The notes beneath the pieces are model-generated. The model saw only the letters and a program-made list of their open reading frames with translations. It searched no databases and was not told the origin of the DNA. From Rhodobacter sp. SGA-6-6 (GTDB lineage Bacteria; Pseudomonadota; Alphaproteobacteria; Rhodobacterales; Rhodobacteraceae), in NCBI RefSeq assembly GCF_011043545.1, contig NZ_JAAKGP010000003.1, forward strand, positions 1-64,000: DNA of 64,000 bases, given 5' to 3'. Shown piece by piece: positions 1-64,000 of this stretch (its first letter is position 1; the number at the start of each line of letters is the position of its first letter). The position numbers and the translations under genes were made by a program.

Positions 1-153
1 AAGCCCCTCGTCGTCACATGCCAAGCCCTGACCATAGACCAAGCGGCGCAACCTCGCCTCAACCCGCGCCATCCCGTCCGGCAGCGTCGGGGCATCGCCC
101 TGGACGACCTCCGCCGCCCGGCGCTGGATGCCGGAGCGATCATCCCCGGGCAT
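1..153 (-). CDS. Partial unknown protein of the integrated element (N-terminal 51 codons)
   Basis: An open frame begins with ATG at 153 on the minus strand and runs without a stop off the left edge. It encodes a basic start (MPGDDRSGIQRRAAE) and an arginine-rich stretch. The start overlaps the end of the upstream gene (stop at 140-142) by 14 bases, so the two are probably co-transcribed. The purine-rich stretch before the ATG is a weak ribosome binding site. I do not recognise the family. The overlap and the shared direction with the integrase module make it likely to be a real gene of the mobile element. Confidence 0.5.
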   Translation of the reverse strand, partial: MPGDDRSGIQRRAAEVVQGDAPTLPDGMARVEARLRRLVYGQGLACDDEGL

Positions 154-673
154 TGGAGGTCTCTTCTCTGACCCGGTAAATTCCGCTCCGAAGGCCGGAC
201 GTGAACATGCCATCCGGGGTGTTCCAAACGAGCAAGACCGTAGGCGTCCCATCGCGGCGCACATGCGGTCGAACCTCGACTAGCCGGGCCAGACGCCGCC
301 CGATCATCATCTCGGTCCCGATAGCGGGCGGGGCGTCGAGATCGACCGCCGGGCGCTGGCGCTTTTTCGGCTTACCCTGCCGAGCCAGATGGATTTCCCG
401 GACGCGCCGGAAATGATCCGCGAGGATTGCGTCGATGACCTCGGGCGCGATGCCGCGATCCAGAAAAGCATCGCCGAGAATTGCGACATGATCCCGCCAG
501 AATTCCGCGCGCTCCTCCCGCGTCTGCATCGACTCCATCCACTCGGCGACCATCGCGTGATCCAGATCGGGAGCGCAGGAGGGGAGCGGGATGACAGCCG
601 CCGGGACCGCCCGGGGCGGACCCGGCTTTCGGTTCATCCGTCTGGTTCGGAGGACACGAAGCTCAGCCGACAC
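140..673 (-). CDS. Unknown protein of the integrated element
   Basis: A 177-residue protein that I do not recognise. It has a basic proline-rich start, a central charged helical part (EWMESMQTREERAEFWRDH) and a C-terminal part rich in R and V. No signal peptide or membrane segment is visible. I prefer the GTG start at 673 because GGGAGG lies about six bases upstream; the next ATG (637) has no ribosome binding site. It lies downstream of the RepA-like ATPase gene and is separated from it by the GGCAAAT repeat cluster. It is probably an accessory or replication-associated protein of the element, but this rests on position only. Confidence 0.55.
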   Translation of the reverse strand: MSAELRVLRTRRMNRKPGPPRAVPAAVIPLPSCAPDLDHAMVAEWMESMQTREERAEFWRDHVAILGDAFLDRGIAPEVIDAILADHFRRVREIHLARQGKPKKRQRPAVDLDAPPAIGTEMMIGRRLARLVEVRPHVRRDGTPTVLLVWNTPDGMFTSGLRSGIYRVREETSNARG

Positions 674-693
674 GATCTGCCTCCCACTGCCTT

Positions 694-880
694 GGCAAAT
701 CGTTCTGGCAAATGGCCCCCACCCCTATAGGGTGGGGGGCCGTCATTTGCCGATTTGCCGGGCGGCAAACGGATTGGCAAATTACGGGCAAACAGCGTGA
801 TTTGCCGTGATTTGCCGATTTGCCGAGGTGGCAAATGACGGGGAGGCAAATTTGCAGCGTAATTTGCCGGATCATTTGCC
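694..880. repeat. Cluster of about 15 GGCAAAT/ATTTGCC heptamers with a GC hairpin; iteron-like
   Basis: Within 187 bases the heptamer GGCAAAT or its complement ATTTGCC occurs about 13 times (for example at 694, 707, 745, 753, 776, 800, 810, 818, 830, 845, 862, 874), with GGCAAAC variants at 764 and 787. Both orientations are present and spacing is irregular, at 8 to 20 bases. A near-perfect hairpin at 714-741 (GGCCCCCACCC, loop, GGGTGGGGGGCC) sits inside. The last copy contains the stop codon of the RepA-like ATPase gene. Such clusters are typical of iteron replication origins or multi-site operators. No ORF on either strand explains the repetition. Confidence 0.7.
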
Positions 881-2056
881 GCCTCCATCCGCTTCTGCGA
901 CCTTCGGGACCGTGAACCACCCGGAGGTCGCCTCGGTCAGATTTCCGTCGAGGACGAGGCGCTTCAACAGCGCTCGCGCGTTCTCGCGTCCGGGCTTCGT
1001 GGCCGGGTCGGATTTCGTCAGTCCCGCGTCGCTGAACACATACGCTGCATCGCTGGCATTGAACCGACGATCCGGGAAGGCATCGGTCAGCAGGCGCAAG
1101 GCCGCCTCGGCGCGGCCATGCGCCGCCTGCGTCTTCACGGTGTTCAGGTCGAGGGCACCCCTGCTTGGTCCCCACGCTTCAATCACCTCATCCTTCTGCG
1201 GCGGCTGAGCTTGGACGACAACGGCGGATGTTACCTCGTCACCATCTTCGTCTCGCCCCAGCACAACCCGCTCGATTCCGAACCACAGAGATGCCGCTGT
1301 TGTGTCGTCCCGCTGCTTGCCCATCTTCATGCACGTCAACCCTTTGCCGTCATCGGGCTGAAAGATCGAAATTGCGGTGTCCACATCGCCGAGCAGGGAC
1401 GAGTGTCCGCGCATCCCCCGGCTGGCGTCCTTGCCCGAGTGGTGAATTACCATGACGTGTGCGCCGATGGCGCGTTGAAGCTTGCGACAGGCCGCCGCGA
1501 AGGCGGCCATGTCGCTGCCGCTGTTCTCGTCTCGACCCGGGCCGAGGCTCTTGTTCAGTGTGTCCACGACGATAAGGCTCGGCGGGCGATCCATGATCTC
1601 GCCGACCATCGCAATCACCGCTTCCACCTCGTCCTCGTCGCAAAGGCTAACCGCGAGCGGAAGGACCTGCATCCCCGCCTGCATGGCGCGGTTCACCAAA
1701 TCGGGATGGACCGCGCGGGCGGCGTGGACCCGGGCCGCGAAACCATCGTCGCCCTCGGCGGCGATATACAGGGCCGGACCGGCCTCCTTGGCGAGCCGGT
1801 GGCCGAACCAGCGATCAGCCCCGGCGGAAAGGTGCAAGGCCAGATCGAGCGCGAGGAAGGATTTACCGACATTCGGGGGTCCATAGATGACGGAAACCGC
1901 GCGTCGGTCGAGGACGCCCTTGACCAGATAGCGCCCCTTCAACACAAGCGGCAGCGCCGAGATGGGGCGCGCCGCGCCGAGGTAGCGCGCCAGCCGATCT
2001 TCGGCCCGTCGCGAGAGGCTGTCAGCGGGTTGCATGTCTTTAGATGCAGCCCTCAT
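872..2056 (-). CDS. RepA-like hexameric replicative helicase / AAA ATPase
   Basis: A 394-residue P-loop ATPase of the RepA/AAA_25 type (RecA fold, as in the hexameric helicase RepA of RSF1010). Walker A is GPPNVGKS at about residues 59-66, Walker B LIVVD at about 161-165, and the conserved IHHSGKD follows at about 204-210. The C-terminal third looks like a winged-helix DNA-binding part. It would move along or unwind DNA during replication of the element, or act as a transposition-type ATPase. Its start overlaps the stop of the upstream small gene by ATGA, so translation is coupled. The GGCAAAT cluster starts at its stop codon, which fits a helicase next to its origin. Confidence 0.8.
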   Translation of the reverse strand: MRAASKDMQPADSLSRRAEDRLARYLGAARPISALPLVLKGRYLVKGVLDRRAVSVIYGPPNVGKSFLALDLALHLSAGADRWFGHRLAKEAGPALYIAAEGDDGFAARVHAARAVHPDLVNRAMQAGMQVLPLAVSLCDEDEVEAVIAMVGEIMDRPPSLIVVDTLNKSLGPGRDENSGSDMAAFAAACRKLQRAIGAHVMVIHHSGKDASRGMRGHSSLLGDVDTAISIFQPDDGKGLTCMKMGKQRDDTTAASLWFGIERVVLGRDEDGDEVTSAVVVQAQPPQKDEVIEAWGPSRGALDLNTVKTQAAHGRAEAALRLLTDAFPDRRFNASDAAYVFSDAGLTKSDPATKPGRENARALLKRLVLDGNLTEATSGWFTVPKVAEADGGGK

Positions 2057-2496
2057 TCCGCACCTCCCGCCAGCACAGGGCCGCTTCCAGTCGCCGGGGG
2101 GTGACCCCCGGCGGCATCGCTCATCACGCTATTTTCGGGGTGGCGCGCGCGCATTTCGGCAAGCCGAGCCTTGCCCTCCGCCCGGCGGGCACCTTCGGCG
2201 GCAACCAGATGCAAAGGCTGGGGCACGAAGCTGTCATGGGCCGCGCCCTCGTGCCGGAGCGTGACCATCATGTCGCCCGGCAGGCCGTGCTGCGACAGCA
2301 GGACGTGCGCGCCATCGACCAGCGGATGCTCGGTCGCCTCGACCAGCAAGCGCCCGTCCTCTGTGAGCGCATCCCAGCGGAGGCGCAGGCCCGCCCTCTC
2401 CGACCTCTGGGAAAGGGTCGGCCACGGAACCCGCCGGGCGACAATGCGAACGACAGCCCCGCCGGTATCGGGCGGGGCGTGGATGTTGGTCTCCAT
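2053..2496 (-). CDS. Unknown small protein between alpA-like and repA-like genes
   Basis: A 147-residue protein without a recognised domain. It begins METNIHAPPDT and contains a VVRIVARRVPWPTL stretch and a segment around GLPGDMMVTLRHEG. The ATG at 2496 lies two bases after the alpA-like stop, and the gene's own stop overlaps the ATPase start by ATGA, so the three genes form one coupled operon. An in-frame extension upstream to 2532 would overlap alpA and is less likely. It may be a replication accessory factor, judged only by position. Confidence 0.55.
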   Translation of the reverse strand: METNIHAPPDTGGAVVRIVARRVPWPTLSQRSERAGLRLRWDALTEDGRLLVEATEHPLVDGAHVLLSQHGLPGDMMVTLRHEGAAHDSFVPQPLHLVAAEGARRAEGKARLAEMRARHPENSVMSDAAGGHPPATGSGPVLAGGAE

Positions 2497-2498
2497 GA

Positions 2499-2678
2499 TC
2501 AGGCCGCCGCCCCGGCCTTCTCGGCCTCCCATTTTTCGATGTCGGTTAGCCGCCAGCGGACGCAGCCGGGCGAGAGGCGCACGGGGTGCGGGAAGCTCGG
2601 ATCGACCTTGAGCCAGCGCCAGACAGTCGGGCGCGACACGTCATAACGCGATGCAATTTGCTTATCCGTGAGGAACAT
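2499..2678 (-). CDS. AlpA-family / excisionase-like helix-turn-helix regulator
   Basis: A 59-residue protein with the MerR-like winged helix of AlpA and excisionases. It begins MFLTDKQIASRYDVSRPTVW, and the recognition helix is around residues 11-22 (RYDVSRPTVWRW). A short wing and the end (RWRLTDIEKWEAEKA) are typical of AlpA proteins that control integrases of islands and satellite prophages. The ATG at 2678 is preceded by GGAAGGTGACA, a good ribosome binding site, and is preferred over an upstream in-frame start at 2855. It is the first gene of the alpA, small protein, repA operon and probably controls that operon and/or int. Confidence 0.8.
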   Translation of the reverse strand: MFLTDKQIASRYDVSRPTVWRWLKVDPSFPHPVRLSPGCVRWRLTDIEKWEAEKAGAAA

Positions 2679-2829
2679 TGTCACCTTCCGTTCTAAGTGG
2701 AAGGCCCTATTATTGACCCGTCTAAATTGAGGTAAAGGGGGGCAATCGCCGGAAGACCCTTCACCTCCCTGAAATACATGCCTGTCAAGGGGAAATATTT
2801 GCATTGGCGAAAGAAATACCGGGGCAAAG

Positions 2830-2880
2830 TTGGGATTTAATCCCAATTCACCCACGCATTACTTTGGGATTATTTCCCAA
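2830..2880. promoter_or_regulatory. Pair of TTGGGATT palindromes, candidate operator between int and the alpA operon
   Basis: TTGGGATT-T-AATCCCAA at 2830-2846 is a perfect 17-base inverted repeat. A second, slightly degenerate copy (TTGGGATT-A-TTTCCCAA) lies at 2864-2880. The centres are 34 bases apart, about three helical turns. A further TTCCCA follows at 2885. The pair is 150 bases upstream of the alpA-like start and 13 bases downstream of the integrase stop, where an operator for the alpA operon is expected. This stretch is much richer in A+T than its surroundings. Confidence 0.5.
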
Positions 2881-2892
2881 TCCGTTCCCATT

Positions 2893-4224
2893 TCATCTCG
2901 AAACATTAGCCTGCGGGAATTGGACGACCACGCCCGCATCGCGCCCGGCGAGATAGTCCGACCACGCTTGCATCATCGCACGGCGGCGCTCGATCATATC
3001 CGTTCGGCGATACGCACGCTCGACCGCGCTCCCGACTGTATGGGCAAGCGCGATCTCGGCCATGTCGCGGTCATAGCCGCGCTCGGCGGCCCAATCGCGG
3101 AATGACGACCGCAGGCCATGGGGCACGGCGGCCTTGCCGCTGCGGGGGTCGCGCCAGCCCGCCTTCGCCGGGTCATGCCCGGCCAAGGCGGCGGCCTTCT
3201 CGGCGCGCTCCTGCATATCGCGCATGACCTTGCTGATGGTCATGTCGCTCATCTGCTTGCCCGTGATGGAAGGGAACACCAGCGGCTGGTCCTTCATCTT
3301 CGGCACGGCCTTGAGCAGCGCCACAGCCGCCGGAGATAGCGGGACGCGGTGTTCGCGGTCCATCTTCATCCTACTCGCGGGGATCACCCACATCGCGGCG
3401 TCTAGGTCGATCTCGTCCCATGTCGCGCCCCGGACCTCGCCCGACCGGCTGGCGCACAAAGCTGCGAATCGCAGCGCCTGCGCACCCATGTCCTCCCGCT
3501 TCAACACCTCGGCCCACCAGCGAGGCACGTCCGACACAGCCAGCGCCGGGAAGTTGCCGGTTTTGCCCTTCTCCACCTGCGCGGGGGCGGGGAGCAGTTC
3601 CTTCAAGTTGCCGCCCCATCTGGCCGGATTATCGCCGCTCCGGTGCCCCTTGACTGTGGCCCACGAGAGGATGCCTTCTAGATAGCCGCGAAGCTTTTGG
3701 CCGGTGTCCGGCTTCTCCGACCAGACCTCTTGCAGGGCGCGCACGATGTCCTGAACCGTGATCGACTGGACCGTCAGCTTGCCAAGCTCGGGCAGCGCAT
3801 ACCGCGTGATCGTGGACTTAATCGCTTTCTGGCTTTTCTCGGGCCGGTCGCTCATCTTCGCGGCCAGCCATTTGTCCATCGCATCCGCGAACAGCAAGTT
3901 CCGGGCCGATGCCGCCGCCAAAGCGGCGCGCACGGCCTTCTTCTCCTCTATCGGATCAATCCCGGCAGCGACCTTGCGCTTCGCCTCTCTGGCCTTCTCC
4001 CGCGCCTCTGCAAGCCCGACCTCGGGGAATGCACCTAGCCCGATGACCCTGCGTCGGTCGCCAATCACGGTTCGCAGAACCCACGACTTCGTTCCGGCGG
4101 CGGTGATCTGTAGCCGCAGTCCGGCCACGCCTCCGACATCTATCCAGTGATGACGGTCCGTTCCGCCCGGATGTGTTGCCCGCTTGATGTCCAGCGGTCC
4201 CAATTCTTTCGCCCGTCTCGGCAT
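2893..4224 (-). CDS. P4-type tyrosine recombinase / integrase
   Basis: A site-specific recombinase of the P4 integrase class with an N-terminal DUF4102-type DNA-binding domain (LGPLDIKRATHPGGTDRHHW, then the GLRLQI strand), a SAM-like core-binding domain and a C-terminal catalytic domain. Catalytic residues are visible: the first Arg in ASRSGEVRGATW, HGLR (His-x-x-Arg), the His of ALAHTVG, and the Tyr nucleophile in VERAYRR near the end. I choose the ATG at 4224 (443 residues, MPRRAKELG) because GGAG lies six bases upstream. The ATG at 4251 would add nine residues. This gene marks the right-hand end of the element. Confidence 0.9.
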   Translation of the reverse strand: MPRRAKELGPLDIKRATHPGGTDRHHWIDVGGVAGLRLQITAAGTKSWVLRTVIGDRRRVIGLGAFPEVGLAEAREKAREAKRKVAAGIDPIEEKKAVRAALAAASARNLLFADAMDKWLAAKMSDRPEKSQKAIKSTITRYALPELGKLTVQSITVQDIVRALQEVWSEKPDTGQKLRGYLEGILSWATVKGHRSGDNPARWGGNLKELLPAPAQVEKGKTGNFPALAVSDVPRWWAEVLKREDMGAQALRFAALCASRSGEVRGATWDEIDLDAAMWVIPASRMKMDREHRVPLSPAAVALLKAVPKMKDQPLVFPSITGKQMSDMTISKVMRDMQERAEKAAALAGHDPAKAGWRDPRSGKAAVPHGLRSSFRDWAAERGYDRDMAEIALAHTVGSAVERAYRRTDMIERRRAMMQAWSDYLAGRDAGVVVQFPQANVSR

Positions 4225-4613
4225 CTCGATCTCCAGCGCTATGGGAAGCATGTTGGATGCGGAATCGAAACCGCCCCCGATAATCCGCTATCCTCTCTGC
4301 TATCCATAAACCTTGCTACAAAACGATATTTTGCGCAACAGCGTTTGACGAGAAATCGGAGCTAAGTCACGGGAATGATTGCAGGTATTTGACTGGATGA
4401 AACAGAACGGAACACGCAAAAACAGGCTCTTGGCCCCCGCTACCCGCTCCAGAATTCCCGATAGGATGACGGCGAAGCGACGGCCCCGTTGCGGGACGGT
4501 TTCTCTGCCCCCAAAACCCGGTCCCCCAACCCGTCGCAATTCCCTCACGCCAGCTTCACCCGGCTGTTGCACGGCCCGGGTAGACGGCGGGGCGAATTGT
4601 CCCGAGGTGCCAC
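4225..4613. other. Non-coding junction between mobile element and chromosome
   Basis: No gene is supported in these 389 bases. The integrase promoter must lie here on the minus strand, and the element boundary (attachment site) is expected here too. I see no complete tRNA. A short hairpin at 4259-4274, read on the minus strand as GCGG-TTTCGATT-CCGC, resembles a T-arm remnant. There is a short direct repeat GCTATCC at 4287 and 4299. GAGGTG just before 4614 is the ribosome binding site of the next gene. Confidence 0.4.
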
Positions 4614-6776
4614 ATGAAGACCCGACTGCTGTCCGCCGCATCCCTGCTTGCCCTGATCACCAGCCCGACCCTTGCCGAGAGCTTCAACCGCATCGCCTCC
4701 TTCCCGGTGGTCGCCAACATGGCCGAGGGCGAGGACAAGGCCCGCACCTCCTCGGCCGAGATCATCTCGGTCTCGGAGGACGGCAATACGCTGATCTACA
4801 CCGACAGCCCGCTGGGCGGCGTCGGGCTGATCGACATCACCGATGCGGCGGCCCCGAAGGCGCTGGGCAACATAGACCTGAAGGGCGAGCCGACCACCGC
4901 CCATATCATCGCGGGCAAGGCCTTCGTCGGGGTCAACACCTCCGAAAGCCGCGCCAATCCGTCCGGCCGCCTCGCGGTGATCGACCTCGCCTCGGCGACG
5001 GAAGTGGAGTCCTGCGATCTGGGCGGCCAGCCGGATTCGGTGGCGGTGGCGCCCGACGGCAGCTTCCTTGCCGTGGCGGTCGAGAACGAGCGCGACGAGG
5101 AGGCCGGCGACGGCGGCCTGCCGCAGATGCCGGCCGGCTATGTCGTCAAGCTGCCGCTGGACGAGGGCAATCTCGATTGCGCCGGGTTGCAGAAGATCGA
5201 CCTGACCGGGCTGGCCGCGGTCGGGGCCGAGGATCCCGAGCCGGAGTTCGTCGATGTCAACGCGGCGGGCGAGATCGTCGTCACGCTGCAGGAGAACAAC
5301 CACATCGTGGTGATCGGCGCCGACGGCGCGGTCGCCGCGCATTTCCCGGCCGGCGCGGTGGTGCTGGAGGGCGTCGACACCCGCACCGACGGCAGGCTGG
5401 ACTTCACCGCCGCCACCGACCCGATCCCGCGGGAGCCGGATGCGGTGAAATGGCTGGATGCCGATCATTTCGCCACCGCGAACGAGGGCGACTGGAAGGG
5501 CGGCTCGCGCGGCTTCACCATCTGGAACAAGGACGGCACCGTGGTCTTCGAGTCCGGCGCCGCGCTGGAACATGCCATCGCCGAGATCGGCCACTATCCC
5601 GAGAAGCGCTCGAAAGCCAAGGGGATCGAGCCGGAAGGGATGGAATTCGCCCGTTTCGGCGAGGTGCCGTATCTCTTCATCCTGTCCGAGCGCGGCTCGG
5701 TCGTCGCGGCCTATGATGTGACCGACCTGACCGCGCCGAAGCTGGTGCAGCTGCTGCCCTCGGGCATCTCGCCGGAGGGTGCGGTGGCGATCCCGGCGCG
5801 CAACCTGTTGGTGACGGCGAACGAGGCCGACCTGGGCGAAGACGGCGCCGCCCGGGCGCATGTGATGATCTACCAACTGTCGGATGCGGCTCCGGCCTAT
5901 CCGATGCTGACCTCGGCCGGCACCGAGGACCTGATCGGCTGGGGCGCGCTCGGGGCGCTGGCTTCGGTCGAAGGAGTGGAGGGCCGGCTGTTCGCGGCCT
6001 CGGACAGCGTCTATGGCGCGATGCCCTCGATCTACGAGATCGACATCACGCAGACCCCGGCGCGGATCGTGGCGCAGACCGTGGTCACGCGCGGCGGCGA
6101 ACCGGCGCAGAAGCTGGACATCGAGGGGCTGACCTCGGATGGCGAGGGCGGCTTCTGGCTGGCCAACGAGGGCGACGCGGCGAAGCTGGTGCCGCACGCG
6201 ATCCTGCATGTGGATGCGAAGGGCGAGATCAAGAAGGAAATCTCGCTGCCGATCGACCTGCTGGCGCAGCAGACCCGCTTCGGCGCCGAGGGGATCGCCA
6301 GGGTGGGCGATAGGCTCTGGGTCGCCATGCAGCGCGAGTGGGGCGACGATCCGAAGGGGCAGGTGAAGCTGCTCTCCTACGATCTGGAGTCCGAAGAATG
6401 GGGAGCGGTGGCCTGGCCGCTGGAGCCGAAGGGCGAGGGCTGGATCGGCCTGTCGGAACTGGCGGTGAAGGGCGACCACCTCTACGTTGTCGAACGCGAC
6501 AACCTGATCGGCGATGCTGCCGTGGTGAAGAAGGTGTTCCGGGTGAAGCTGGAGGACCTGACGCCGGCGAAGCTGGGCGAGACCCTGCCGGTGGTGGCGA
6601 AGGAAGAGGTGCTGGACCTGATCCCGGCGCTGAAGTCGCTGACCAACGGCTATGTCGTCGACAAGGTCGAGGGGCTGGCCTTCGACCATGAGGGCAATGC
6701 CTGGATCGTCACCGACAACGACGGCACCGACGACAGCTCGGGCGAGACGTTGTTCTGGAACGCCGGGCAGCTCTGA
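4614..6776 (+). CDS. Secreted esterase-like/phytase-like beta-propeller protein
   Basis: A 720-residue exported protein. It starts with a signal peptide (MKTRLLSAASLLALITSPTLA, probable cleavage before ESFNR). The first half is a repeat-rich propeller of the choice-of-anchor/LVIVD type (VSEDGNTLIYTDSPLGGVGLIDITD). The last 300 residues match the 'esterase-like activity of phytase' domain, with KLDIEGLTSDGEGGFWLANEGD and KVEGLAFDHEGNAWIVTDNDG. It probably hydrolyses phosphate esters or binds metal in the periplasm, but the substrate is unknown. It is monocistronic and converges on the lysR gene, with a terminator hairpin between them. Confidence 0.8.
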   Translation: MKTRLLSAASLLALITSPTLAESFNRIASFPVVANMAEGEDKARTSSAEIISVSEDGNTLIYTDSPLGGVGLIDITDAAAPKALGNIDLKGEPTTAHIIAGKAFVGVNTSESRANPSGRLAVIDLASATEVESCDLGGQPDSVAVAPDGSFLAVAVENERDEEAGDGGLPQMPAGYVVKLPLDEGNLDCAGLQKIDLTGLAAVGAEDPEPEFVDVNAAGEIVVTLQENNHIVVIGADGAVAAHFPAGAVVLEGVDTRTDGRLDFTAATDPIPREPDAVKWLDADHFATANEGDWKGGSRGFTIWNKDGTVVFESGAALEHAIAEIGHYPEKRSKAKGIEPEGMEFARFGEVPYLFILSERGSVVAAYDVTDLTAPKLVQLLPSGISPEGAVAIPARNLLVTANEADLGEDGAARAHVMIYQLSDAAPAYPMLTSAGTEDLIGWGALGALASVEGVEGRLFAASDSVYGAMPSIYEIDITQTPARIVAQTVVTRGGEPAQKLDIEGLTSDGEGGFWLANEGDAAKLVPHAILHVDAKGEIKKEISLPIDLLAQQTRFGAEGIARVGDRLWVAMQREWGDDPKGQVKLLSYDLESEEWGAVAWPLEPKGEGWIGLSELAVKGDHLYVVERDNLIGDAAVVKKVFRVKLEDLTPAKLGETLPVVAKEEVLDLIPALKSLTNGYVVDKVEGLAFDHEGNAWIVTDNDGTDDSSGETLFWNAGQL

Positions 6777-6793
6777 ACGACCTGTCGGAAGAC

Positions 6794-6819
6794 GACGGGC
6801 CGCCTTGGAGCGGCCCGTC
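6794..6819. terminator. Bidirectional terminator hairpin
   Basis: GACGGGCCGC, a six-base loop and GCGGCCCGTC form a perfect 10-bp stem between two convergent genes: the esterase-like gene ends at 6776 and the lysR-like gene at 6832. There is no long T-run, as is common in GC-rich alphaproteobacteria. Confidence 0.6.
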
Positions 6820-6831
6820 CGGCTTTGGCGG

Positions 6832-7701
6832 TCAGCCCGACAGGGCGCGGCAGCACCAGTCCCAGGCTGCCTCGGCCGCCTTGCCGGGCGCGGAGCGCTT
6901 GCGGACCAGGTAGAAGTCGGGGCCGGCCGCCAGGGTTTCCGCCGCCACCTGCACCAGCCGGCCGGCGGCGAGGTCGGCGGCCACGAAGGCGCGGCAGGCC
7001 AGCGCCACCCCCTGGCCGGCCAGCGCCGCCTCCAGCGCCAGCGCGGTCTGGTTGAACACCGCGCCGGGCAGTTTTTCTGCTGTCCGCAGGAAGGCCGGCC
7101 AATGGCCGTGTGCATCGTGCAAGAGCGGCATCCGGCGCAGGGCCTGCGGCTCCAGCGGCAGCTTCATCTCCCCGACCAGATGCGGGCTGGCGACGGCGAT
7201 CAGCTCATGCCGGAACAGCAGCCGCGCTTCCAGCCCCGGGGCGAAGGGCGGGCGGGTCTGGCGGACGGCGATGTCCACCCGGTCGCGGTCGAAGTCCGAC
7301 AGCGCCTCGGTCGCCAGCGTGCGCAGCTCCACCCCCGGCAGGGCGGCATGGAACTCGGCCAGCCGCGGGATCAGCAGCCGCGTCGCCACCGTGGGCGTGG
7401 TGCTGATCGTCACCGTCCCGGGCCGGGCCAGCAAGCGGGCGGTGGCCTCGTCCAGCGTGTCGAAGGCGCGGCTGGCCTCGGCCAGATAGGCCGCGCCCTG
7501 CGGCGTCAGCGCCAGCCCGCGCGGCAGGCGGCGGAACAGGGCCAGCCCCAGCCGATCCTCCAGCCCGCGGACCTGCTGGGCGACGGCGCCCTGCGTCACC
7601 CCCAGCTCCTCGGCCGCGGCGCGGAAGCTGAGGCGGCGGCCGGCGGTCTCGAAGGCGCGCAGCGCGTTCAGCGGCGGGAGGTGGCGGCGGGATCGGGTCA
7701 T
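6832..7701 (-). CDS. LysR-family transcriptional regulator (GcvA-like)
   Basis: A 289-residue LysR-type regulator. The N-terminal winged helix-turn-helix covers residues 5-65 (PLNALRAFETAGRRLSFRAA, then AEELGVTQGAVAQQVRGLE), followed by a LysR substrate-binding domain. The spelling PPLNALRAFE is usual for the GcvA/AmpR branch. I start at the ATG at 7701 (MTRSRRHLPPLN) rather than the longer frame, because the divergent operator would otherwise be coding. It is divergent from the SDR gene at 7805 and the 103-base gap carries a perfect inverted repeat, so it probably regulates itself and the SDR. Confidence 0.88.
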   Translation of the reverse strand: MTRSRRHLPPLNALRAFETAGRRLSFRAAAEELGVTQGAVAQQVRGLEDRLGLALFRRLPRGLALTPQGAAYLAEASRAFDTLDEATARLLARPGTVTISTTPTVATRLLIPRLAEFHAALPGVELRTLATEALSDFDRDRVDIAVRQTRPPFAPGLEARLLFRHELIAVASPHLVGEMKLPLEPQALRRMPLLHDAHGHWPAFLRTAEKLPGAVFNQTALALEAALAGQGVALACRAFVAADLAAGRLVQVAAETLAAGPDFYLVRKRSAPGKAAEAAWDWCCRALSG

Positions 7702-7705
7702 GTCA

Positions 7706-7728
7706 AGACTGCAGGTTTTCTGCAGTCT
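7706..7728. promoter_or_regulatory. Inverted repeat, candidate LysR-type operator
   Basis: AGACTGCAG, spacer GTTTT, CTGCAGTCT: perfect 9-base arms five bases in front of the lysR-like start codon, in the gap shared with the divergent SDR gene. It contains a T-N11-A arrangement typical of LysR-family sites. Confidence 0.6.
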
Positions 7729-7804
7729 GGCAGCTTTCTTTCTGGCGCGAAAGCCCGGGGGCAATGTGGCATGATGGCGGCGGCAAGACAGGAAGGAGGC
7801 CGGG

Positions 7805-8509
7805 ATGGCTGGGGAAAAGGTTGCGATCGTCACCGCGGGCGGGTCGGGCATGGGGGCCGCCTGCGCCCGCCGGCTGGCGCAGGAGGGCTATAGGGTGGCG
7901 ATCCTGTCCTCCTCGGGCAAGGGCGAGGCTTTGGCGGCGGAACTGGGCGGCATCGGCGTCACCGGGTCGAACCTGGTGCCGGAGGACCTGAAGCGGCTGG
8001 TCGACCTGGTGATGGACCGCTGGGGCCGGGTGGATGCGCTGGTCAATTCCGCCGGCCACGGGCCGCGGGCGCCGATCCTGGAGATTTCCGACGAGGACTG
8101 GGCGAAGGGGATGGAGGTCTATTTCCTCTCCGCCGTCCGCCCGATCCGGCTGGTGGCGCCGATCATGGTGGCGCAGGGGGCGGGGGCCATCGTCAACATC
8201 TCCACCGCCTGGGCCTTCCAGCCCTCGGCCATGTTCCCGACCTCGGCGGTGTTCCGGGCCGGGCTGGCGTCGTTCACCAAGATCTTCGCCGACGACCATG
8301 CGGCGAAGGGGGTGCGGATCAACAACGTGCTGCCGGGCTGGATCGACAGCCTGCCGGCGACCGAAGAGCGGCGGGACTCGGTGCCGATGGGCCGCTACGG
8401 CCGGGCCGAGGAGATCGCGGCGACGGTGGCGTTTTTGCTGTCGGAGGGGGCTGGGTATATCACCGGGCAGAACCTGCGGGTGGACGGCGGGCTGATCCGA
8501 GGGGTGTGA
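7805..8509 (+). CDS. Short-chain dehydrogenase/reductase family protein with altered catalytic motif
   Basis: A 234-residue Rossmann-fold SDR. The cofactor loop TAGGSGMG is at residues 10-17, NSAGHG is the NNAG equivalent near residue 80, and NISTAWAF carries the conserved Ser. The C-terminal AEEIAATVAFLLS and ITGQNLRVDGG are typical. Where a normal SDR has Tyr-x-x-x-Lys, this protein reads SAVFR (in PTSAVFRAGLASF), so both Tyr and Lys appear to be replaced. It may be a non-catalytic NAD(P)-binding protein or use another acid. SD-like AGGAGG stands 8 bases before the ATG. Divergent LysR-type gene upstream; substrate unknown. Confidence 0.8.
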   Translation: MAGEKVAIVTAGGSGMGAACARRLAQEGYRVAILSSSGKGEALAAELGGIGVTGSNLVPEDLKRLVDLVMDRWGRVDALVNSAGHGPRAPILEISDEDWAKGMEVYFLSAVRPIRLVAPIMVAQGAGAIVNISTAWAFQPSAMFPTSAVFRAGLASFTKIFADDHAAKGVRINNVLPGWIDSLPATEERRDSVPMGRYGRAEEIAATVAFLLSEGAGYITGQNLRVDGGLIRGV

Positions 8510-8536
8510 GGGGGAGCCGCCATTCGCGGCTTCCTT

Positions 8537-8743
8537 GGCGAAGGCGCGCGCCTTCGCCACAGCGCAACGCTTCCCCTTGTCCGGCGGGCCCCCAAAGGCC
8601 CGGCCAGCGCCCGCCCCGCCCTCGGCGGGCGCTTCTCGCCCGCCGGGTCGGGCGCTGGCCTCTCGGGGGCTTGGGCCGACAGGTCTCCGGTTGAACCGCC
8701 GCGCACGGGCGGGGCGAGGCAGTGCCTCGCCTGATCCCGCCCG
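8537..8743 (+). repeat. Dispersed structured intergenic repeat, copy 1
   Basis: About 207 bases bounded by GGCGAAGGC...GCCTTCGCC at one end and GGCGAGGCAGTGCCTCGCC with CCCGCCC at the other. The centre has GGCCAGCGCCCGCCCCGCC and GGCGGGCGCTTCTCGCCCGC, able to form several strong stems. Nearly the same sequence occurs at 45928-46137 and 58903-59109, always in the same orientation and always shortly beyond the 3' end of a minus-strand gene (here truA). No ORF is shared between copies in a way that suggests a protein. Confidence 0.85.
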
Positions 8744-8759
8744 CGGATAATGAAGAAGC

Positions 8760-8781
8760 GGCGGGGTGAACCCCGCCCTAC
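8760..8781 (-). repeat. GTAG-REP-like hairpin, single copy
   Basis: Read on the minus strand this is GTAG followed by GGCGGGG-TTCA-CCCCGCC, a GTAG tetranucleotide joined to a short GC stem. The same design is found twice, as an inverted pair, at 42227-42285. It lies between the convergent SDR and truA genes and can also serve as a terminator. Confidence 0.55.
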
Positions 8782-8862
8782 GCGGTTGTCACCCCGCGGA
8801 AACGGGAATGTCAGCTGCGCAGGGAGAGTGGAGAACATGGTCCCGCCCGGCCAGACCGCAAC

Positions 8863-9630
8863 TCAGCCGAACGGCTCCTCCGGATAACCGACCCCGGTCA
8901 GATACAGCCCGTCCGGCGGCGAGACCGGGCCGCAGGCGGCGCGGGTCCTCGCCTCCAGCGCGGCCGCCACGTCCTCCGGCCGCCAGCTCCCGGCCCCAAC
9001 CCGCTCCAGCGTACCGACGATGGAGCGGACCTGGTTGTGCAGGAAGCTGCGCGCCCGCAGGGTGAAGCGGATTTCGCAGCCGCCGGGGTAATCCACCTCG
9101 GCGATGGAAATCTCGTCCAGCATCTTCACCGGGCTGTCGGCCTGGCACATCGCCGAGCGGAAGGTGGTGAAGTCGTGCCGGCCGATCAGATGCGCCGCCC
9201 CTTCCCGCATCGCGTCCACATCCGGCAGGTTCGGCACCTGCCAGACCAGCCCGCGGTCATGCGTGACAGGGGCGCGGCGGGCGACCATGCGGAAGAGATA
9301 GCGCCGCTCCACCGCCGAGAAGCGGGCGTGGAAGTCCTCGGCCACCCTTGCGCAATCGGTCACCGCCACCGGCGCCGGCTTCAGGTGCCAGTTCAGCGCC
9401 TGAGCCAGCCGGAACGGCTCCCACGCCTTCGCCAGATCGGCATGGGCCACCTGCCCGGTGGCATGGACGCCGGCATCGGTCCGCCCCGCGGCGGCGATGC
9501 GGTGCTCTCCCGGCTCCAGCCGCGCCAGCGCCTCCTCCACCGCCTGCTGCACCGAGGGCTGGCCGGCCTGCCGCTGCCAGCCGCAGAACGGGCCGCCGTG
9601 GTATTCGATCCTGAAGGCATAGCGCGGCAT
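8863..9630 (-). CDS. truA: tRNA pseudouridine(38-40) synthase TruA
   Basis: Converts uridines 38, 39 and 40 in the anticodon arm of tRNAs to pseudouridine. The 255-residue protein has the expected N-terminal [15 protein letters not shown] and the catalytic Asp in [12 protein letters not shown] (D52), then [15 protein letters not shown] and the C-terminal [19 protein letters not shown]. Length is normal for the family. The start is ATG 9630 ([10 protein letters not shown]), with GGCGGGA upstream; the frame is open further upstream but without family similarity. It converges with the SDR gene and is divergent from the ycjX-like gene. Confidence 0.95.
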
Positions 9631-9729
9631 TCCCGCCGGATAGCGGAAAGCCCCGCTGCCGTCCACCGGCAGCCCGCTTCCCAATCCCGCCCCCGCCCCC
9701 TATCTTGGCCCGGCAACAGGGGGCGGCGC

Positions 9730-11145
9730 TTGGCAGTTTTCGGCATCACCGACGGAATCGCGCGCGGGATCGAGGGGGTGCAGGCCTCGGTCTCCGGCAT
9801 GTTCTTCGAGCCGGTGCTGCGGCTCGGCGTCACCGGCCTCTCCCGGGCGGGCAAGACGGTGTTCATCACCGGGCTGATCGCCAACCTCTTGAACCGGGGC
9901 CGGATGCCGCAGCTGAAGGCGGCGCGCGAGGGGCGGATCGAGCTGGTCCACCTGCAGCCGCAGCCGGACGTGACCCTGCCGCGCTTCGACTACGAGGGCC
10001 ACATGGCCGCGCTGACCGGCGACACCCCGCGCTGGCCGGACTCCACCCGCGCCATCTCGGAACTGCGGCTGTCGTTCCGCACCCGGCCCTCGGGCTGGTT
10101 CTCGGGGATGCGCGGGCCGCAGGTGCTGCATCTGGACATCGTGGATTACCCGGGCGAGTGGCTGCTGGACCTGTCCTTGATGGAGAAGTCCTATGCCGAC
10201 TGGGCCGAGGAGACCCTGGCCCGCATCGACCGTCGCAAGGAGGCCGCCACCTTCATGGCCGAGGCGCGGGCCGCCGATGCCTCCCGCCGGCTGGACGAGC
10301 CGGAGGCGCAAGCGCTGGCCCGCAGCTTCACCGCCTATCTGCAGGCCGCGCGCGAGGCGGGGTATTCCGACTGCACCCCGGGACGGTTCCTGCTGCCCGG
10401 CGACCTTGCCGGCAGCCCGGTGCTGACCTTCGCGCCGCTGCCGAAACCCGCCGCCACCGGCCGCGGCAGCCTCTGGCGCGAGATGGACCGTCGGTATGAA
10501 GCCTACAAGGCCCGCGTCGTCACGCCCTTTTTCCGCGACCATTTCGCCCGGATCGACCGCCAGATCGTGCTGATGGATGTCCTCGGCGCGCTGCATCAGG
10601 GGCCGCAGGCGGTGGCCGATCTGCGGCGGACCATGACCGAGATCCTGTCCGCCTTCCGGGTGGGGCGCACCGGCTGGCTGGCCTCCATCCTGGGCGCCCG
10701 GCGGGTGGAGAAGATCCTCTTCGCCGCCACCAAGGCCGACCACCTGCACCACGAGCAGCACCCGCAGCTGACCGCCATCGCCGAGGCGCTGCTGGCCGAG
10801 GCGAAGTCGCGCGCCTCCTATGCCGGGGCCGAGGTGGCGGCGATGTCGATCGCCGGGCTGCGGGCGACGGTGGAGGAACGGGTGGAGCGCGACGGGCAGA
10901 GCCTGCCGGCGGTGCGCGGGCGGCTGCTGGCCACCGGCAAGCAGGCGGTGATGTATCCCGGCACCCTGCCGCGCGATCCGGCCCGGGTGCTGGCCCCGGC
11001 CCGCGCGGGGGCCGAGCGCTGGCTGGACGCCGACTATGCGCTGATGGGCTTCGCCCCGGCCCGGATGAACCTTTCCCCCGGCGAGGGGCCGCCGCATATA
11101 AGGCTGGACCGCGCCGCCGAATTCCTGATCGGGGACCGGCTGTGA
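9730..11145 (+). CDS. YcjX-family P-loop NTPase
   Basis: A 471-residue member of the YcjX/DUF463 family, large P-loop proteins linked to envelope stress and often paired with YcjF. The P-loop is GLSRAGKTVF near residue 38; LDIVDYPGEWLLDL is the family's Walker B/switch region and KILFAATKADHLH the NKxD-like motif. I choose the TTG at 9730 (then AVFGITDGIARGIEG), which follows a GGGGGCG stretch and matches the usual N-terminal helix. The frame is open far upstream across truA, but that part is antisense to truA. The gene overlaps the following GNAT gene by GTGA. Confidence 0.88.
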   Translation: MAVFGITDGIARGIEGVQASVSGMFFEPVLRLGVTGLSRAGKTVFITGLIANLLNRGRMPQLKAAREGRIELVHLQPQPDVTLPRFDYEGHMAALTGDTPRWPDSTRAISELRLSFRTRPSGWFSGMRGPQVLHLDIVDYPGEWLLDLSLMEKSYADWAEETLARIDRRKEAATFMAEARAADASRRLDEPEAQALARSFTAYLQAAREAGYSDCTPGRFLLPGDLAGSPVLTFAPLPKPAATGRGSLWREMDRRYEAYKARVVTPFFRDHFARIDRQIVLMDVLGALHQGPQAVADLRRTMTEILSAFRVGRTGWLASILGARRVEKILFAATKADHLHHEQHPQLTAIAEALLAEAKSRASYAGAEVAAMSIAGLRATVEERVERDGQSLPAVRGRLLATGKQAVMYPGTLPRDPARVLAPARAGAERWLDADYALMGFAPARMNLSPGEGPPHIRLDRAAEFLIGDRL

Positions 11146-11591
11146 CCACCGTCGCCCTGACCGATGCTGCTCCGCAGGATGCCGCGCCGCTGGCCCGCAT
11201 CCTGGGCGACTGGCTGCGCGGCACCGGCTGGATGCCGGTGCTGCACAGCCGCGCGGAGGACATCGCCTTCCTGTCCCGGATGATCGCGAGCCACCGGATT
11301 CTGGTGGCCCGCGATGCCGAAGGCGCTCCTCTGGGCTTCATCGCCGTGCGGCAGGGCGACATCGCCGGGTTCTATGTCGCCGAGGCCGCGCGGGGCAGGG
11401 GCATCGGCAAGGCGCTGCTGGACGCGGCCAAGGCGGGGGAGCCGCGGCTTGCCCTCTGGACCTTCCAGGCCAATACCGGCGCCATCGCCTTCTACACCCG
11501 CGAGGGCTTTGCCGAGGTGGAGCGCACCGACGGCGCGGGCAACGAGGAGGGCCTGCCCGACGTGCGGATGATCTGGAGACGCCCGGCATGA
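11142..11591 (+). CDS. GNAT-family N-acetyltransferase
   Basis: A 149-residue acetyl-CoA-dependent acyltransferase fold. The acetyl-CoA binding motif A reads YVAEAARGRGIGKALLDAAK near residue 85, and the C-terminal ANTGAIAFYTREGFAEVERT is the usual motif B and final strands. The substrate is unknown. GTG start overlaps the ycjX-like stop and its own stop overlaps the next ATG, so it is translated as the middle cistron of a coupled three-gene operon. Confidence 0.85.
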   Translation: MTTVALTDAAPQDAAPLARILGDWLRGTGWMPVLHSRAEDIAFLSRMIASHRILVARDAEGAPLGFIAVRQGDIAGFYVAEAARGRGIGKALLDAAKAGEPRLALWTFQANTGAIAFYTREGFAEVERTDGAGNEEGLPDVRMIWRRPA

Positions 11592-12598
11592 GCGAAGACG
11601 ACCCCCCGCCGCCCCGGCCCTTCCTCTTGGAGGTCGAGGAAGAGGCCGATCCCGCCGCCGCGCCGCCGGTGGGCGAGACGCTGCCCCAGCCTGCCGCGGT
11701 GCTGGCGGCGGGCCGGATCGCCTCGGCCCGGCCCTCGGGCCTCTGGCGCTTCGCCGCCTGGGCCTTCGGGGCGCTGTTCGCCTTCTGGCTGTCGGTCTCG
11801 GCCTGGCAATTCGTGCAGGACCTGCTGGCGAGCTATCCCGTTCTCGGCGGGATCGCCGTGGTGCTGGTGGCGCTGGCGCTGCTGGCGGCGCTGCTGGTGG
11901 CCTTCCGCGAATGGGCGGCGCTGGCGCGGCTGGCGCGGCTGGACGGCTTCCGCGCCCATGCCGCCGCGGCGCTGGCCTCCGGCGACATGGCGGCGGCGCG
12001 GCGGGTGACCGGTAACCTCGCCCGTCTCTACGCCGCGCGCGCCGATACCGCCTGGGGCAGGGCGCGGCTGGCCGAGCACGAGGCCGAGGTGATGGACGCC
12101 GACGCCCTGCTGGGCTTGGCCGAGACCACGCTGCTGGCGCCGCTGGACGCCCGCGCGGTGGCCGAGGTCGAGGCGGCGGCGGCCCGGGTCGCCATGGTGA
12201 CCGCGCTGGTGCCGCTGGCGCTGGCCGATGTGGCGGCGGCGCTGGTGTCGAACCTGCGGATGATCCGCCGCATCGCCGAAATCTACGGCGGGCGCTCCGG
12301 CAGCTTCGGCTCGCTCGGCCTGTTGCGCCGGGTGTTCACCGCGTTGGTGGCGGCGGGGGCGGTGGCGCTGGCCGACGACCTGATCGGCTCCTTCGCCGGG
12401 GGCGGCATCGCCTCGAAACTGTCGCGCCGCTTCGGCGAGGGGGTGGTGAACGGCGCCCTGACCGCCCGCATCGGCATCGCCGCGATGGAGCTGTGCCGCC
12501 CGCTGCCCTTCCGCGCCGTGCCGCGCCCCTCGACCTCGGCGCTGGTCGGGCGGGCGCTGGCGGGGATCATCCCGCGCGGGGCCAAGGAAGCGGATTGA
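11588..12598 (+). CDS. YcjF/TIGR01620-family membrane protein (DUF697)
   Basis: A 336-residue membrane protein. An acidic proline-rich N-terminus is followed by two hydrophobic segments at about residues 55-80 and 85-105 (WAFGALFAFWLSVSAWQF; GGIAVVLVALALLAALLVAF). The C-terminal DUF697 region contains NLRMIRRIAEIYGGRSG and GGIASKLSRRFGEGVVNGALT. YcjF proteins are the usual partners of YcjX, which supports the call. It is coupled to the GNAT gene by an ATGA overlap. Function is unknown; a role in envelope stress is inferred from the family. Confidence 0.85.
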   Translation: MSEDDPPPPRPFLLEVEEEADPAAAPPVGETLPQPAAVLAAGRIASARPSGLWRFAAWAFGALFAFWLSVSAWQFVQDLLASYPVLGGIAVVLVALALLAALLVAFREWAALARLARLDGFRAHAAAALASGDMAAARRVTGNLARLYAARADTAWGRARLAEHEAEVMDADALLGLAETTLLAPLDARAVAEVEAAAARVAMVTALVPLALADVAAALVSNLRMIRRIAEIYGGRSGSFGSLGLLRRVFTALVAAGAVALADDLIGSFAGGGIASKLSRRFGEGVVNGALTARIGIAAMELCRPLPFRAVPRPSTSALVGRALAGIIPRGAKEAD

Positions 12599-12642
12599 GC
12601 GGTGGCAAGCCGCCTGATGGGGGTTTCACCCCCAAACCCCCA

Positions 12643-12782
12643 GGATATTTAAGTCCAGAAAGAGGCAGGGCCTTCTCCTCTTTCTGGAGACAAATATCCT
12701 CGGGGTGCGTTATCGGTTGCGCCATCGGTTCGAGAAACCGATAACGCGCGGGGGGCGAAGCGCCCCCGGCTTCGACGCCGGC
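12643..12782. repeat. Composite GGATATTT inverted repeat plus GGTTGCGCCATCGGTTC hairpins
   Basis: GGATATTT-AAGT-CCAGAAAGAGG (12643-12665) is mirrored by CCTCTTTCTGG-AGAC-AAATATCC (12677-12700), giving a long stem. It is followed by a hairpin with arms CGTTATCGGTT / AACCGATAACG around GGTTGCGCCATCGGTTC (12715-12731), then GGGGGCG-AAG-CGCCCCC (12751-12767) and CCGGC-TTCGAC-GCCGG. The same 17-base core next to GGATATTT recurs inverted at 60626-60670, and GGATATTT with CAGA also at 53561-53583. It lies between the DUF697 gene and gltX and probably ends transcription of the former. Confidence 0.65.
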
Positions 12783-12841
12783 CCCAACTGGACAAGGCCG
12801 GGGCCTTGTGACAGAGGAAGCGGGTCCAAGGAGCCGATCCC

Positions 12842-14173
12842 ATGACCCGTCCTGTCGTCACCCGCTTCGCCCCCTCGCCGACCGGCTATATCCATGTCGG
12901 CAACCTGCGCACCGCGCTGATGAACTATCTGATCGCGCGCAAGGCCGGCGGCACCTTCATCCTGCGGCTGGACGACACCGACCAGGAACGGTCGAAGCAG
13001 GAATATGTCGACGGGATCATGCAGGACCTCGACTGGCTGGGCCTGCACTGGGACCGGGTGGAGCGGCAGTCGCTGCGTTACGACCGCTACCGCACCGCCG
13101 CCGACAGGCTGCGGGCCGAGGGGCGGTTCTACGAATGTTTCGAGACCCCGACCGAGCTGGACCTGAAGCGCAAGAAGGCCGCCGCCATGGGCCGCCCGCC
13201 GGTCTACGACCGTGCCTCGCTGGGAATGACCGAAGAGCAGAAGGCCGCGGCAAGGGCCGAGGGCAAGCAGGGCTACTGGCGGTTCCTCTTGAACCAGACC
13301 CGGATCGAATGGGAGGACGGGATCATCGGGCCGCTGTCCATCGACGCTGCCTCGGTCTCGGACCCGGTGCTGATCCGGGCGGACGGGCAGGTGCTTTACA
13401 CCTTCGCCTCCTCGGTGGACGACATCGAGATGGGGGTGACGAACATCGTCCGCGGCGCCGACCACGTGACCAATACCGCGACGCAGATCCAGATCATGGA
13501 GGCTTTGGGCGGCACCCCGCCGGCCTTCGCCCACCATTCGCTGCTGACCGGCGCGCAGGGGGAGGAGCTGTCGAAGCGGCTCGGCACCCTGTCCTTGCGC
13601 GACCTGCGGGCGCGGGGGGTGGAGCCGATGGCGCTCTTGAGCCTGATGGCGCGGCTGGGGTCGTCGAAGCCGGTGGAGCTGGCCGGGTCGATCGAGGAAC
13701 TGGCCGAGGGCTTCGATGTCTCCTCCTTCGGCGCCGCGCCGACCAAGTTCGATGCCGAGGACCTGTTCCCGCTGACCCGCGGCGTGGTGCAGGGGAAGCC
13801 CTTCGCCGAGGTGCGCGAGCGCATCGCCGCCTTGGGCGTTCCCGACGACATGGCCGAGGCGTTCTGGGCCGTCGCCAAGGGCAACATCACCGTGCTGGAC
13901 GATCTGGCCGGCTGGTGGGCGCTGATCCGCGACGGTGCCGCGCCGCTGGTGGACGAGGCCGACCGCGACTTCGTGGCGCAGGCGCTGGCGATGCTGCCGC
14001 CGCAACCCTGGACCACCGCCACATGGGGCCAGTGGACCGCGGCAGTCAAGGAGGCCACCGGCCGCAAGGGCAAGGACCTGTTCCGCCCGCTGCGCCGGGC
14101 ACTGACGGGCCGCGACGCCGGGCCGGAGATGGCCGACCTGATGCCGCTGCTGCAGCGGCCGAAGCAGGGCTGA
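12842..14173 (+). CDS. gltX: Glutamate--tRNA ligase
   Basis: A class I aminoacyl-tRNA synthetase charging tRNA-Glu (possibly also tRNA-Gln, for later amidation by GatCAB, as in most alphaproteobacteria). The HIGH-type motif is in FAPSPTGYIHVGNLRTAL at residues 9-25, LDDTDQERS is the conserved follow-up, and the KMSKS equivalent is ELSKRLGTLS. Length 443 is normal. AAGGAG precedes the ATG. Many alphaproteobacteria have two gltX copies; which one this is cannot be told here. Confidence 0.95.
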   Translation: MTRPVVTRFAPSPTGYIHVGNLRTALMNYLIARKAGGTFILRLDDTDQERSKQEYVDGIMQDLDWLGLHWDRVERQSLRYDRYRTAADRLRAEGRFYECFETPTELDLKRKKAAAMGRPPVYDRASLGMTEEQKAAARAEGKQGYWRFLLNQTRIEWEDGIIGPLSIDAASVSDPVLIRADGQVLYTFASSVDDIEMGVTNIVRGADHVTNTATQIQIMEALGGTPPAFAHHSLLTGAQGEELSKRLGTLSLRDLRARGVEPMALLSLMARLGSSKPVELAGSIEELAEGFDVSSFGAAPTKFDAEDLFPLTRGVVQGKPFAEVRERIAALGVPDDMAEAFWAVAKGNITVLDDLAGWWALIRDGAAPLVDEADRDFVAQALAMLPPQPWTTATWGQWTAAVKEATGRKGKDLFRPLRRALTGRDAGPEMADLMPLLQRPKQG

Positions 14174-14261
14174 GCGGCGCGGCGTTTCCGCTCGGTATAC
14201 GGTCGCATTCCGTTTTTCGCTTGCCCGGACCGGGGGTCCTCGGCTAACCCTGTCGATGCAG

Positions 14262-14437
14262 GATCGGGAGAATCCGGGCGGGCCTTCGGGCTGCGGTCCG
14301 GTGCCGAAGGAGCAACCGCCCCGGTAAACTCTCAGGCGCAAGGGACCGTTCCTGCGATGGACTCTGGAGAGTGGCGCGCCCTGCGCCCGCCGAAGGGATA
14401 ACGATCTCAGGCGCCCGATACGGGCAGGGACAGAGGG
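14262..14437 (+). ncRNA. Tandem glycine riboswitch
   Basis: Two glycine aptamers in series. The first has CGGGAGAATCC, GCCGAAGGAGCAACCGCC, AAACTCTCAGGCGCAAGGGACC. The linker GGACTCTGGAGAG is conserved. The second has CCGCCGAAGGGATAACGATCTCAGGCGCC and GGGACAGAGGGGG. This is the established arrangement for sensing glycine ahead of gcvT, switching the glycine cleavage genes on when glycine is in excess. It ends about 70 bases before the gcvT start. The expression platform is not obvious; the GC-rich stretch at 14440-14490 could hold it. Confidence 0.92.
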
Positions 14438-14508
14438 GGCACCGGGCGGCAGGGGCATTGCCGCGGACGGTGCCGGACACGCTTCCGGCCAGGCAGGGGA
14501 GAGGCGGT

Positions 14509-15627
14509 TTGACCGACCTGTTGCGCCTTGGGCTGCACGACCTTCACGTCGGCCTTCAGGGGAAGATGGTGCCCTTCGCGGGCTACGAGATGCCGGTGCA
14601 ATACGCCGCCGGGGTAATGAAGGAACACCTGCACACCCGGGCCGCGGCGGGCCTGTTCGACGTGTCCCACATGGGCCAGGTGATCCTGCGCCCGAAGGCG
14701 GGGATGGAGGCGCTGGTCGCCGGTTTCGAGGCGATGATGCCGGTCGACGTGGCCTCGCTGCCCGAGGGGCGGCAGCGCTATGGCCTGTTCACCAACGAAG
14801 CCGGGGGCGTGCTGGACGACCTGATGTTCGCCAACCGGGGCGATCATCTCTTCGTGGTGGTGAACGCCGGCCGCAAGGCGCATGACATTCCGCATATGGC
14901 GACGGCGCTGGCCGATGTGGCCGAGGTCGTCCCCGTGACCGACCGCGCGCTGCTGGCGCTGCAGGGGCCGCTGGCCGAGACCTGCCTCGCCCGGCTGGAG
15001 CCGCGGGTCGTCGCGATGCGCTTCATGGACATCGGCGTGTTCGGGAGTGTCTTCGGCGACCTCTGGGTCAGCCGCTCCGGCTATACCGGCGAGGACGGGT
15101 TCGAGATCTCGGTTCCCGCCGCAAGGGTGGAAGCCTTCGCCCGCGACCTGCTGGCGATGGCCGAGGTGCTGCCCATCGGTCTCGGCGCCCGCGACAGCCT
15201 GCGGCTGGAGGCCGGGCTCTGCCTCTACGGCCACGATCTGGACGAGACCACAAGCCCGGTGGAGGCCGGGCTGACCTGGGCGATCCAGAAATCCCGCCGG
15301 GCGGGTGGCGCGCGCGAAGGCGGCTTCCCCGGCGCCGCGCGCATCCTGCGCGAACTGGCCGAGGGGCCGCCGCGCATCCGCATCGGCCTGCGCCCCGAAG
15401 GCCGCGCGCCGATGCGCGAGGGCACCGCGCTGTTCGACGGCGACACTGGCGTCGGCACCATCACCTCGGGCGGCTTCGGCCCCTCGGTCGGCGCGCCGGT
15501 CGCCATGGGCTATGTGCCCACCCCGCTCGCCACCCCCGGCACCCGGCTGGAGGGCGACGTCCGCGGCAAGCGCCTGCCGGTGACCGTGGCCGAGATGCCC
15601 TTCCACCCCACAACCTACAAACGCTGA
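14509..15627 (+). CDS. gcvT: Glycine cleavage system T protein (aminomethyltransferase)
   Basis: T protein of the glycine cleavage complex: it takes the methylene group from the lipoyl arm of GcvH and gives it to tetrahydrofolate, releasing ammonia. The 372-residue protein has the family's [31 protein letters not shown] and [15 protein letters not shown], with the C-terminal [20 protein letters not shown]. The TTG at 14509 follows AGGGGAGAGG and gives the usual N-terminus. It is the first gene of gcvT-gcvH-gcvP, under the glycine riboswitch. Confidence 0.95.
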
Positions 15628-15637
15628 GGAGCTCCCG

Positions 15638-15997
15638 ATGAAATACACCAAGGAACACGAGTGGCTGCGGGTCGACGGCGATCTGGTCACGGTGGGCATC
15701 ACCGAACACGCCGCCGAGGCTTTGGGCGACGTGGTCTTCGTCGAACTGCCGGAAGCCGGGGCGACGGTGGCCGAGGGCGACGAGATCTGCGTGATCGAAA
15801 GCGTCAAGGCTGCCTCCGACATTCTTGCGCCGCTGGACGGCGAGATCGCCGAGGTCAACGGCAAGCTGGTCGATACCCCGGCGCTGGTGAACGAGGACCC
15901 GCTGGGCGAGGCCTGGTTCTTCAAGATGAAGGTCGCCGACCTTTCGGTGCTGGACCAGTTCATGGACGAGGCGGAATACAAGGAGCTGATCGGCTGA
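15638..15997 (+). CDS. gcvH: Glycine cleavage system H protein
   Basis: A 119-residue lipoyl carrier that shuttles the aminomethyl group between the P, T and L proteins. The lipoylated lysine is K57 in [25 protein letters not shown] at the N-terminus is typical. It lies 10 bases after gcvT with GAGGAG as ribosome binding site and is followed, before gcvP, by two palindromes that may set the mRNA ratio of H to P. Confidence 0.97.
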
Positions 15998-16004
15998 GCC
16001 GAAA

Positions 16005-16052
16005 CGATTTTTCGTCGAAAAATCGGGGCTTCGGGTTTTCGGCGAAAACCCG
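16005..16052. repeat. Two adjacent 21-base palindromes in the gcvH-gcvP gap
   Basis: CGATTTTTCG-T-CGAAAAATCG at 16005-16025 and CGGGTTTTCG-G-CGAAAACCCG at 16032-16052 are both perfect inverted repeats. The same two palindromes occur in opposite order at 19686-19734. Being inside an operon they are unlikely to be strong terminators; they may protect the upstream mRNA or partly attenuate. Confidence 0.75.
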
Positions 16053-16069
16053 GGTCCCGGCCCTTCAGG

Positions 16070-18919
16070 ATGGACGCGATGACCTTCACCCCCACCGATT
16101 ACAACCCCTATGATTTCGCCAACCGCCGCCACATCGGCCCCTCGCCGGCCGAGATGGCCGAGATGCTGGAGGCCGTCGGCGTGCCCTCGCTGGACGCGCT
16201 GATCGATGAGACGGTGCCGAAGGCGATCCGGCAGGCGAAGCTGCTGTCCTGGGCGCCCTTGGCCGAGCATGAGCTGCTGGCGCGGATGCAGGAGGTGGCG
16301 GCGAAGAACCGGGTGATGACCAGCCTGATCGGGCAGGGCTATTACGGCACGGTGACGCCGCCGGCGATCCAGCGCAACATCCTGGAGAACCCGGCCTGGT
16401 ATACCGCCTATACCCCCTACCAGCCGGAAATCGCGCAAGGGCGGCTGGAGGCGCTCTTGAACTTCCAGACCATGGTCTGCGACCTGACCGGGCTGGACGT
16501 GGCCAATGCGTCCCTGCTGGACGAGGCCACCGCGGCGGCCGAGGCGATGGCGATGGCCGAGCGGGTGGCGAAATCGAAGGCCAAGGCCTTCTTCGTCGAC
16601 CGCTTCTGCCATCCGCAGACCATCGCGGTGATCCGCACCCGCGCGCTGCCGCTGGGGATCGAGGTCATCGAGGATGCGGTGGAGAAGCTGGAGCCGGAAA
16701 AGGTCTTCGGGGCGATCTTCCAGTATCCCGGCAGCTACGGCCATGTGATCGACTACAGCGACCGGATCGCCGCGCTGCATGCCAAGGGCGCCATCGCGGT
16801 GGTGGCGACCGACCTGCTGGCGCTCTGCCTGTTGAAGGAGCCCGGGGCGATGGGGGCGGACATCGCCATCGGCTCCAGCCAGCGCTTCGGGGTGCCGATG
16901 GGCTATGGCGGGCCGCATGCCGCCTTCATGGCGGTGAAGGACGTCCACAAGCGGCAGATGCCGGGGCGGATCGTCGGGGTGTCGGTCGACGCGCAGGGCG
17001 GCAAGGCCTATCGGCTGGCCCTGCAGACCCGCGAGCAGCATATCCGGCGCGAGAAGGCCACCTCCAACGTCTGCACCGCGCAGGCTTTGTTGGCGGTGAT
17101 GGCCTCGATGTATGCCGTCTTCCACGGGCCGAAGGGGCTGCGGGCGATTGCCGAGCGGGTGCATTTCCTGACCCAGCGGCTGGCCCGTGCGCTGAAGGCG
17201 GCCGGGGCGAAGGTCTCGCCGAAAGCCTTCTTCGACACCATCACGGTGGAGGTCGGCGTCGGCCAGGCCGGTATCCTGGCCGCCGCGCGGGCGGAGGGGC
17301 TGAACTTCCGCAGGATCGGCCATGACCGGATCGGCATCTCGCTGGACGAGACCACCGATGAGCGGGTGCTGGTCAAGGTGCTGCGCGCCTTCGGCATCCT
17401 CGGCCTGCCGCCGCACCGCGCCTCGCTGGGCTTCCCCGAGGAGATGCTGCGGACGACCGACTACCTGACCCATCCGGTGTTCCAGATGAACCGGGCGGAA
17501 TCCGAGATGATGCGCTACATGCGCCGTCTGTCGGACCGCGACCTGGCGCTGGACCGGGCGATGATCCCGCTCGGCTCCTGCACCATGAAGCTGAACGCGG
17601 CGGCGGAGATGATGCCGATCACCTGGCCGGAGTTTTCCTCGCTTCACCCCTTCGTCCCGGCCGATCAGGCCGCGGGCTATGCCGAGGCGATCTCCGACCT
17701 GACGGCGAAGCTGTGCGAGATCACCGGCTACGACGCCTTCTCGATGCAGCCGAACTCCGGCGCGCAGGGGGAATATGCCGGGCTGCTGACCATCCTCGCC
17801 TATCACCGGGCGCGGGGGGATGCGGATCGCAAGATCTGCCTGATCCCGACCTCGGCCCATGGCACCAACCCGGCCTCGGCCCAGATGGCGGGAATGGAGG
17901 TGGTGGTGGTCAAGTCCGCGCCGAACGGCGACGTGGACCTGGACGACTTCCGCGACAAGGCGGCGGCGGCGGGCGCGCGGCTGGCGGCCTGCATGATCAC
18001 CTATCCCTCCACCCATGGCGTCTTCGAGGAGACCGTGACCGAGGTCTGCCGGATCACCCATGACCACGGCGGGCAGGTCTATATCGACGGGGCGAACATG
18101 AACGCGCTGGTCGGGCTGGTGAAGCCGGGCGAGATCGGCGGCGATGTCAGCCACCTGAACCTGCACAAGACCTTCGCCATCCCGCATGGCGGCGGCGGGC
18201 CGGGGATGGGGCCGATCGGGGTCAAGGCGCATCTGGCGCCGCATCTGCCGGGGCATCCCGAGACGGCGGGCGTGGAGGGGCCGGTGTCGGCGGCGCCCTA
18301 TGGCTCGGCGTCCATCCTGCTGATTTCCTGGGCCTATTGCCTGATGATGGGCGGCTCCGGCCTGACCCAGGCGACGCGGGTGGCGATCCTGAACGCCAAT
18401 TACATCGCCAGCCGGCTGACCGGGCAGTATCCGATCCTGTTCATGGGCAACAAGGGAAGGGTGGCGCATGAATGCATCCTGGACACAAGGCCCTTCGCCG
18501 AGGCCGGGGTGACGGTGGACGACATCGCCAAGCGGCTGATCGACAACGGTTTCCATGCGCCCACGATGAGCTGGCCGGTGGCCGGCACGCTGATGGTGGA
18601 GCCGACGGAAAGCGAGACCAAGGCCGAGATCGACCGCTTCATCACCTCGCTGCTGGCGATCCGCGAGGAGATCCGGGCGGTGGAGAAGGGCGAGATCGCG
18701 GCCGAGGATTCGCCCTTGCGCCACGCCCCGCATACGGTGGCGGCGCTGGTGGGCGAATGGGACCGCAAATACAGCCGCGAGGCCGGCTGCTTCCCGCCGG
18801 GGGCGTTCCGGGTGGACAAATACTGGCCGCCGGTCGGGCGGGTCGACAACGTCTACGGCGACCGCAACCTGATCTGCACCTGCCCGCCGGTGGAAAGCTA
18901 CGCCGAGGCGGCAGAGTAG
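16070..18919 (+). CDS. gcvP: Glycine dehydrogenase (decarboxylating), P protein
   Basis: PLP-dependent P protein that decarboxylates glycine and loads the aminomethyl group on GcvH. At 949 residues it is the fused (single-chain) form. It begins with [11 protein letters not shown], has the glycine-rich [15 protein letters not shown], and the PLP lysine is about K700 in [25 protein letters not shown] is also characteristic. The start may be ATG 16070 or ATG 16079 ([10 protein letters not shown]). It is the last gene of the gcv operon and converges with a secreted-protein gene, with a hairpin at 18925-18948. Confidence 0.97.
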
Positions 18920-18924
18920 GGAAG

Positions 18925-18948
18925 GCCCGGCGGCCTATTCCGCCGGGC
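18925..18948. terminator. Bidirectional terminator hairpin after gcvP
   Basis: GCCCGGCGG, loop CCTATT, CCGCCGGGC: a 9-bp perfect stem just after the gcvP stop. It overlaps the last codons of the convergent minus-strand gene, whose stop is at 18935-18937. Confidence 0.6.
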
Positions 18949-19555
18949 GCGCCGGAGGCCGGGGCATCGCCACGTCGCGCGCCATCTGCACCGGCTGCGC
19001 CCCGCCCGAGGCCCCGAGCGCGGGCTTGGCCGGTTCGGGGGCGGCGGGCGCCGCGGCCGCGACCGCGCCGCCTTTCGTCTGCATCGCAAGGCAGGCCCGC
19101 GCCTGCGCCAGCGCGCCGCCCATGCCGCGCACGTCGAAGGACTGGTCGATCCCGACGCCGAGAAGCCGCAGATAGACCCCCTGGGTCAGGTAGTCGACCG
19201 ACTGGTCCAGCCCCTCCAGCGTGAAGGCGATGAAGTTCTGGTCCACCGCGAAGGCATTGCCGTGGACCGGCATCCCCATCTCGGTCATCAGGCTGGCGGG
19301 ATAGGTCTTGCCGGGAGTGAAGCCGGTGCCGGGTTGCGACAGGAAGACGGTCAGGCTGTCGTCGCCGTAAAGCCCGACCCAGAGCTGCTCGCCGTTCACG
19401 TAGCCGACCGAGATGTAGCAATCAAGGAAGCGGCCGTCCGACCCGGTCTCGCCGGAGCCATACCAGTTGCCCGAGGTGAACTCGGTTCCCGGGATGTCGG
19501 CGGCGAGGGCGGGCGAGGCGAGGAGGGCAGCTATAAGACCGAGGGAGGCGCGCAT
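18935..19555 (-). CDS. Secreted protein of unknown function
   Basis: A 206-residue exported protein. It has a clear signal peptide (MRASLGLIAALLASPALA, cleavage before ADIPG) and a body with GNWYGSGETGSDGRFLDCYI and LWVGLYGDDSLTVFLS, followed by a low-complexity Ala/Pro tail. One isolated Cys lies in FLDCYI and another in ARACLAMQ. I start at ATG 19555, which has GAAGGAG ten bases upstream, rather than at 19573. No enzyme motif is recognised. Its proline/alanine tail suggests a periplasmic protein with a flexible end. Confidence 0.7.
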   Translation of the reverse strand: MRASLGLIAALLASPALAADIPGTEFTSGNWYGSGETGSDGRFLDCYISVGYVNGEQLWVGLYGDDSLTVFLSQPGTGFTPGKTYPASLMTEMGMPVHGNAFAVDQNFIAFTLEGLDQSVDYLTQGVYLRLLGVGIDQSFDVRGMGGALAQARACLAMQTKGGAVAAAAPAAPEPAKPALGASGGAQPVQMARDVAMPRPPARPAE

Positions 19556-19685
19556 GGAAGGCTCCTTCGACAAAGGGAAAAGGGTTGGCGTTCAAATCGT
19601 GACGCCAAGGGTAGCAGGGCGCGGCAATGCGTCAAGCGGGGGGTGGATCGGGGAAACCGGAGGGCGGCGGTGACTTTGCCGTGAA

Positions 19686-19734
19686 CGGGTTTTCGTCGAA
19701 AACCCGGAAGGTTCGATTTTTCGACGAAAAATCG
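19686..19734. repeat. Two adjacent 21-base palindromes (inverted order of the gcvH-gcvP pair)
   Basis: CGGGTTTTCG-T-CGAAAACCCG (19686-19706) and CGATTTTTCG-A-CGAAAAATCG (19714-19734). They are the same two palindromes as at 16005-16052, in reverse order. They lie in the divergent region between the secreted-protein gene and azlC. Confidence 0.75.
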
Positions 19735-19800
19735 GGGTGAAACGCCGTTGACAGGATCGTCCGGCTGTCGCATCTCCCCGGGTCGCGGGAGGAGGCGGGG

Positions 19801-20493
19801 ATGACGGATCAGACGAAAGGCCCGGGCTTCGGGGCGGGGCTCTGGGCCGGGCTGCCGATCGCCCTTGGCTATTTCCCCATTGCCTTTTCCTTCGGGGTGG
19901 CGGCGGTGCGGGCGGGGCTGACCGGGGTCGAGGCCACCTTCCTGTCGCTGGTGATCTATGCCGGGGCCAGCCAGTTCCTCGCGCTGGCGCTGCTGGCCGG
20001 GGGGGCGCCGGTGCTGGTCTCGGCCTTCACCCTGATTGCCATGAACCTGCGCCACCTGCTCTACGGCCCGGCGCTGATGAAGCAGGCCGGGGCCGCGGCG
20101 CCGCGGCGGCTGGCCTGGGCCTGGGCCTGGGGGCTGACCGACGAGGTGTTCGGCCAGGCGCTGGGGGCGCTGGCGCGGGGGCAGAGGTTCTCGGAAGCCT
20201 GGATGTTCGGGCTGGGTCTGGCGGCCTATGGCGCCTGGACCGGCGGCACCGCGCTGGGCGCCTGGGCCGGCGGCGGCGCGCTGGAGGCGTATCCGGCGCT
20301 GAACGCCGGCCTGGGCTTCATGCTGGCGGCGCTGTTCCTGTCGCTGCTGCTGTCGATCCTGACCCGGGCGGCGCTGCCGGCGATCCTGGTCGCAGGCGTG
20401 GCGACGGTGGCGGGAACGCTCATGTGGTCCGGCACGGCGGGAATCCTGGCCGGGATGATCGGCGGCGCGCTGGCGGGAGTGCTGAGGCGATGA
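19801..20493 (+). CDS. azlC: AzlC-family branched-chain amino acid exporter subunit
   Basis: A 230-residue membrane protein with several hydrophobic segments. The family signature is at the N-terminus (GLPIALGYFPIAFSFGVAAVRAGL, then SLVIYAGASQFLALALL and NLRHLLYGPAL). AzlC with AzlD forms a small exporter of branched-chain amino acids (BrnFE-type). The GGAGGCGGGG before the ATG is the ribosome binding site. The stop overlaps the azlD start (ATGA), which supports the two-subunit assignment. The exact substrate is inferred from the family. Confidence 0.88.
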   Translation: MTDQTKGPGFGAGLWAGLPIALGYFPIAFSFGVAAVRAGLTGVEATFLSLVIYAGASQFLALALLAGGAPVLVSAFTLIAMNLRHLLYGPALMKQAGAAAPRRLAWAWAWGLTDEVFGQALGALARGQRFSEAWMFGLGLAAYGAWTGGTALGAWAGGGALEAYPALNAGLGFMLAALFLSLLLSILTRAALPAILVAGVATVAGTLMWSGTAGILAGMIGGALAGVLRR

Positions 20494-20813
20494 GTGCCGA
20501 TCTGGTGATCCTGGCGCTGCTGGCCGGCGCGGCCAACTGGGCCTTCCGGGCGCTGCCGGTGCTGCTGATGAAGCGCGAGGCGCGGCCGGGCGGCGTGGCC
20601 GCGCGTTTCCTCGCCTCCACCGGCCCGGCGGCCATCGCGACGCTGTTCGTGGCCTCGGTGCTGCCGCAGCTCTGGCCGGTGCCGCGCGACCTCTGGCCGC
20701 TGGCGGCCGGGGTGGCGGCCACGGTGCTGGCCTTCCTGCCGCGGCGGTCGGTGGTGGCGGGAACGCTGTGCGGGGCCGCGGGCTATGCCGCGGCCTTCTG
20801 GGCGCTGGGCTGA
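20490..20813 (+). CDS. azlD: AzlD-family transporter subunit
   Basis: A 107-residue small membrane subunit with four likely hydrophobic segments (LVILALLAGAANWAFRALP; GPAAIATLFVASVLPQLW; WPLAAGVAATVLAFL; LCGAAGYAAAFWAL). NWAFRALPVLLM is the usual AzlD N-terminal stretch. ATG 20490 overlaps the azlC stop. It functions with AzlC. Confidence 0.85.
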   Translation: MSADLVILALLAGAANWAFRALPVLLMKREARPGGVAARFLASTGPAAIATLFVASVLPQLWPVPRDLWPLAAGVAATVLAFLPRRSVVAGTLCGAAGYAAAFWALG

Positions 20814-20878
20814 GGCGCGCTTGCCCCTTGCGCCGGGGCGCGGGGCTTGCGACCATGTATCCAAGGAGAGAGCCACCC

Positions 20879-21196
20879 ATGATCGAGATCAGCCCGCGCA
20901 AGGTCGTGCATGTCATCTATCTCGCCCGCGAGGAGCGGCAGGGCGAGGCCGAGCTTTACGCCTTCATCGACGGGCTGAACGCCGAGGAGAAGGCGCATCT
21001 GACCGCGCTGGCCTGGGTGGGCCGCGGCGCCTTCGAGCCCGAGGATTTCGGCGAGGCGGTGGAGACCGCCTTCTCCGAGGCGACCACGCCGACGGCGGAT
21101 TACCTGATGGGAATGCCGCATCTGGCCGAGAACCTGGAGTCCGGGCTGGAGGCGATGGGGATCGACGTATCGGGCGAGGAGGAGGATTTCCTCTGA
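20879..21196 (+). CDS. DUF3775 domain protein
   Basis: A 105-residue acidic protein starting MIEISPRKVVHVIYLAREE, which fits DUF3775, a small domain common in alphaproteobacteria. It ends with a very acidic tail (SGEEEDFL). No signal peptide or membrane segment. AAGGAGAG precedes the ATG at 20879. It follows azlD by 65 bases and precedes the thioredoxin gene. The function of the family is unknown. Confidence 0.75.
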   Translation: MIEISPRKVVHVIYLAREERQGEAELYAFIDGLNAEEKAHLTALAWVGRGAFEPEDFGEAVETAFSEATTPTADYLMGMPHLAENLESGLEAMGIDVSGEEEDFL

Positions 21197-21257
21197 CGTC
21201 CCTTGCGGGGCCGCTCCGCGATGCCGATATATTCGCGAACCGGAATGTGAGGCGAAC

Positions 21258-21701
21258 ATGACAGAGGCGACGGAAGCGGTGCGGCTGACCTGCGCGACCT
21301 GCGGGCAGGGCAACCGGGTGCCGCTGGCGCGGCTGGGGCAGGGGCCGAAATGCGGCGCCTGCGGCGAGCCGCTGACGGACGCGCGGGTGGCGGAACTGGA
21401 CGCGGCCACGCATGACAAGGTGCTGCGCGACGGGCTGCCGGTGCTGGTGGACTACTGGGCGCCCTGGTGCGGGCCCTGCCGGGCGATGGCGCCGGAATTC
21501 GCCAAGGCGGCGAAGACGCTGGCGCCGGGGGTGCGGCTGATGAAGCTGAACACCGAGGACCATCCGCAGATCTCCGCCCGCGCCGGTATCCGCGGGATTC
21601 CGGCGCTGATCCTGTATCGCAATGGGCGCGAGCTGGCGCGGCTGGCGGGCGCCCGGCCGGCGGCGGAGATCGAAGGTTTCGTCCGCCAGCACCTGCGCTG
21701 A
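21258..21701 (+). CDS. trxC: Thioredoxin 2-like protein with N-terminal zinc ribbon
   Basis: A 147-residue protein-disulfide reductase of the TrxC type. The N-terminus has two CxxC pairs (LTCATCGQG and KCGACGEPL, residues about 10-40) that bind zinc in TrxC. The thioredoxin active site is WAPWCGPCR near residue 70, and the cis-Pro motif is [11 protein letters not shown]. TrxC proteins act in oxidative stress defence. Start at ATG 21258 ([10 protein letters not shown]). Confidence 0.9.
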
Positions 21702-21721
21702 CGGATTCCGCGCGGGGTCGC

Positions 21722-21750
21722 TTGACAAGCCTTTGGCCTTGCGCCACATA
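21722..21750 (+). promoter_or_regulatory. Likely promoter of tRNA-Ala
   Basis: TTGACA at 21722-21727, a 17-base spacer and CACATA at 21745-21750. A start about seven bases later (near 21757) would put the first transcribed bases exactly at the inverted repeat AAGGTCATTGG. The -10 box is weak by consensus. Confidence 0.45.
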
Positions 21751-21766
21751 GCCGGCCAAGGTCATT

Positions 21767-21842
21767 GGGGCAGTAGCTCAGTTGGGAGAGCGTATCGTTC
21801 GCAATGATAAGGTCAGGGGTTCGATCCCCCTCTGCTCCACCA
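21767..21842 (+). tRNA. tRNA-Ala, anticodon CGC
   Basis: A 76-base cloverleaf with encoded CCA. The acceptor arms are GGGGCAG and CTGCTCC (one G-U pair), the D arm is GCTC-AGTTGGGA-GAGC, and the anticodon arm TATCG / TGATA encloses the loop TTCGCAA, giving anticodon CGC (reads GCG, Ala). The T arm is AGGGG-TTCGATC-CCCCT. Outside it, AAGGTCATTGG (21758-21768) is exactly complementary to CCAATGACCTT (21840-21850), so the leader can pair with the CCA end and trailer in the precursor. Confidence 0.95.
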
Positions 21843-21990
21843 ATGACCTTCTTCCGTAAGATCTGACGACGGCGCGAAGGGTGGATTTAGTCCGCCAGAC
21901 GATCCCGTGCTGCGGGTGCCATCGCGCGCGGGCCATCGTCTTTCCCTCGCCCGGCCGGTATCGGCCCTCGGAGACAGCCGCCGGAGACCC

Positions 21991-22662
21991 CTATTCCGGT
22001 TCCTCGAAATGCCGGGGGAACAGCCTTGCCGCGCAGGTGCGGGCGGTGGCGAGGGCCTCGGCCATGGAATAGGGCTCGGCCATGGTCATCATGTCCAGCC
22101 AGACCCCCTCGACCGTGACCCGCAGGATGCGGGCGAGGCGGGCGGGCTGGCCGGAATAGCCGCCCTCCTCCATCAGCCGGGCGCAGATCGCCTCCATCGT
22201 GGCGTTGTAGGCCGCATCCTTCTCGCCGCAGCTTTCCTGATACATCGGCCGGCTCTGCGCCTCGCCCCAGAAGGCGCACCAGGCGGCGAGGCGGTCGGGA
22301 GTGCAGATCGCCGGCGAGAAATCGGCCTCGATCAGCGCGGCAAGCTGCTGCGCGGGCGAAGGGCCGGCGGCCTCCAGCGCGGCCTGCCAGTTCTGCCGGT
22401 ATTCCTCGGCCAGGGCCGAGAGGGTCTCGGCCAGCAGCCCCTCCTTGGTCTCGAAGTGGAACAGCACCAGCCCGTGCGACAGGCCGGCGATGCGGGCCAC
22501 CTCGGTCAGGGTGGTGCGGGCCAGGCCGCGGGTAGCAAGGGTGCGAATCGTCGCCTCGATGATCTGGGCGCGGCGGGCCTCGCGGCTCATGGTGCGGGGC
22601 GGCCGGGCTGCCTCGGGGGCAGGCCCGGCGGCGGGATCGGAGGCGGGGGCGTCACGGGTCAC
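21991..22662 (-). CDS. TetR-family regulator (BetI-like)
   Basis: A 223-residue regulator. After a proline/alanine-rich start, the TetR helix-turn-helix spans about residues 25-75 (AQIIEATIRTLATRGLARTT, then GLSHGLVLFHFETKEGLLAET). The C-terminal domain (WAAFWGEAQSRP-like WCAFWGEAQSRPMY, then VEGVWLDMM) is like that of BetI, the choline-responsive repressor. It is divergent from the aminotransferase gene and a perfect inverted repeat lies at 22818-22835. It most likely represses the 22.9-37.5 kb catabolic cluster until an amine or betaine inducer binds. Confidence 0.85.
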   Translation of the reverse strand: MTRDAPASDPAAGPAPEAARPPRTMSREARRAQIIEATIRTLATRGLARTTLTEVARIAGLSHGLVLFHFETKEGLLAETLSALAEEYRQNWQAALEAAGPSPAQQLAALIEADFSPAICTPDRLAAWCAFWGEAQSRPMYQESCGEKDAAYNATMEAICARLMEEGGYSGQPARLARILRVTVEGVWLDMMTMAEPYSMAEALATARTCAARLFPRHFEEPE

Positions 22663-22817
22663 TTCGGCGGTCCTTCCCTGGGGGCGGAGGTTTCCGGCAG
22701 GGATTTCGCCGGTTCTTCAGCAGTCTGTCCGGCCGGGGGACCGGACGGGCGGCATGGCCCGATAATCCACCGCCCGTTGTAACGCAACCGTTGGGGGATG
22801 GAACTATTCTTGTTCTG

Positions 22818-22835
22818 ATTGACAACTCAGTCAAT
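22818..22835. promoter_or_regulatory. Inverted repeat ATTGAC-N6-GTCAAT, candidate TetR/BetI-like operator
   Basis: ATTGACAACTCAGTCAAT has perfect six-base arms, 42 bases upstream of the aminotransferase start and in the gap shared with the divergent TetR gene. Its first half supplies a TTGACA box, so repressor binding would block RNA polymerase. Size and symmetry are typical of TetR-family sites. Confidence 0.6.
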
Positions 22836-22876
22836 GGCGTGACAGTCTGACGCAGCAGCCACCGACGAGAGCCCCG

Positions 22877-24244
22877 ATGACCGAGAGACTGGCCCCGCCC
22901 CGCCGCGACCTGACCAAATCCAACGCGCAGTTCCGACGCGCGGTGCAGCGGCTGCCCCTGGGCGTGTCCTCGACCTTCCGCTACTGGGGCGACGACCGCA
23001 CGGTCTATGTCCACCACGGCAAGGGCGGGCGGTGCTGGGACATCGACGGCAATCCTTACGTCGACTACCGGCTGGGCTATGGCCCGGCGATCCTGGGCTA
23101 TGCCGACGACCGCGTGGATGCGGCGGCCCGCCGGGGGATGGAGGTGGGCGGCGTCTTCGCGCTGTCGACCGAGAAGGAGCTGATCGTCGCCGACCGGATC
23201 GCGAAGATGGTGCCGGCGGCGGAGCTGGTGCGGTTCTCCAACTCCGGGACCGAGGCGGTGATGGCGGCCCTGCGGCTGGCCCGGGCGCATACGGGCCGCG
23301 AGGAATACCTGCTGGTGGAAGGCGGCTACCACGGGCTTTTCGATGCGGCGATGTGGATGGCCGACATGGACGGCTGGGCCCCGGGCGGCAATGCCGACCC
23401 CGAGGTGGTGCCCTATGGCAAGGGCATCCCGCCGACGGTGAAGAAGCTGGCGCATCTGGTGCCGATGAACGACCTGCAGCGGCTGGAGGACACCTTCAAG
23501 GCCCATGGCGACCGGCTGGCGGCGATGCTGATCGAGCCGATCCAGGGGAATTGCTGCGGGATCTCGGCCCGGCGCGACTACGTCCAGCTGGCGCGCGAGT
23601 TGTGCGACCGCTACGGGGTGCTGCTGATCATCGACGAGGTGAAGACCGGCTTCCGGGTCGGCAAGGGCGGCATCCAGGGCATCCTCGGAGTCAAACCCGA
23701 CATCACCACCTTCGCCAAGGCCGTCGCCAACGGCTACCCGATCGCGCTGGTGGCCGGGCGGGAGGAGGTGATGCGGACCTTCCGCTACGGCGGCGCCTCG
23801 CACGGCGGCACCTATACCGCGCATTCTGTCTCGCTCGCGGCGGCCGAGGAATGCCTGCGCATCCTCGACGAGACTCCGGCGCTGGAGACGCTGGCCGGCC
23901 ATGGCGAGAAGCTGAAGGCCGGCATCTCCGACATCCTGAACGCGCGGGGGATCACGCATAGCTTCTCGGGCCACCCGTCGATGTTCGGCATCTTCTTCGC
24001 CGCCGAGCCGCCGGACAATTACCGGGCCTGGAAGACCTCGGACTATTCCTTCTACGACCGGATGGCTCATTACCTGCACGACCTGGGGGTGATCGTGGAG
24101 CCGGATAGCCGCGAGCCCTGGTTCATGTGCGAGGCGCATGGGCTGGACGGCACCTGCCTGACCGACACGCTGAAGGCGGTGGAATATGCGGTGGACCTGA
24201 CCCTGCAGGACCAGGCCGACGGCACGCTGGATGCGGCGGAATGA
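22877..24244 (+). CDS. Class III PLP aminotransferase (glutamate-1-semialdehyde aminomutase-like)
   Basis: A 455-residue fold-type I PLP enzyme. RFSNSGTEAVMAALRLARA holds the cofactor phosphate motif, LLIIDEVKTGFRVG contains the PLP-binding Asp, and the Schiff-base lysine is K281 in TTFAKAVANGYPIA. RLPLGVSSTFRYWG at the N-terminus resembles glutamate-1-semialdehyde aminomutase relatives that act on omega-amino or beta-amino substrates. It is the first gene of the cluster behind the TetR operator. It probably removes an amino group from the cluster's substrate or an intermediate. Its stop overlaps a 27-codon ORF by ATGA. Confidence 0.87.
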   Translation: MTERLAPPRRDLTKSNAQFRRAVQRLPLGVSSTFRYWGDDRTVYVHHGKGGRCWDIDGNPYVDYRLGYGPAILGYADDRVDAAARRGMEVGGVFALSTEKELIVADRIAKMVPAAELVRFSNSGTEAVMAALRLARAHTGREEYLLVEGGYHGLFDAAMWMADMDGWAPGGNADPEVVPYGKGIPPTVKKLAHLVPMNDLQRLEDTFKAHGDRLAAMLIEPIQGNCCGISARRDYVQLARELCDRYGVLLIIDEVKTGFRVGKGGIQGILGVKPDITTFAKAVANGYPIALVAGREEVMRTFRYGGASHGGTYTAHSVSLAAAEECLRILDETPALETLAGHGEKLKAGISDILNARGITHSFSGHPSMFGIFFAAEPPDNYRAWKTSDYSFYDRMAHYLHDLGVIVEPDSREPWFMCEAHGLDGTCLTDTLKAVEYAVDLTLQDQADGTLDAAE

Positions 24245-24324
24245 CCGCGATGCTCATCGCACGGCTTCGCCTGCTCTTCGCGGATCTTCCGACGAGGCAC
24301 GAAGTGGCCGAGGAGGCGGAATGA
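24241..24324 (+). CDS. Possible 27-residue bridging ORF between aminotransferase and FAD oxidoreductase genes
   Basis: ATG at 24241 overlaps the aminotransferase stop (ATGA), and the TGA at 24322-24324 overlaps the ATG of the FAD oxidoreductase (again ATGA). The peptide begins MTAMLIARLRLLFADLPT and ends HEVAEEAE. It is an uninterrupted relay of start/stop overlaps filling the only gap between the two genes. It may act only to carry ribosomes across by re-initiation, or be a small protein. No similarity recognised. Confidence 0.4.
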   Translation: MTAMLIARLRLLFADLPTRHEVAEEAE

Positions 24325-25934
24325 CCTACGATGCCGTCATCGTGGGCGCGGGGCACAACGGGCTGGTGACGGCCTGCTATCTGGCGCGGGCCGGGATGAA
24401 CGTCTGCGTGGTGGAAAAGAACGACTGGATCGGCGGCGCCGCCGTCAGCCGCGAGCTGTTCCCGGGCTTCACCTATTCCAACTGCTCCTATGTCTCCTCG
24501 CTGTTCCGGCCCGAGATCATGCGCGACCTGGAGCTGCCGAAGCACGGCCTCCAGATCCTGCCCTACGAGGGCGGCGCGGTGTTCCAGGAGGGCGGCGGCT
24601 ATCTCGGCATGTTCCGCGACCACGACGCCAACCGCCGCGAATTCGCCCGGCACTCGAAGCGCGACGCCGAGGCTTACGACATCTACGCCCGCGACGTGCT
24701 GCGCTTCTGCCGCTTCATCCGGCCGATGCTGATGCGGACGCCGCCGGACCCCTCCAGCTTCCGCCCCCGCGATCTGGCGGAACTGATGTGGCTGGGCAAG
24801 CAGATGGGCGCGCTGTCGGAACGGACGCGGGCGCGGATGGTGCAGTTCTGGACCATGAGCATCGCCGATTTCCTGGACGAATATTTCGAGAGCCCGGTGA
24901 TCAAGGGCTATCTGGCGGTCTCGGCCATCATCGGCACCGCGCTTGGCCCGATGTCGCCCGGCTCGGCCTATGTCCTCTTGCACCACTACATGGGCGACGT
25001 GGACGGCAATGTCGGCGCCTGGGGCTTCGCCCGCGGCGGCATGGGGGCGATCACCAAGGCGCTGACCGCTTCGCTGCGGGCGGCGGGGGGCGAGGTGCGC
25101 GTGGGGCAGGGGGTGGAGAAGATCCTGGTCCGGGGCGGCCGCGCCATGGGGGTGGTGCTGGCCAATGGCGACGAGGTTCGGGGCCGGCGCGTGATCTCCA
25201 ACATGGATGTGAAGCGGACCTTCCTGAAACATGTCGACGAGGCGGAACTGCCCGGCGATTTCGTGAAGCGGGTGAAGGCGTTCAAGATCCGCGGATCGTC
25301 CGGCAAGCTGAACATCGCGCTGGACAGCGCCCCGGTGTTCCCGGCCCTGCCGGAAGGGGCGCCGAACCTGAAGGGCGACCTCCACTTCACCGATTCCATC
25401 GAGAAGATGGAGCGCGCCTATGACGACTGGAAATCCGGCCATTTCAGCCGCGACCCGTTCCAGGACGTGATGATCCCGACCATGATCGACCCGACGATGA
25501 CCCCGCCGGGCAAGCATTTCATGTCCTCCTTCGTGCAATATGCCCCGCCGAAGATCGAGGGTCGCGACTGGACCGACGCCGACCGCGACGCCTTCCGCGA
25601 CACCTGCCTGGACCAGATCGAAGCCTATTCCCCGGGGTTCAAGGACCGCGTGCTGCATGTCGAGGTCCGCACCCCGCGCGAGCTGGAGGCCGAGGTGGGG
25701 CTGACCGAGGGCAACATCTTCCAGGGCGAGCTGACCTTCGACCAGTTGCTCTTCAATCGCCCGGTGCCGGGCTATGCGCAATACCGCAGCCCGATCAGGG
25801 ACTTGTGGATCTGCGGCTCCTCCACCCACCCCGGCGGCGGGGTGATGGGCGCGCCGGGGCGGAACGCGGCGGCCGAGGTGCTGCGCGAGGCCGGGATCAA
25901 GGGGGGGATGCGCGATGCCTATGCGGTCCTCTGA
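24321..25934 (+). CDS. FAD-dependent oxidoreductase, phytoene-dehydrogenase-like (first of two)
   Basis: A 537-residue flavoprotein of the NAD(P)/FAD-dependent, CrtI-like amine oxidase superfamily. The dinucleotide fold is at the N-terminus (DAVIVGAGHNGLVTACYLARAG) followed by VVEKNDWIGGAAVSRE. A C-terminal FAD motif is GSSTHPGGGVMGAPGRNAA. It has no signal peptide, so it is cytoplasmic. Within this cluster it probably oxidises a C-N or C-C bond of an amine intermediate; a role in carotenoid synthesis is unlikely, as no other carotenoid gene is nearby. AGGAGG precedes the ATG. It overlaps the next gene by 20 bases. Confidence 0.83.
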   Translation: MTYDAVIVGAGHNGLVTACYLARAGMNVCVVEKNDWIGGAAVSRELFPGFTYSNCSYVSSLFRPEIMRDLELPKHGLQILPYEGGAVFQEGGGYLGMFRDHDANRREFARHSKRDAEAYDIYARDVLRFCRFIRPMLMRTPPDPSSFRPRDLAELMWLGKQMGALSERTRARMVQFWTMSIADFLDEYFESPVIKGYLAVSAIIGTALGPMSPGSAYVLLHHYMGDVDGNVGAWGFARGGMGAITKALTASLRAAGGEVRVGQGVEKILVRGGRAMGVVLANGDEVRGRRVISNMDVKRTFLKHVDEAELPGDFVKRVKAFKIRGSSGKLNIALDSAPVFPALPEGAPNLKGDLHFTDSIEKMERAYDDWKSGHFSRDPFQDVMIPTMIDPTMTPPGKHFMSSFVQYAPPKIEGRDWTDADRDAFRDTCLDQIEAYSPGFKDRVLHVEVRTPRELEAEVGLTEGNIFQGELTFDQLLFNRPVPGYAQYRSPIRDLWICGSSTHPGGGVMGAPGRNAAAEVLREAGIKGGMRDAYAVL

Positions 25935-27432
25935 GGTGATCGTCATCGGCGGCGGGGTCAACGGCCTCGCCTGTGCGGCCCGGCTGGCGGCGAAGGGCCG
26001 CAAGGTCACCCTGCTGGAGGCCGGCGCGGCGGTCGGCGGCGGGGCGGGAGAGCGGGAATTCGCCCCCGGCTACCGCGCGCCGGCGCTGGCGCATCTCACG
26101 CAGGGGCTGGATGCCCGGGTGGTCGAAGGGATGGCGCTGGAACGCCACGGGTTGGCCTTCCATCCGGCGCTGGCGACCACGGTGCTGTCCGGGGCGGCGG
26201 AGCCGCTGCTGGTGCGGGGCGGCAAGACCTCCGGCCCGGATACGGCGGCCTGGGAGGCGCTGCACAGGAAGCTCTCCGGCTTCGCCCGGGTGCTGGCGCC
26301 GTTCCGGCAGATGCGGCCGGTAAGGCTGGCCGGCGAGAACCGGCTGTTCGGGCTGGCGCGGCAGGGCCTCGGCATCCGAGGGCTTGGCCGCGGCGACTTC
26401 CGCGAGTTGCTGCGGATGGTGCTGATCAACGTCCATGACGTGGCCGAGGACGAGTTGACCGACGACCGGCTCAAGGGCCTCTTGGCCTTCGACGCCACGC
26501 TGGGGGCCTGGCTCGGGCCGCGGTCGCCGAACTCGCTGATCCTCTACCTCGACCGGCTGGCGAGGGGGGCCGATCCGCTGCTGCCGAAAGGGGGCATGGG
26601 GGCCTTGGCTACCGCGCTCGGCCGGGCGGCGGAGGCGGCGGGAGTGAAGGTCCGCACCGGGGCACAGGTGGAGCGGGTGCTGGTGGAGGGCGACCGGGCG
26701 GTCGGCGTCCGTCTGGCGGGCGGCGAGGAGATGCGGGCGGGCCTCGTGGTCTCCGCCATGAACCCGCGCACCACCTTCCAGAAGCTGGCCGGCGCGGCGG
26801 CGCTGGATGCGGGGTTCTTCAAGGCGGTCGGCCATATCCGCGCGCGCGGGGCGGCGGCGAAGCTGCATCTCGCCCTGCGCGGCGCGCCGGAGTTCCGAGG
26901 CGCGGACCCCAGGTCCCGCATCGTCATCACGCCCTCGTCCGAGGCTGTCGAAAGCGCCTTCAACCCGGTGAAATACGGCGAGGTGCCCGGGGCGCCGGTG
27001 ATGGAGGCGATCCTGCCCTCGGCGCATGAGCCCGGGCTGGCGCCCGAGGGCCATCATGTCCTGTCCGCCATCGTGCAATACGCCCCCCATGCGCCGAAGG
27101 CGGGGCTGGAGGCGGCGCGGGCGGAAATGCTGGAGAACACGCTCAAGGTGCTGGAGGCGCAGTCCCCGGGATTGCGCGGCCTGATCGTCCATGCCGAGTT
27201 GTTAATGCCGCAGGACATCGAGGCGCGGTTCGGCATGGTCGGCGGCAACTGGCACCATGGCGAGCTGGCGGTGGAGCAGATGCTGTTCAACCGGCCCACC
27301 TTTGCGGCGGCGCAATACGCGACCCCGCTGCCGGGCCTGTGGCTGGCCGGCGCGGGCAGTCACCCGGGCGGCGGCATCGACGGGGCCGCGGGCTGGAACG
27401 CGGCGCAGGCGATCCTGGAGGCGAAGGCATGA
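25915..27432 (+). CDS. FAD-dependent oxidoreductase, phytoene-dehydrogenase-like (second of two)
   Basis: A 505-residue paralogue of the preceding gene. It shows the same N-terminal FAD motif (EVIVIGGGVNGLACAARLAAKG), the same middle (LPKGGMGALATALGRAAEAAG) and C-terminal GAGSHPGGGIDGAAGWNAA. Two tandem paralogues of this type suggest a heteromeric enzyme or two successive oxidations. It starts inside the end of the previous gene and overlaps the next start by ATGA, so all are translated together. Confidence 0.83.
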   Translation: MPMRSSEVIVIGGGVNGLACAARLAAKGRKVTLLEAGAAVGGGAGEREFAPGYRAPALAHLTQGLDARVVEGMALERHGLAFHPALATTVLSGAAEPLLVRGGKTSGPDTAAWEALHRKLSGFARVLAPFRQMRPVRLAGENRLFGLARQGLGIRGLGRGDFRELLRMVLINVHDVAEDELTDDRLKGLLAFDATLGAWLGPRSPNSLILYLDRLARGADPLLPKGGMGALATALGRAAEAAGVKVRTGAQVERVLVEGDRAVGVRLAGGEEMRAGLVVSAMNPRTTFQKLAGAAALDAGFFKAVGHIRARGAAAKLHLALRGAPEFRGADPRSRIVITPSSEAVESAFNPVKYGEVPGAPVMEAILPSAHEPGLAPEGHHVLSAIVQYAPHAPKAGLEAARAEMLENTLKVLEAQSPGLRGLIVHAELLMPQDIEARFGMVGGNWHHGELAVEQMLFNRPTFAAAQYATPLPGLWLAGAGSHPGGGIDGAAGWNAAQAILEAKA

Positions 27433-28613
27433 CCGCGCTGACCCATTTCCGCACCCCGCTGTTGCAGACGCCGTTCCATGCCCGCACGGCCGCGGCCAAT
27501 GTGCTGAACCGCTGGGGCCCCTGGGGCGGCTACATGACCGCGCTCTGCTTCGGCGATGCGGACATGGAATATACCGCGATCAGGAACGGCGCCTCGGTCT
27601 ACGACCTGTGCCCGATGGTGAAATACCGCATCACCGGCCGCGATGCGGCGGGTTACCTGAACCGGCTGACCCTGCGAGATGCGGGCAGGCTGTCGGTCGG
27701 CGGGGTGCAATATACCGGCTGGACCGACGACGACGGCAAGCTCCTGGACGACGGCACGCTGTTCCGCCACGGGCCCGAGGACTATCTGATCTGCTGCCAG
27801 GAGCGGCACCTGCCCTGGTTCCTCGCCTCTGCCGAAGGCTTTGAGGTCGAGGTGGCGGAGGTCACCGAGGAGATCGCCGCGCTGTCGCTGCAAGGCCCCT
27901 GCTCGGCCACCGTCCTGCAGGCGGCGGGCTTCGATGTCTTCGCGCTGAAGCCCTTCCGCATGGCGCGCTTCCCCTTTGCCGGCGGCGAGATCACCGTCTC
28001 GCGCACCGGCTTCACCGGCGATCTGGGCTACGAGCTGTGGATGGAGCCCGGGCAGGCGCTGCCGCTCTGGGACCACCTGATGCAGGCCGGCGCGCCCTGG
28101 GGCATAAGGCCAATCGGCACCGACGCGCTGAACCTCGCCCGGATCGAGGCCGGGTTCATCATCGCCAACATGGATTTCATCCCCGCCCATCAGGCCCTGC
28201 GCGAGGACCGCGCCCGCAGCCCGCTGGAACTGGGGCTGGGGTGGATGATCGACTGGGACAAGGGCCCCTTCACCGGCCGCCGGGCGCTGCTGGCGGAGAA
28301 GGAGAAGGGGTCGGACTGGGTGCTGGTCGGCCTGGACATCCCGGGCAACGTCAGCGCCGAGGGCTCGATCCTCTATTACGACAAGCGGGCGGAGGCTGGG
28401 ATCGTCACCGCCGCCGCCTGGTCGCCGGCGCTGAAGGCCAATGTCGCCATCGCGCAGGTGAAGGCGCGCCATGCGACGGGCGAGAACCTCTGGGTCGAAA
28501 TCTATGCCCTGCGCGAGTTGCAATATGCCAAACTGATGGTGCCGGTGACGGTGGCGGAGCGGCCCTTCTTCAACCCGGCCCGCAAGCGCGCCACCCCGCC
28601 GGGGAGGGTATGA
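27429..28613 (+). CDS. GcvT/DmdA-like aminomethyltransferase-family protein
   Basis: A 394-residue protein of the GcvT fold, with the folate-binding N-terminal domain and the C-terminal barrel. Family stretches include SVYDLCPMVKYRITGRDA, SRTGFTGDLGYELWMEPG and the end VPVTVAERPFFNPARKRA. GcvT relatives such as DmdA (dimethylsulfoniopropionate demethylase) and domains of dimethylglycine and sarcosine oxidases move a methyl or methylene group to tetrahydrofolate. It is not the glycine cleavage T protein, which is at 14509. With two Rieske oxygenases next to it, it probably takes one-carbon units from an N- or S-methyl compound. Confidence 0.83.
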   Translation: MTALTHFRTPLLQTPFHARTAAANVLNRWGPWGGYMTALCFGDADMEYTAIRNGASVYDLCPMVKYRITGRDAAGYLNRLTLRDAGRLSVGGVQYTGWTDDDGKLLDDGTLFRHGPEDYLICCQERHLPWFLASAEGFEVEVAEVTEEIAALSLQGPCSATVLQAAGFDVFALKPFRMARFPFAGGEITVSRTGFTGDLGYELWMEPGQALPLWDHLMQAGAPWGIRPIGTDALNLARIEAGFIIANMDFIPAHQALREDRARSPLELGLGWMIDWDKGPFTGRRALLAEKEKGSDWVLVGLDIPGNVSAEGSILYYDKRAEAGIVTAAAWSPALKANVAIAQVKARHATGENLWVEIYALRELQYAKLMVPVTVAERPFFNPARKRATPPGRV

Positions 28614-28651
28614 CCGATGCAAAGCCAGCCTGACCGCCAGCCGAACGGAAA

Positions 28652-28697
28652 CCGGACGTCGCGCGACGTCCGGGGCGGTTTCCGCGCGGAAACCGCC
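28652..28697. repeat. Two adjacent GC palindromes between GcvT-like and Rieske genes
   Basis: CCGGACGTCGC-GCGACGTCCGG (28652-28673) and GGCGGTTTCCGC-GCGGAAACCGCC (28674-28697) are perfect, directly abutting palindromes. They occupy the only sizeable gap (about 100 bases) in the first half of the catabolic cluster. They are of the same design as the pairs at 16005, 19686 and 56616. Confidence 0.75.
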
Positions 28698-28711
28698 GGA
28701 GGGAGGGTGTG

Positions 28712-29851
28712 ATGGACGACCACCGCCCCCCGCAATCGCCGCGCCTCGACCATTGCCCCGAGGGGCTGCCCCGCGCCGCCTACCTGGACCCGGGCTGGTA
28801 TGCCCGCGAGATGGAGACGATCTTCGCCCGGGAATGGGTGATGGTCGGGCGGCTGTCCTCCTTCGCCCCCGGCACGATGCGGCGGGCGCTGGTCGGCACC
28901 GCTCCGGTGATCGTCGCGCGCGGCGCCGATGGCGCGGTCTCGGCCTGGCACAACTCCTGCCCGCACCGCGGTTCGGAACTCTGCCGGGGCGAGGAGGAAC
29001 CGCTGGGCAAGCTGATCCGCTGCCCCTATCACGCCTGGTCCTTCGCGGCGGCGGACGGGCGGCTGGTCTCCACCGCCCATGCGGTGCCGACGGCGGATTT
29101 CGACCGGGCGGCGCATGGGCTGCGGCCGGTCTCGCATCGGGTCTGGAACGGCTTCCTGTTCCTGAATCTTGCCGCCGATCCGGGCGGGATCGACGCGGAT
29201 GGCGGGCTGCAGGCCCTGGACAACTGGCCGATGGAGGAACTGGTCACCGGCCACCGCTGGGAGGTGGATCTGGCCTGCAACTGGAAGGCCTTCTGGGAGA
29301 ACTATTCCGAATGCCTGCACTGTCCCGGCATCCACCCGGAGTTGTGCGACATGGTGCCGATCTACGGCAAGGGCATCATGGGCGCCTCCGAGGCGGTCGG
29401 CTGGACGCCCGACCAGCCGGCGGAGCGCAGCCTGAAGCCCGGGGCGGAAAGCTGGACGCTGGACGGCGCCCCTTGCGGCCCGGTCTTCCCCGGCCTGACC
29501 GAGGCCGAGCGCGAGGCGGGCTATACCTTTGTCACCCTCTGGCCCTCGGCCTATGTGGTGGCGCATGTCGATCATGTCCGCTCGGTCCGGCTGGTGCCGG
29601 AGGGGCCGGAGAAGACCCGGCTGGTCGCCGAATGGCACTTCCCCAAGGAGACGCTGGCGCAGCCGGGCTTCGATGCGGCGCAGGTGGCGGCTTTCGCCAA
29701 GATCGTGATGGAGCAGGACGGGGCGGCATCGGAAATGAACCACCGCGGCATCCGCTCGCCGGCCTTCACGGCGGCGCGGCTGATGCCCGAGGAATATTAC
29801 ATCCACCGTTTCCACCGATGGGTTCTCGACCGGATGGAGGGGAAAGCATGA
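28712..29851 (+). CDS. Rieske non-haem iron oxygenase alpha subunit (GbcA-like), first
   Basis: A 379-residue ring-hydroxylating-type oxygenase. Numbered from a GTG one codon earlier, the Rieske 2Fe-2S ligands are C84/H86 (SCPHRGSE) and C105/H108 (RCPYHAW); the mononuclear iron site is E201-x2-H204-x4-H209 in NYSECLHCPGIHPEL. This spelling is close to glycine-betaine and carnitine-type oxygenases that remove N-methyl groups as formaldehyde or cleave C-N bonds. Needs electrons from a ferredoxin reductase, which is not in the cluster. GGAGGGAGGG precedes the start. It overlaps the second Rieske gene by ATGA. Confidence 0.88.
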   Translation: MDDHRPPQSPRLDHCPEGLPRAAYLDPGWYAREMETIFAREWVMVGRLSSFAPGTMRRALVGTAPVIVARGADGAVSAWHNSCPHRGSELCRGEEEPLGKLIRCPYHAWSFAAADGRLVSTAHAVPTADFDRAAHGLRPVSHRVWNGFLFLNLAADPGGIDADGGLQALDNWPMEELVTGHRWEVDLACNWKAFWENYSECLHCPGIHPELCDMVPIYGKGIMGASEAVGWTPDQPAERSLKPGAESWTLDGAPCGPVFPGLTEAEREAGYTFVTLWPSAYVVAHVDHVRSVRLVPEGPEKTRLVAEWHFPKETLAQPGFDAAQVAAFAKIVMEQDGAASEMNHRGIRSPAFTAARLMPEEYYIHRFHRWVLDRMEGKA

Positions 29852-31053
29852 CCGAACTGCCGATGAAATCGCTTGCCATCCCGAACGACTGGGACCGGAC
29901 CGGCCTGCCGGCCTGGACCTATCACAGCGAGGCGCTGTTCCGGCTGGAACGCGACAACGTGTTCCTGAACCACTGGCAGGTGGCTGGCCATGTCAACGAC
30001 ATCCCGGCGCCGGGCGACTGGCTGGCCTTCGACCTGCTGGGCGAACGCGCCGTCGTCATGCGCGGGCAGGACGGCGTGGTGCGGGCCTTCCACAACCTTT
30101 GCCGCCACCGCGGCGCGCGGGTGGTGGACGGCGAGCAAGGCCATTGCCGCGGCGCGGTGGTCTGTCCCTTCCACGGCTGGGTCTACAACCTGGACGGCAC
30201 CCTGCGCGGGGCGGCGCAGCCCACCACCTTCGGCACGCTGGACAAGGCGCAGTTCGGGCTGAAGCCGATCGAGATGGAGATCTTCCACGGCTTCGTCTTC
30301 CTGCGCTTCCACCCCGGGCCGCAGGCTTCGGTGGCGGAACTGCTGTCGCCCTATGCCGCCGATTTCGCCGCCTACGAGGCGGCCACGCTGCTGCCGGCCG
30401 AGCAGGCGACATGGCATACCGAGCTGCCGGTGAACTGGAAATCGGTGCGCGACGTGGACAACGAGGGCTATCACGTCGCCCTCGCCCATCCGGCCCTGCA
30501 GGAGCTGTATGGCCGCGACTACCGCGACATCTACCTGCCCGAGGGGCTGCACGTCTCCTTCGGCTTCTTCGGCGACAAGCCGGGGCGGCGCTGGTCGGTG
30601 CGGCACTACGTCAAGCACGCGCCGGAGCAGCCGCGGCTGCCCGGCCACCTGCGCAAGACCTGGAGCTACTACGGGCTTTTCCCCAACACCGTGATCGCCT
30701 TCACCCCCGAAGGGGCGCAGTTCTACCACGACCTGCCGGTCGGTCCCGGCCGCACCCACCTGACCGGGCGCACCTACCGTTTCCCGAACGAAAGCCGGCA
30801 GCAGCGGCTGGCCCGCTACCTTGCGGCACGGATCGACCGCGACACATCGGCCGAGGACCAGCAGCTGACGATCTGGTCGAACGAATCGATGAAGAGCCAG
30901 GCCTTCGACGGCTTCCACCTGTCGGACATGGAATGGGGCCTGCGCCGCCACCACGACCGGCTGCGGATGCTGGTTCCGGTGATGACCCGGACCGAGGCGC
31001 CGGCCGAGACGGAAATGGCCGCCCTGAACAAGGAAATGCTTGGCAGGGGCTGA
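29848..31053 (+). CDS. Rieske non-haem iron oxygenase alpha subunit, second
   Basis: A 401-residue second oxygenase, only distantly similar to the first. Rieske ligands are C85/H87 (NLCRHRGARV) and C106/H109 (VCPFHGW); the iron site is E206-x2-H209-x4-H214 in DVDNEGYHVALAHP. It starts at the ATG overlapping the preceding stop. Two different oxygenases in one operon suggest two successive attacks on the same carbon skeleton, or a heteromeric alpha subunit. It ends the catabolic half; the transporter genes follow after 69 bases. Confidence 0.87.
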   Translation: MTELPMKSLAIPNDWDRTGLPAWTYHSEALFRLERDNVFLNHWQVAGHVNDIPAPGDWLAFDLLGERAVVMRGQDGVVRAFHNLCRHRGARVVDGEQGHCRGAVVCPFHGWVYNLDGTLRGAAQPTTFGTLDKAQFGLKPIEMEIFHGFVFLRFHPGPQASVAELLSPYAADFAAYEAATLLPAEQATWHTELPVNWKSVRDVDNEGYHVALAHPALQELYGRDYRDIYLPEGLHVSFGFFGDKPGRRWSVRHYVKHAPEQPRLPGHLRKTWSYYGLFPNTVIAFTPEGAQFYHDLPVGPGRTHLTGRTYRFPNESRQQRLARYLAARIDRDTSAEDQQLTIWSNESMKSQAFDGFHLSDMEWGLRRHHDRLRMLVPVMTRTEAPAETEMAALNKEMLGRG

Positions 31054-31122
31054 GTTCGGGTTAAGGCTTTGACAGAAGAAGGCCGCGCCAGACGGCCGAT
31101 CCCCCAACAGAGGAGAAGACCC

Positions 31123-32229
31123 ATGAAGCTGACACGTCGCTCCACTCTTGCGGCCCTGACGGGCGGTTTGGCGATGCCCTATGTGCGCCCCTCCTGGGCG
31201 CAGGCGGGAACGGTGAACGTCTACAACTGGTCGGACTACATCGGCGAGACCACCCTTGCCGATTTCGAGGCCGAGACCGGGATCGGCGTGGTCTACGACC
31301 TCTATTCCAGTTCCGAGGAGGCGCAGGCCAAGCTGTTCGCCGGATCGACCGGCTATGACGTGGTGCTGCATTCCGGCATGTCGATGGGCCGCTTCATCGA
31401 GGCGGGGGTGTTCCAGAAGCTGGACAAGGCCAAGCTGCCGGGGCTGGTCAACCTGGACCCCGAGCTGATGAAGATCGCCGAGAGCTTCGATCCCGGCCAC
31501 GAATACGGCGTGCCCTACATGTGGGGCTCGGTCGGCATGACCTACAACCTGGACATGGTGAAGGAACGGCTGGGCGAGGATGTGGACCTTGCGGATCTGG
31601 GGGTGATCCTGAACCCCGAGACGGCGGCGAAGCTGGCGGATTGCGGCATCTCGCTTCTCGACAGCCCGACCGACTTCGGCTTCATGGTGATGAAATACCT
31701 CGGGATCGACCCGGATACCGCGGGCGAGGCCGAATACGAGAAGCTGGCCGAGGCGGTGGCGCCGATCCGCCAGTATGTCACCACCTTCGACAATGCCAAC
31801 TACCTGACCACTCTGCCCAATCAGGAGTTGTGCGCGGCCAATACCTGGTCGGGCGACTATGGCGTGGCGAAGACGCGGGCGGCCGAGGCCGGGATCGACG
31901 TGAACCTGGCCTATTTCGTGCCGAAGACCGGGGTGCCGGGCTGGTTCGACTTCTGGGTGATGCCCTCGGACGCGCCCAATGTCGACAACGGCCACGCCTT
32001 TATCGACTACCTGCTGCGGCCCGAGGTGATCGCGGCCTGCACCGACTACACCGGCTATGCCAATGCCAACAAGGCGGCCACCGCGCTGGTCTCGCCCGAG
32101 ATCGCCGCCGACCCGGCGGTCTATCCTGATGCCGAGACGCTGAGCCGGATGTATACGCCCAAGCCGCAGACCGATGCGCAGGAAGAGGCGATGACCCGGA
32201 TCTGGACCAAGATCAAGACGGGCGGCTGA
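31123..32229 (+). CDS. Periplasmic substrate-binding protein, spermidine/putrescine (PotD/PotF) type
   Basis: A 368-residue ABC-importer binding protein. The signal peptide is MKLTRRSTLAALTGGLAMP, with cleavage probably after SWAQA; the RRSTLA stretch is twin-arginine-like. TVNVYNWSDYIGETTLADFE is the start of mature PotD/PotF proteins, and VPYMWGSVGMTYNLDMV and the Trp/Asp-rich pocket (GWFDFWVMPSDAP) are typical. AGGAGAAG precedes the ATG. Family members bind polyamines, but relatives bind other cationic amines, which fits a methylated-amine substrate. Confidence 0.88.
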   Translation: MKLTRRSTLAALTGGLAMPYVRPSWAQAGTVNVYNWSDYIGETTLADFEAETGIGVVYDLYSSSEEAQAKLFAGSTGYDVVLHSGMSMGRFIEAGVFQKLDKAKLPGLVNLDPELMKIAESFDPGHEYGVPYMWGSVGMTYNLDMVKERLGEDVDLADLGVILNPETAAKLADCGISLLDSPTDFGFMVMKYLGIDPDTAGEAEYEKLAEAVAPIRQYVTTFDNANYLTTLPNQELCAANTWSGDYGVAKTRAAEAGIDVNLAYFVPKTGVPGWFDFWVMPSDAPNVDNGHAFIDYLLRPEVIAACTDYTGYANANKAATALVSPEIAADPAVYPDAETLSRMYTPKPQTDAQEEAMTRIWTKIKTGG

Positions 32230-32233
32230 CCGG

Positions 32234-33340
32234 ATGTCCGCCTCCGAGGCCGGACCCTTCCTGAAGATCGAAGGGGTCTCGAAGTCGTTCGGTTCCTTCC
32301 AGGCGGTCCGCGACGTGTCGCTGACCGTCGAGAAGGGCGAGATCTTCGCCTTGCTCGGCGGGTCGGGCTGCGGCAAGACCACGCTTCTGCGGATGCTGGC
32401 GGGGTTCGAGGAGCCGACCTCGGGCCGCATCTTCCTGGACGGGCGCGACATGGCGGGGGTGCCGCCGTGGAACCGGCCCGTCCACATGATGTTCCAATCC
32501 TATGCCCTCTTCCCGCATATGACGGTGGCGAAGAACGTCGCCTACGGGCTGAAGCACGAGAAGATGACCAGGGCCGAGCGCGACGCCCGGGTGGCCGAGA
32601 TGCTGGATCTGGTGCAGCTGACCCCCTTCGCGGGGCGCAAGCCGCACCAGATTTCCGGCGGCCAGCGGCAGCGGGTGGCGCTGGCCCGGGCGCTGGCGCG
32701 GCAGCCGAAGCTGCTGCTGCTGGACGAGCCGCTGGCGGCGCTGGACAAGAAGCTGCGCGAACATACCCAGTTCGAGCTGATGTCGATCCAGGCCCGCACC
32801 GGGGTGACCTTCATCGTGGTGACCCACGACCAGGAAGAGGCGATGACGCTGGCCGACCGCATCGCGGTGATGGACAAGGGCCAGGTGAAGCAGGTCGGCA
32901 GCCCGACCGAGATCTACGAATTCCCCAACAGCCGCTTCGTCGCCGGCTTCATCGGCTCCATCACCTCCTTCGAGGCCAGGGTGACGGGGCGGGAGGACGG
33001 CCTTCTGGCGGTGGAGGTGCCGGCCTTCGGCACAAGGGTGATGGCGCGGGACGTGGCCGGAGTGACGGAGGGGCAGGCGGTGACGCTGGCGCTGCGGCCC
33101 GAGAAGCTGACCATCTCGAAGGACCGGCCCGAGGGGCCGAACGCGGTGGAGGGGATGGTCAAGGACCTGGCCTATTTCGGCAAGGACAGCCTCTACCGGA
33201 TCAGTCTGCCCTCGGGCGCGCTGGTGCAGGCCCATGCGGTGAACGCCCGCCGCGGGACCGAGGCGGCGCGGGTCGCCGACTGGGACGACCGGGTCTGGCT
33301 GGGCTTCGACCCCGGCGCCGCCATCGTGCTGGCGGAGTAG
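32234..33340 (+). CDS. ABC transporter ATPase, PotA-like
   Basis: A 368-residue ATPase energising the importer. Walker A is GGSGCGKTT near residue 40, the Q-loop MFQSYALFPHMTV, the signature ISGGQRQRVALARALA and Walker B LLLLDEPLAALDK, followed by the switch His in VTHDQEEAMTLADR. A C-terminal TOBE domain (residues about 270-368) is present. It lies four bases after the binding-protein gene and five before the first permease. Confidence 0.92.
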   Translation: MSASEAGPFLKIEGVSKSFGSFQAVRDVSLTVEKGEIFALLGGSGCGKTTLLRMLAGFEEPTSGRIFLDGRDMAGVPPWNRPVHMMFQSYALFPHMTVAKNVAYGLKHEKMTRAERDARVAEMLDLVQLTPFAGRKPHQISGGQRQRVALARALARQPKLLLLDEPLAALDKKLREHTQFELMSIQARTGVTFIVVTHDQEEAMTLADRIAVMDKGQVKQVGSPTEIYEFPNSRFVAGFIGSITSFEARVTGREDGLLAVEVPAFGTRVMARDVAGVTEGQAVTLALRPEKLTISKDRPEGPNAVEGMVKDLAYFGKDSLYRISLPSGALVQAHAVNARRGTEAARVADWDDRVWLGFDPGAAIVLAE

Positions 33341-33344
33341 CGCC

Positions 33345-34259
33345 ATGGCCGGCTCGCGCCTGTCCCGCTGGTTCGACCGCAAGGGCTGGTCCGACCTGAT
33401 CGTCGGCGCGCCCTATATCTGGCTGCTGGTGTTCTTCCTGCTGCCCTTCCTGGTGGTGGTGGCGATGAGCGTCGCCACCAAGACCTCCACCGCGCCGCCG
33501 ATCAGCTGGGGCGGCGAGGTGCCGCTGGTCAGCTGGGAGGCCTATGCCCGCGTCTTCGGCGACGGGCTCTACCTGCGGGCCTTCCTGACCTCGGTGCTGA
33601 ACGCTGCGGTGGCGATGGTTCTGTGCCTGCTGATCGGCTACCCGATGGCGCTCGGCCTTGTCCGGGTGGCGCCGGCCTGGCGCAACATCCTGCTGATGCT
33701 GGTGATCCTGCCGTTCTGGACCTCGTTCCTGCTGCGGGTCTACGCCTGGATGGGGCTGATGGGGCGGAACAGCTGGTTCAACGGGATGCTGACCGACGCC
33801 TGGAACGTCCTTGTCCCGGTGGACTGGGCGGTGAGGTCGATCCCGATGATGAACACCAATTTCGCCGTCGTGCTGGTGATGGTCTACACCTACCTGCCCT
33901 TCATGATCCTGCCGCTTTACGCCAGCCTCGAACGGCTGGACCCGACGCTGGACGAGGCGGCGATGGACCTGGGGTCCAAGCCCGCGCGGGTGTTCTGGGA
34001 CGTCACCCTGCCGCAGAGCATCCCCGGCATCATCGCCGGCGGGATGCTGGTCTTCATCCCCGCCGCCGGGGAACTGGTGATCCCGACGCTGGTCGGCAAT
34101 GCCTCCTCTCCGATGATCGGGCGGGTGATCTCGGACGAATTCGCCCAGGCGCGGGACTGGCCGATGGCCTCGGCGGTGGCGGTGGTGCTGCTGCTGATGA
34201 TGGTGGTGCCGACCATGCTCTACAGCCATTTCCAGGCCCGGGCGGAGGGATCGAAATGA
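33345..34259 (+). CDS. ABC transporter permease, PotB-like
   Basis: A 304-residue inner-membrane subunit with about six transmembrane segments (first at LIVGAPYIWLLVFFLLPFLVVV). The EAA coupling loop is LDEAAMDLGSKPARVFWDVTLPQS. It forms the channel with the following permease and overlaps its start by ATGA. Confidence 0.9.
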   Translation: MAGSRLSRWFDRKGWSDLIVGAPYIWLLVFFLLPFLVVVAMSVATKTSTAPPISWGGEVPLVSWEAYARVFGDGLYLRAFLTSVLNAAVAMVLCLLIGYPMALGLVRVAPAWRNILLMLVILPFWTSFLLRVYAWMGLMGRNSWFNGMLTDAWNVLVPVDWAVRSIPMMNTNFAVVLVMVYTYLPFMILPLYASLERLDPTLDEAAMDLGSKPARVFWDVTLPQSIPGIIAGGMLVFIPAAGELVIPTLVGNASSPMIGRVISDEFAQARDWPMASAVAVVLLLMMVVPTMLYSHFQARAEGSK

Positions 34260-35095
34260 AGCGTCGCCCGGTCTTCCTGATCACCATGCTGGCCTTCGGC
34301 TTCGCCTTCTTCTACATCCCGATCCTGTCGATGATCGTCTATTCGTTCAACGAAAGCCGGCTGGCGACGGTCTGGGGCGGGTTCTCCACCAAGTGGTATG
34401 TCTCGCTGTTCTCCAACCGGCAGGTGCTGGCGGCGCTGGTGCTGTCGCTGAAGATCGCCTTCATCTCGGCCTCGATCGCCACCATCCTCGGCACCATGGC
34501 CGGCATCGCGCTGGCCCGCTTCCGCGCCTTCCGCGGCCGGGTGATGTTCTCGGGGCTGGTGACAGCGCCGCTGATCATGCCCGAGGTGATCACCGGCATC
34601 TCCAGCCTGATGTTCTTCATCATGCTGGCGGAATGGATCGGCTGGCCGGCGCAGCGCGGCTTCACCACGGTGACGCTGGCGCATATCACCTTTTCCATGG
34701 TCTTCGTCACCACGGTGGTGCAGGCGCGGATGATCCAGGCCGACCGCGCCATCGAGGAGGCGGCGATGGACCTCGGCTCCCGCCCCTGGCAGGTGCTGTT
34801 CGACGTGACGCTGCCGGTGATCTTCCCCGCCATCCTGTCGGGCTGGCTGCTGGCCTTCACCATCTCGCTGGACGATGTGGTGATCACCTCCTTCACCACC
34901 GGGCCGGGGTCGACCACGCTGCCGCTCTTGATCTGGTCCAAGGTCAAGCTGGGGGTGACGCCCGACATCAACGCCCTGGCGACGCTGATGGTGCTGGTGG
35001 TCGGCGCCGGGGTGCTGATCGCCGGGATCGTGATGAACCGGGCCGCGGCCCGGGCCAGCGCCGACGCGCGGCTGGCCTACCGGGCCAACGAATGA
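34256..35095 (+). CDS. ABC transporter permease, PotC-like
   Basis: A 279-residue permease with about six transmembrane segments. The N-terminal segment is VFLITMLAFGFAFFYIPILS and the EAA loop is IEEAAMDLGSRPWQVLFDVTLPV. It starts within the stop of the first permease, and its own stop overlaps the start of the cupin gene, so the importer is coupled to the downstream enzyme genes. Confidence 0.9.
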   Translation: MKRRPVFLITMLAFGFAFFYIPILSMIVYSFNESRLATVWGGFSTKWYVSLFSNRQVLAALVLSLKIAFISASIATILGTMAGIALARFRAFRGRVMFSGLVTAPLIMPEVITGISSLMFFIMLAEWIGWPAQRGFTTVTLAHITFSMVFVTTVVQARMIQADRAIEEAAMDLGSRPWQVLFDVTLPVIFPAILSGWLLAFTISLDDVVITSFTTGPGSTTLPLLIWSKVKLGVTPDINALATLMVLVVGAGVLIAGIVMNRAAARASADARLAYRANE

Positions 35096-35943
35096 GGGGG
35101 CTGCTGGGGGTTCCGCTGGGCGCGCGCGGGTCGGGCCGGGCGCGCTATGGCCGGGCGATGCGGCTTTACGCGACCGGCGCGCTGTCGGCCGCGCAGCTGG
35201 AGGCCTATCGGGTGGCTGCCGCCGACGACCGCCGCCCGCCGGGCGAGGTGCTGGAGGACCGCCGCCTGCCCGTGCCGCCGGAGGCCGCGCCCGCGCCGGA
35301 ATCGCTGGTCCGCGCGCTGGTGGAGGAGGCCGACCGCTACCTTGCCGCGCTGCCCGGACCGGGGGTGGTGGAGGTGCGGACCCTGCTCGCCCGCTGGCGC
35401 GACGGGCCGGTGACGCTGCCTGACCCCGCGCCGAATGCGGTGGTCGCGGCGCATCTGGCCCCGGCGCTGGAGGCCGTGGCCGCGGACCAGCCGGCGCTGG
35501 CCGGCGCCATCGCCGCCGCCGCGCCCTTCCTGCGCTGGACCACCTATGGCGGCTATCCGCCGGATCAGATCGGCGCGGCCTTCCTGCGTGGCCATGCCTT
35601 CTGCTCCATCCTCGGCGAGGGCGGCCCGATCCCGGCGCGGGACTTCGACCTCGGCCTGTTCCTGATCGCGCCGCATCTGCTCTACCGCGACCACGCCCAT
35701 GCCGCGCCCGAGCTTTATGCGCCCTTGACCGGCCCGCACGGCTGGCGCTTCGGCCCCGGCCGGCCGCTGGTGGCGAAGCCCGCGCATCGGCCGGTGTGGA
35801 ACCCGCCCAACCGGCCGCACCTGACCAAGGTGGGCCCGGTGCCCTTCCTCTGCCTCTACGGCTGGACGAGGGACATCTGGCAGCCGGCCTCCGTCCTGCC
35901 CGCCGCCGACTGGCCCGAACTGGAGGCGCTGCGCCTTGGCTGA
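35092..35943 (+). CDS. Cupin of the DMSP-lyase-like (cupin-DLL) family
   Basis: A 283-residue protein. The C-terminal cupin has H201-A-H203-A-A-P-E207-L-Y209 in YRDHAHAAPELYAPLTG, and a second metal His, H243, in NPPNRPHLTK. This arrangement (His, His, Glu, Tyr, then a later His) matches DddL, DddQ, DddW and DddK, cupins that cleave dimethylsulfoniopropionate, and related cupin-DLL proteins of unknown substrate. The N-terminal 180 residues are alpha-helical and Ala-rich. It is longer than a typical DddL. Because it sits beside oxygenases and an amine importer, it may act on a betaine-like compound instead. Confidence 0.7.
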   Translation: MRGLLGVPLGARGSGRARYGRAMRLYATGALSAAQLEAYRVAAADDRRPPGEVLEDRRLPVPPEAAPAPESLVRALVEEADRYLAALPGPGVVEVRTLLARWRDGPVTLPDPAPNAVVAAHLAPALEAVAADQPALAGAIAAAAPFLRWTTYGGYPPDQIGAAFLRGHAFCSILGEGGPIPARDFDLGLFLIAPHLLYRDHAHAAPELYAPLTGPHGWRFGPGRPLVAKPAHRPVWNPPNRPHLTKVGPVPFLCLYGWTRDIWQPASVLPAADWPELEALRLG

Positions 35944-37537
35944 CCTGCTCATACGCAACGCCCGCATCCGCACCATGGACCTCAGCGCCCCCCGGGCCGA
36001 GTGGCTGCTGGTGCACGAGGGCAGGGTGGCCGCCCTGGGGACCGGCGCCCCGCCCGAGGCGGCGGAGGTGATCGACGCCGGCGGGCGGCTGGTGCTGCCG
36101 GGGTTCCAGGACGCCCATGTCCACCTGCTTTCGGGCGGGCTGGACATGGCGACGGCGGCTCCGCTCTACGAGGCGGCGACGGAGGTGCAGCTTCTGGCCG
36201 CGCTCTCCGCCCATGCCGCGGCGAAGCCCGACCTGCCGCTGGTGATCGGCGCCGGCTGGCAGCCGGGGTTCTTCGGCGACCACAACCTGACCGCGGCGGT
36301 TCTGGACCGGGCTGTGCAGGACCGGCCCGCAGTGGCCTACGACTCCAGTTTCCACAACGCCTGCCTGAACTCCCGCGCGCTGGAGCTGGCCGGGATCTGC
36401 GACGATACCCCCGACCCGACGAACGGCCATATCCTGCGCGATGCGAAGGGCCGTGCGACCGGGATGCTGCATGAAGAGGCGATCCCCTGGGCCGTCGCCC
36501 GGCTGCCGCAGCTGACCGACGAGCACTGGTATCAGGGTCTTCTGGCCGGGCAGGCCCATGCCAATGCCCATGGCCTCACCGGTGTGCTGGACCCGCGCAT
36601 CACCGATCAGGAGGCGCGGATCTACGCACGCGGGCTGGCGGAGGAGGTGCTGACGCTGCATGTCTGCGGCGCCGCGCTGGTGACAGAAGCGGACAGGCCG
36701 GAGACCGCCGTGGCGCGGCTTTCGGCGATGCGGGCGGCCCATCCCGGGCCGGGCTTCCACGTCCATTCGGCGAAATTCTTCATGGACGGCGTGTTCGAGA
36801 ACCGCACCGCCGCCTGTCTTGCCGACTACGCCGACCAGCCCGGCAATGCGCCCTGCATGTTCGGCGCCGAGCAAACGAAAGCCCTGTTCACCGCTCTCGA
36901 CGCCGCCCGCTTCGCCATCCATGTCCACGTCATCGGCGACGCCGCCGCCCGTCGCGCCATCGAGGGGCTGGAGGCGGCCCGGGCCGCCAATGCCCCCTGG
37001 CCGGCGCAGCACCAGTTGACCCATCTGCAGCTGATGGACCCCGGCGATTACGCCCGGCTGGCGCAGGTGGCGACGGCGAACATCCAGCCGCTCTGGGCGC
37101 GGCTGGACCCGTTGATCCCCGACATTGCGCTGGACATGATCGGGACGCAGCGCCACCCCGACACCTATGCCTTCCGCAGGATGCTGGAGGCGGGGGCGGA
37201 CTGGTGCCTGTCCTCGGACTGGCCGGTCTCCACCCTGAACCCGTTCGAGATCATCGAGACCGCCGTCACCCGGCAGGCGCGGCGGGTGGACGGCCCGAAG
37301 GCGCCGTTCCAGCCCGGCCAGCGGATGACGGTGGAGGAGGCGGTGACGGGCTACACCACCCATGCCGCAAGGGCCTGCTGGCGGGCGGGGACGACCGGGC
37401 GGCTGCGGCCCGGCTTCTCGGCCGATCTGATCGTGCTGGACCGCGACATCTTCGCCTGCGCGCCGGAGGAGATTTCCGACACGCAGGTGCTGCTGACGCT
37501 GTTCCGCGGCAGGGCGGTCCACCGCAGCGGGGTCTGA
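35936..37537 (+). CDS. YtcJ-like amidohydrolase
   Basis: A 533-residue metal-dependent hydrolase of the amidohydrolase 3/YtcJ group. The first metal site is QDAHVHLL near residue 62. Further motifs are HAHANAHGLTGVLDPR, FHVHSAKFFMDGV (metal-ligand region), AIHVHVIGDAAARRAIEGLE and the late Asp in LSSDWPVSTLNPFE. TTG start at 35936 overlaps the cupin gene by 8 bases. It would hydrolyse an amide, formyl or ring C-N bond of an intermediate, or deformylate a product. Last gene of the cluster. Confidence 0.85.
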   Translation: MADLLIRNARIRTMDLSAPRAEWLLVHEGRVAALGTGAPPEAAEVIDAGGRLVLPGFQDAHVHLLSGGLDMATAAPLYEAATEVQLLAALSAHAAAKPDLPLVIGAGWQPGFFGDHNLTAAVLDRAVQDRPAVAYDSSFHNACLNSRALELAGICDDTPDPTNGHILRDAKGRATGMLHEEAIPWAVARLPQLTDEHWYQGLLAGQAHANAHGLTGVLDPRITDQEARIYARGLAEEVLTLHVCGAALVTEADRPETAVARLSAMRAAHPGPGFHVHSAKFFMDGVFENRTAACLADYADQPGNAPCMFGAEQTKALFTALDAARFAIHVHVIGDAAARRAIEGLEAARAANAPWPAQHQLTHLQLMDPGDYARLAQVATANIQPLWARLDPLIPDIALDMIGTQRHPDTYAFRRMLEAGADWCLSSDWPVSTLNPFEIIETAVTRQARRVDGPKAPFQPGQRMTVEEAVTGYTTHAARACWRAGTTGRLRPGFSADLIVLDRDIFACAPEEISDTQVLLTLFRGRAVHRSGV

Positions 37538-37647
37538 CTGCGGCAAAGGATCACATGCGGAAATGCGCATGTATTGATCCGTGTCAAGGCGTGCCGGCCT
37601 GTCGGGCGGCATCCAAAAGGGCGGACGCGCCTTTGACGGAGACCGCC

Positions 37648-37827
37648 ATGACCCGCCTGATGCTGACCCTGTTCTCGATGATCGCCACCACGCTGATGGG
37701 GGTGTTCATCGTGGCCGCCCTGACCCTGGGCCATGTCGCCACCCAGCCGATCCTGATCGCCGCCGCCCTCGGCTTCGTGCTGGCGATCCCTGTCAGCTGG
37801 CTGGTGGCGAAGCAGATCGCGGGCTGA
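37648..37827 (+). CDS. Small two-helix membrane protein (often labelled 'CTP synthetase')
   Basis: A 59-residue hydrophobic protein with two membrane segments (LMLTLFSMIATTLMGVFIVAAL; PILIAAALGFVLAIPVSWLVA) and a short basic end. Similar small proteins in Rhodobacterales carry the label CTP synthetase, which cannot be right: there is no amidotransferase or synthetase domain in 59 residues. Start at ATG 37648, 8 bases after GACGGAGA. The 110 bases upstream show no other gene. Its function is unknown. Confidence 0.7.
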   Translation: MTRLMLTLFSMIATTLMGVFIVAALTLGHVATQPILIAAALGFVLAIPVSWLVAKQIAG

Positions 37828-37830
37828 ACG

Positions 37831-38604
37831 TCAGGCTTCGAGGAACACCCTCACGGTTTCCTCGAACTCGCGCGGCTTGTCGGCGTGCAGCCAGTGGCCG
37901 GCGCCCGGCAGCCTGGCGAAGCGGGCCTTGGGGAACAGGGTGCGGATGGTCTCGCGGTGTTCGGGCAGGACGTAGCGGCTGTCGGCGCCGGTCAGGAACA
38001 GCGTCGGGTGGTCGAAGCGGCCCTGTGTGTCCGGCCAGCCGACGATCCTGGCCATCTCGGCCTCCAGCACCGGCAGGTTGAGCCGCCAGCGCGGGCCGCC
38101 CTCGGCCTTCAGGTCCAGCGATTGCAGGAAGAAGGCGCGCAGGCCCGGGTCCTCGACCACCGCTGCCAGCCTGCGGTCGGCCTCGCCCCGGGTGACGACG
38201 CCGGCCAGGTCCAGCCCCATCATCGCGCGGGCGTGGTGGCTCTGGTCGTGGGCGTAGGGAACGGGAGCGATGTCGGCCACCACCAGCCGCCGGATCGCCG
38301 CGCCGCCGGTCAGCGCCAGCTGCATCGCCGCCTTGCCGCCCATCGAATGGCCGAGGAGATCGGCCTCGCCGCCGAGCGTTCCGATCACCTCTGCCAGGTC
38401 CGCGGCCATCTCCGGGTAGGATTGCGTCGGAAACCGCGGGCTGGTCCCGTGGTTGCGCATGTCCACCGCCACCACGTCGCGCCGGTCGGCCAGCCGGCGG
38501 GCGATCACCCCCCAGTTGCGGCCGGAGCCGTAAAGCCCGTGGGCGATGACCAACGGGGGAAAGGCGGCGCCTTCGGTGGCGGGGTGGAGGATCGTGGCAA
38601 GCAT
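37831..38604 (-). CDS. Alpha/beta hydrolase (YbfF-like esterase)
   Basis: A 257-residue alpha/beta-hydrolase. The oxyanion region is VIAHGLYGSGRNWG, the nucleophile elbow GHSMGG holds the catalytic Ser, the Asp is probably in FLTGADSRYV, and the His in PGAGHWLHADKP. The string DMRNHGTSP is typical of the YbfF/esterase branch. The start may be ATG 38604 (MLATILHP) or the slightly earlier ATG 38616. It is convergent with the small membrane protein gene, only three bases apart. Confidence 0.87.
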   Translation of the reverse strand: MLATILHPATEGAAFPPLVIAHGLYGSGRNWGVIARRLADRRDVVAVDMRNHGTSPRFPTQSYPEMAADLAEVIGTLGGEADLLGHSMGGKAAMQLALTGGAAIRRLVVADIAPVPYAHDQSHHARAMMGLDLAGVVTRGEADRRLAAVVEDPGLRAFFLQSLDLKAEGGPRWRLNLPVLEAEMARIVGWPDTQGRFDHPTLFLTGADSRYVLPEHRETIRTLFPKARFARLPGAGHWLHADKPREFEETVRVFLEA

Positions 38605-38699
38605 GACCGTTTCCATAGCGAAACGCGGTGTTCCCTGCCAGAGCGGTTGCATCGCGCCCCGGCGCGCGTAAATTCCCACGCAAGCCGGGAGAAGGGCGC

Positions 38700-39071
38700 A
38701 TGAGTGCGGTGACGATCATCCAGATGGCCGACAGGGTCTCGGCGCTCATGGAAGAGCGGCTGTCGGTGCGCGGCCGCACGCTGGCGGAGCAGGTCCGCAA
38801 GGCCGGGCGGCGGCTGCCGCGCAAGGTGCGCGAGGCGGCGGCATACCTGGCCGAGGCGGGCGAGATGGCGCAGAACCCCAAGCTGCTGGTCCGGGTGGAC
38901 GAGGGCGACGTGGCGGCGGCCTACGACATCTGCCTGCGCCATCTGGGCGGGGTGAACCGCGGCGAGCGGCGGAAGTCGGCGCTGCTGGGGGCCGCGGCCT
39001 CGGCGGCTTTCGGCATCTTCGTGGTGATGGTGCTGGCGATCGGGGTGATCTACTGGCGCGGGCTGATCTGA
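38700..39071 (+). CDS. Small protein with C-terminal membrane segment, unknown function
   Basis: A 123-residue protein. The first part is charged and helical (RVSALMEERLSVRGRTLAEQV and RRLPRKVREAAAYLAEA), and the last 30 residues form one transmembrane segment (ALLGAAASAAFGIFVVMVLAIGVIYW). GGGAGAAGGG precedes the ATG. Its 3' end overlaps the convergent DUF817 gene by 22 bases. I do not recognise the family; it looks like a tail-anchored membrane protein. Confidence 0.7.
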   Translation: MSAVTIIQMADRVSALMEERLSVRGRTLAEQVRKAGRRLPRKVREAAAYLAEAGEMAQNPKLLVRVDEGDVAAAYDICLRHLGGVNRGERRKSALLGAAASAAFGIFVVMVLAIGVIYWRGLI

Positions 39072-39913
39072 ACCGGCCTTCCCTTCGGGTAAAGCGCCGA
39101 GCGGCTGACCAGCGTCACGGTCACGAAGGCGACGTAGAGCAGCAGATACCACGACCCCAGCTTGGCGAAGCTGACCAACCGATCCGGCGTCTGGCCGGAG
39201 TAGAGCCATGTCCCGGTCGCGGTGCCGACATTCTCGGCCACCCAGAGCGCGAGGCTGGACAGGAACGCCGCCAAGGGCAGCGGCATCCACCAGTCATGGT
39301 CGTGGATGCGGAACCAGATCCTCGTGCGGCCGTAGACCAGCAGGGTGGCGGCGAACAGCCCCCAGCGGATATCCGGCAGGAAGTGGTGGGCGAAGAAGTT
39401 GACGTAGATCGCCGCGGCCAGCAGGACGGTGGTCCAGAACGGCGGATAGGGGGCGAAGCGCATCTCGAAGATGCGGATCACCCGCGCCATGTAGCTGCCG
39501 ACGCTGGCATACATGAAGCCCGAGAACAGCGGCACGCCCATCAGCTTGAAGAACCCGGGCTCCGGGTAGGCCCATGACCCGGCGGAGACCTTGAACCACT
39601 CCATCGCCGTGCCGGTCAGGTGGAACAAGAGGATGACCCGGGCCTCCTCCCATGTCTCCAGCTTCTGCCACAGGAACAGCGCCTGTATCCCGATGGCGAA
39701 CAGGAACAGCGCGTCGTAGCGGGCGAGCGGCCAGCCGGGTTGCCAGACCAGCTTGGTGCCGATGATCGCCACCAGCAGCAGGCCCCCGAACAGGCAGGCC
39801 CATCCCTGCTTCAGGACGAACATGACCAGTTCTGCCACCGCATAGGGCAGGCGGGCGCGGGCCCAGTCCCCCATCCGGCGTTCGAGACTGCGGGTTTCGG
39901 GGCGCTGGATCAT
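39050..39913 (-). CDS. DUF817 integral membrane protein
   Basis: A 287-residue membrane protein with about eight hydrophobic segments. LPYAVAELVMFVLKQGWACLFGG and TGTAMEWFKVSAGSWAYPEPG are typical of DUF817, and many His and Trp sit at membrane boundaries (FFAHHFLPDIRWGLF). I start at ATG 39913 (MIQRPETRS); the next upstream ATG (39946) lies inside the glyA terminator hairpin. Function unknown. Confidence 0.82.
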   Translation of the reverse strand: MIQRPETRSLERRMGDWARARLPYAVAELVMFVLKQGWACLFGGLLLVAIIGTKLVWQPGWPLARYDALFLFAIGIQALFLWQKLETWEEARVILLFHLTGTAMEWFKVSAGSWAYPEPGFFKLMGVPLFSGFMYASVGSYMARVIRIFEMRFAPYPPFWTTVLLAAAIYVNFFAHHFLPDIRWGLFAATLLVYGRTRIWFRIHDHDWWMPLPLAAFLSSLALWVAENVGTATGTWLYSGQTPDRLVSFAKLGSWYLLLYVAFVTVTLVSRSALYPKGRPVQISPRQ

Positions 39914-39935
39914 CGCGGAGGTCCGAAAAGGGAAA

Positions 39936-39958
39936 GGGCGCGCCATGATCGCGCGCCC
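39936..39958 (-). terminator. glyA terminator hairpin
   Basis: GGGCGCGC, loop CATGATC, GCGCGCCC: a perfect 8-bp stem located 25 bases after the glyA stop on the minus strand, upstream of the DUF817 gene. Confidence 0.55.
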
Positions 39959-39982
39959 CCGGCCGGTGTCAATGCAGGGAAA

Positions 39983-41272
39983 TCACAAGGTCGGGTAGAG
40001 CGGGAACCTGGCGCAGAGCGCCTCGACCTCGGCCTTCACCTTGGCCTCGACCTCGTGGTTTCCGTCCTCGCCATGGGCGGCGAGACCATCGACGACCTCG
40101 ACGATCCAGCGGGCGATCTGGCGGAACTCGGCCTCCTTGAAGCCGCGGGTGGTGCCCGCCGGGGTGCCGAGACGGATGCCGGAGGTGACGAAGGGCTTCT
40201 CCGGGTCGAAGGGCACGCCGTTCTTGTTGCAGGTCAGGTGGGCGCGGCCCAGGGCGGCCTCGGTCGCCTTGCCGGTCACCTTCTTCGGCCGCAGGTCGGC
40301 GAGGCAGAGGTGGTTGTCGGTGCCGCCCGACACGATGTCGATGCCGCCCTTCATCAGCTCGTCCGCCAGCGCTGCGGCGTTCTTCTTCACCTGCGCGGCA
40401 TAGTCCTTGAACTCGGGCCGCAACGCCTCGCCGAAGGCCACGGCTTTCGCCGCGATGACGTGCATCAGCGGGCCGCCTTGCAGGCCCGGGAAGACGGCGG
40501 CGTTCATCTTCTTGGCGATGTCCTCGTCATTGGTCAGGATCATGCCGCCGCGGGGCCCGCGCAGGCTCTTGTGGGTGGTCGTGGTCACCACATGGGCATG
40601 CGGCAGCGGCGAGGCATGGACGCCGCCCGCCACCAGCCCGGCGATATGGGCCATGTCCACATGCAGATACGCCCCGATCTCGTCGGCGATGGCCCGGAAC
40701 GCCGCCCAGTCCCATTCGCGCGAATAGGCGGTGCCGCCGGCCAGGATCAGCTTCGGCCGATGCTCCAGCGCCTTCTTGCGCACGTCGTCCATGTCCAGCC
40801 GCTGGTCCTGCTGGCGCACGCCGTAGGAGACCACGTTGAACCACTTGCCCGACATGTTCACCGGCGAGCCGTGGGTCAGGTGGCCGCCCGAGTTCAGGTC
40901 GAGGCCCATGAAGGTGTCGCCCGGCTTCAGAAGCGCCAGGAACACCGCCTGGTTCATCTGGCTGCCCGAGTTGGGCTGCACGTTGGCGAAACCGCAGTTG
41001 AACAGCTGCTTCGCCCGTTCGATCGCCAGGGTCTCGGCGATGTCGACGAACTGGCAGCCGCCGTAGTAGCGCTTGCCCGGATAGCCCTCGGCATATTTGT
41101 TGGTCAGGACCGAGCCCTGCGCCTCCATCACCGCCAGGCTGACGATGTTCTCGCTGGCGATCAATTCGATCTCGTGGCGCTGACGGCCAAGCTCGGACCG
41201 GACGGCGCCGAACAGCTCGGGGTCGCGGGAGGCAAGGGTTTCGGTGAAGAAGCCGGTGTCGCGGGCGGTCAT
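39983..41272 (-). CDS. glyA: Serine hydroxymethyltransferase
   Basis: PLP enzyme interconverting serine plus tetrahydrofolate with glycine plus methylene-tetrahydrofolate, the main cellular one-carbon source. The 429-residue protein has [32 protein letters not shown], and the PLP lysine K235 in [15 protein letters not shown]. Start at ATG 41272 (MTARDTGFF), with AAGGA upstream. It complements the glycine cleavage operon elsewhere in the window and would share folate one-carbon units with the GcvT-like enzyme of the catabolic cluster. Divergent from nadK. Confidence 0.97.
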
Positions 41273-41453
41273 GGGCAAATCCTTCGCGGTCCTGGAAAGG
41301 TGTCGGCTATTTACGGCATGGGTTCCCCTCGGGAAAGGGCGGAAAACGACAGGATTCGCGGCGGGCGCGAAACCTTTTCGCCATGGGGCGCGGCGAATGC
41401 GGGGGGTTGAGTTTGCCGGGGCCAGCGGCCAAGGTCGCGGCAGGAGGGGCAAG

Positions 41454-42218
41454 ATGCGCCAGAAGATCAGATTCACCGCCAGCCGCGCCCCTGCCGCGGC
41501 GGAGGCGCTGGCCCGGCTGACCGCGCGCTACGGCCAGGTCGAGGCGCGGCGGGCCGATGTGATCGTGGCGCTCGGCGGCGACGGCTTCATGCTGCAGACG
41601 CTGCATTCGCAGCCGGCCCGCGACCTGCCGGTCTACGGCATGAACTGCGGCACCATCGGCTTCCTGATGAACGGCTTCTCCGAAGAGGCTTTGTGCGAGC
41701 GGCTGGCGGCGGCAGAGGAGACCGCGATCAACCCGCTGTCGATGCGAGCCGAGAATGCGAAGGGCCGGGTGACGGAGGCGCTGGCGATCAACGAGGTCTC
41801 GCTGTTGCGGCAGGGGCCGCAGGCGGCGAAGCTGCGGGTGCTGATCGACGGGCGCGAGCGGCTGGCGGAACTGGCCTGCGACGGCGCGCTGGTGGCGACG
41901 CCGGCCGGGTCCACCGCCTACAACTATTCGGCGCACGGGCCGATCCTGCCCATCGGCTCGGACGTGCTGGCGCTGACGGCGATGTCGGCCTTCCGCCCCC
42001 GGCGCTGGCGCGGCGCGGTGCTGCCGAAGTCGGCGGTGGTGCGCTTCGAGGTGCTGGAGGCCGAGAAGCGGCCTGTGATGGCCGATGCCGACAGCCGCTC
42101 CTCGGTCCGGGACGTGCTGTCGGTCGAGGTCAGATCGGTGCCCGACGTGACCCACCGGCTGCTGTTCGACCCCGGCCACGGGCTGGAGGAACGGCTGATC
42201 GGGGAACAGTTCATCTGA
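41454..42218 (+). CDS. nadK: NAD kinase
   Basis: Phosphorylates NAD to NADP. The 254-residue protein has the GGDG motif in [14 protein letters not shown] (residues about 35-48), [31 protein letters not shown] (NAD-binding) and the C-terminal [27 protein letters not shown]. Start at ATG 41454 after CAGGAGGGG. It is somewhat shorter than gammaproteobacterial NadK but typical for Rhodobacterales. Confidence 0.95.
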
Positions 42219-42226
42219 GCGGGAGT

Positions 42227-42285
42227 GGTGGGGTGGAACCCCACCCTACAGAGGGCTTCGGCGTAGGGTGGGGTTTTACCCCACC
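42227..42285. repeat. Inverted pair of GTAG-REP-like elements (BIME-like)
   Basis: Right half, 42263-42285: GTAG followed by GGTGGGGT-TTT-ACCCCACC. Left half, 42227-42249: the same element inverted (GGTGGGGT-GGA-ACCCCACC-CTAC). The 13-base spacer is AGAGGGCTTCGGC. GTAG plus stem, in inverted pairs, is the structure of REP/BIME elements mobilised by RAYT transposases. It lies between convergent nadK and the NtrC-family gene and may also terminate both. A related single copy is at 8760-8781. Confidence 0.65.
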
Positions 42286-42296
42286 ATCCTGCCGTC

Positions 42297-43673
42297 CTAC
42301 CCCCGCTTCACCCCCCAGGCCTCCAGCTTGCGGTAGAGGGTCGACGGCGACACGTCCAGTTCCCGCGCCGCCAGCGGGACCGAGCCGCCGTTGCGGGCGA
42401 TGGCGGCCTCGATCGCCTGCCGCTCGATCTGCGCCAGCGTCAGCCCGGGGGCGGGGGCGGGCGGGGCGGCGGCGTCCTGCGGCAGCGTTCCGACGGCAAG
42501 CCCGGCGGGCAGCATCGCCGGGGTGACCAGCCCGCCGTCGTTCAGCACCACCACGTTGCGGATGACGTTCAGCAGTTGCCGCACGTTCCCCGGCCAGGGC
42601 TGCGCCTGCAGGAAGGCCCGGGTCTCCGGCGCCAGGCCGGCGAAGTCCTTGCCCTCCTCGGCCGAGAAGCGGGCGAGCGCGGCCTCGGCGATCTCCACCA
42701 CGTCGCCGCCGCGGTCGCGCAGGGGCGGCATGTGGACCGGCACGACATAGAGCCGGTAATAGAGGTCCTCGCGGAACAGCCCGCGGCGCACCTGGTCCAG
42801 CGGGTCGCGGTTGGTGGCGCAGATGATGCGCACGTCCACCCGCCGCGGCCGCACCGCGCCCACCGGCTGGATGGTCGAGGTCTGCAGGAAGCGCAGCAGC
42901 TTGGTCTGCAGGGGCAGCGCCATCTCGCAGATCTCGTCCAGGAACAATGTGCCGCCGTCCGCCGCCGCCGCCGCCCCCGGCTTGTCCGAGATGGCGCCGG
43001 TGAAGCTGCCCTTCATGTGGCCGAAGACCTCGGATTCCAGCAGGTCGGGCGGGATCGCGCCGCAGTTCAGCGCGATGAAGGGCCCGCCGGCGCGGGCCGA
43101 GCGGGAATGCACCGCCAGCGCCGCCAGTTCCTTGCCGGTGCCGCTTTCGCCGGTGATGAAGACGGTGGCCATCGACCGCGCCGCCTGGCCGACCACGCGG
43201 TGGATCCGCTCCATCGCCGCGGAGGAGCCGATGAAGACCGAGCGGTCGGAGAGATGCGGCTCGGGCTTGCGGCGGGGGGGCGTGTCGCGGCGGCCGCCGC
43301 GAGCCATCTCGTCGCCGGCGGCCTTGACCGCGGCCAGCAGGCGCTCCTCGCCGAAGGGCTTGACCAGCACGTCATGGGCGCCGGCGCGCATCGCCTCCAC
43401 CGCGCGGGGGATGGTGCCGTTGTCGGTCATCGCCAGCACGAAGGTGTCGGGCAGCTCGGCCAGGATCAGGCCCATCAGTGCCAGACCATCGCTGTCGGGC
43501 AGGGCGAGGTCCAGCAGCACGATGCCGGGACGGTGGCGGCGGAAGGCGGCGATGCCCCCGGCGGCATCGGCGGCGGCGATCACCGGATGGCCCGAGGCCG
43601 ACAGCACCGTGCGGCACAGCGCCTGCAGCGCGGGCGTGGCCTCGACCACAAGGACGGGCGGACGGGGCGTCAT
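42297..43673 (-). CDS. Sigma-54-dependent response regulator (NtrC family)
   Basis: A 458-residue activator. It has an N-terminal receiver domain with the phosphorylated Asp in VLLDLALPDSDG and Lys in VLVKPFGEE, a central AAA+ sigma-54 interaction domain (Walker A GESGTGKE; the GAFTGA loop reads GSFTGA; Walker B GGTLFLDEI; RDPLDQVRRGLFREDLYYRL) and a C-terminal Fis-type helix-turn-helix (ARELDVSPSTLYRKLEAWG). ATG 43673 (MTPRPPVLVVEA) begins the receiver domain; an upstream in-frame start at 43754 adds a disordered tail. No partner histidine kinase is adjacent, so the input is unknown. Confidence 0.88.
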   Translation of the reverse strand: MTPRPPVLVVEATPALQALCRTVLSASGHPVIAAADAAGGIAAFRRHRPGIVLLDLALPDSDGLALMGLILAELPDTFVLAMTDNGTIPRAVEAMRAGAHDVLVKPFGEERLLAAVKAAGDEMARGGRRDTPPRRKPEPHLSDRSVFIGSSAAMERIHRVVGQAARSMATVFITGESGTGKELAALAVHSRSARAGGPFIALNCGAIPPDLLESEVFGHMKGSFTGAISDKPGAAAAADGGTLFLDEICEMALPLQTKLLRFLQTSTIQPVGAVRPRRVDVRIICATNRDPLDQVRRGLFREDLYYRLYVVPVHMPPLRDRGGDVVEIAEAALARFSAEEGKDFAGLAPETRAFLQAQPWPGNVRQLLNVIRNVVVLNDGGLVTPAMLPAGLAVGTLPQDAAAPPAPAPGLTLAQIERQAIEAAIARNGGSVPLAARELDVSPSTLYRKLEAWGVKRG

Positions 43674-43785
43674 CCGCCCCCCGCCGGGGCGTTGCCGCCC
43701 CTCCGCCGTTTCCGATCCTGTGCCATCCCCGGGCCTCTTCCGTCGCGCGGCCAAGGTGCCACGGCCGGAAGGCGCAAGTCCAGCC

Positions 43786-45678
43786 TCAGGCCTTCGCCAG
43801 CCCCAGCGTCCGCAGCGCCTGGGTGATCTCGTCCAGGATGGCGGGGTCGTCGATGGTGGCGGGCATCTTCCAGTCCTGCCCGTCGGCGATCTTGACCATG
43901 GTGCCGCGCAGGATCTTGCCCGAGCGGGTCTTCGGCAGCCGGTTCACCACCACCGCGCGCTTGAAATCCGCCACCGGGCCGATCTTCTCGCGCATCAGCC
44001 GGACGCATTCCGCCACCACCTCGGAGGGCTCGCGGTTCGACCCGCGGTTGAGGCAGAGGAAGCCGAGCGGCGACTGCCCCTTCAGGGCGTCCGCCACGCC
44101 GATCACCGCGCATTCGGCCACGTCCTTGTGGCCGGCCAGCACCTCTTCCATCGCGCCGGTCGAAAGCCGGTGGCCGGCGACGTTGATCACGTCGTCGGTG
44201 CGCGCCATGATGTAGAGATAGCCGTCCTCGTCCATGTAGCCGGCATCGCCGGTCTCGTAATGGCCGGGGAAGTGGTCCAGGTAGGACTTGCGGAAGCGGT
44301 CGTCGGCCTTCCACAGCGTCGGCAGGGTGCCGGGCGGCAGCGGCAGCTTCACCGCGATGGCGCCCAGCGTGCCCGGCGGCACCGGATGGCCGCCCTCGTC
44401 CAGCACCTGCACGTCGTAGCCCGGCATCGGCACCGAGGGGCTGCCGATCTTCACCGGCAGCGGCTCGATCCCCATCGGGTTCGCCGCGATGGCCCAGCCG
44501 GTCTCGGTCTGCCACCAGTGGTCGATCACCGGCACCTTCAGGTGGCGCTGCGCCCAGAGGATGGTGTCGGGGTCCGCCCTTTCGCCCGCCAGATACAGCG
44601 TCTTCAGGGTCTTCATGTTGTATTCGCCGATGAACTCGCCCTCCGGGTCCTCGCGCTTGATGGCGCGCAGGGCGGTGGGGGCGGTGAACAGCGCCTTGAC
44701 CTTGTTCTCGGAAACCACCCGCCAGAAGGTGCCGGCATCGGGGGTGCCGACCGGCTTGCCCTCGAAGACCACGGTGGTGCAGCCGGCCAGCAGCGGGCCA
44801 TAGCAGATGTAGCTGTGGCCGACGACCCAGCCCACGTCCGAGGCCGCCCAGAACACGTCGCCCGGGCCGCAGTCGTAGACCGCGCGCATGGTCCACATCA
44901 GCGCGACCATATGGCCGCCGGTGGGGCGCACCACGCCCTTCGGCGTGCCGGTGGTGCCGGAGGTATAGAGGATATAGGCCGGGTGGTTGCCCTCAACCGG
45001 CACGCAATCGGCGGGCTCGACGCCATACTGGAAGGTGTGCCAGGCCACGTCGCGGCCTTCGACCAGCTTGGCCACTTCCTGCTCGCGCTGGAAGATCACA
45101 CAGAAGTCGGGCTTGTGGCGGGCCATGTCGACGGCGGCGTCGAGCAGCGGCTTGTAATGGACGATCCGGTTCGGCTCGATCCCGCAGGAGGCGGCGATGA
45201 TCGCCTTGGGCGTGCAGTCGTCGATGCGGACGGCCAGCTCGTTGGCCGCGAAGCCGCCGAAGACCACCGAATGGATGGCGCCGAGGCGGGCGCAGGCCAG
45301 CATCGCCTCCAGCGCCTCGGGGATCATCGGCATGTAGATGATCACCCGGTCGCCCTTGGTCACGCCCTTGGCCTTCAGCGCGCCGGCGAGGGAGGCGACG
45401 CGCGCCTGCAGTTCCTTGTAGGTGATGCCCTTTTTCAGATGCGTCACCGGGCTGTCGTGGATGATCGCCAGCTGGTTGCCGCGGCCCGCCAGCACATGGC
45501 GGTCCACCGCGTTCCAGCAGGTGTTGGCCATGCCGTCGGTGAACCATTCATAGAGCGGCGCGCGCGCGGCGTTCAGCGCCGTCTTCGGCTTCACCGTCCA
45601 GTCGATGGCGCCGGCGGCGTCCAGCCAGAATCCCTCGGGATCGGCCTGCCATTTCGCGTAGAGATCGGCGTAACCCAT
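43786..45678 (-). CDS. prpE: Propionate--CoA ligase (PrpE)
   Basis: ANL-superfamily acyl-CoA synthetase making propionyl-CoA (or acetyl-CoA) via an acyl-adenylate. The 630-residue protein has ILYTSGTTGTPKGVVRPTGG (A3 core), VIDHWWQTETGWAI, YETGDAGYMDEDGYLYI, and the acetylation-site Lys in RLPKTRSGKILRGT near the end. The WWQTETGW spelling and length point to PrpE rather than Acs. Start at ATG 45678, preceded by GAGGAGGAGGA. The upstream gap holds TTTGCAAA-type boxes, which fits control by a short-chain acyl-CoA-responsive regulator of the ScfR/PccR type. Confidence 0.9.
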   Translation of the reverse strand: MGYADLYAKWQADPEGFWLDAAGAIDWTVKPKTALNAARAPLYEWFTDGMANTCWNAVDRHVLAGRGNQLAIIHDSPVTHLKKGITYKELQARVASLAGALKAKGVTKGDRVIIYMPMIPEALEAMLACARLGAIHSVVFGGFAANELAVRIDDCTPKAIIAASCGIEPNRIVHYKPLLDAAVDMARHKPDFCVIFQREQEVAKLVEGRDVAWHTFQYGVEPADCVPVEGNHPAYILYTSGTTGTPKGVVRPTGGHMVALMWTMRAVYDCGPGDVFWAASDVGWVVGHSYICYGPLLAGCTTVVFEGKPVGTPDAGTFWRVVSENKVKALFTAPTALRAIKREDPEGEFIGEYNMKTLKTLYLAGERADPDTILWAQRHLKVPVIDHWWQTETGWAIAANPMGIEPLPVKIGSPSVPMPGYDVQVLDEGGHPVPPGTLGAIAVKLPLPPGTLPTLWKADDRFRKSYLDHFPGHYETGDAGYMDEDGYLYIMARTDDVINVAGHRLSTGAMEEVLAGHKDVAECAVIGVADALKGQSPLGFLCLNRGSNREPSEVVAECVRLMREKIGPVADFKRAVVVNRLPKTRSGKILRGTMVKIADGQDWKMPATIDDPAILDEITQALRTLGLAKA

Positions 45679-45736
45679 GCCGCAATCCTCCTCCTCAGCC
45701 CGAGGTCCTGTTACGGCAGGTCGCGGCGGCGACGCA

Positions 45737-45758
45737 ACGCTGTTACCGGGAACAGCGT
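45737..45758. promoter_or_regulatory. Inverted repeat upstream of prpE
   Basis: ACGCTGTT, spacer ACCGGG, AACAGCGT: perfect 8-base arms, 59 bases before the prpE start on the minus strand. It may be an operator or a leader hairpin. Confidence 0.4.
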
Positions 45759-45775
45759 CGCCGCGCCGCAGGAAA

Positions 45776-45864
45776 TTTGCAGAAATTATGGCTCGATGCT
45801 TGCTAATATTTGCAAACTCCGCGTGCTTGAGAAGCCGACCGCAACTTGCAGCGGGTTTTGCAAA
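45776..45864 (-). promoter_or_regulatory. TTTGCAAA boxes, candidate ScfR/PccR-type operator of prpE
   Basis: TTTGCAAA occurs at 45809-45816 and 45857-45864. The second is preceded, after the four-base spacer GGGT, by CTTGCAGC (45845-45852), matching the TTTGCAAA-N4-TTTGCAAA layout described for the propionyl-CoA-responsive regulator PccR of Rhodobacter. TTTGCAGA is at 45776 and CTGCAAAA at 45879. They lie 100-200 bases upstream of prpE, a gene expected to respond to propionate. Confidence 0.6.
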
Positions 45865-45927
45865 GTCGCTGCCGCCGGCTGCAAAAAGACGCGCCGAGTG
45901 ATTCTCTCTGGCCTCTGGCGCCTCCCT

Positions 45928-46137
45928 GGCGAAGGCCATCGCCTTCGCCACATCCCGACGCTTCCCCTTGTCCGGCCGGGTGCCCAAAGCACCCGGCCAG
46001 CGCCCGCCCCGCCCTCGGCGGGCGCTTCTCGCCCGCCGGGTCGGGCGCTGGCCTCTCGGGGTCTCGTGCCGCCACCGTCTCCGGTTGATGCGTTGTGCAC
46101 GGGCGGGGGCGAGGCAGTGCCTCGCCTTCTCCCGCCC
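45928..46137 (+). repeat. Dispersed structured intergenic repeat, copy 2
   Basis: About 210 bases with the same order of blocks as copies 1 and 3: GGCGAAGGC..GCCTTCGCC, CTTCCCCTTGTCCGG, CGGCCAGCGCCCGCCCCGCC, GGCGCTTCTCGCCCGCCGGG, GCGCTGGCCTCTCGGGG, TCTCCGGTTGATGCG, GGGGCGAGGCAGTGCCTCGCC. It lies 20 bases beyond the maeB stop and upstream of prpE, in the plus orientation like the others. Confidence 0.85.
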
Positions 46138-46157
46138 GGACCGGGCGTTTCGCTTTC

Positions 46158-48461
46158 TCAGCTGTAATGCGCCACCGGCGTGCCGGCGATGGCGGACATG
46201 TTCAGCAGCCCCCGCGCGGTGATCGAGGGGGTCACGATATGCGCGCGGTTGCCCATGCCCATCAGGATCGGCCCGACCTCCAGCCCGCCCGCCCTCATCT
46301 TCAGCATGTTGCGCGCGGTGTTCGCGGCATCGGTATAGGCGAAGACCAGCACGTTGGCCGCGCCCTCCATCCGCGAGTTGGGGAAGATCCGCGCCCGCAG
46401 CTCGGGGTCCAGCGCGGCATCGGCGCTCATCTCGCCCTCGTAGTCGAAATTCGCCTCGCGCGCGTCCAGCAGCTCCAGCGCCGCCCGCATCCGCCGGCCG
46501 GAATCGCTGTCGAGGTTGCCGAAGTTGGAATGGCTGCACAGGGCCACCTTGGGCGTCACGCCGAAGCGGCGGACATGGCGGACCGCGCCGCAGACGGTCT
46601 CGGCGATCTGCTCGGGCGTCGGCACCGCGTTGACATGGGTGTCGGCGACGAAGAGCGGCCCATCCTCCTGGATCATCAGCGACAGCGCGCCATGCGGCCG
46701 CAGCCCGTCGCGCGCCAGCACCTGGCGGACGTAGTTCAGGTGCCAGAGATATTGCCCGAAGGTGCCGCAGATCAGGCTGTCGGCATCGCCGCGGTGCACG
46801 GCGATGGCGCCGATGGCGGTGGCGTTGGTGCGCAGCACCGCGCGGGCCACGTCGGGGGTGATGCCGCGGCGTTCCATCAACTGGTGGTAGGTCTGCCAGT
46901 AGTCGCGGTAGCGGTGGTCGCTTTCGGGGTTCACGATCTCGAAGTCGCGGTCGGGGCGGATCGGCAAGCCGGCGCGTTCCGCCCGCATGGCGATGACCTC
47001 GGGGCGGCCGATCAGGATCGGCTTGTCGGTCATCTCCTCCAGCATCGCATTGGCGGCGCGCAGCACCCGCTCGTCCTCGCCCTCGGCGAAGATGATGCGG
47101 CGGGTGGCCTGGCGGGCGGCCTCGAACACCGGGCGCATGATCAGCGCGGACTTGAAGACCGATCCGTCCAGCTTGGCGCGATAGGCATCCAGGTCGGCGA
47201 TGGGGCGGGTGGCGACGCCGGTCTCCATCGCCGCGCGGGCGACGGCGCTGGCGACCACGCCGATCAGCCGCGGGTCGAAGGGCTTCGGGATCAGGTAGTC
47301 GGGGCCGAAGGTGAGCCTTTCGCCGCGGTAGGCGGCGGCGGCCTCGGCGCTGGTGGTGGCGCGGGCCAGCGCGGCGATGCCCTCGATGCAGGCCAGTTCC
47401 ATCTCCTTGTTGATGGTGGTCGCCCCCACGTCCAGCGCGCCGCGGAAGATGAAGGGGAAGCAGAGGACGTTGTTGACCTGGTTGGGGAAATCGCTGCGGC
47501 CGGTGGCGATGATCGCGCCGGGGGCGATGCTGCGCACCTCGTCGGGCAGGATTTCCGGGGTGGGGTTGGCCAGCGCGAAGACGATCGGGTCCTTCGCCAT
47601 CTTCGCCACCATCGCGGGCGTCAGCACCCCGGGGCCGGAGAGGCCCAGGAACAGGTCCGCCCCGCCGATCACATCGTCCAGCGTGGCGGGGGCCGACCCT
47701 TGGGCGAAAGCCTCCTTCTGCGGCGTCATCTGGCTGGTGCGGCCGTTGTAGACCAGCCCGTCGAGGTCGCAGAGCCAGACGTTCTCGCGCTTCACCCCCA
47801 GCTTCACCAGCATCTCCAGGCAGGCGATGCCGGCCGCGCCGCCGCCGGTGGAGACCACCTTGATGCTGTCGAAGCGCTTGCCGGCGACATGCAGCGCATT
47901 GGTCGCCGCCGCGCCGACGACGATGGCGGTGCCGTGCTGGTCGTCGTGGAAGACCGGGATGTTCATCTTCTCGCGGCACAATTGTTCAACGATGAAACAA
48001 TCCGGCGCCTTGATGTCTTCCAGGTTGATGGCGCCGAAGGTCGGCTCCAGCGCGCAGACGATCTCGGCCAGCTTCACCGGGTCGGATTCGTTCAGCTCGA
48101 TGTCGAAGCAGTCGATGTTGGCGAATTTCTTGAACAGGACCGCCTTGCCCTCCATCACCGGCTTCGAGGCCAGCGCGCCGATGTTGCCGAGGCCGAGGAC
48201 CGCGGTGCCATTCGTGACCACGGCGACGAGGTTGCCGCGGCTGGTGTAGCGGCTGGCGGTGGCGGGATCAGCCTTGATTTCAAGGCAGGCCTCGGCCACG
48301 CCGGGGCTGTAGGCGCGGGCGAGGTCGCGGCCGTTGGCCAAGGGCTTGGTGGCGCGGATCTCCAGTTTCCCGGGCTTGGGGAATTCGTGGTAATCCAGCG
48401 CCGCCTTGCGCGCCGTCTGCTTCGCATCGTCCGGGCGCCCGTCCTGCCGCTCTTCCGCCAT
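46158..48461 (-). CDS. maeB: NADP-dependent malic enzyme (MaeB type, with phosphotransacetylase-like domain)
   Basis: Decarboxylates malate to pyruvate and makes NADPH. The 767-residue protein has the N-terminal malic enzyme domain ([36 protein letters not shown]-binding [18 protein letters not shown]) and, from about residue 440, a phosphotransacetylase-like domain ([15 protein letters not shown]) that is regulatory in MaeB. Start at ATG 48461 with GGGAGGA upstream; the in-frame stretch before it is not conserved. With PrpE next door it supports growth on C3/C4 acids by feeding pyruvate. Confidence 0.95.
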
Positions 48462-48685
48462 GCCATCCTCCCTGAGATGGTTCACCGCTAAACCATTTCG
48501 CATCACCGGCCAAGCCGCCTGCGCGCGCAACAGCTTTCGCCGCTGGTTGCAAATCCGCCGGCCGGGACGATCTGACCATGGGCGCTGCCGCAGGCCAAGG
48601 GGGTATGGCGAAACATGAAGTATTCTGATTTTTTGAGTTTATCGCGGGTGTATGCTGATAATGCGGAAATATGTCCGAAATACTC

Positions 48686-48718
48686 GTTGACATGATCTAT
48701 AAAAGTATACTTTTAGAT
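48686..48718 (+). promoter_or_regulatory. Promoter/operator of the GntR-cupin genes
   Basis: TTGACA at 48687-48692 is followed by the perfect 16-base palindrome TAAAAGTATACTTTTA at 48700-48715, about 30 bases before the GntR start codon. The whole stretch is AT-rich compared with its surroundings. A GTATAC-centred palindrome is typical of GntR-family operators, so autoregulation is likely. Confidence 0.6.
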
Positions 48719-48746
48719 ATGGCGTTTCCTTCCTCTCCCGCACCCC

Positions 48747-49409
48747 ATGTCCCGCAGCAGCCACCGCCAGCGCATCCATGACGAAATCCGCGCCCGGCTG
48801 CTGGCCGGCGAGATCGGGCCGGAGGACCGGCTGGTCGATCACGTCCTCGCTGCCGGCATGGGCGTGTCGCGGATGCCGGTGCGCGAGGCGCTGCTGCAGC
48901 TGACGCACGAGGGTTATCTCGACAGCACCAGCCGCGGCTTCGCGCTGCCCTCGCTGTCGCCGCAGCGGGTGGCCGAGGTCTTCACCCTGCGCAAGCTGCT
49001 GGAACCCCATGCCGCCGCCCTGGCCGCGCAGGCCCGCGACCCGCAACGCTTGCAGGAGATGCGGGCGGCGCTGGAGGCGCTGGCCGCGGCGCAGGGCCGG
49101 GGCGATGTCGCCGCCTTCCACCGCGCCGCCGAGAGCTTCCGCAACGCCTGGCTGGCCGCCGTGCCGAATGCCGAGCTGCGCGGCGCGATCCAGCGCTATT
49201 CGGCGCAGGTGCAGCAGGTGCGCTTCGCCACCATGGCGGATGCCGCCGCCCGCGCCACCATCGCCCGCGGTCTCGCCGTGCTGCTGGCCGCCTTCGAGAA
49301 GGGCGACGCGCTGGCCGCCGCCGACCGGATGCAGCGCTTCGTCCACGATGCCGAGGCCGCCCATGCCGGCTTTGCCGCCGAACCCGTTCCCACCCGGAGA
49401 GCAAGATGA
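48747..49409 (+). CDS. GntR-family (FCD) transcriptional regulator
   Basis: A 220-residue regulator. The winged helix-turn-helix is at residues 1-70 (RQRIHDEIRARLLAGEIGPED, then GVSRMPVREALLQLTHEGYL), followed by an all-helical FCD ligand-binding domain (VAEVFTLRKLLEPHAAALAA; RFVHDAEAAHAG). Its stop overlaps the start of the VOC/cupin gene. It probably controls itself and that enzyme gene, and perhaps the nucleoside genes downstream; the ligand is unknown. Confidence 0.87.
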   Translation: MSRSSHRQRIHDEIRARLLAGEIGPEDRLVDHVLAAGMGVSRMPVREALLQLTHEGYLDSTSRGFALPSLSPQRVAEVFTLRKLLEPHAAALAAQARDPQRLQEMRAALEALAAAQGRGDVAAFHRAAESFRNAWLAAVPNAELRGAIQRYSAQVQQVRFATMADAAARATIARGLAVLLAAFEKGDALAAADRMQRFVHDAEAAHAGFAAEPVPTRRAR

Positions 49410-50482
49410 CCGAGACCAGAGCCGAAATCCGCCTGCCGACGCAGGAACTGCGTGCCGACCTGCCGTTCTACATGAAGCAGCTGGGGTTCCGGCTGGACAT
49501 GATCTACCCCGCCGACGACCCGCAGATCGCGGTGCTGTCGGGCCATGGGCTGCGGCTCAGGATCGAGAAGGGCGCGGCCGAGGCGCCCGGCACCATCCGC
49601 ATCCTGACCGACGACCCGGGCTTCGCCGGCGGTGCCCGCAGCCTGACTGCCCCGAACGGCACAAGGGTGGAAATCGACGAGCTGAACCCGCCGGTGATCA
49701 CCCCCGCCACCGAACACGCCTTCGTCGTCCGCCGCCTGGCTGACCAGGCGCCCTGGGTGATCGGCCGGGCCGGGATGGAATACCGCGACCTGATCCCCAC
49801 CCGGCTGGGCGGCGCGATGATCGCCAGCCACATCCGGGTGCCGGACGGCCCGGTGCCGGACATGGTGCATTACCACAAGGTCGGCTTCCAGCTGATCTTC
49901 TGCGTCGCCGGCTGGGTCGACGTGCTTTACGAGGATCAGGGCGATGTCCGCCGCATCCATGCCGGCGACTGCTTCATCCAGCCGCCCGGCATCCGCCACA
50001 AGGTGCTGCATTCCGAAGGCGTGCAGGTCGTGGAGATCGGCGTCCCGGCCGAGCATGTGACCGAGATCGACCACGAGATGAAGCTGCCGACCCCGCACTA
50101 CCGGCCGGATAGGGAATGGGACGGGCAGAGGTTCGTCCACAACATCGGCCGCGACGGCGTCTTCGCCCCCTTCCGCATCCCCGGCTTCGAGGCGCGCGAC
50201 ACCACCATCCATGCGGCGACGAAGGGCGTGGCCTCGGTCATGGTGGCGCGGCCGGCGGGCGGCGGTGCGCCGTGGACGAAGCACCACGGCGACATCCTCT
50301 TCACCTTCGTGATGAAGGGCGGCATGGTGCTGGAGGGCGAGGGGAAAGACCCGTTCCGGCTGGAACCCGGCGACGCCTTCGTCATCCCGCCGGGCATGGC
50401 GACGCGCTATTCCGAACCCTCGGCGGACGTGGAACTGCTGGAGGTCTCGCTGCCCGGCAACCCGGAGACCGAGGTTCTCTGA
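49406..50482 (+). CDS. Cupin protein with N-terminal VOC-like domain
   Basis: A 358-residue protein. Residues about 5-100 look like a glyoxalase/VOC half-domain (LRADLPFYMKQLGFRLDMIYP, HGLRLRIEKG). Two cupin barrels follow: one with HYHKVGFQLIFCVAGWVDVLYED and GDCFIQPPGIRHKVLHS, and a C-terminal one with KHHGDILFTFVMKGGMVLE and GDAFVIPPGMATRYSE. The metal-binding His residues are visible in both. It is coupled to the GntR gene by ATGA. It may be a metal-dependent isomerase or dioxygenase; the substrate is unknown. Confidence 0.7.
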   Translation: MTETRAEIRLPTQELRADLPFYMKQLGFRLDMIYPADDPQIAVLSGHGLRLRIEKGAAEAPGTIRILTDDPGFAGGARSLTAPNGTRVEIDELNPPVITPATEHAFVVRRLADQAPWVIGRAGMEYRDLIPTRLGGAMIASHIRVPDGPVPDMVHYHKVGFQLIFCVAGWVDVLYEDQGDVRRIHAGDCFIQPPGIRHKVLHSEGVQVVEIGVPAEHVTEIDHEMKLPTPHYRPDREWDGQRFVHNIGRDGVFAPFRIPGFEARDTTIHAATKGVASVMVARPAGGGAPWTKHHGDILFTFVMKGGMVLEGEGKDPFRLEPGDAFVIPPGMATRYSEPSADVELLEVSLPGNPETEVL

Positions 50483-50555
50483 CCGCTCGTCCTGCGCCTT
50501 CGGCTTCTCCTCGCGCCGTCCCTGCGAAGACGGGCCGAAGGCGCCGGATGAGCGG
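50483..50555. terminator. Long imperfect inverted repeat between cupin and cdd
   Basis: Arms CCGCTCGTCCTGCGCCTTCG (50483-) and CGAAGGCGCCGGATGAGCGG (-50555) pair almost completely around a 29-base loop. It begins one base after the cupin stop codon and probably separates that transcript from the nucleoside operon. Confidence 0.45.
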
Positions 50556-50616
50556 CTGGCTTGCGCTGCGTCCCTTGCGGGGCCATTCTTGCCCAAAGGA
50601 TCGGCAGGAGGCGCGC

Positions 50617-51009
50617 ATGGATCTGGTCAAGGCGGCGGCGGAGGTCCGGGAACATGCCTGGGCGCCCTATTCCCGCTTCAAGGTCGGCGCGGCGATCCGT
50701 GCCGCCAGCGGGACGGTCTACCTCGGCTGCAATGTCGAGAATGTCGCCTACCCCGAGGGCACCTGCGCCGAGGCGGGCGCCATCGCCGCCATGGTGGCGG
50801 GTGGCGACACCGTGATCGAGGAGATCGCCGTCATCGCCGACAGCCCCGAACCCGTGCCCTGCTGCGGCGGCTGCCGCCAGAAGATCGCCGAATTCGCCGA
50901 TGGGGACGTGAAGGTCACCCTCGCCACCACCGAAGGCAAGACCCGGACCCTGACCGTGGCCGAACTGCTGCCCGGCGTCTTCTCGGCCGCCCATATGGAC
51001 CGCGCCTGA
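50617..51009 (+). CDS. cdd: Cytidine deaminase
   Basis: Zinc enzyme deaminating cytidine and deoxycytidine to the uridines. The 130-residue homotetrameric form has APYSRFKVGAAI, GCNVENVAYPEGTCAEAGAI (Cys ligand and catalytic Glu) and VPCCGGCRQKIAEF (two Cys ligands). Start at ATG 50617 after GGCAGGAGG. First gene of cdd-deoA-deoB-add-upp; its stop abuts the deoA ATG. Confidence 0.95.
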   Translation: MDLVKAAAEVREHAWAPYSRFKVGAAIRAASGTVYLGCNVENVAYPEGTCAEAGAIAAMVAGGDTVIEEIAVIADSPEPVPCCGGCRQKIAEFADGDVKVTLATTEGKTRTLTVAELLPGVFSAAHMDRA

Positions 51010-52329
51010 ATGGCCGCGCTCATGGACGCGCGCAGGATCATCGCCGCCATCCGCGACGGCGGGCAGCCCGCGCCGGACGAAATCGCCTGGTTCGCCGCGG
51101 GCATCGCCTCCGGCCAGGTGACGGATGCGCAGGCCGGGGCCTTCGCCATGGCGGTGCTGCTGAAAGGCCTGGGCGAGGAGGGCCGCGTCGCCCTGACCCG
51201 GGCGATGCGCGACAGCGGACGGGTGCTGGCCTGGGACCTGCCCGGCCCGGTGGTGGACAAGCATTCCACCGGCGGCATCGGCGATTGCATCTCGCTGCTT
51301 CTCGCCCCGGCGCTGGCGGTCTGCGGCGCCTATGTGCCGATGATCTCGGGCCGCGGATTGGGCCATACCGGCGGCACGCTGGACAAGCTGGAGGCGATCC
51401 CCGGCTTCCGCACCGGGCTGGATGAGGCGGCGATGCGGGTGCAGGTCCGCGACCTCGGCTGCGCCATCGTGGCGGCCAGCGCCGACCTCGCCCCCGCCGA
51501 CAAGCGGCTCTATGCCATCCGCGATGTCACCGGCACGGTGGAAAGCGTGGACCTGATCACGGCGTCCATCCTGTCGAAGAAGCTGGCGGCGGGGCTGGAG
51601 GCACTGGTGCTGGACGTGAAATACGGCTCCGGCGCCTTCATGAAGACGCCCGAGCGGGCCGAGGAACTGGCCCGGGCGCTGGTCGCCACCGCGCAGGGGG
51701 CGGGCTGCATGACCTCGGCCCTGATCACCGACATGACCCAGCCGCTGGCCACCGCGGCGGGCAATGCGCTGGAGGTGATCGAGGTGATGGAGACGCTGAC
51801 CGGCACTTCGGTCAACACCGCGCTCTGGGACCTGACCGCCGCCCTGGGGGGCGAGGTGCTGGCGCTGGCGGGGCTGGCGGCGGATGCGGCCGATGGCGAG
51901 GGGCGGATCGTGCAGGCGCTGGAATCCGGCGCGGCGGCGGAGCGCTTCGGCGAGATGGTGGCGGCGCAGGGCGGGCCGGCGGATTTCGTCGACCGCTGGC
52001 CCGACCGCCTGCCCTCCGCCCCGGTGATGATGGAGGTGCCGGCGCTGGCGGACGGCTTCGTCACCGCCATCGATGGCGAGGCGCTCGGCCATGCCGTGGT
52101 CCATCTCGGCGGCGGCCGGCTGCGCGAGGGCGACCGGGTGAACCCCTCGGTCGGCCTGTCCGATCTGGCGGGCCTGGGCGAGGAGGCGGGCGAGGGCGTG
52201 CCGCTGGCCATGGTCCATGCCGCCAGCGAGGAGGCGGCAAGGGCCGCGGTGCAGGCGGTGCAGGCGGCCTATCGCATCGGCGCCGCGGCGCCGGAGGAAC
52301 CCGACCTGGTGTTGAAGAGGATTGCCTGA
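51010..52329 (+). CDS. deoA: Thymidine phosphorylase
   Basis: Splits thymidine (and deoxyuridine) with phosphate to base plus deoxyribose 1-phosphate. The 439-residue protein has VDKHSTGGIGDCISLLLAP, SGRGLGHTGGTLDKLEAIPG (the family signature) and VLDVKYGSGAFMKTPERAEELA. It works with DeoB, which next converts the sugar phosphate to deoxyribose 5-phosphate; no deoC aldolase lies in the window. Confidence 0.95.
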   Translation: MAALMDARRIIAAIRDGGQPAPDEIAWFAAGIASGQVTDAQAGAFAMAVLLKGLGEEGRVALTRAMRDSGRVLAWDLPGPVVDKHSTGGIGDCISLLLAPALAVCGAYVPMISGRGLGHTGGTLDKLEAIPGFRTGLDEAAMRVQVRDLGCAIVAASADLAPADKRLYAIRDVTGTVESVDLITASILSKKLAAGLEALVLDVKYGSGAFMKTPERAEELARALVATAQGAGCMTSALITDMTQPLATAAGNALEVIEVMETLTGTSVNTALWDLTAALGGEVLALAGLAADAADGEGRIVQALESGAAAERFGEMVAAQGGPADFVDRWPDRLPSAPVMMEVPALADGFVTAIDGEALGHAVVHLGGGRLREGDRVNPSVGLSDLAGLGEEAGEGVPLAMVHAASEEAARAAVQAVQAAYRIGAAAPEEPDLVLKRIA

Positions 52330-52330
52330 G

Positions 52331-53527
52331 ATGGCGCGCGCCTTCCTGATCGTGATGGATTCCGTCGGCGCCGGCGGCGCGCCGGATGCCGCAAGTTTCG
52401 GCGACGAAGGGGCCTGCACTCTGGGCCATATCGCCGCCGAATGCGCCGCGGGCCGGGCGGAACAGGGCCGCTCCGGGCCGCTGCGGATGCCCCATCTGGA
52501 TGCGCTGGGGCTGGGGGAGGCGGTGCGGCTGGCCTCCGGCGCGGCGATGGAGGGGTTTTCCGCCGTGCCCTCGGGCCTCTGGGGCACGGTGCAGGAAGTG
52601 TCGCGCGGCAAGGACACGCCTTCCGGCCACTGGGAACTGGCGGGCGTGCCGGTGCCCTGGGACTGGACCTATTTCCCCGACACCGTGCCCGCCTTCCCGC
52701 CCGATCTGGTGGCCGAGGTCTGCCGGCTGGCCGGGACCGAGGGCATCCTCGGCAATTGCCATGCCTCCGGCGTGCCGATCATCGAGGAGCATTGCGCCGA
52801 GCACCTGCGGACCGGCTGGCCGATCTGCTACACCTCGGCCGATTCCGTGTTCCAGATCGCCGCGCATGAAGAGGCCTTCGGGCTGGAGCGGCTGCTGAAG
52901 CTCTGCGCCGACCTTGCGCCCTGGCTGCACGCGATGAAGGTGGGCCGGGTTATCGCCCGCCCCTTCATCGGCGGCCCGGGCAATTTCAAGCGCACCGCCA
53001 ACCGCCGCGACTTCGCCATCGCCCCGCCTGCGCCGACGCTGCTGGACTGGGTGGCGGGGGCCGGGCGGGCGACCCATGGCATCGGCAAGATCGGCGACAT
53101 CTTCTCGATGCGCGGGGTGGGCAAGCTGTGGAAGGGCAAGTCCGACGCCGACCTTTTCGAACATCTTATGCGGCTGGGGGCCGAGGCGGAGGAGGGTTCC
53201 TTGACCTTTGCCAACTTCGTCGAATTCGACACTCTCTACGGCCATCCCCGCGACGTGGCGGGCTACGCCCGCGCGCTGGAATGGTTCGACGCCGCCGTGC
53301 CGCGGTTCTTGGCCACGCTCCGCCCCGGCGATCTGGCGCTCTTCACCGCCGACCACGGCAACGACCCGACCTGGAGCGGGACGGATCATACCCGCGAGCG
53401 GGTGCCGGTAGTGGGCCGGGGTGTCGGGGCGAAGGCGGTGGGGGTGCGCGGCTTCGTCGATGTCGGGGCCTCGGTCGCCGCGCATCTGGAGGTGGCGGCG
53501 CAGGGGCCGGGGCGGTCGTTCCTGTGA
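52331..53527 (+). CDS. deoB: Phosphopentomutase
   Basis: Interconverts ribose or deoxyribose 1- and 5-phosphates. The 398-residue alkaline-phosphatase-superfamily protein has the metal-binding IVMDSVGAGGAPDA at the N-terminus, GKDTPSGHWELAG (phosphorylated Thr region), FANFVEFDTLYGHPRDVAGYA and ALFTADHGNDPTWSGTDHTRE. ATG 52331 lies just after the deoA stop. Followed by the GGATATTT-type terminator. Confidence 0.95.
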   Translation: MARAFLIVMDSVGAGGAPDAASFGDEGACTLGHIAAECAAGRAEQGRSGPLRMPHLDALGLGEAVRLASGAAMEGFSAVPSGLWGTVQEVSRGKDTPSGHWELAGVPVPWDWTYFPDTVPAFPPDLVAEVCRLAGTEGILGNCHASGVPIIEEHCAEHLRTGWPICYTSADSVFQIAAHEEAFGLERLLKLCADLAPWLHAMKVGRVIARPFIGGPGNFKRTANRRDFAIAPPAPTLLDWVAGAGRATHGIGKIGDIFSMRGVGKLWKGKSDADLFEHLMRLGAEAEEGSLTFANFVEFDTLYGHPRDVAGYARALEWFDAAVPRFLATLRPGDLALFTADHGNDPTWSGTDHTRERVPVVGRGVGAKAVGVRGFVDVGASVAAHLEVAAQGPGRSFL

Positions 53528-53538
53528 CCGACGGCGGA

Positions 53539-53583
53539 CCGGGGGCCAGCCCCCGGACCCCCGGGATATTTATGGACAGATGA
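53539..53583 (+). terminator. Hairpin plus GGATATTT-type element after deoB
   Basis: CCGGGGGC-CA-GCCCCCGG at 53539-53556 is a perfect stem just after the deoB stop. It is followed by GGGATATTTATGGACAGATG (53563-), the same GGATATTT...CAGA motif as at 12643 and 60660. Confidence 0.55.
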
Positions 53584-53598
53584 AATCAGGAGTGTTCC

Positions 53599-54576
53599 TT
53601 GCGTGAACTGCCGAAGGTCGAGCTGCATCTGCATCTGGAAGGCGCCGCGCCGCCCGGCTTCATCCGCGGGCTGGCGGCGGAGAAGAAGGTGGACCTGTCG
53701 GGCATCTTCGATGAACGGGGCCATTACCGCTACCGCGATTTCCCGGATTTCCTCAAGGTCTACGAGGCGGCGACCTCGGTGCTGCACTCGCCCGAGGACT
53801 ACCGCCGCCTGACCCTTGCCGTGCTGGAAGAAAGCGCCGCCCATGGCGTGGTCTATGGCGAGACCTTCCTCAGCCCCGATTTCTGCGGCGGCCGAGATGT
53901 CGGGGCCTGGCGGGAATACCTGCACGCCATAAGCGAGGCGGCGGCGGAGGCCGAGCGGGTCATGGGCATCACCCTGCGCGGCATCGTCACCTGCATCCGC
54001 CATTTCGGCCCCGAGAAGGCGCGCGAGACCGCGCTTTGCGCGGCGGAAACCGCAGGCGACTGGCTGACCGGCTTCGGCATCGCCGGGGACGAGAAGATGC
54101 TGGCCCCGAAGGATTTCCTCTGGGCCTTCGACTGCGCCCGCGAGGCCGGGCTGCGGATCACCGCCCATTCCGGCGAATGGGGCGGGCCGGAGACCATTCG
54201 CGACACCCTGCGGGTGCTGGACCCCGAGCGCCTCGGCCATGGCGTCCGCGCTATCGAGGACCTGGCGCTGGTGGACGACCTGGCCGAGCGCGGCACGGTG
54301 CTGGAGGTCTGCCCGGGGTCGAACGTGGCGCTCGGCCTCTACCCCTCCTTCCGGGCGCATCCGATCCATGACCTGGACCGTCGGGGCGTGAAGGTGACCA
54401 TCTCCACCGACGACCCGCCGTTCTTCCACACCACCATGACCCGGGAATACGAGGAACTGCACCGCGCCTTCGACTGGGACGAGGGGCAATTCCGGCGCAT
54501 CGCCCGCCAGTCGCTTGACGCGGCCTTCTGCGACGCCGATACGAAGGCGAGGATCGCCAAGCTGCTGGAGGGCTGA
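53599..54576 (+). CDS. add: Adenosine deaminase
   Basis: Zinc enzyme converting adenosine and deoxyadenosine to inosine and deoxyinosine. The 325-residue protein has the metal motif ELHLHLEGAAPP near residue 8, GVVYGETFLSPDF, AHSGEWGGPETIRDTL (catalytic Glu region neighbours), ERLGHGVRAIED and TISTDDPPFFHTTM (metal Asp). TTG start at 53599 with AGGAG upstream. Its stop abuts the upp start. Some members of this group act on adenine instead; the substrate cannot be settled here. Confidence 0.9.
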   Translation: MRELPKVELHLHLEGAAPPGFIRGLAAEKKVDLSGIFDERGHYRYRDFPDFLKVYEAATSVLHSPEDYRRLTLAVLEESAAHGVVYGETFLSPDFCGGRDVGAWREYLHAISEAAAEAERVMGITLRGIVTCIRHFGPEKARETALCAAETAGDWLTGFGIAGDEKMLAPKDFLWAFDCAREAGLRITAHSGEWGGPETIRDTLRVLDPERLGHGVRAIEDLALVDDLAERGTVLEVCPGSNVALGLYPSFRAHPIHDLDRRGVKVTISTDDPPFFHTTMTREYEELHRAFDWDEGQFRRIARQSLDAAFCDADTKARIAKLLEG

Positions 54577-55209
54577 ATGCTGGACCACCTGACCGTCGTT
54601 TCGCACCCGCTGGTCCAGCACAAGCTGACGCTGATGCGGGAGAAGGACACCTCCACCGCCAGCTTCCGCAAGCTGCTGCGGGAGATTTCCCTGCTGCTGG
54701 CCTATGAGGTCACCCGCGAGCTGCCGATGACCACCAAGCGGATCGAGACGCCGCTGGAGGAAATGGACGCCCCCACCATCGACGGCAAGAAGCTGGCGCT
54801 GATCTCGATCCTGCGGGCGGGCAACGGACTGCTGGACGGCATCCTGGAGCTGATCCCGGCGGCGCGCGTCGGCTTCGTCGGCCTCTACCGCGACCCCGAG
54901 ACGCTGCAGCCGGTGCAATACTACTGCAAGCTGCCCGAGCAGATGGAGGACCGGCTGGCCATCGTGGTCGATCCGATGCTGGCCACCGGAAATTCCAGCG
55001 CCGCGGCGGTCTCGCTTCTGAAACAATCCGGGGCGAAGGAAATCCGCTTCCTCTGCCTCTTGGCCGCGCCCGAGGGCATCGCCCGGATGAAGGAGGCGCA
55101 CCCCGACGTGCCCATCGTCACCGCGGCGGTGGACAGCCACCTGAACGACCACGGATACATCGTTCCGGGACTAGGGGATGCGGGTGACCGCATGTTCGGC
55201 ACGAAATAA
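54577..55209 (+). CDS. upp: Uracil phosphoribosyltransferase
   Basis: Salvages uracil with PRPP to UMP. The 210-residue protein has [15 protein letters not shown], the PRPP loop [20 protein letters not shown], and the C-terminal uracil-binding [18 protein letters not shown]. It ends the nucleoside operon, using the uracil released from cytidine and uridine breakdown. Its TAA stop is part of a terminator stem. Confidence 0.97.
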
Positions 55210-55226
55210 AGGGGGTTTCCCCTTTA
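55207..55226 (+). terminator. upp terminator containing the stop codon
   Basis: TAAAGGGG-GTTT-CCCCTTTA: an 8-bp perfect stem whose first three bases are the upp TAA stop codon. Confidence 0.65.
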
Positions 55227-55276
55227 CTCGGAAACAGTCTTGTTCCAATACTTCCCCAAGCTACTTGGGGGTAGTC

Positions 55277-56602
55277 ATGTTCGGAAAAGTCCTGTCCGCG
55301 GCCGTTCTGGCTGCCGTTTGTGGTGCTGCGCCTGCCCTTGCCGATCTGGCGAGCCCGGCGGAACTGCCTCCACCGTCCTTCAAGGGGCAACAATACGTCG
55401 ACAGCCGCGGCTGCGTCTTCCTGCGCGCCGGCTATGGCGGCCAGGTGACCTGGGTGCCGCGGGTGACGCGCGACCGCAAGCAGCTTTGCGGCTACGGCGC
55501 CTCCGGCCCGGTCGAGGTGGCGGCGCCCGAGCCGGTGGCGAAGCCCGCGCCGAAGGTCGAGACCGCCGCCGCGCCGGAGGTGAAGACCGCCCCCAAGGCC
55601 ACCGCTCCGAAGACCGCCGCGAAACCCTCGCCCGCGCCGGCCCCGACCGTGGTGTCCACGCCCGCGCCCAAGGTGACGCGCCCGGCGACGGCGACCGAAG
55701 TCGCGGCGACCGGCGGCGTGGTCGTTGCCGCGCCCAAGGGCGGCGACGGCTACCGGCTGGCCTGCCCGGCCGAGACCCCGGTGGCCGAGCGGTTCGAGGT
55801 CCATGGCGGCGGCTCCAAGGTGCTGTGCACCCGCGGCGACGGCACGCTGGACCATGCCACCTTCCCGAAGCTGGTGGCGGGCGACCTGTCGGGCCAGGCC
55901 ATCGGCTATGATGCCTGGACCGCCGCCAATGGCGCCGGCCGGACCGGCGAGGCGCCGGGCGGCACCGTCTACGCCACGGGTGACGATGGCTATGGCACCA
56001 GGAAATCGACCAAATCGGCGAAATACCCCAAGGTGGAGCCGCCTCCGGGCTACAAGCTGGCCTGGGACGACGACCGGCTGAACCCGAACCGCGGCAAGCA
56101 GACCGTCGAGGGTTTCCTCGCCATGGACGAGATCTGGACCCGCACCGCCCCGGCCGAACTGCGCGAGGACAGCACGATCAAGCGCAAGCCGGTGACCATC
56201 ATCGTGCGCCACCGCGACGGCAGCAGCTCGCAGCACGACGGCTATGTGCTGTCGTCCAAGGGCGGCAAGAAGGTGGTGCAGATCAAGGGCAGCGACGAGG
56301 TGCTGGTGTCGAAATCCACCAAATCCGTCGCGCCGGAAGCAGCGCCGAAGGTCAAGACGCCGGCCGAGCCCGCGGCGTCGGGCCGGTTCCTGGTGCAGGT
56401 CGGCACCTTCGGCGTGGCTTCCAATGCCGAGGGCGTGGCGGGCCGGCTGAAGGGCCTGGGCCTGCCGGTCGCGCGCGGCAAGCTGAAGGGCGGGGCACTG
56501 ACCGTGGTCTATGCCGGTCCCTTCGCCTCGGCGGCCGAGGCGAAGCAGGCGCTGTCGGCGGCCCGCGGCCTGGGCTTCGGCGACGCGCGGATCGTGCAGT
56601 AA
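55277..56602 (+). CDS. SPOR-domain secreted protein
   Basis: A 441-residue exported protein. Signal peptide MFGKVLSAAVLAAVCGAAPALA, a short Cys-containing part (VDSRGCVFLRAGYGGQVTW), a long Ala/Pro/Lys linker (residues about 80-150), a middle part with CPAETPVAERFEVHG, and a C-terminal SPOR domain (FLVQVGTFGVASNAEGVAGRL, then LKGGALTVVYAGPF). SPOR domains bind denuded peptidoglycan at the division septum, so it is probably a periplasmic cell-division or wall protein. Start at ATG 55277, after GGGGG. Confidence 0.85.
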   Translation: MFGKVLSAAVLAAVCGAAPALADLASPAELPPPSFKGQQYVDSRGCVFLRAGYGGQVTWVPRVTRDRKQLCGYGASGPVEVAAPEPVAKPAPKVETAAAPEVKTAPKATAPKTAAKPSPAPAPTVVSTPAPKVTRPATATEVAATGGVVVAAPKGGDGYRLACPAETPVAERFEVHGGGSKVLCTRGDGTLDHATFPKLVAGDLSGQAIGYDAWTAANGAGRTGEAPGGTVYATGDDGYGTRKSTKSAKYPKVEPPPGYKLAWDDDRLNPNRGKQTVEGFLAMDEIWTRTAPAELREDSTIKRKPVTIIVRHRDGSSSQHDGYVLSSKGGKKVVQIKGSDEVLVSKSTKSVAPEAAPKVKTPAEPAASGRFLVQVGTFGVASNAEGVAGRLKGLGLPVARGKLKGGALTVVYAGPFASAAEAKQALSAARGLGFGDARIVQ

Positions 56603-56615
56603 TCTTCTGGGAAGA

Positions 56616-56681
56616 CGGAATTTTTGAAAATTCCGGGGCGGAGCCTTCAAAGGCTCCGTTTCGATTTCTTCGAAGAAATCG
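56616..56681. terminator. Three adjacent palindromes between convergent genes
   Basis: CGGAATTTT-TG-AAAATTCCG (56616-56635), CGGAGCCTT-CA-AAGGCTCCG (56639-56658) and CGATTTCTTC-GAAGAAATCG (56662-56681) follow one another between the SPOR gene (stop 56602) and the convergent membrane-protein gene (stop 56693). Each begins with CG and ends with CG, as do the pairs at 16005 and 19686. They probably end transcription from both sides. Confidence 0.65.
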
Positions 56682-56692
56682 GTTCTGCGGTA

Positions 56693-57721
56693 TCAGCCGC
56701 TGCAGACCGATTGCAGCGCCACCCAGTCGCTGTCCGACAGCAGCGGGCCGGGGATCAGCCCCTTGAACGGGTCCGCCGCCTCCAGCGCCTGTGCGTGGGC
56801 GGACAGGCCCATGCCCTCCAGCGCGCGGGCATAGGGCGTCATCGGGATCTGCGCCTGTTCGAAGGCCGCCGCCAGCGCCGTCGCGGAGGGCAGGGCGGCC
56901 TCGCGGCGCAGGAACGCCTCGCCATAGCCGTCCAGCGCCTCGGGCGGCAGCTCGCCGGTGGTCAGCAGGCGGAAGGTGCCGACCAGCCCGGCATGGTCCA
57001 GGATGTCCAGCATCGGGTCCGCCGCCTCGGCCGCCACGCCCTCGGCCAGCGCCGCCCCGGCCAGCGCCTGCGCATCCTCGCCGGTCTCGGCCAGCGGACG
57101 CGGCAGCAGGATCACCCCGCCGGGCAGGTGGGCCGGATGCGACAGCCCCTCGGGCAGGATGTAGAGGATCGGCGTGTCCTCGGCGCCGAAGATGCGCTCC
57201 GACAGCCGGGCCAGCGCCGGCAGGCCCATGGCGCCGTCGCAGGGCTGGCCGGTCAGCCGGGTGATGTCGTCCAGCGCCCGCTGGCCGATCTCGGCCCGCT
57301 TCGCCGCCGGCACGACGGAGGCCGTATGGCGGACCAGCACCCCCGGCAGCACCCAGACCGCGACGGCCAGGATCGCCAGCGTCACCCCGGCGGTCAGCCC
57401 GCCGCGCAGCCGGCCGGGCCGCGGCGTCGCCGCCCGCACCGCCGACTGGACCGCCTTCAGCGCCGCGATCATCTCGTCGTCGGCGATCTCCAGCTCTTCC
57501 GCCGCATCCTCGCCGGGGGCATAGAGCGCCGGGCGGGCGCCGGGGTTCAGTCGCATCACCGCGGGCAGGGACCAGTGGCTGAGCACCTGCTCGGACCGCG
57601 GGTCGGTCATCATCAGCGTGGCCTCGCCCATGCGCACGATGACCTCGCGCCGCTGGCCCTGCGCCTCGTCGCGCCAGAGCCCGGTGCTTTCCAGCCTTGC
57701 ATACTTCTTCAGCGCCGTCAT
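56693..57721 (-). CDS. Membrane-anchored protein resembling an M48 peptidase without zinc motif
   Basis: A 342-residue protein. The N-terminal cytoplasmic part resembles the pattern before M48 peptidase anchors (MTALKKYARLESTGLWRDEA, then MMTDPRSEQVLSHWSLPAVMRL). One transmembrane segment (LTAGVTLAILAVAVWVLPGVLV) follows at about residue 107. In the outer part, LPGGVILLPRPLAE looks like the peptidase 'PGGxI' strand, but where HExxH should follow the sequence reads ALAEGVAAEAAD, so zinc binding is lost. Probably a non-catalytic relative. Start at ATG 57721. Confidence 0.6.
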   Translation of the reverse strand: MTALKKYARLESTGLWRDEAQGQRREVIVRMGEATLMMTDPRSEQVLSHWSLPAVMRLNPGARPALYAPGEDAAEELEIADDEMIAALKAVQSAVRAATPRPGRLRGGLTAGVTLAILAVAVWVLPGVLVRHTASVVPAAKRAEIGQRALDDITRLTGQPCDGAMGLPALARLSERIFGAEDTPILYILPEGLSHPAHLPGGVILLPRPLAETGEDAQALAGAALAEGVAAEAADPMLDILDHAGLVGTFRLLTTGELPPEALDGYGEAFLRREAALPSATALAAAFEQAQIPMTPYARALEGMGLSAHAQALEAADPFKGLIPGPLLSDSDWVALQSVCSG

Positions 57722-57875
57722 CGGGGGCGGTTGTCCGGGTTCCTTGCCTGCGCAGGACCTTACAGGGCAGGGGCGGGCACTACAACCGCCGCGCGCCGGC
57801 CGGTGAAACCCCGCCGCCGATGTCGCAATCAGGCGGGCAGGGGGCGGGGCGCCGGGCTTCAATCCGCCGGAGGAA

Positions 57876-58838
57876 ATGGACGCGATGATGACGACAGCAA
57901 CGCCCGACAGGACCCTTGCCGCCGCCGGGCTGATCCTGGTCTATGCCGCGGTGATCGGCTTCACCGACAATTTCGTCGCCGTCATCGCCGGCGAGGCCGG
58001 GCTGTGGCAGTTCCATTTCTCGCGCACGGTGATGGCGATGGTGCTGCTCTTGGCGCTGGTGCCGGTCTTCGGCCTGCGGCTGCGGCCGAAATCCTGGCCG
58101 GCGGTGGTGGCGCGCTCGGCGATCCATGGACTGGGCATCCTGATCTATTTCGGCGCGCTGGCCTTCCTGCCGGTCGCCATCGTCGCCGCCGGCCTGTTCA
58201 CCGCGCCGATCTTCGTGCTCTTGATCTCCTGGCTGGTCTACGGCCAGCGCATCGGACCGTTCCGCATCACCGCCGTGGCCCTGGGTTTCCTGGGGGTGAT
58301 CCTGGTGCTGGGGCCCTCGGCGCTGTCGGGTGCCTCGCTGGCGGCGGTGCTGCCGGTGGCGGCGGGGCTGATGTATGCGATGGGCAACATCGCCACCCGG
58401 CAATGGTGCGCCGGCGAAAGCGCCGAGACGCTGCTGGCCGGGTTCTTCGTCGCGCTCGGGGTTCTCGGTGGCCTCGGCATGGCTGTCCTCTGGCTGCTGC
58501 CGCTGGCGGTGCCGGAGGGAGCCGACGGCTTCCTGCTGCGCGGGCCGGTCTGGCCCTCGGGCGTCTTCCTGTGGTGGACCTTCGTGCAGGCGGCGGGGTC
58601 GCTGCTGGGGGTCGGGCTGATGATCCGCGCCTATCAGATCGCCGATGCCGGGCGGGTGAGCGTGCTGGAATATGTCATCCTGCCGGCCTCGGCCTTCTGG
58701 ACCTGGGCGATCTGGGGCGACACGCTGTCGCTGACCGCCTGGGCCGGCATGGCGCTGATCGCCGCCGCCGGGACGCTGATCGCGCTGCGGGCGCGGGCGG
58801 AGGCGGTTGTGCGGGAGGAGGGGCGGGCGGAAGCGTAG
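57876..58838 (+). CDS. EamA/DMT-family transporter
   Basis: A 320-residue integral membrane protein with about ten hydrophobic segments in two EamA repeats (for example AAGLILVYAAVIGFTDNFVAV and SVLEYVILPASAFWTWAIWG). Drug/metabolite transporters of this type export small metabolites or amino acids; the substrate is unknown. Start at ATG 57876 (MDAMMTTAT) with GGAGGAA upstream. A terminator and the third copy of the dispersed repeat follow. Confidence 0.85.
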   Translation: MDAMMTTATPDRTLAAAGLILVYAAVIGFTDNFVAVIAGEAGLWQFHFSRTVMAMVLLLALVPVFGLRLRPKSWPAVVARSAIHGLGILIYFGALAFLPVAIVAAGLFTAPIFVLLISWLVYGQRIGPFRITAVALGFLGVILVLGPSALSGASLAAVLPVAAGLMYAMGNIATRQWCAGESAETLLAGFFVALGVLGGLGMAVLWLLPLAVPEGADGFLLRGPVWPSGVFLWWTFVQAAGSLLGVGLMIRAYQIADAGRVSVLEYVILPASAFWTWAIWGDTLSLTAWAGMALIAAAGTLIALRARAEAVVREEGRAEA

Positions 58839-58861
58839 GGTGTGCTCGGGTCATCCGGAGT

Positions 58862-58885
58862 GGCAGGTGAAACCTGCCTGCTTTT
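58862..58885 (+). terminator. Rho-independent terminator
   Basis: GGCAGGT-GAA-ACCTGCC followed by TGCTTTTG, 23 bases after the EamA gene: a 7-bp stem with a T-run. Confidence 0.7.
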
Positions 58886-58902
58886 GTGGCCTCGGGTTCC
58901 AT

Positions 58903-59109
58903 GGCGAAGGCCATCGCCTTCGCCACCGTGGAACGTTTCCCCTTGTCCCGGCCGGGCCTCAAAGGCCCGGCCAGCGCCCGCCCCGCCCCCGGCGGGCGCT
59001 TCTCGCCCGCCGGGTCGGGCGCTGGCCTCTCGGGGTTTCTCGCCGACATGTTTCCGGTTGATGCGTCGCGCACGGGCGGGGCGAGGCAATGCCTCGCCTG
59101 TTCCCGCCC
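58903..59109 (+). repeat. Dispersed structured intergenic repeat, copy 3
   Basis: About 207 bases with the same blocks as copies 1 and 2 (GGCGAAGGC..GCCTTCGCC; CCGGCCAGCGCCCGCCCCGCC shortened core; GGCGCTTCTCGCCCGCCGGG; TTTCCGGTTGATGCG; GGGGCGAGGCAATGCCTCGCC). It lies 16 bases beyond the tdk stop in a convergent gap, in the plus orientation. Confidence 0.85.
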
Positions 59110-59124
59110 GCCGAGCCGTGGACT

Positions 59125-59703
59125 CTACGCCCCCACCGCCTCGCGCCAGTGCCGGCGGCAGAGGCTCTGGTAGGTCTCGTTGCCGCCGATCACCACCTGC
59201 GCGCCATCCTTCAGCGCCCTGCCGTCCGGCCCCTTGCGCACCACCATGGTGGCCTTCTTGCCGCAATGGCAGATCGTGCGCACCTCGCGCATCTCGTCGG
59301 CCCAGGCCAGCAGCGCCGCCGAGCCCGGGAACAGCTCGCCGCGGAAATCCACCCGCAGACCGTAGCACATCACCGGCACCTTCAGGTCGTCCACCGCCCG
59401 GGCCAGCTGCCAGACCTGCTCCTTCGACAGGAACTGCGCCTCGTCGACGAAGACGCAGGCCACTGGCCCCTGCGCCAGCCGGGCCTCCAGCTTGGCGAAG
59501 AGGTCCTCGCCGGGCGCGAAGGTATCCGCCGGGCAGCCGATGCCGATCCGGCTGCCGATCCGCCCCTCGCCGGCGCGGTTGTCGAACTGCGCGGTGATCA
59601 GCAAGGTCTCCATCCCGCCCTCGCGGTAGTTGTGCGAAGCCTGCAGCAGCAAGGTCGACTTGCCCGCGTTCATGGTGGAGTAATGGAAGTAGAGCTTGGC
59701 CAT
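59125..59703 (-). CDS. tdk: Thymidine kinase
   Basis: Phosphorylates thymidine (and deoxyuridine) to the monophosphate, the salvage counterpart of DeoA. The 192-residue type II enzyme has the P-loop FHYSTMNAGKSTLLLQ at residues 5-20, VFVDEAQFLS (catalytic Glu), YGLRVDFRGELFPGS (lasso region) and zinc-binding Cys in ICHCGKKA and near the end LCRRHW. Start at ATG 59703. Confidence 0.95.
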   Translation of the reverse strand: MAKLYFHYSTMNAGKSTLLLQASHNYREGGMETLLITAQFDNRAGEGRIGSRIGIGCPADTFAPGEDLFAKLEARLAQGPVACVFVDEAQFLSKEQVWQLARAVDDLKVPVMCYGLRVDFRGELFPGSAALLAWADEMREVRTICHCGKKATMVVRKGPDGRALKDGAQVVIGGNETYQSLCRRHWREAVGA

Positions 59704-60103
59704 GGCCGGTGCCTATCCACGCCCGTCCGCCTTGGCAAGCCCGCCGGAACGGGCCCCGGCGAGGGGGTGGGGCTCCGCGTTCCGTGTGGTGGCATTGGCG
59801 ACATGCGCCTTTGGAAAACGGGGCGGGGGGAGCCGCTTCGGAACCGTCCTTCGCCCCCGGCGGCAGAGCCGACGGTTGCGGGTCAGACGGGCCCGCCGCA
59901 CCTCGAGTTGACCTCGCCGCCGTCCTTGCGGGACGCATGTCCGGCGGACCCCCACCCGATGCCGGTGCTGGGGACACCGGCCACTCGCTACGGTTCCGGT
60001 CGCCCGGAACACCTTTATCAATGACAATCCCTTGACGTGCCATTAATGGGAAAAGCTGTAGTGATTTCCCCGCCTCGGCGCGGGCCTTCCACCGGAGCGG
60101 ATC
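59704..60103. other. 400-base gap without a supported gene; promoter of the CII-like gene at its right end
   Basis: No ORF with a convincing start or family match. The first 300 bases are GC-rich and contain several possible stems (for example CCGGTGCTGGGGACACCGG near 59962). The last 100 bases are less GC-rich and hold TTGACG (60032-60037) overlapping the palindrome CCATTAATGG (60040-60049), upstream of the next gene. The tdk promoter must also lie here. Confidence 0.4.
60032..60060 (+). promoter_or_regulatory. Promoter with CCATTAATGG palindrome
   Basis: TTGACG at 60032-60037 is followed three bases later by the perfect 10-base palindrome CCATTAATGG (60040-60049) and TGTAGT at 60057. The arrangement suggests a repressor site between -35 and -10, possibly for the DNA-binding protein encoded 54 bases downstream. 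Confidence 0.45.
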
Positions 60104-60556
60104 ATGTCGACGGCCAGTTATCTGAAGAAGCACAGCGAAGCGCTTGTGAAGGATGTGGGCATCGAGGCGGCCTGCGAGCTGACCGGCAAGTCCAAGGCGA
60201 CCCTCGGCCGATACTATTCGGACAGCGACGAGCATTTCGACCGCTTCATGCCGATCGACGTGGTCGCCCAGCTGGAGGCGGCGGCGCGCTTCCCGCATGT
60301 GACCTCGGCGCTGGCCGACCTGAAGGGGATCACCCTCAGCTACGACGCGGAGAAGCACAACGGCACCTCGAAGGGGGTGAACCAGGACGTGGTCGCCTTG
60401 GCGCAGCGCTTCGCGATGCTGATGAGCGAATACAACTCGGCGATCAGCGACGGCCGGATCTCGGTCAACGAGGCCAAGCGGATGCTGCGCGAGACGCTGG
60501 CGATCCAGCAGGTGCTCTTGGAGATGAAGCTGAACCTGGAGGACGAGGTCAGCTAG
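60104..60556 (+). CDS. Phage CII-like helix-turn-helix protein
   Basis: A 150-residue protein. The N-terminal 45 residues contain a helix-turn-helix (EAACELTGKSKATLGRYYSD) resembling the phage regulatory CII/CP76 family. The rest is helical, with ADLKGITLSYDAEK and a C-terminal helix (AKRMLRETLAIQQVLLEMKL) likely for oligomerisation. No other phage gene is close, so it may be a domesticated regulator. ATG 60104 follows CCGGAG. It converges with the rhlE-type gene. Confidence 0.6.
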   Translation: MSTASYLKKHSEALVKDVGIEAACELTGKSKATLGRYYSDSDEHFDRFMPIDVVAQLEAAARFPHVTSALADLKGITLSYDAEKHNGTSKGVNQDVVALAQRFAMLMSEYNSAISDGRISVNEAKRMLRETLAIQQVLLEMKLNLEDEVS

Positions 60557-60610
60557 GGGCGACCGGCGTCCCCGGCGGCCGGCCCCGGGGGGGGGGTGCA
60601 CCCCTCCCGC

Positions 60611-60680
60611 GACCATTGGTTGCTTGAACCGATGGCGCAACCTGGTCGCACTCTCCGCAGGATATTTCCAGACAGAAAAT
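60611..60680 (-). repeat. Composite GGATATTT element, second copy of the GGTTGCGCCATCGGTTC core
   Basis: GAACCGATGGCGCAACC (60626-60642) is the reverse complement of the 17-base core at 12715-12731. It is followed by TGGTCGCACTCTCCGCA and GGATATTTCCAGACAGAAAA (from 60660). The CCATTGGTT / GAACCGATGG arms form a hairpin. It lies between convergent genes and probably ends transcription. Confidence 0.6.
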
Positions 60681-60714
60681 GGGCAGGGAGCCCGGGGGTT
60701 GCCCGGACAGCCTC

Positions 60715-62067
60715 TCAGCCGCTCCGGCCCGGGTTCCGTCGCGGCGTCTGTGCGCCGCCTTGCGGCCGACCCTGAGGGCGGGCGCCTTGCGGACGGGCGC
60801 CTTGCGGTTTTCCCTGCGGCCGCGGCGCCTTCGGCTTCGCCGGGTTGGCCGTCAGCTTCTGGCCCTGCCGCCCGCCGCCCTGCGGCCTTTGCCCGCGGTT
60901 CTGGCCCGGCCGCGGCGCCGCCGCCACCACATCGGCCGCCCAAGGGGCGCCGCCGATCACCGGCAGCGGCTTCTTCAGCAGCTTCTCGATCGCCTGCAAC
61001 TCCCCCATCTCGGCCGGCGCGCAAAAGCTGATCGACGATCCTTCCGCCCCCGCCCGCGCCGTGCGGCCGATGCGGTGGACGTAGTTCTCCGGCACGTTCG
61101 GCATGTCGTAGTTGTAGACGTGCCGCACGGTCGGGATGTCGATCCCCCGCGCCGCCACGTCGGTCGCCACCAGCACGTTGACCTGGCCGGCCTTGAACTC
61201 GGTCAGGATGCGGTCGCGCTGGTTCTGGCTGCGGTTGCCGTGGATGGCGCCGACGCGGAAGCCCCATTGTGCCAGCACCTTGGCCAGCTTGTCCGAGCCG
61301 TGCTTGGTGCGGCAGAACACCAGCGCCTGCTCGTCCGGGTGCTTCTTCAGGTAGTCCTCCAGCAGCTTCGCCTTGTCGCCGTTGGGGATGAAATGCACGC
61401 CCTGCGTCACCTTCTCGGCCGGCTTGCCGGGCGGGGCGACCTGCACCTTCACCGGGTCGCGCAGGTAGGTCTCGGCGATCTCGGTGATGTCCTTCGGCAT
61501 GGTGGCGCTGAACATCAGGGTCTGGCGGCGCAGCGGGATATGCTTGGCGATCCGGCGCAGCGAGTGGATGAAGCCCATGTCCAGCATGTGGTCGGCCTCG
61601 TCCAGCACCAGATAGCCGCATTTCTCCAGGGAGACATCGCCGCGCTCCAGCAGGTCGATCAGCCGGCCCGGGGTGGCGACCAGCACGTCGGCGCCCTTGA
61701 CCAGGCTTTGCGCCTGCTTGTTGACCGAGGCGCCGCCGACCACCATCACCACCTTGACGGCGGTTCCTTGGGTGAAGGTCAGGAAGTTGTCCTTGATCTG
61801 GGTGGCCAGTTCCCGCGTCGGCACCAGGATCAGCGCGCGGACGTTCTTCGGCCCCGGCGGGTGGCCGATGTCCAGCAGGCGGTGCAAGAGCGGCAGCCCG
61901 AAGGCCGCGGTCTTGCCGGTGCCGGTCTGGGCCAGGCCCATCAGGTCCTTGCCCTGCATGATGTGGGGAATCGCCTGCGCCTGGATCGGCGTCGGCGTCT
62001 TGAGAGAGGTCTTTTCCAGCGCTTTCAAGATCTTGGGCGAAAGGCCGAGGGCGTCGAAAGTGGTCAT
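60715..62067 (-). CDS. DEAD-box RNA helicase (RhlE-like)
   Basis: ATP-dependent RNA helicase. The 450-residue protein begins with the RhlE-like Q-motif (FDALGLSPKILKALEKTSLK, then TPTPIQAQAIPHI). Motif I is AQTGTGKTAAF, motif II VLDEADHMLDMGF, motif III SATMP, and motif VI HRIGRTARAG. The C-terminal 75 residues are a Gly/Arg/Pro/Gln-rich basic tail (PQGKPQGARPQGARPQGRPQ) for RNA contact. The likely start is ATG 62067; a TTG/ATG pair at 62085/62082 is also in frame. Roles in ribosome assembly and mRNA decay are known for the family. Confidence 0.92.
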   Translation of the reverse strand: MTTFDALGLSPKILKALEKTSLKTPTPIQAQAIPHIMQGKDLMGLAQTGTGKTAAFGLPLLHRLLDIGHPPGPKNVRALILVPTRELATQIKDNFLTFTQGTAVKVVMVVGGASVNKQAQSLVKGADVLVATPGRLIDLLERGDVSLEKCGYLVLDEADHMLDMGFIHSLRRIAKHIPLRRQTLMFSATMPKDITEIAETYLRDPVKVQVAPPGKPAEKVTQGVHFIPNGDKAKLLEDYLKKHPDEQALVFCRTKHGSDKLAKVLAQWGFRVGAIHGNRSQNQRDRILTEFKAGQVNVLVATDVAARGIDIPTVRHVYNYDMPNVPENYVHRIGRTARAGAEGSSISFCAPAEMGELQAIEKLLKKPLPVIGGAPWAADVVAAAPRPGQNRGQRPQGGGRQGQKLTANPAKPKAPRPQGKPQGARPQGARPQGRPQGGAQTPRRNPGRSG

Positions 62068-62294
62068 GTCCGTTCCGTTCATCAAAGGGACGTGCGCCCT
62101 CGCTCCCGGAGAATTCCGGTAGCCGTGCGCGCCGTCGGCGCCCCTGCGTGATGGTGGGAACCTTTGTCCGGGCCTTCTGGATGCTCACGCGGCACGGGCT
62201 TCGGACTGGCGGGATGTGGGGGATGGGGGCAGGGATGTCAAGCGGGGGATGCGTGGCGGGTTGCGGCAATGCAAAGGCGGTGTAGGGTGACGAC

Positions 62295-62513
62295 ATGAAA
62301 CCCCGCGCCCGCATCACTCTCCGGCTGTCACCGTCCTTGAAGCGGGCCGCTGAGGATTTCGCGGCAAAGGACGGTGTGCCGGTGAGCCGATATATCGCGC
62401 AAGCTCTGGCCGAGAAGGTCGGGTCGAGTGGGGCCGCGGAGTTCTTTGCCGAGCGGGGCAAGAACGGCGATCCCGAGCACGCGATTGCCTTTCTGGAAAG
62501 CCGACCGGAGTGA
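62295..62513 (+). CDS. Ribbon-helix-helix small protein (orphan antitoxin-like)
   Basis: A 72-residue protein. Residues 5-42 (RARITLRLSPSLKRAAEDFA, then KDGVPVSRYIAQALAEKVG) fit a ribbon-helix-helix DNA-binding domain as in CopG/Arc-type antitoxins, followed by an acidic tail. No toxin gene is adjacent on either side, so it may be an orphan regulator. A terminator hairpin follows at 62568. Confidence 0.65.
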   Translation: MKPRARITLRLSPSLKRAAEDFAAKDGVPVSRYIAQALAEKVGSSGAAEFFAERGKNGDPEHAIAFLESRPE

Positions 62514-62567
62514 GGGGATCGCCCTCGCGTTGCGGCCGGCCCTCGTTCCCTCGTTCCGTCCGGCACT

Positions 62568-62610
62568 GAAAACGCTCCACCGGAGCGTTTTCGCCCCGGC
62601 AAGGCCGGGG
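62568..62610. terminator. Bidirectional terminator before carB 3' end
   Basis: GAAAACGCTCC-ACC-GGAGCGTTTTC (62568-62592) is an 11-bp perfect stem with T-runs on both strands. A second stem, CCCCGGC-AAG-GCCGGGG, lies at 62594-62610. Located between the RHH gene and the carB stop. Confidence 0.7.
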
Positions 62611-62619
62611 GGCCTTACC

Positions 62620-64000
62620 TCACCCCTGCAACGTCCTCACCCCATACCCCTCGCCCCGTGCCTTCATTGCCGCCACCGCGGCCACCGATGCCGCGGCGGT
62701 GGTGAAGTAGGGGATCTTGTCCATCAGCGCCACCCGGCGGATGTCGCGGGAGTCGCTGATCGACTGGGTGCCCTCGGTGGTGTTCATCACCAGCGCGATG
62801 TCGCCGTTCTTCAGCCGGTCGACGATGTTCGGGCGGCCCTCGTAGACCTTGCCGACCAGCGTCGCCTTCACCCCCTGCGCCTGCAGCCAGGCGGCGGTGC
62901 CCTTGGTCGAGACGATCTCGAAGCCCATGGCGGCCAGGTCGCGGGCGGCGGCGGCCAGGTCCTCGGTCTTGTCGCTGTCCTTGACCGACAGGAACACCCG
63001 GCCCGTCTCCGGCAGGGTCATGCCGGCGCCCATCTGCGCCTTGAGGAAGGCCAGCGGGAAGGTGCGGTCCCAGCCCATCACCTCGCCGGTCGAACGCATC
63101 TCCGGGCCGAGCAGCGGGTCGACGCCGGGGAAGCGGGCGAAGGGCAGCACGGCCTCCTTGACCGAGAACCACGGCGTCTGCGGGTCGGCCAAAGTCAGCG
63201 GGTCGGCCAGCGGCAGGGCGGTGTCGGGGCCGACGCCCTCGGGATAGGGCGCGCGCATCGGGAAGTTGGATAGGGGCTCGCCCGCCATCAGCCTTGCGGC
63301 GATGGAGGCGATGGCGCTGTCGGTGGCCTTGGCCACGAAGGGCACGGTGCGGGACGCGCGCGGGTTCACCTCCAGGACGTAGATCACCCCTTCCTTGATG
63401 GCGAATTGCACGTTCATCAGGCCGACCACGTTCAGCGCCCGGGCCATCTGCACGGTCTGCCGTTTCAGTTCCTCCACCGTCTCGGCGGACAGGTGGTGCG
63501 GCGGCAGGCAGCAGGCGGAATCGCCGGAATGGACGCCGGCTTCCTCGATATGCTCCATGATCCCGGCGACATGAACGTTCTTGCCGTCCGACAGCGCATC
63601 CACATCCACCTCGACCGCGCCGGAGAGGTAGCTGTCCAGCAGCACGGGGCTGTCGCCGGAAACCTGCACGGCGGTGGAGATGTAGCGCTCGAGGTGCTCG
63701 TCCGAGCGGACGATCTCCATCGCCCGGCCGCCGAGGACGAAGGACGGGCGGATCACCAGCGGGTAGCCGACGTCCTTGGCCACCGCGAAGGCCTCGTCGC
63801 GGCTGCGGGCGGTGCCGTTGTGCGGTTGCTTCAGGCCGAGGTCGTGGAGGAGTTTCTGGAAGCGTTCGCGGTCTTCGGCGAGGTCGATGGCGTCGGGCGT
63901 GGTGCCGAGGATCGGGATGCCTTCCTCATGCAGGGCGTTGGCGAGTTTCAGCGGTGTCTGGCCGCCGAACTGGACGATGACGCCGTGGAGCGTGCCGTTC
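62620..64000 (-). CDS. carB: Carbamoyl-phosphate synthase large subunit, C-terminal part (partial)
   Basis: Large subunit of the synthetase making carbamoyl phosphate for arginine and pyrimidines. The window holds the last 460 codons; the frame is open to the edge (reading [20 protein letters not shown]). Visible parts are the second ATP-grasp domain ([39 protein letters not shown]) and the C-terminal regulatory MGS-like domain ([40 protein letters not shown]). A GTG that could look like a start at 63783 is internal. Confidence 0.96.

Follow-up and report, generated by a model that had tools for sequence, protein, structure and literature searches.

A heptamer cassette at the end of a RepA-like ATPase gene as a probable replication origin of a satellite-like element in Rhodobacter

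A dense cluster of the heptamer GGCAAAT at the 3' end of a RepA-like ATPase gene in Rhodobacter sp. SGA-6-6 is very probably the replication origin of an integrative, satellite-like element, with the ATPase whose gene ends in the cluster as its initiator and replicative helicase. The window analyzed here is a stretch of 64,000 nucleotides (positions 1 to 64,000 of the forward strand of contig NZ_JAAKGP010000003.1, assembly GCF_011043545.1). A first-pass annotation of the window had named iteron origins and multisite operators as known structures of this kind and had suggested an integrative element able to replicate after excision. An origin of the iteron type, next to the RepA-like helicase of such an element, is the best-supported reading: 51 of 79 genome loci have a heptamer cluster close to the stop codon, and motif and protein covary in one subfamily.

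The element and its repeat cassette

The genes of the element are all carried on the minus strand, in the order integrase, AlpA-like gene, a gene without a Pfam match, AAA_25 ATPase, cassette, and a gene with a weak DUF6074 match. The features are as follows.

2893 to 4251, minus strand: tyrosine integrase, with Pfam integrase domains
2499 to 2855, minus strand: AlpA-like regulator or excisionase (Pfam Phage_AlpA, 1.8e-5); an open frame whose true start is probably further in
2053 to 2532, minus strand: gene between the AlpA-like gene and the ATPase gene, without a Pfam match
872 to 2056, minus strand: RepA-like AAA_25 ATPase of 394 aa (Pfam AAA_25, 1.1e-36), the proposed initiator-helicase
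905 to 1156, minus strand: C-terminal domain of the ATPase, residues 301 to 384, a predicted winged helix in AlphaFold2 models of the window protein and a relative
950 to 997, minus strand: predicted recognition helix, residues 354 to 369, aligned with the motif-covarying helix of relatives, its role assigned by analogy
694 to 880, no strand: iteron cassette, the proposed origin, with 12 GGCAAAT and 2 GGCAAAC in both orientations
714 to 741, no strand: GC-rich near-palindrome with a TATA center; in the gene's direction, two direct copies before it and two inverted copies after it
140 to 673, minus strand: gene 3' of the cassette, with a weak DUF6074 match below the Pfam cutoff and homologs at the same place in loci L032 and L033

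Since the window starts at base 1 of the contig, the remainder of the element is missing. None of the five window genes scanned with Pfam, which represent an incomplete element, is of the RepC or RepB type. The integrase, the AlpA-type regulator, and the replication gene are transcribed in one direction, which is a feature of phage-inducible chromosomal islands (PICIs), elements that a helper phage induces and packages; the element is satellite-like and is not classed here as a PICI. Its closest matches among the best 80 of 142 candidates in a genome scan are L032 (Rhodobacter viridis) and L033 (Celeribacter naphthalenivorans), which have the integrase, AlpA, ATPase, cassette, and next gene in common with it. 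In L033, two later genes have matches to small terminase subunits (phrog_57, 8.7e-6 and 7.7e-11), and another has a weak match to a head maturation protease family (phrog_53, 4e-5). Some PICIs have genes for a terminase small subunit or for altering the capsid. A search of the source strain's own genome with two L033 proteins as queries gave no match and, being run without a positive control, shows little. The annotation of an Escherichia coli relative (L201) comprises an integrase, AlpA, a RepA-family helicase, a capsid, and a small terminase, and a Klebsiella plasmid relative is annotated with a capsid and terminase. A similar gene order is presumably present in L049 and L066, where it was recognized from the sequences and not by family search.

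Counting both strands, the window contains 13 exact copies of GGCAAAT: 12 fall within 694 to 880, and the other is at 41274. Shuffles of the window contained a mean of 5.8 copies, and 2 of 100 reached 13; scaled to 187 bases, the chance expectation is about 0.02 copies. With 12 of the 13 copies inside 187 bases, it is the clustering, not the total number, that far exceeds chance. Two GGCAAAC variants (764 to 770 and 787 to 793) bring the GGCAAA hexamers in the cassette to 14. The heptamers, read in the gene's direction, follow the order D D I I D D D I I I D D (D, direct; I, inverted), then the GC near-palindrome, then I I, and successive copies start 8 to 18 bases apart, or 39 bases apart across the palindrome. 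The heptamer at 874 to 880 overlaps the ATPase stop codon (872 to 874) by one base, its first. A 201-base single strand spanning the cassette has a DNA folding z score of -8.3 against shuffles.

The first-pass annotation had counted about 13 exact heptamers here, of which the clustering stands and the count falls to 12. Its two GGCAAAC variants, the GC hairpin at 714 to 741, and the start of the cluster at the stop codon of the ATPase gene were all recovered, and the mixed order and 8- to 18-base spacing agree with its remark that both orientations and irregular spacing set the cluster apart from classical iterons. Classical direct-repeat iterons were rejected as a description, the unit being 7 bp and its orientation mixed. 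A terminator at the hairpin was likewise rejected: eight terminator-like sites were found at 1 to 4700, and none coincides with 714 to 741.

The ATPase and its C-terminal domain

The sequence gives the ATPase a RecA-like hexameric-helicase core and a C-terminal domain predicted to be a winged helix, with the repeat cassette at the stop codon. A profile of 43 family members, including the window protein, matches RSF1010 RepA (1g8y) at 1.3e-12, and the predicted model of a relative matches structure 1nlf. No primase part was detected by Pfam or PHROGs in the 394-aa window protein, the matches falling in the ATPase core. In the model of the window protein, helices at residues 301 to 326, 334 to 343, and 354 to 369 are followed by two very short strands, with pLDDT values of 75 to 92 by block over residues 311 to 380. 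In the model of the relative L148, made without DNA, a single helix spans residues 322 to 338, two short strands come after it (mean pLDDT, 87), and the C-terminal domain has the order helix-strand-helix-helix-strand-strand, from which a winged helix is predicted. Four C-terminal domains, including that of the window protein, were searched against Pfam; none of the four gave a credible match, and no known family could be assigned to the domain.

Cassettes in related loci

The ATPase was matched in 35 of 198 genomes searched, the source genome included. At least 9 of the 29 other loci from that search have a heptamer cluster at the stop codon (L003, L004, L009, L010, L012, and L015 to L018), and the motifs of all nine differ from GGCAAAT. 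Two collections were then scanned, taking the best 80 of 142 genome candidates and the best 80 of 426 viral-contig candidates; the gene end could be examined in 158 of these 160 loci, L078 and L187 being cut too close to it. Within the genome set, 51 of 79 loci have at least five copies of one heptamer per 200 bp close to the stop codon, versus 4 of 632 control windows drawn from the same loci by the same procedure, and 38 of 79 loci have at least six copies, versus none of the 632. The other 28 of these 79 loci stay under five copies. Conservation of the heptamer at the same place had been set beforehand as the check on the first-pass reading. The exact GGCAAAT is not conserved, as relatives use other motifs, and conservation of the letters was rejected; a heptamer cluster of some kind is present in the 51 loci. 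The gene order from the integrase to the next gene recurs in L032 and L033, both with variant motifs.

Among the viral contigs, 25 of the 40 in L112 to L151 have at least four copies, and 37 of the 39 examined in L152 to L191 have three or fewer in 250 bp at the stop codon. The related ATPases of L152 to L191, at least 36 of 40 of which share 41 to 43% identity with the query, are mostly without a dense stop-codon cluster. Since such loci, and some of the phages described below, lack the cluster, the helicase family exists without the cassette too.

The cassette table holds 147 entries, 98 of them with at least five copies, and includes only L168, L173, and L174 from L152 to L191. The 87 nonidentical cassettes with at least five copies carry 34 heptamer labels, some of which are shifted readings of one motif, so the true number of motifs is lower. 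All 24 cassettes that were laid out have copies in both orientations. A common short cassette of about 105 bp begins with a run of three or four copies; after a spacer, two direct copies stand before a palindrome and two inverted copies behind it. A strict palindrome with GC arms and an AT center occurs in 37 of the 87 cassettes versus 3.0 expected from shuffles, and 26 of the 37 are flanked by a direct copy to the left and an inverted one to the right. The remaining 50 cassettes fail the strict test, among them that of the window, whose near-palindrome is slipped by one base. The AT centers are often TTTA, TATA, or TAAA, between the last direct and the first inverted copy.

In several loci, many of them from Paracoccus, the repA reading frame continues through the cassette, and the proposed origin is thus also coding sequence there. 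Such frames were seen in L035, L037, L040, L042, L043, L044, L045, L048, L114, and L116. L056 and L133 agree in length and match position and apparently represent a single contig present in two collections; their RepA ends early with an unalignable C-terminal domain, an 8-copy cassette lies further downstream, and they are probably a broken copy.

Covariation of the motif with a helix of the ATPase

The relationship between motif and protein was analyzed for motifs of the form CGTNNCM, a subfamily to which the window motif does not belong; the motif of L068 was relabeled by hand from GTGACAA to CGTGACA. The information ranking left out L046, L056, L133, and R163, and the later tests were run without L056, L133, L004, and L069, and the tree-pair test also without L123, on account of broken, cut, or badly aligned C termini. 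Across 44 unique proteins and 263 variable columns, the most motif information lies in residues 327, 330, 331, 320, and 321 (L148 numbering). Typical pairs are R-T-A-F with CGTCACA, R-Q-A-F with CGTGACA, R-V-A-F with CGTTACA, R-K-A-F with CGTTACC, and R-T-A-F-H-K with CGTTCCC; exceptions include L062, L110, L039, and L043. Residue 327 alone does not fix the motif, with T found with both CGTCACA and CGTTCCC and V with both CGTTACA and CGTTACC.

Training on a clade of 20 proteins picked residues 327, 330, 321, 324, 280, and 331, and training on the other 25 proteins picked 327, 330, 331, 271, 85, and 267. Each selection was then applied to the proteins it had not been trained on, where six variable C-terminal columns chosen at random equaled the picks in 1 of 200 and 0 of 200 draws. 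Mapped by parsimony onto a tree of the helicase core alone, the motif changes 19 times, compared with an average of 26 and a minimum of 21 for shuffled labels. Disjoint nearest pairs on this tree differ at residue 327 in 16 of 16 cases when their motifs differ versus 3 of 18 cases when they share a motif, which is the largest contrast among 318 positions.

Pairs of proteins were also compared at given levels of core identity, using six helix-region residues that were chosen on the same data, a circularity that the clade-split and tree-pair tests answer in part. At 90 to 99% core identity, the six residues are 100% identical in pairs with the same motif (n = 16) and 58% identical in pairs with different motifs (n = 21), whereas the rest of the C-terminal domain has an identity of 0.84 in both. 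At 70 to 80% core identity, the values are 0.70 versus 0.26 for the six residues and 0.71 versus 0.59 for the rest of the domain. Outside the six residues, the domain tracks the motif weakly or not at all. At 40 to 50% core identity the six residues no longer separate the classes (0.17 versus 0.20, with only three same-motif pairs). Between L148 and L132, 8 residues of the C-terminal part, 25 of the core, and a single motif base are different. As the window protein belongs to another subfamily, the recognition-helix role is assigned there by analogy. Because the motif and the recognition helix change together in relatives, the elements behave as if each mainly read, and served, its own origin.

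Phages and plasmids carrying the module

The phage and plasmid records were hand-picked among 795 and 16 matching records, respectively, so that the fractions given here are not rates. The cluster is present in 8 of 14 phage records (CRP-811, 821, 823, 831, 1N2-2, RHph_N65, 16-3, and XX1924) and absent from 6 (1.210.O, GB2A, Sour, ct76p945, Mae-JY30, and HokkenD); it is likewise absent from the Salmonella contig examined. The Roseobacter phages fall into two motif classes, CTACAAA in CRP-811 (L193) and CRP-823 (L203) and GTATAAA in CRP-821 (L202) and CRP-831 (L192), at nearly the same positions and in the same layout. The last part of RepA tracks the motif class across the four phages, and the N-terminal part of the CRP-823 protein resembles that of CRP-821. 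The four phages show a natural exchange of C terminus and cassette; since adjacent sequences are inherited together, this exchange by itself is no proof of recognition. One host strain is listed for both CRP-821 and CRP-823, which differ in motif. GC skew along the complete CRP-831 genome does not switch at the cassette, and it was rejected as an origin test because its sign follows gene direction. The words "iteron" and "repeat" are absent from the searched portion of the paper on the CRP phages (PMC12629253).

All six plasmid records examined, of 16 with a homolog, have the cluster. Plasmid pMRAD08 (21 kb) and a plasmid of Methylobacterium currus (35 kb) are circular records with the ATPase, the cassette, and ParA, and in the latter the ATPase gene comes after a toprim-domain gene. 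Pfam (E value, 0.001) found no plasmid Rep family in 24 of 24 listed proteins of pMRAD08 or in 45 of 46 listed proteins of the M. currus plasmid, and no plasmid Rep was found in pMRAD08 among 25 of 50 NCBIfam families listed. An undescribed Rep or an unlisted gene could serve instead in these two plasmids. The circular alphaproteobacterial plasmid records L210, L211, and L212 contain phage genes, and their heptamers are most densely clustered in the cassette behind the AAA_25 gene; these are likely phage-plasmids or satellite-plasmids.

Proposed function and alternatives

Autonomous replication of the window element is what we infer from this arrangement. After excision of the element, RepA would bind the heptamers via its C-terminal domain, and its hexamers would assemble in both orientations. 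The DNA would open at or near the cassette and replication would start, with a primase coming from the host, from a helper, or from an unseen gene. As a guess, melting or priming may take place at the palindrome.

The same cluster could instead be a multisite operator through which RepA or another element protein regulates the downstream operon or its own level, with replication starting elsewhere. We consider this unlikely. The cassette does lie upstream of the next same-strand gene (140 to 673), and the covariation indicates recognition by RepA and not origin function as such. It is, however, located 3' of repA, at the position that is the origin in PICIs according to the available text of PMC6092414; it falls within the repA frame in several loci, and two plasmids carry it without another recognized Rep family.

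It is still less probable that the cluster serves packaging or partition, with the small subunit of a terminase or a protein like ParB as its reader. This reading could draw on the two L033 proteins matching small terminase subunits and on the ParA of two plasmid records, but the motif covaries with RepA's own helix, and the cassette stays at repA even where the downstream genes differ between loci. The strong folding of the single strand would fit repeats that no protein reads, either a mobile or decaying family or a structure acting in the RNA, for instance a terminator, but this is hardly credible for a cassette that keeps its position and not its letters, whose copies change together with RepA residues, and whose hairpin matches none of the eight terminator-like sites.

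The origin reading can be extended to a broader proposal, to which we give about an even chance of being correct. Satellites, phages, and phage-plasmids would share one widespread family of RepA-type initiator-helicases, in which a few recognition-helix residues repeatedly switch origin specificity and the repeat copies change along with them, so that the motif is largely readable from the protein. The diversity would reflect pressure against cross-recognition, be it by coresident elements or by nucleases targeting foreign origins. If the origin reading itself is right, dozens of natural protein-site pairs, such as L148 and L132, would make a ready system for studying the coevolution of an initiator with multiple sites. 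The motif would also offer a sequence handle for locating the origins of satellites, phages, and phage-plasmids, and a means to predict the elements that can coexist.

Comparison with known replication systems

The helicase core matches RepA of the IncQ plasmid RSF1010 in sequence and fold. In RSF1010, a separate protein, RepC, binds 20-bp direct tandem iterons, and RepB is the primase. In contrast, the window helicase has its own predicted DNA-binding domain, and its repeats are 7 bp long and of mixed orientation. The alpha protein of satellite phage P4 is a helicase that recognizes short repeats in both orientations (ori and crr), and a P4-type replicon has primase, helicase, and origin-binding domains in one protein. 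The window element resembles P4 in combining a helicase with short repeats in both directions; it differs in that neither Pfam nor PHROGs detects a primase part in its helicase and in that its cassette is one cluster next to the helicase gene. RepA of the PLE satellites of Vibrio cholerae is a RepA_N-type initiator with three repeats of about 30 bp, and we know of no helicase part in it. According to the available text of PMC8263062, its DNA-binding domain and the origin vary together as a module, a trait shared with the relatives of the window ATPase.

The closest parallel is with PICIs, as described in the available text of PMC6092414 and PMC7581432. Like the window, PICIs (SaPIs and EcCICFT073) have an initiator gene followed directly by an origin of short repeats, and those of the Gram-negative kind have int and AlpA nearby. 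The region 3' of rep is the origin, and rep plus ori sustain a plasmid (PMC6092414); in SaPIs, the origin is recognized by the C-terminal domain of Rep (PMC6092414, PMC7581432). The authors of PMC6092414 knew this layout from no other bacterial replicon and Gram-negative PICIs from Gammaproteobacteria only. The window helicase is RecA-like (RepA/AAA_25), unlike two SaPI Reps, which PMC7581432 in its available text places near DUF927 and D5-type helicases. Unlike PICIs, the window has no AT-rich region between two iteron sets, its cassette encloses a GC palindrome, and its layout is found in complete phage genomes too. The replication logic is that of SaPI/PICI origins, and the helicase family, the palindrome, the lack of an AT-rich spacer, and the occurrence in complete phages make it a variant. 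If true, the PICI-type layout would be extended to complete phages and to Alphaproteobacteria. No report of the alphaproteobacterial spread, of a palindrome within the cassette, of complete phages with this layout, or of a link at the residue level from motif to helix was found in the available text of the open-licence literature, which may lack work on SaPI Rep specificity published in subscription journals. The longest gap between copies in the window cassette is 33 bp with 27% AT, and the cassette of the E. coli relative L201 has a 60-bp gap with 62% AT.
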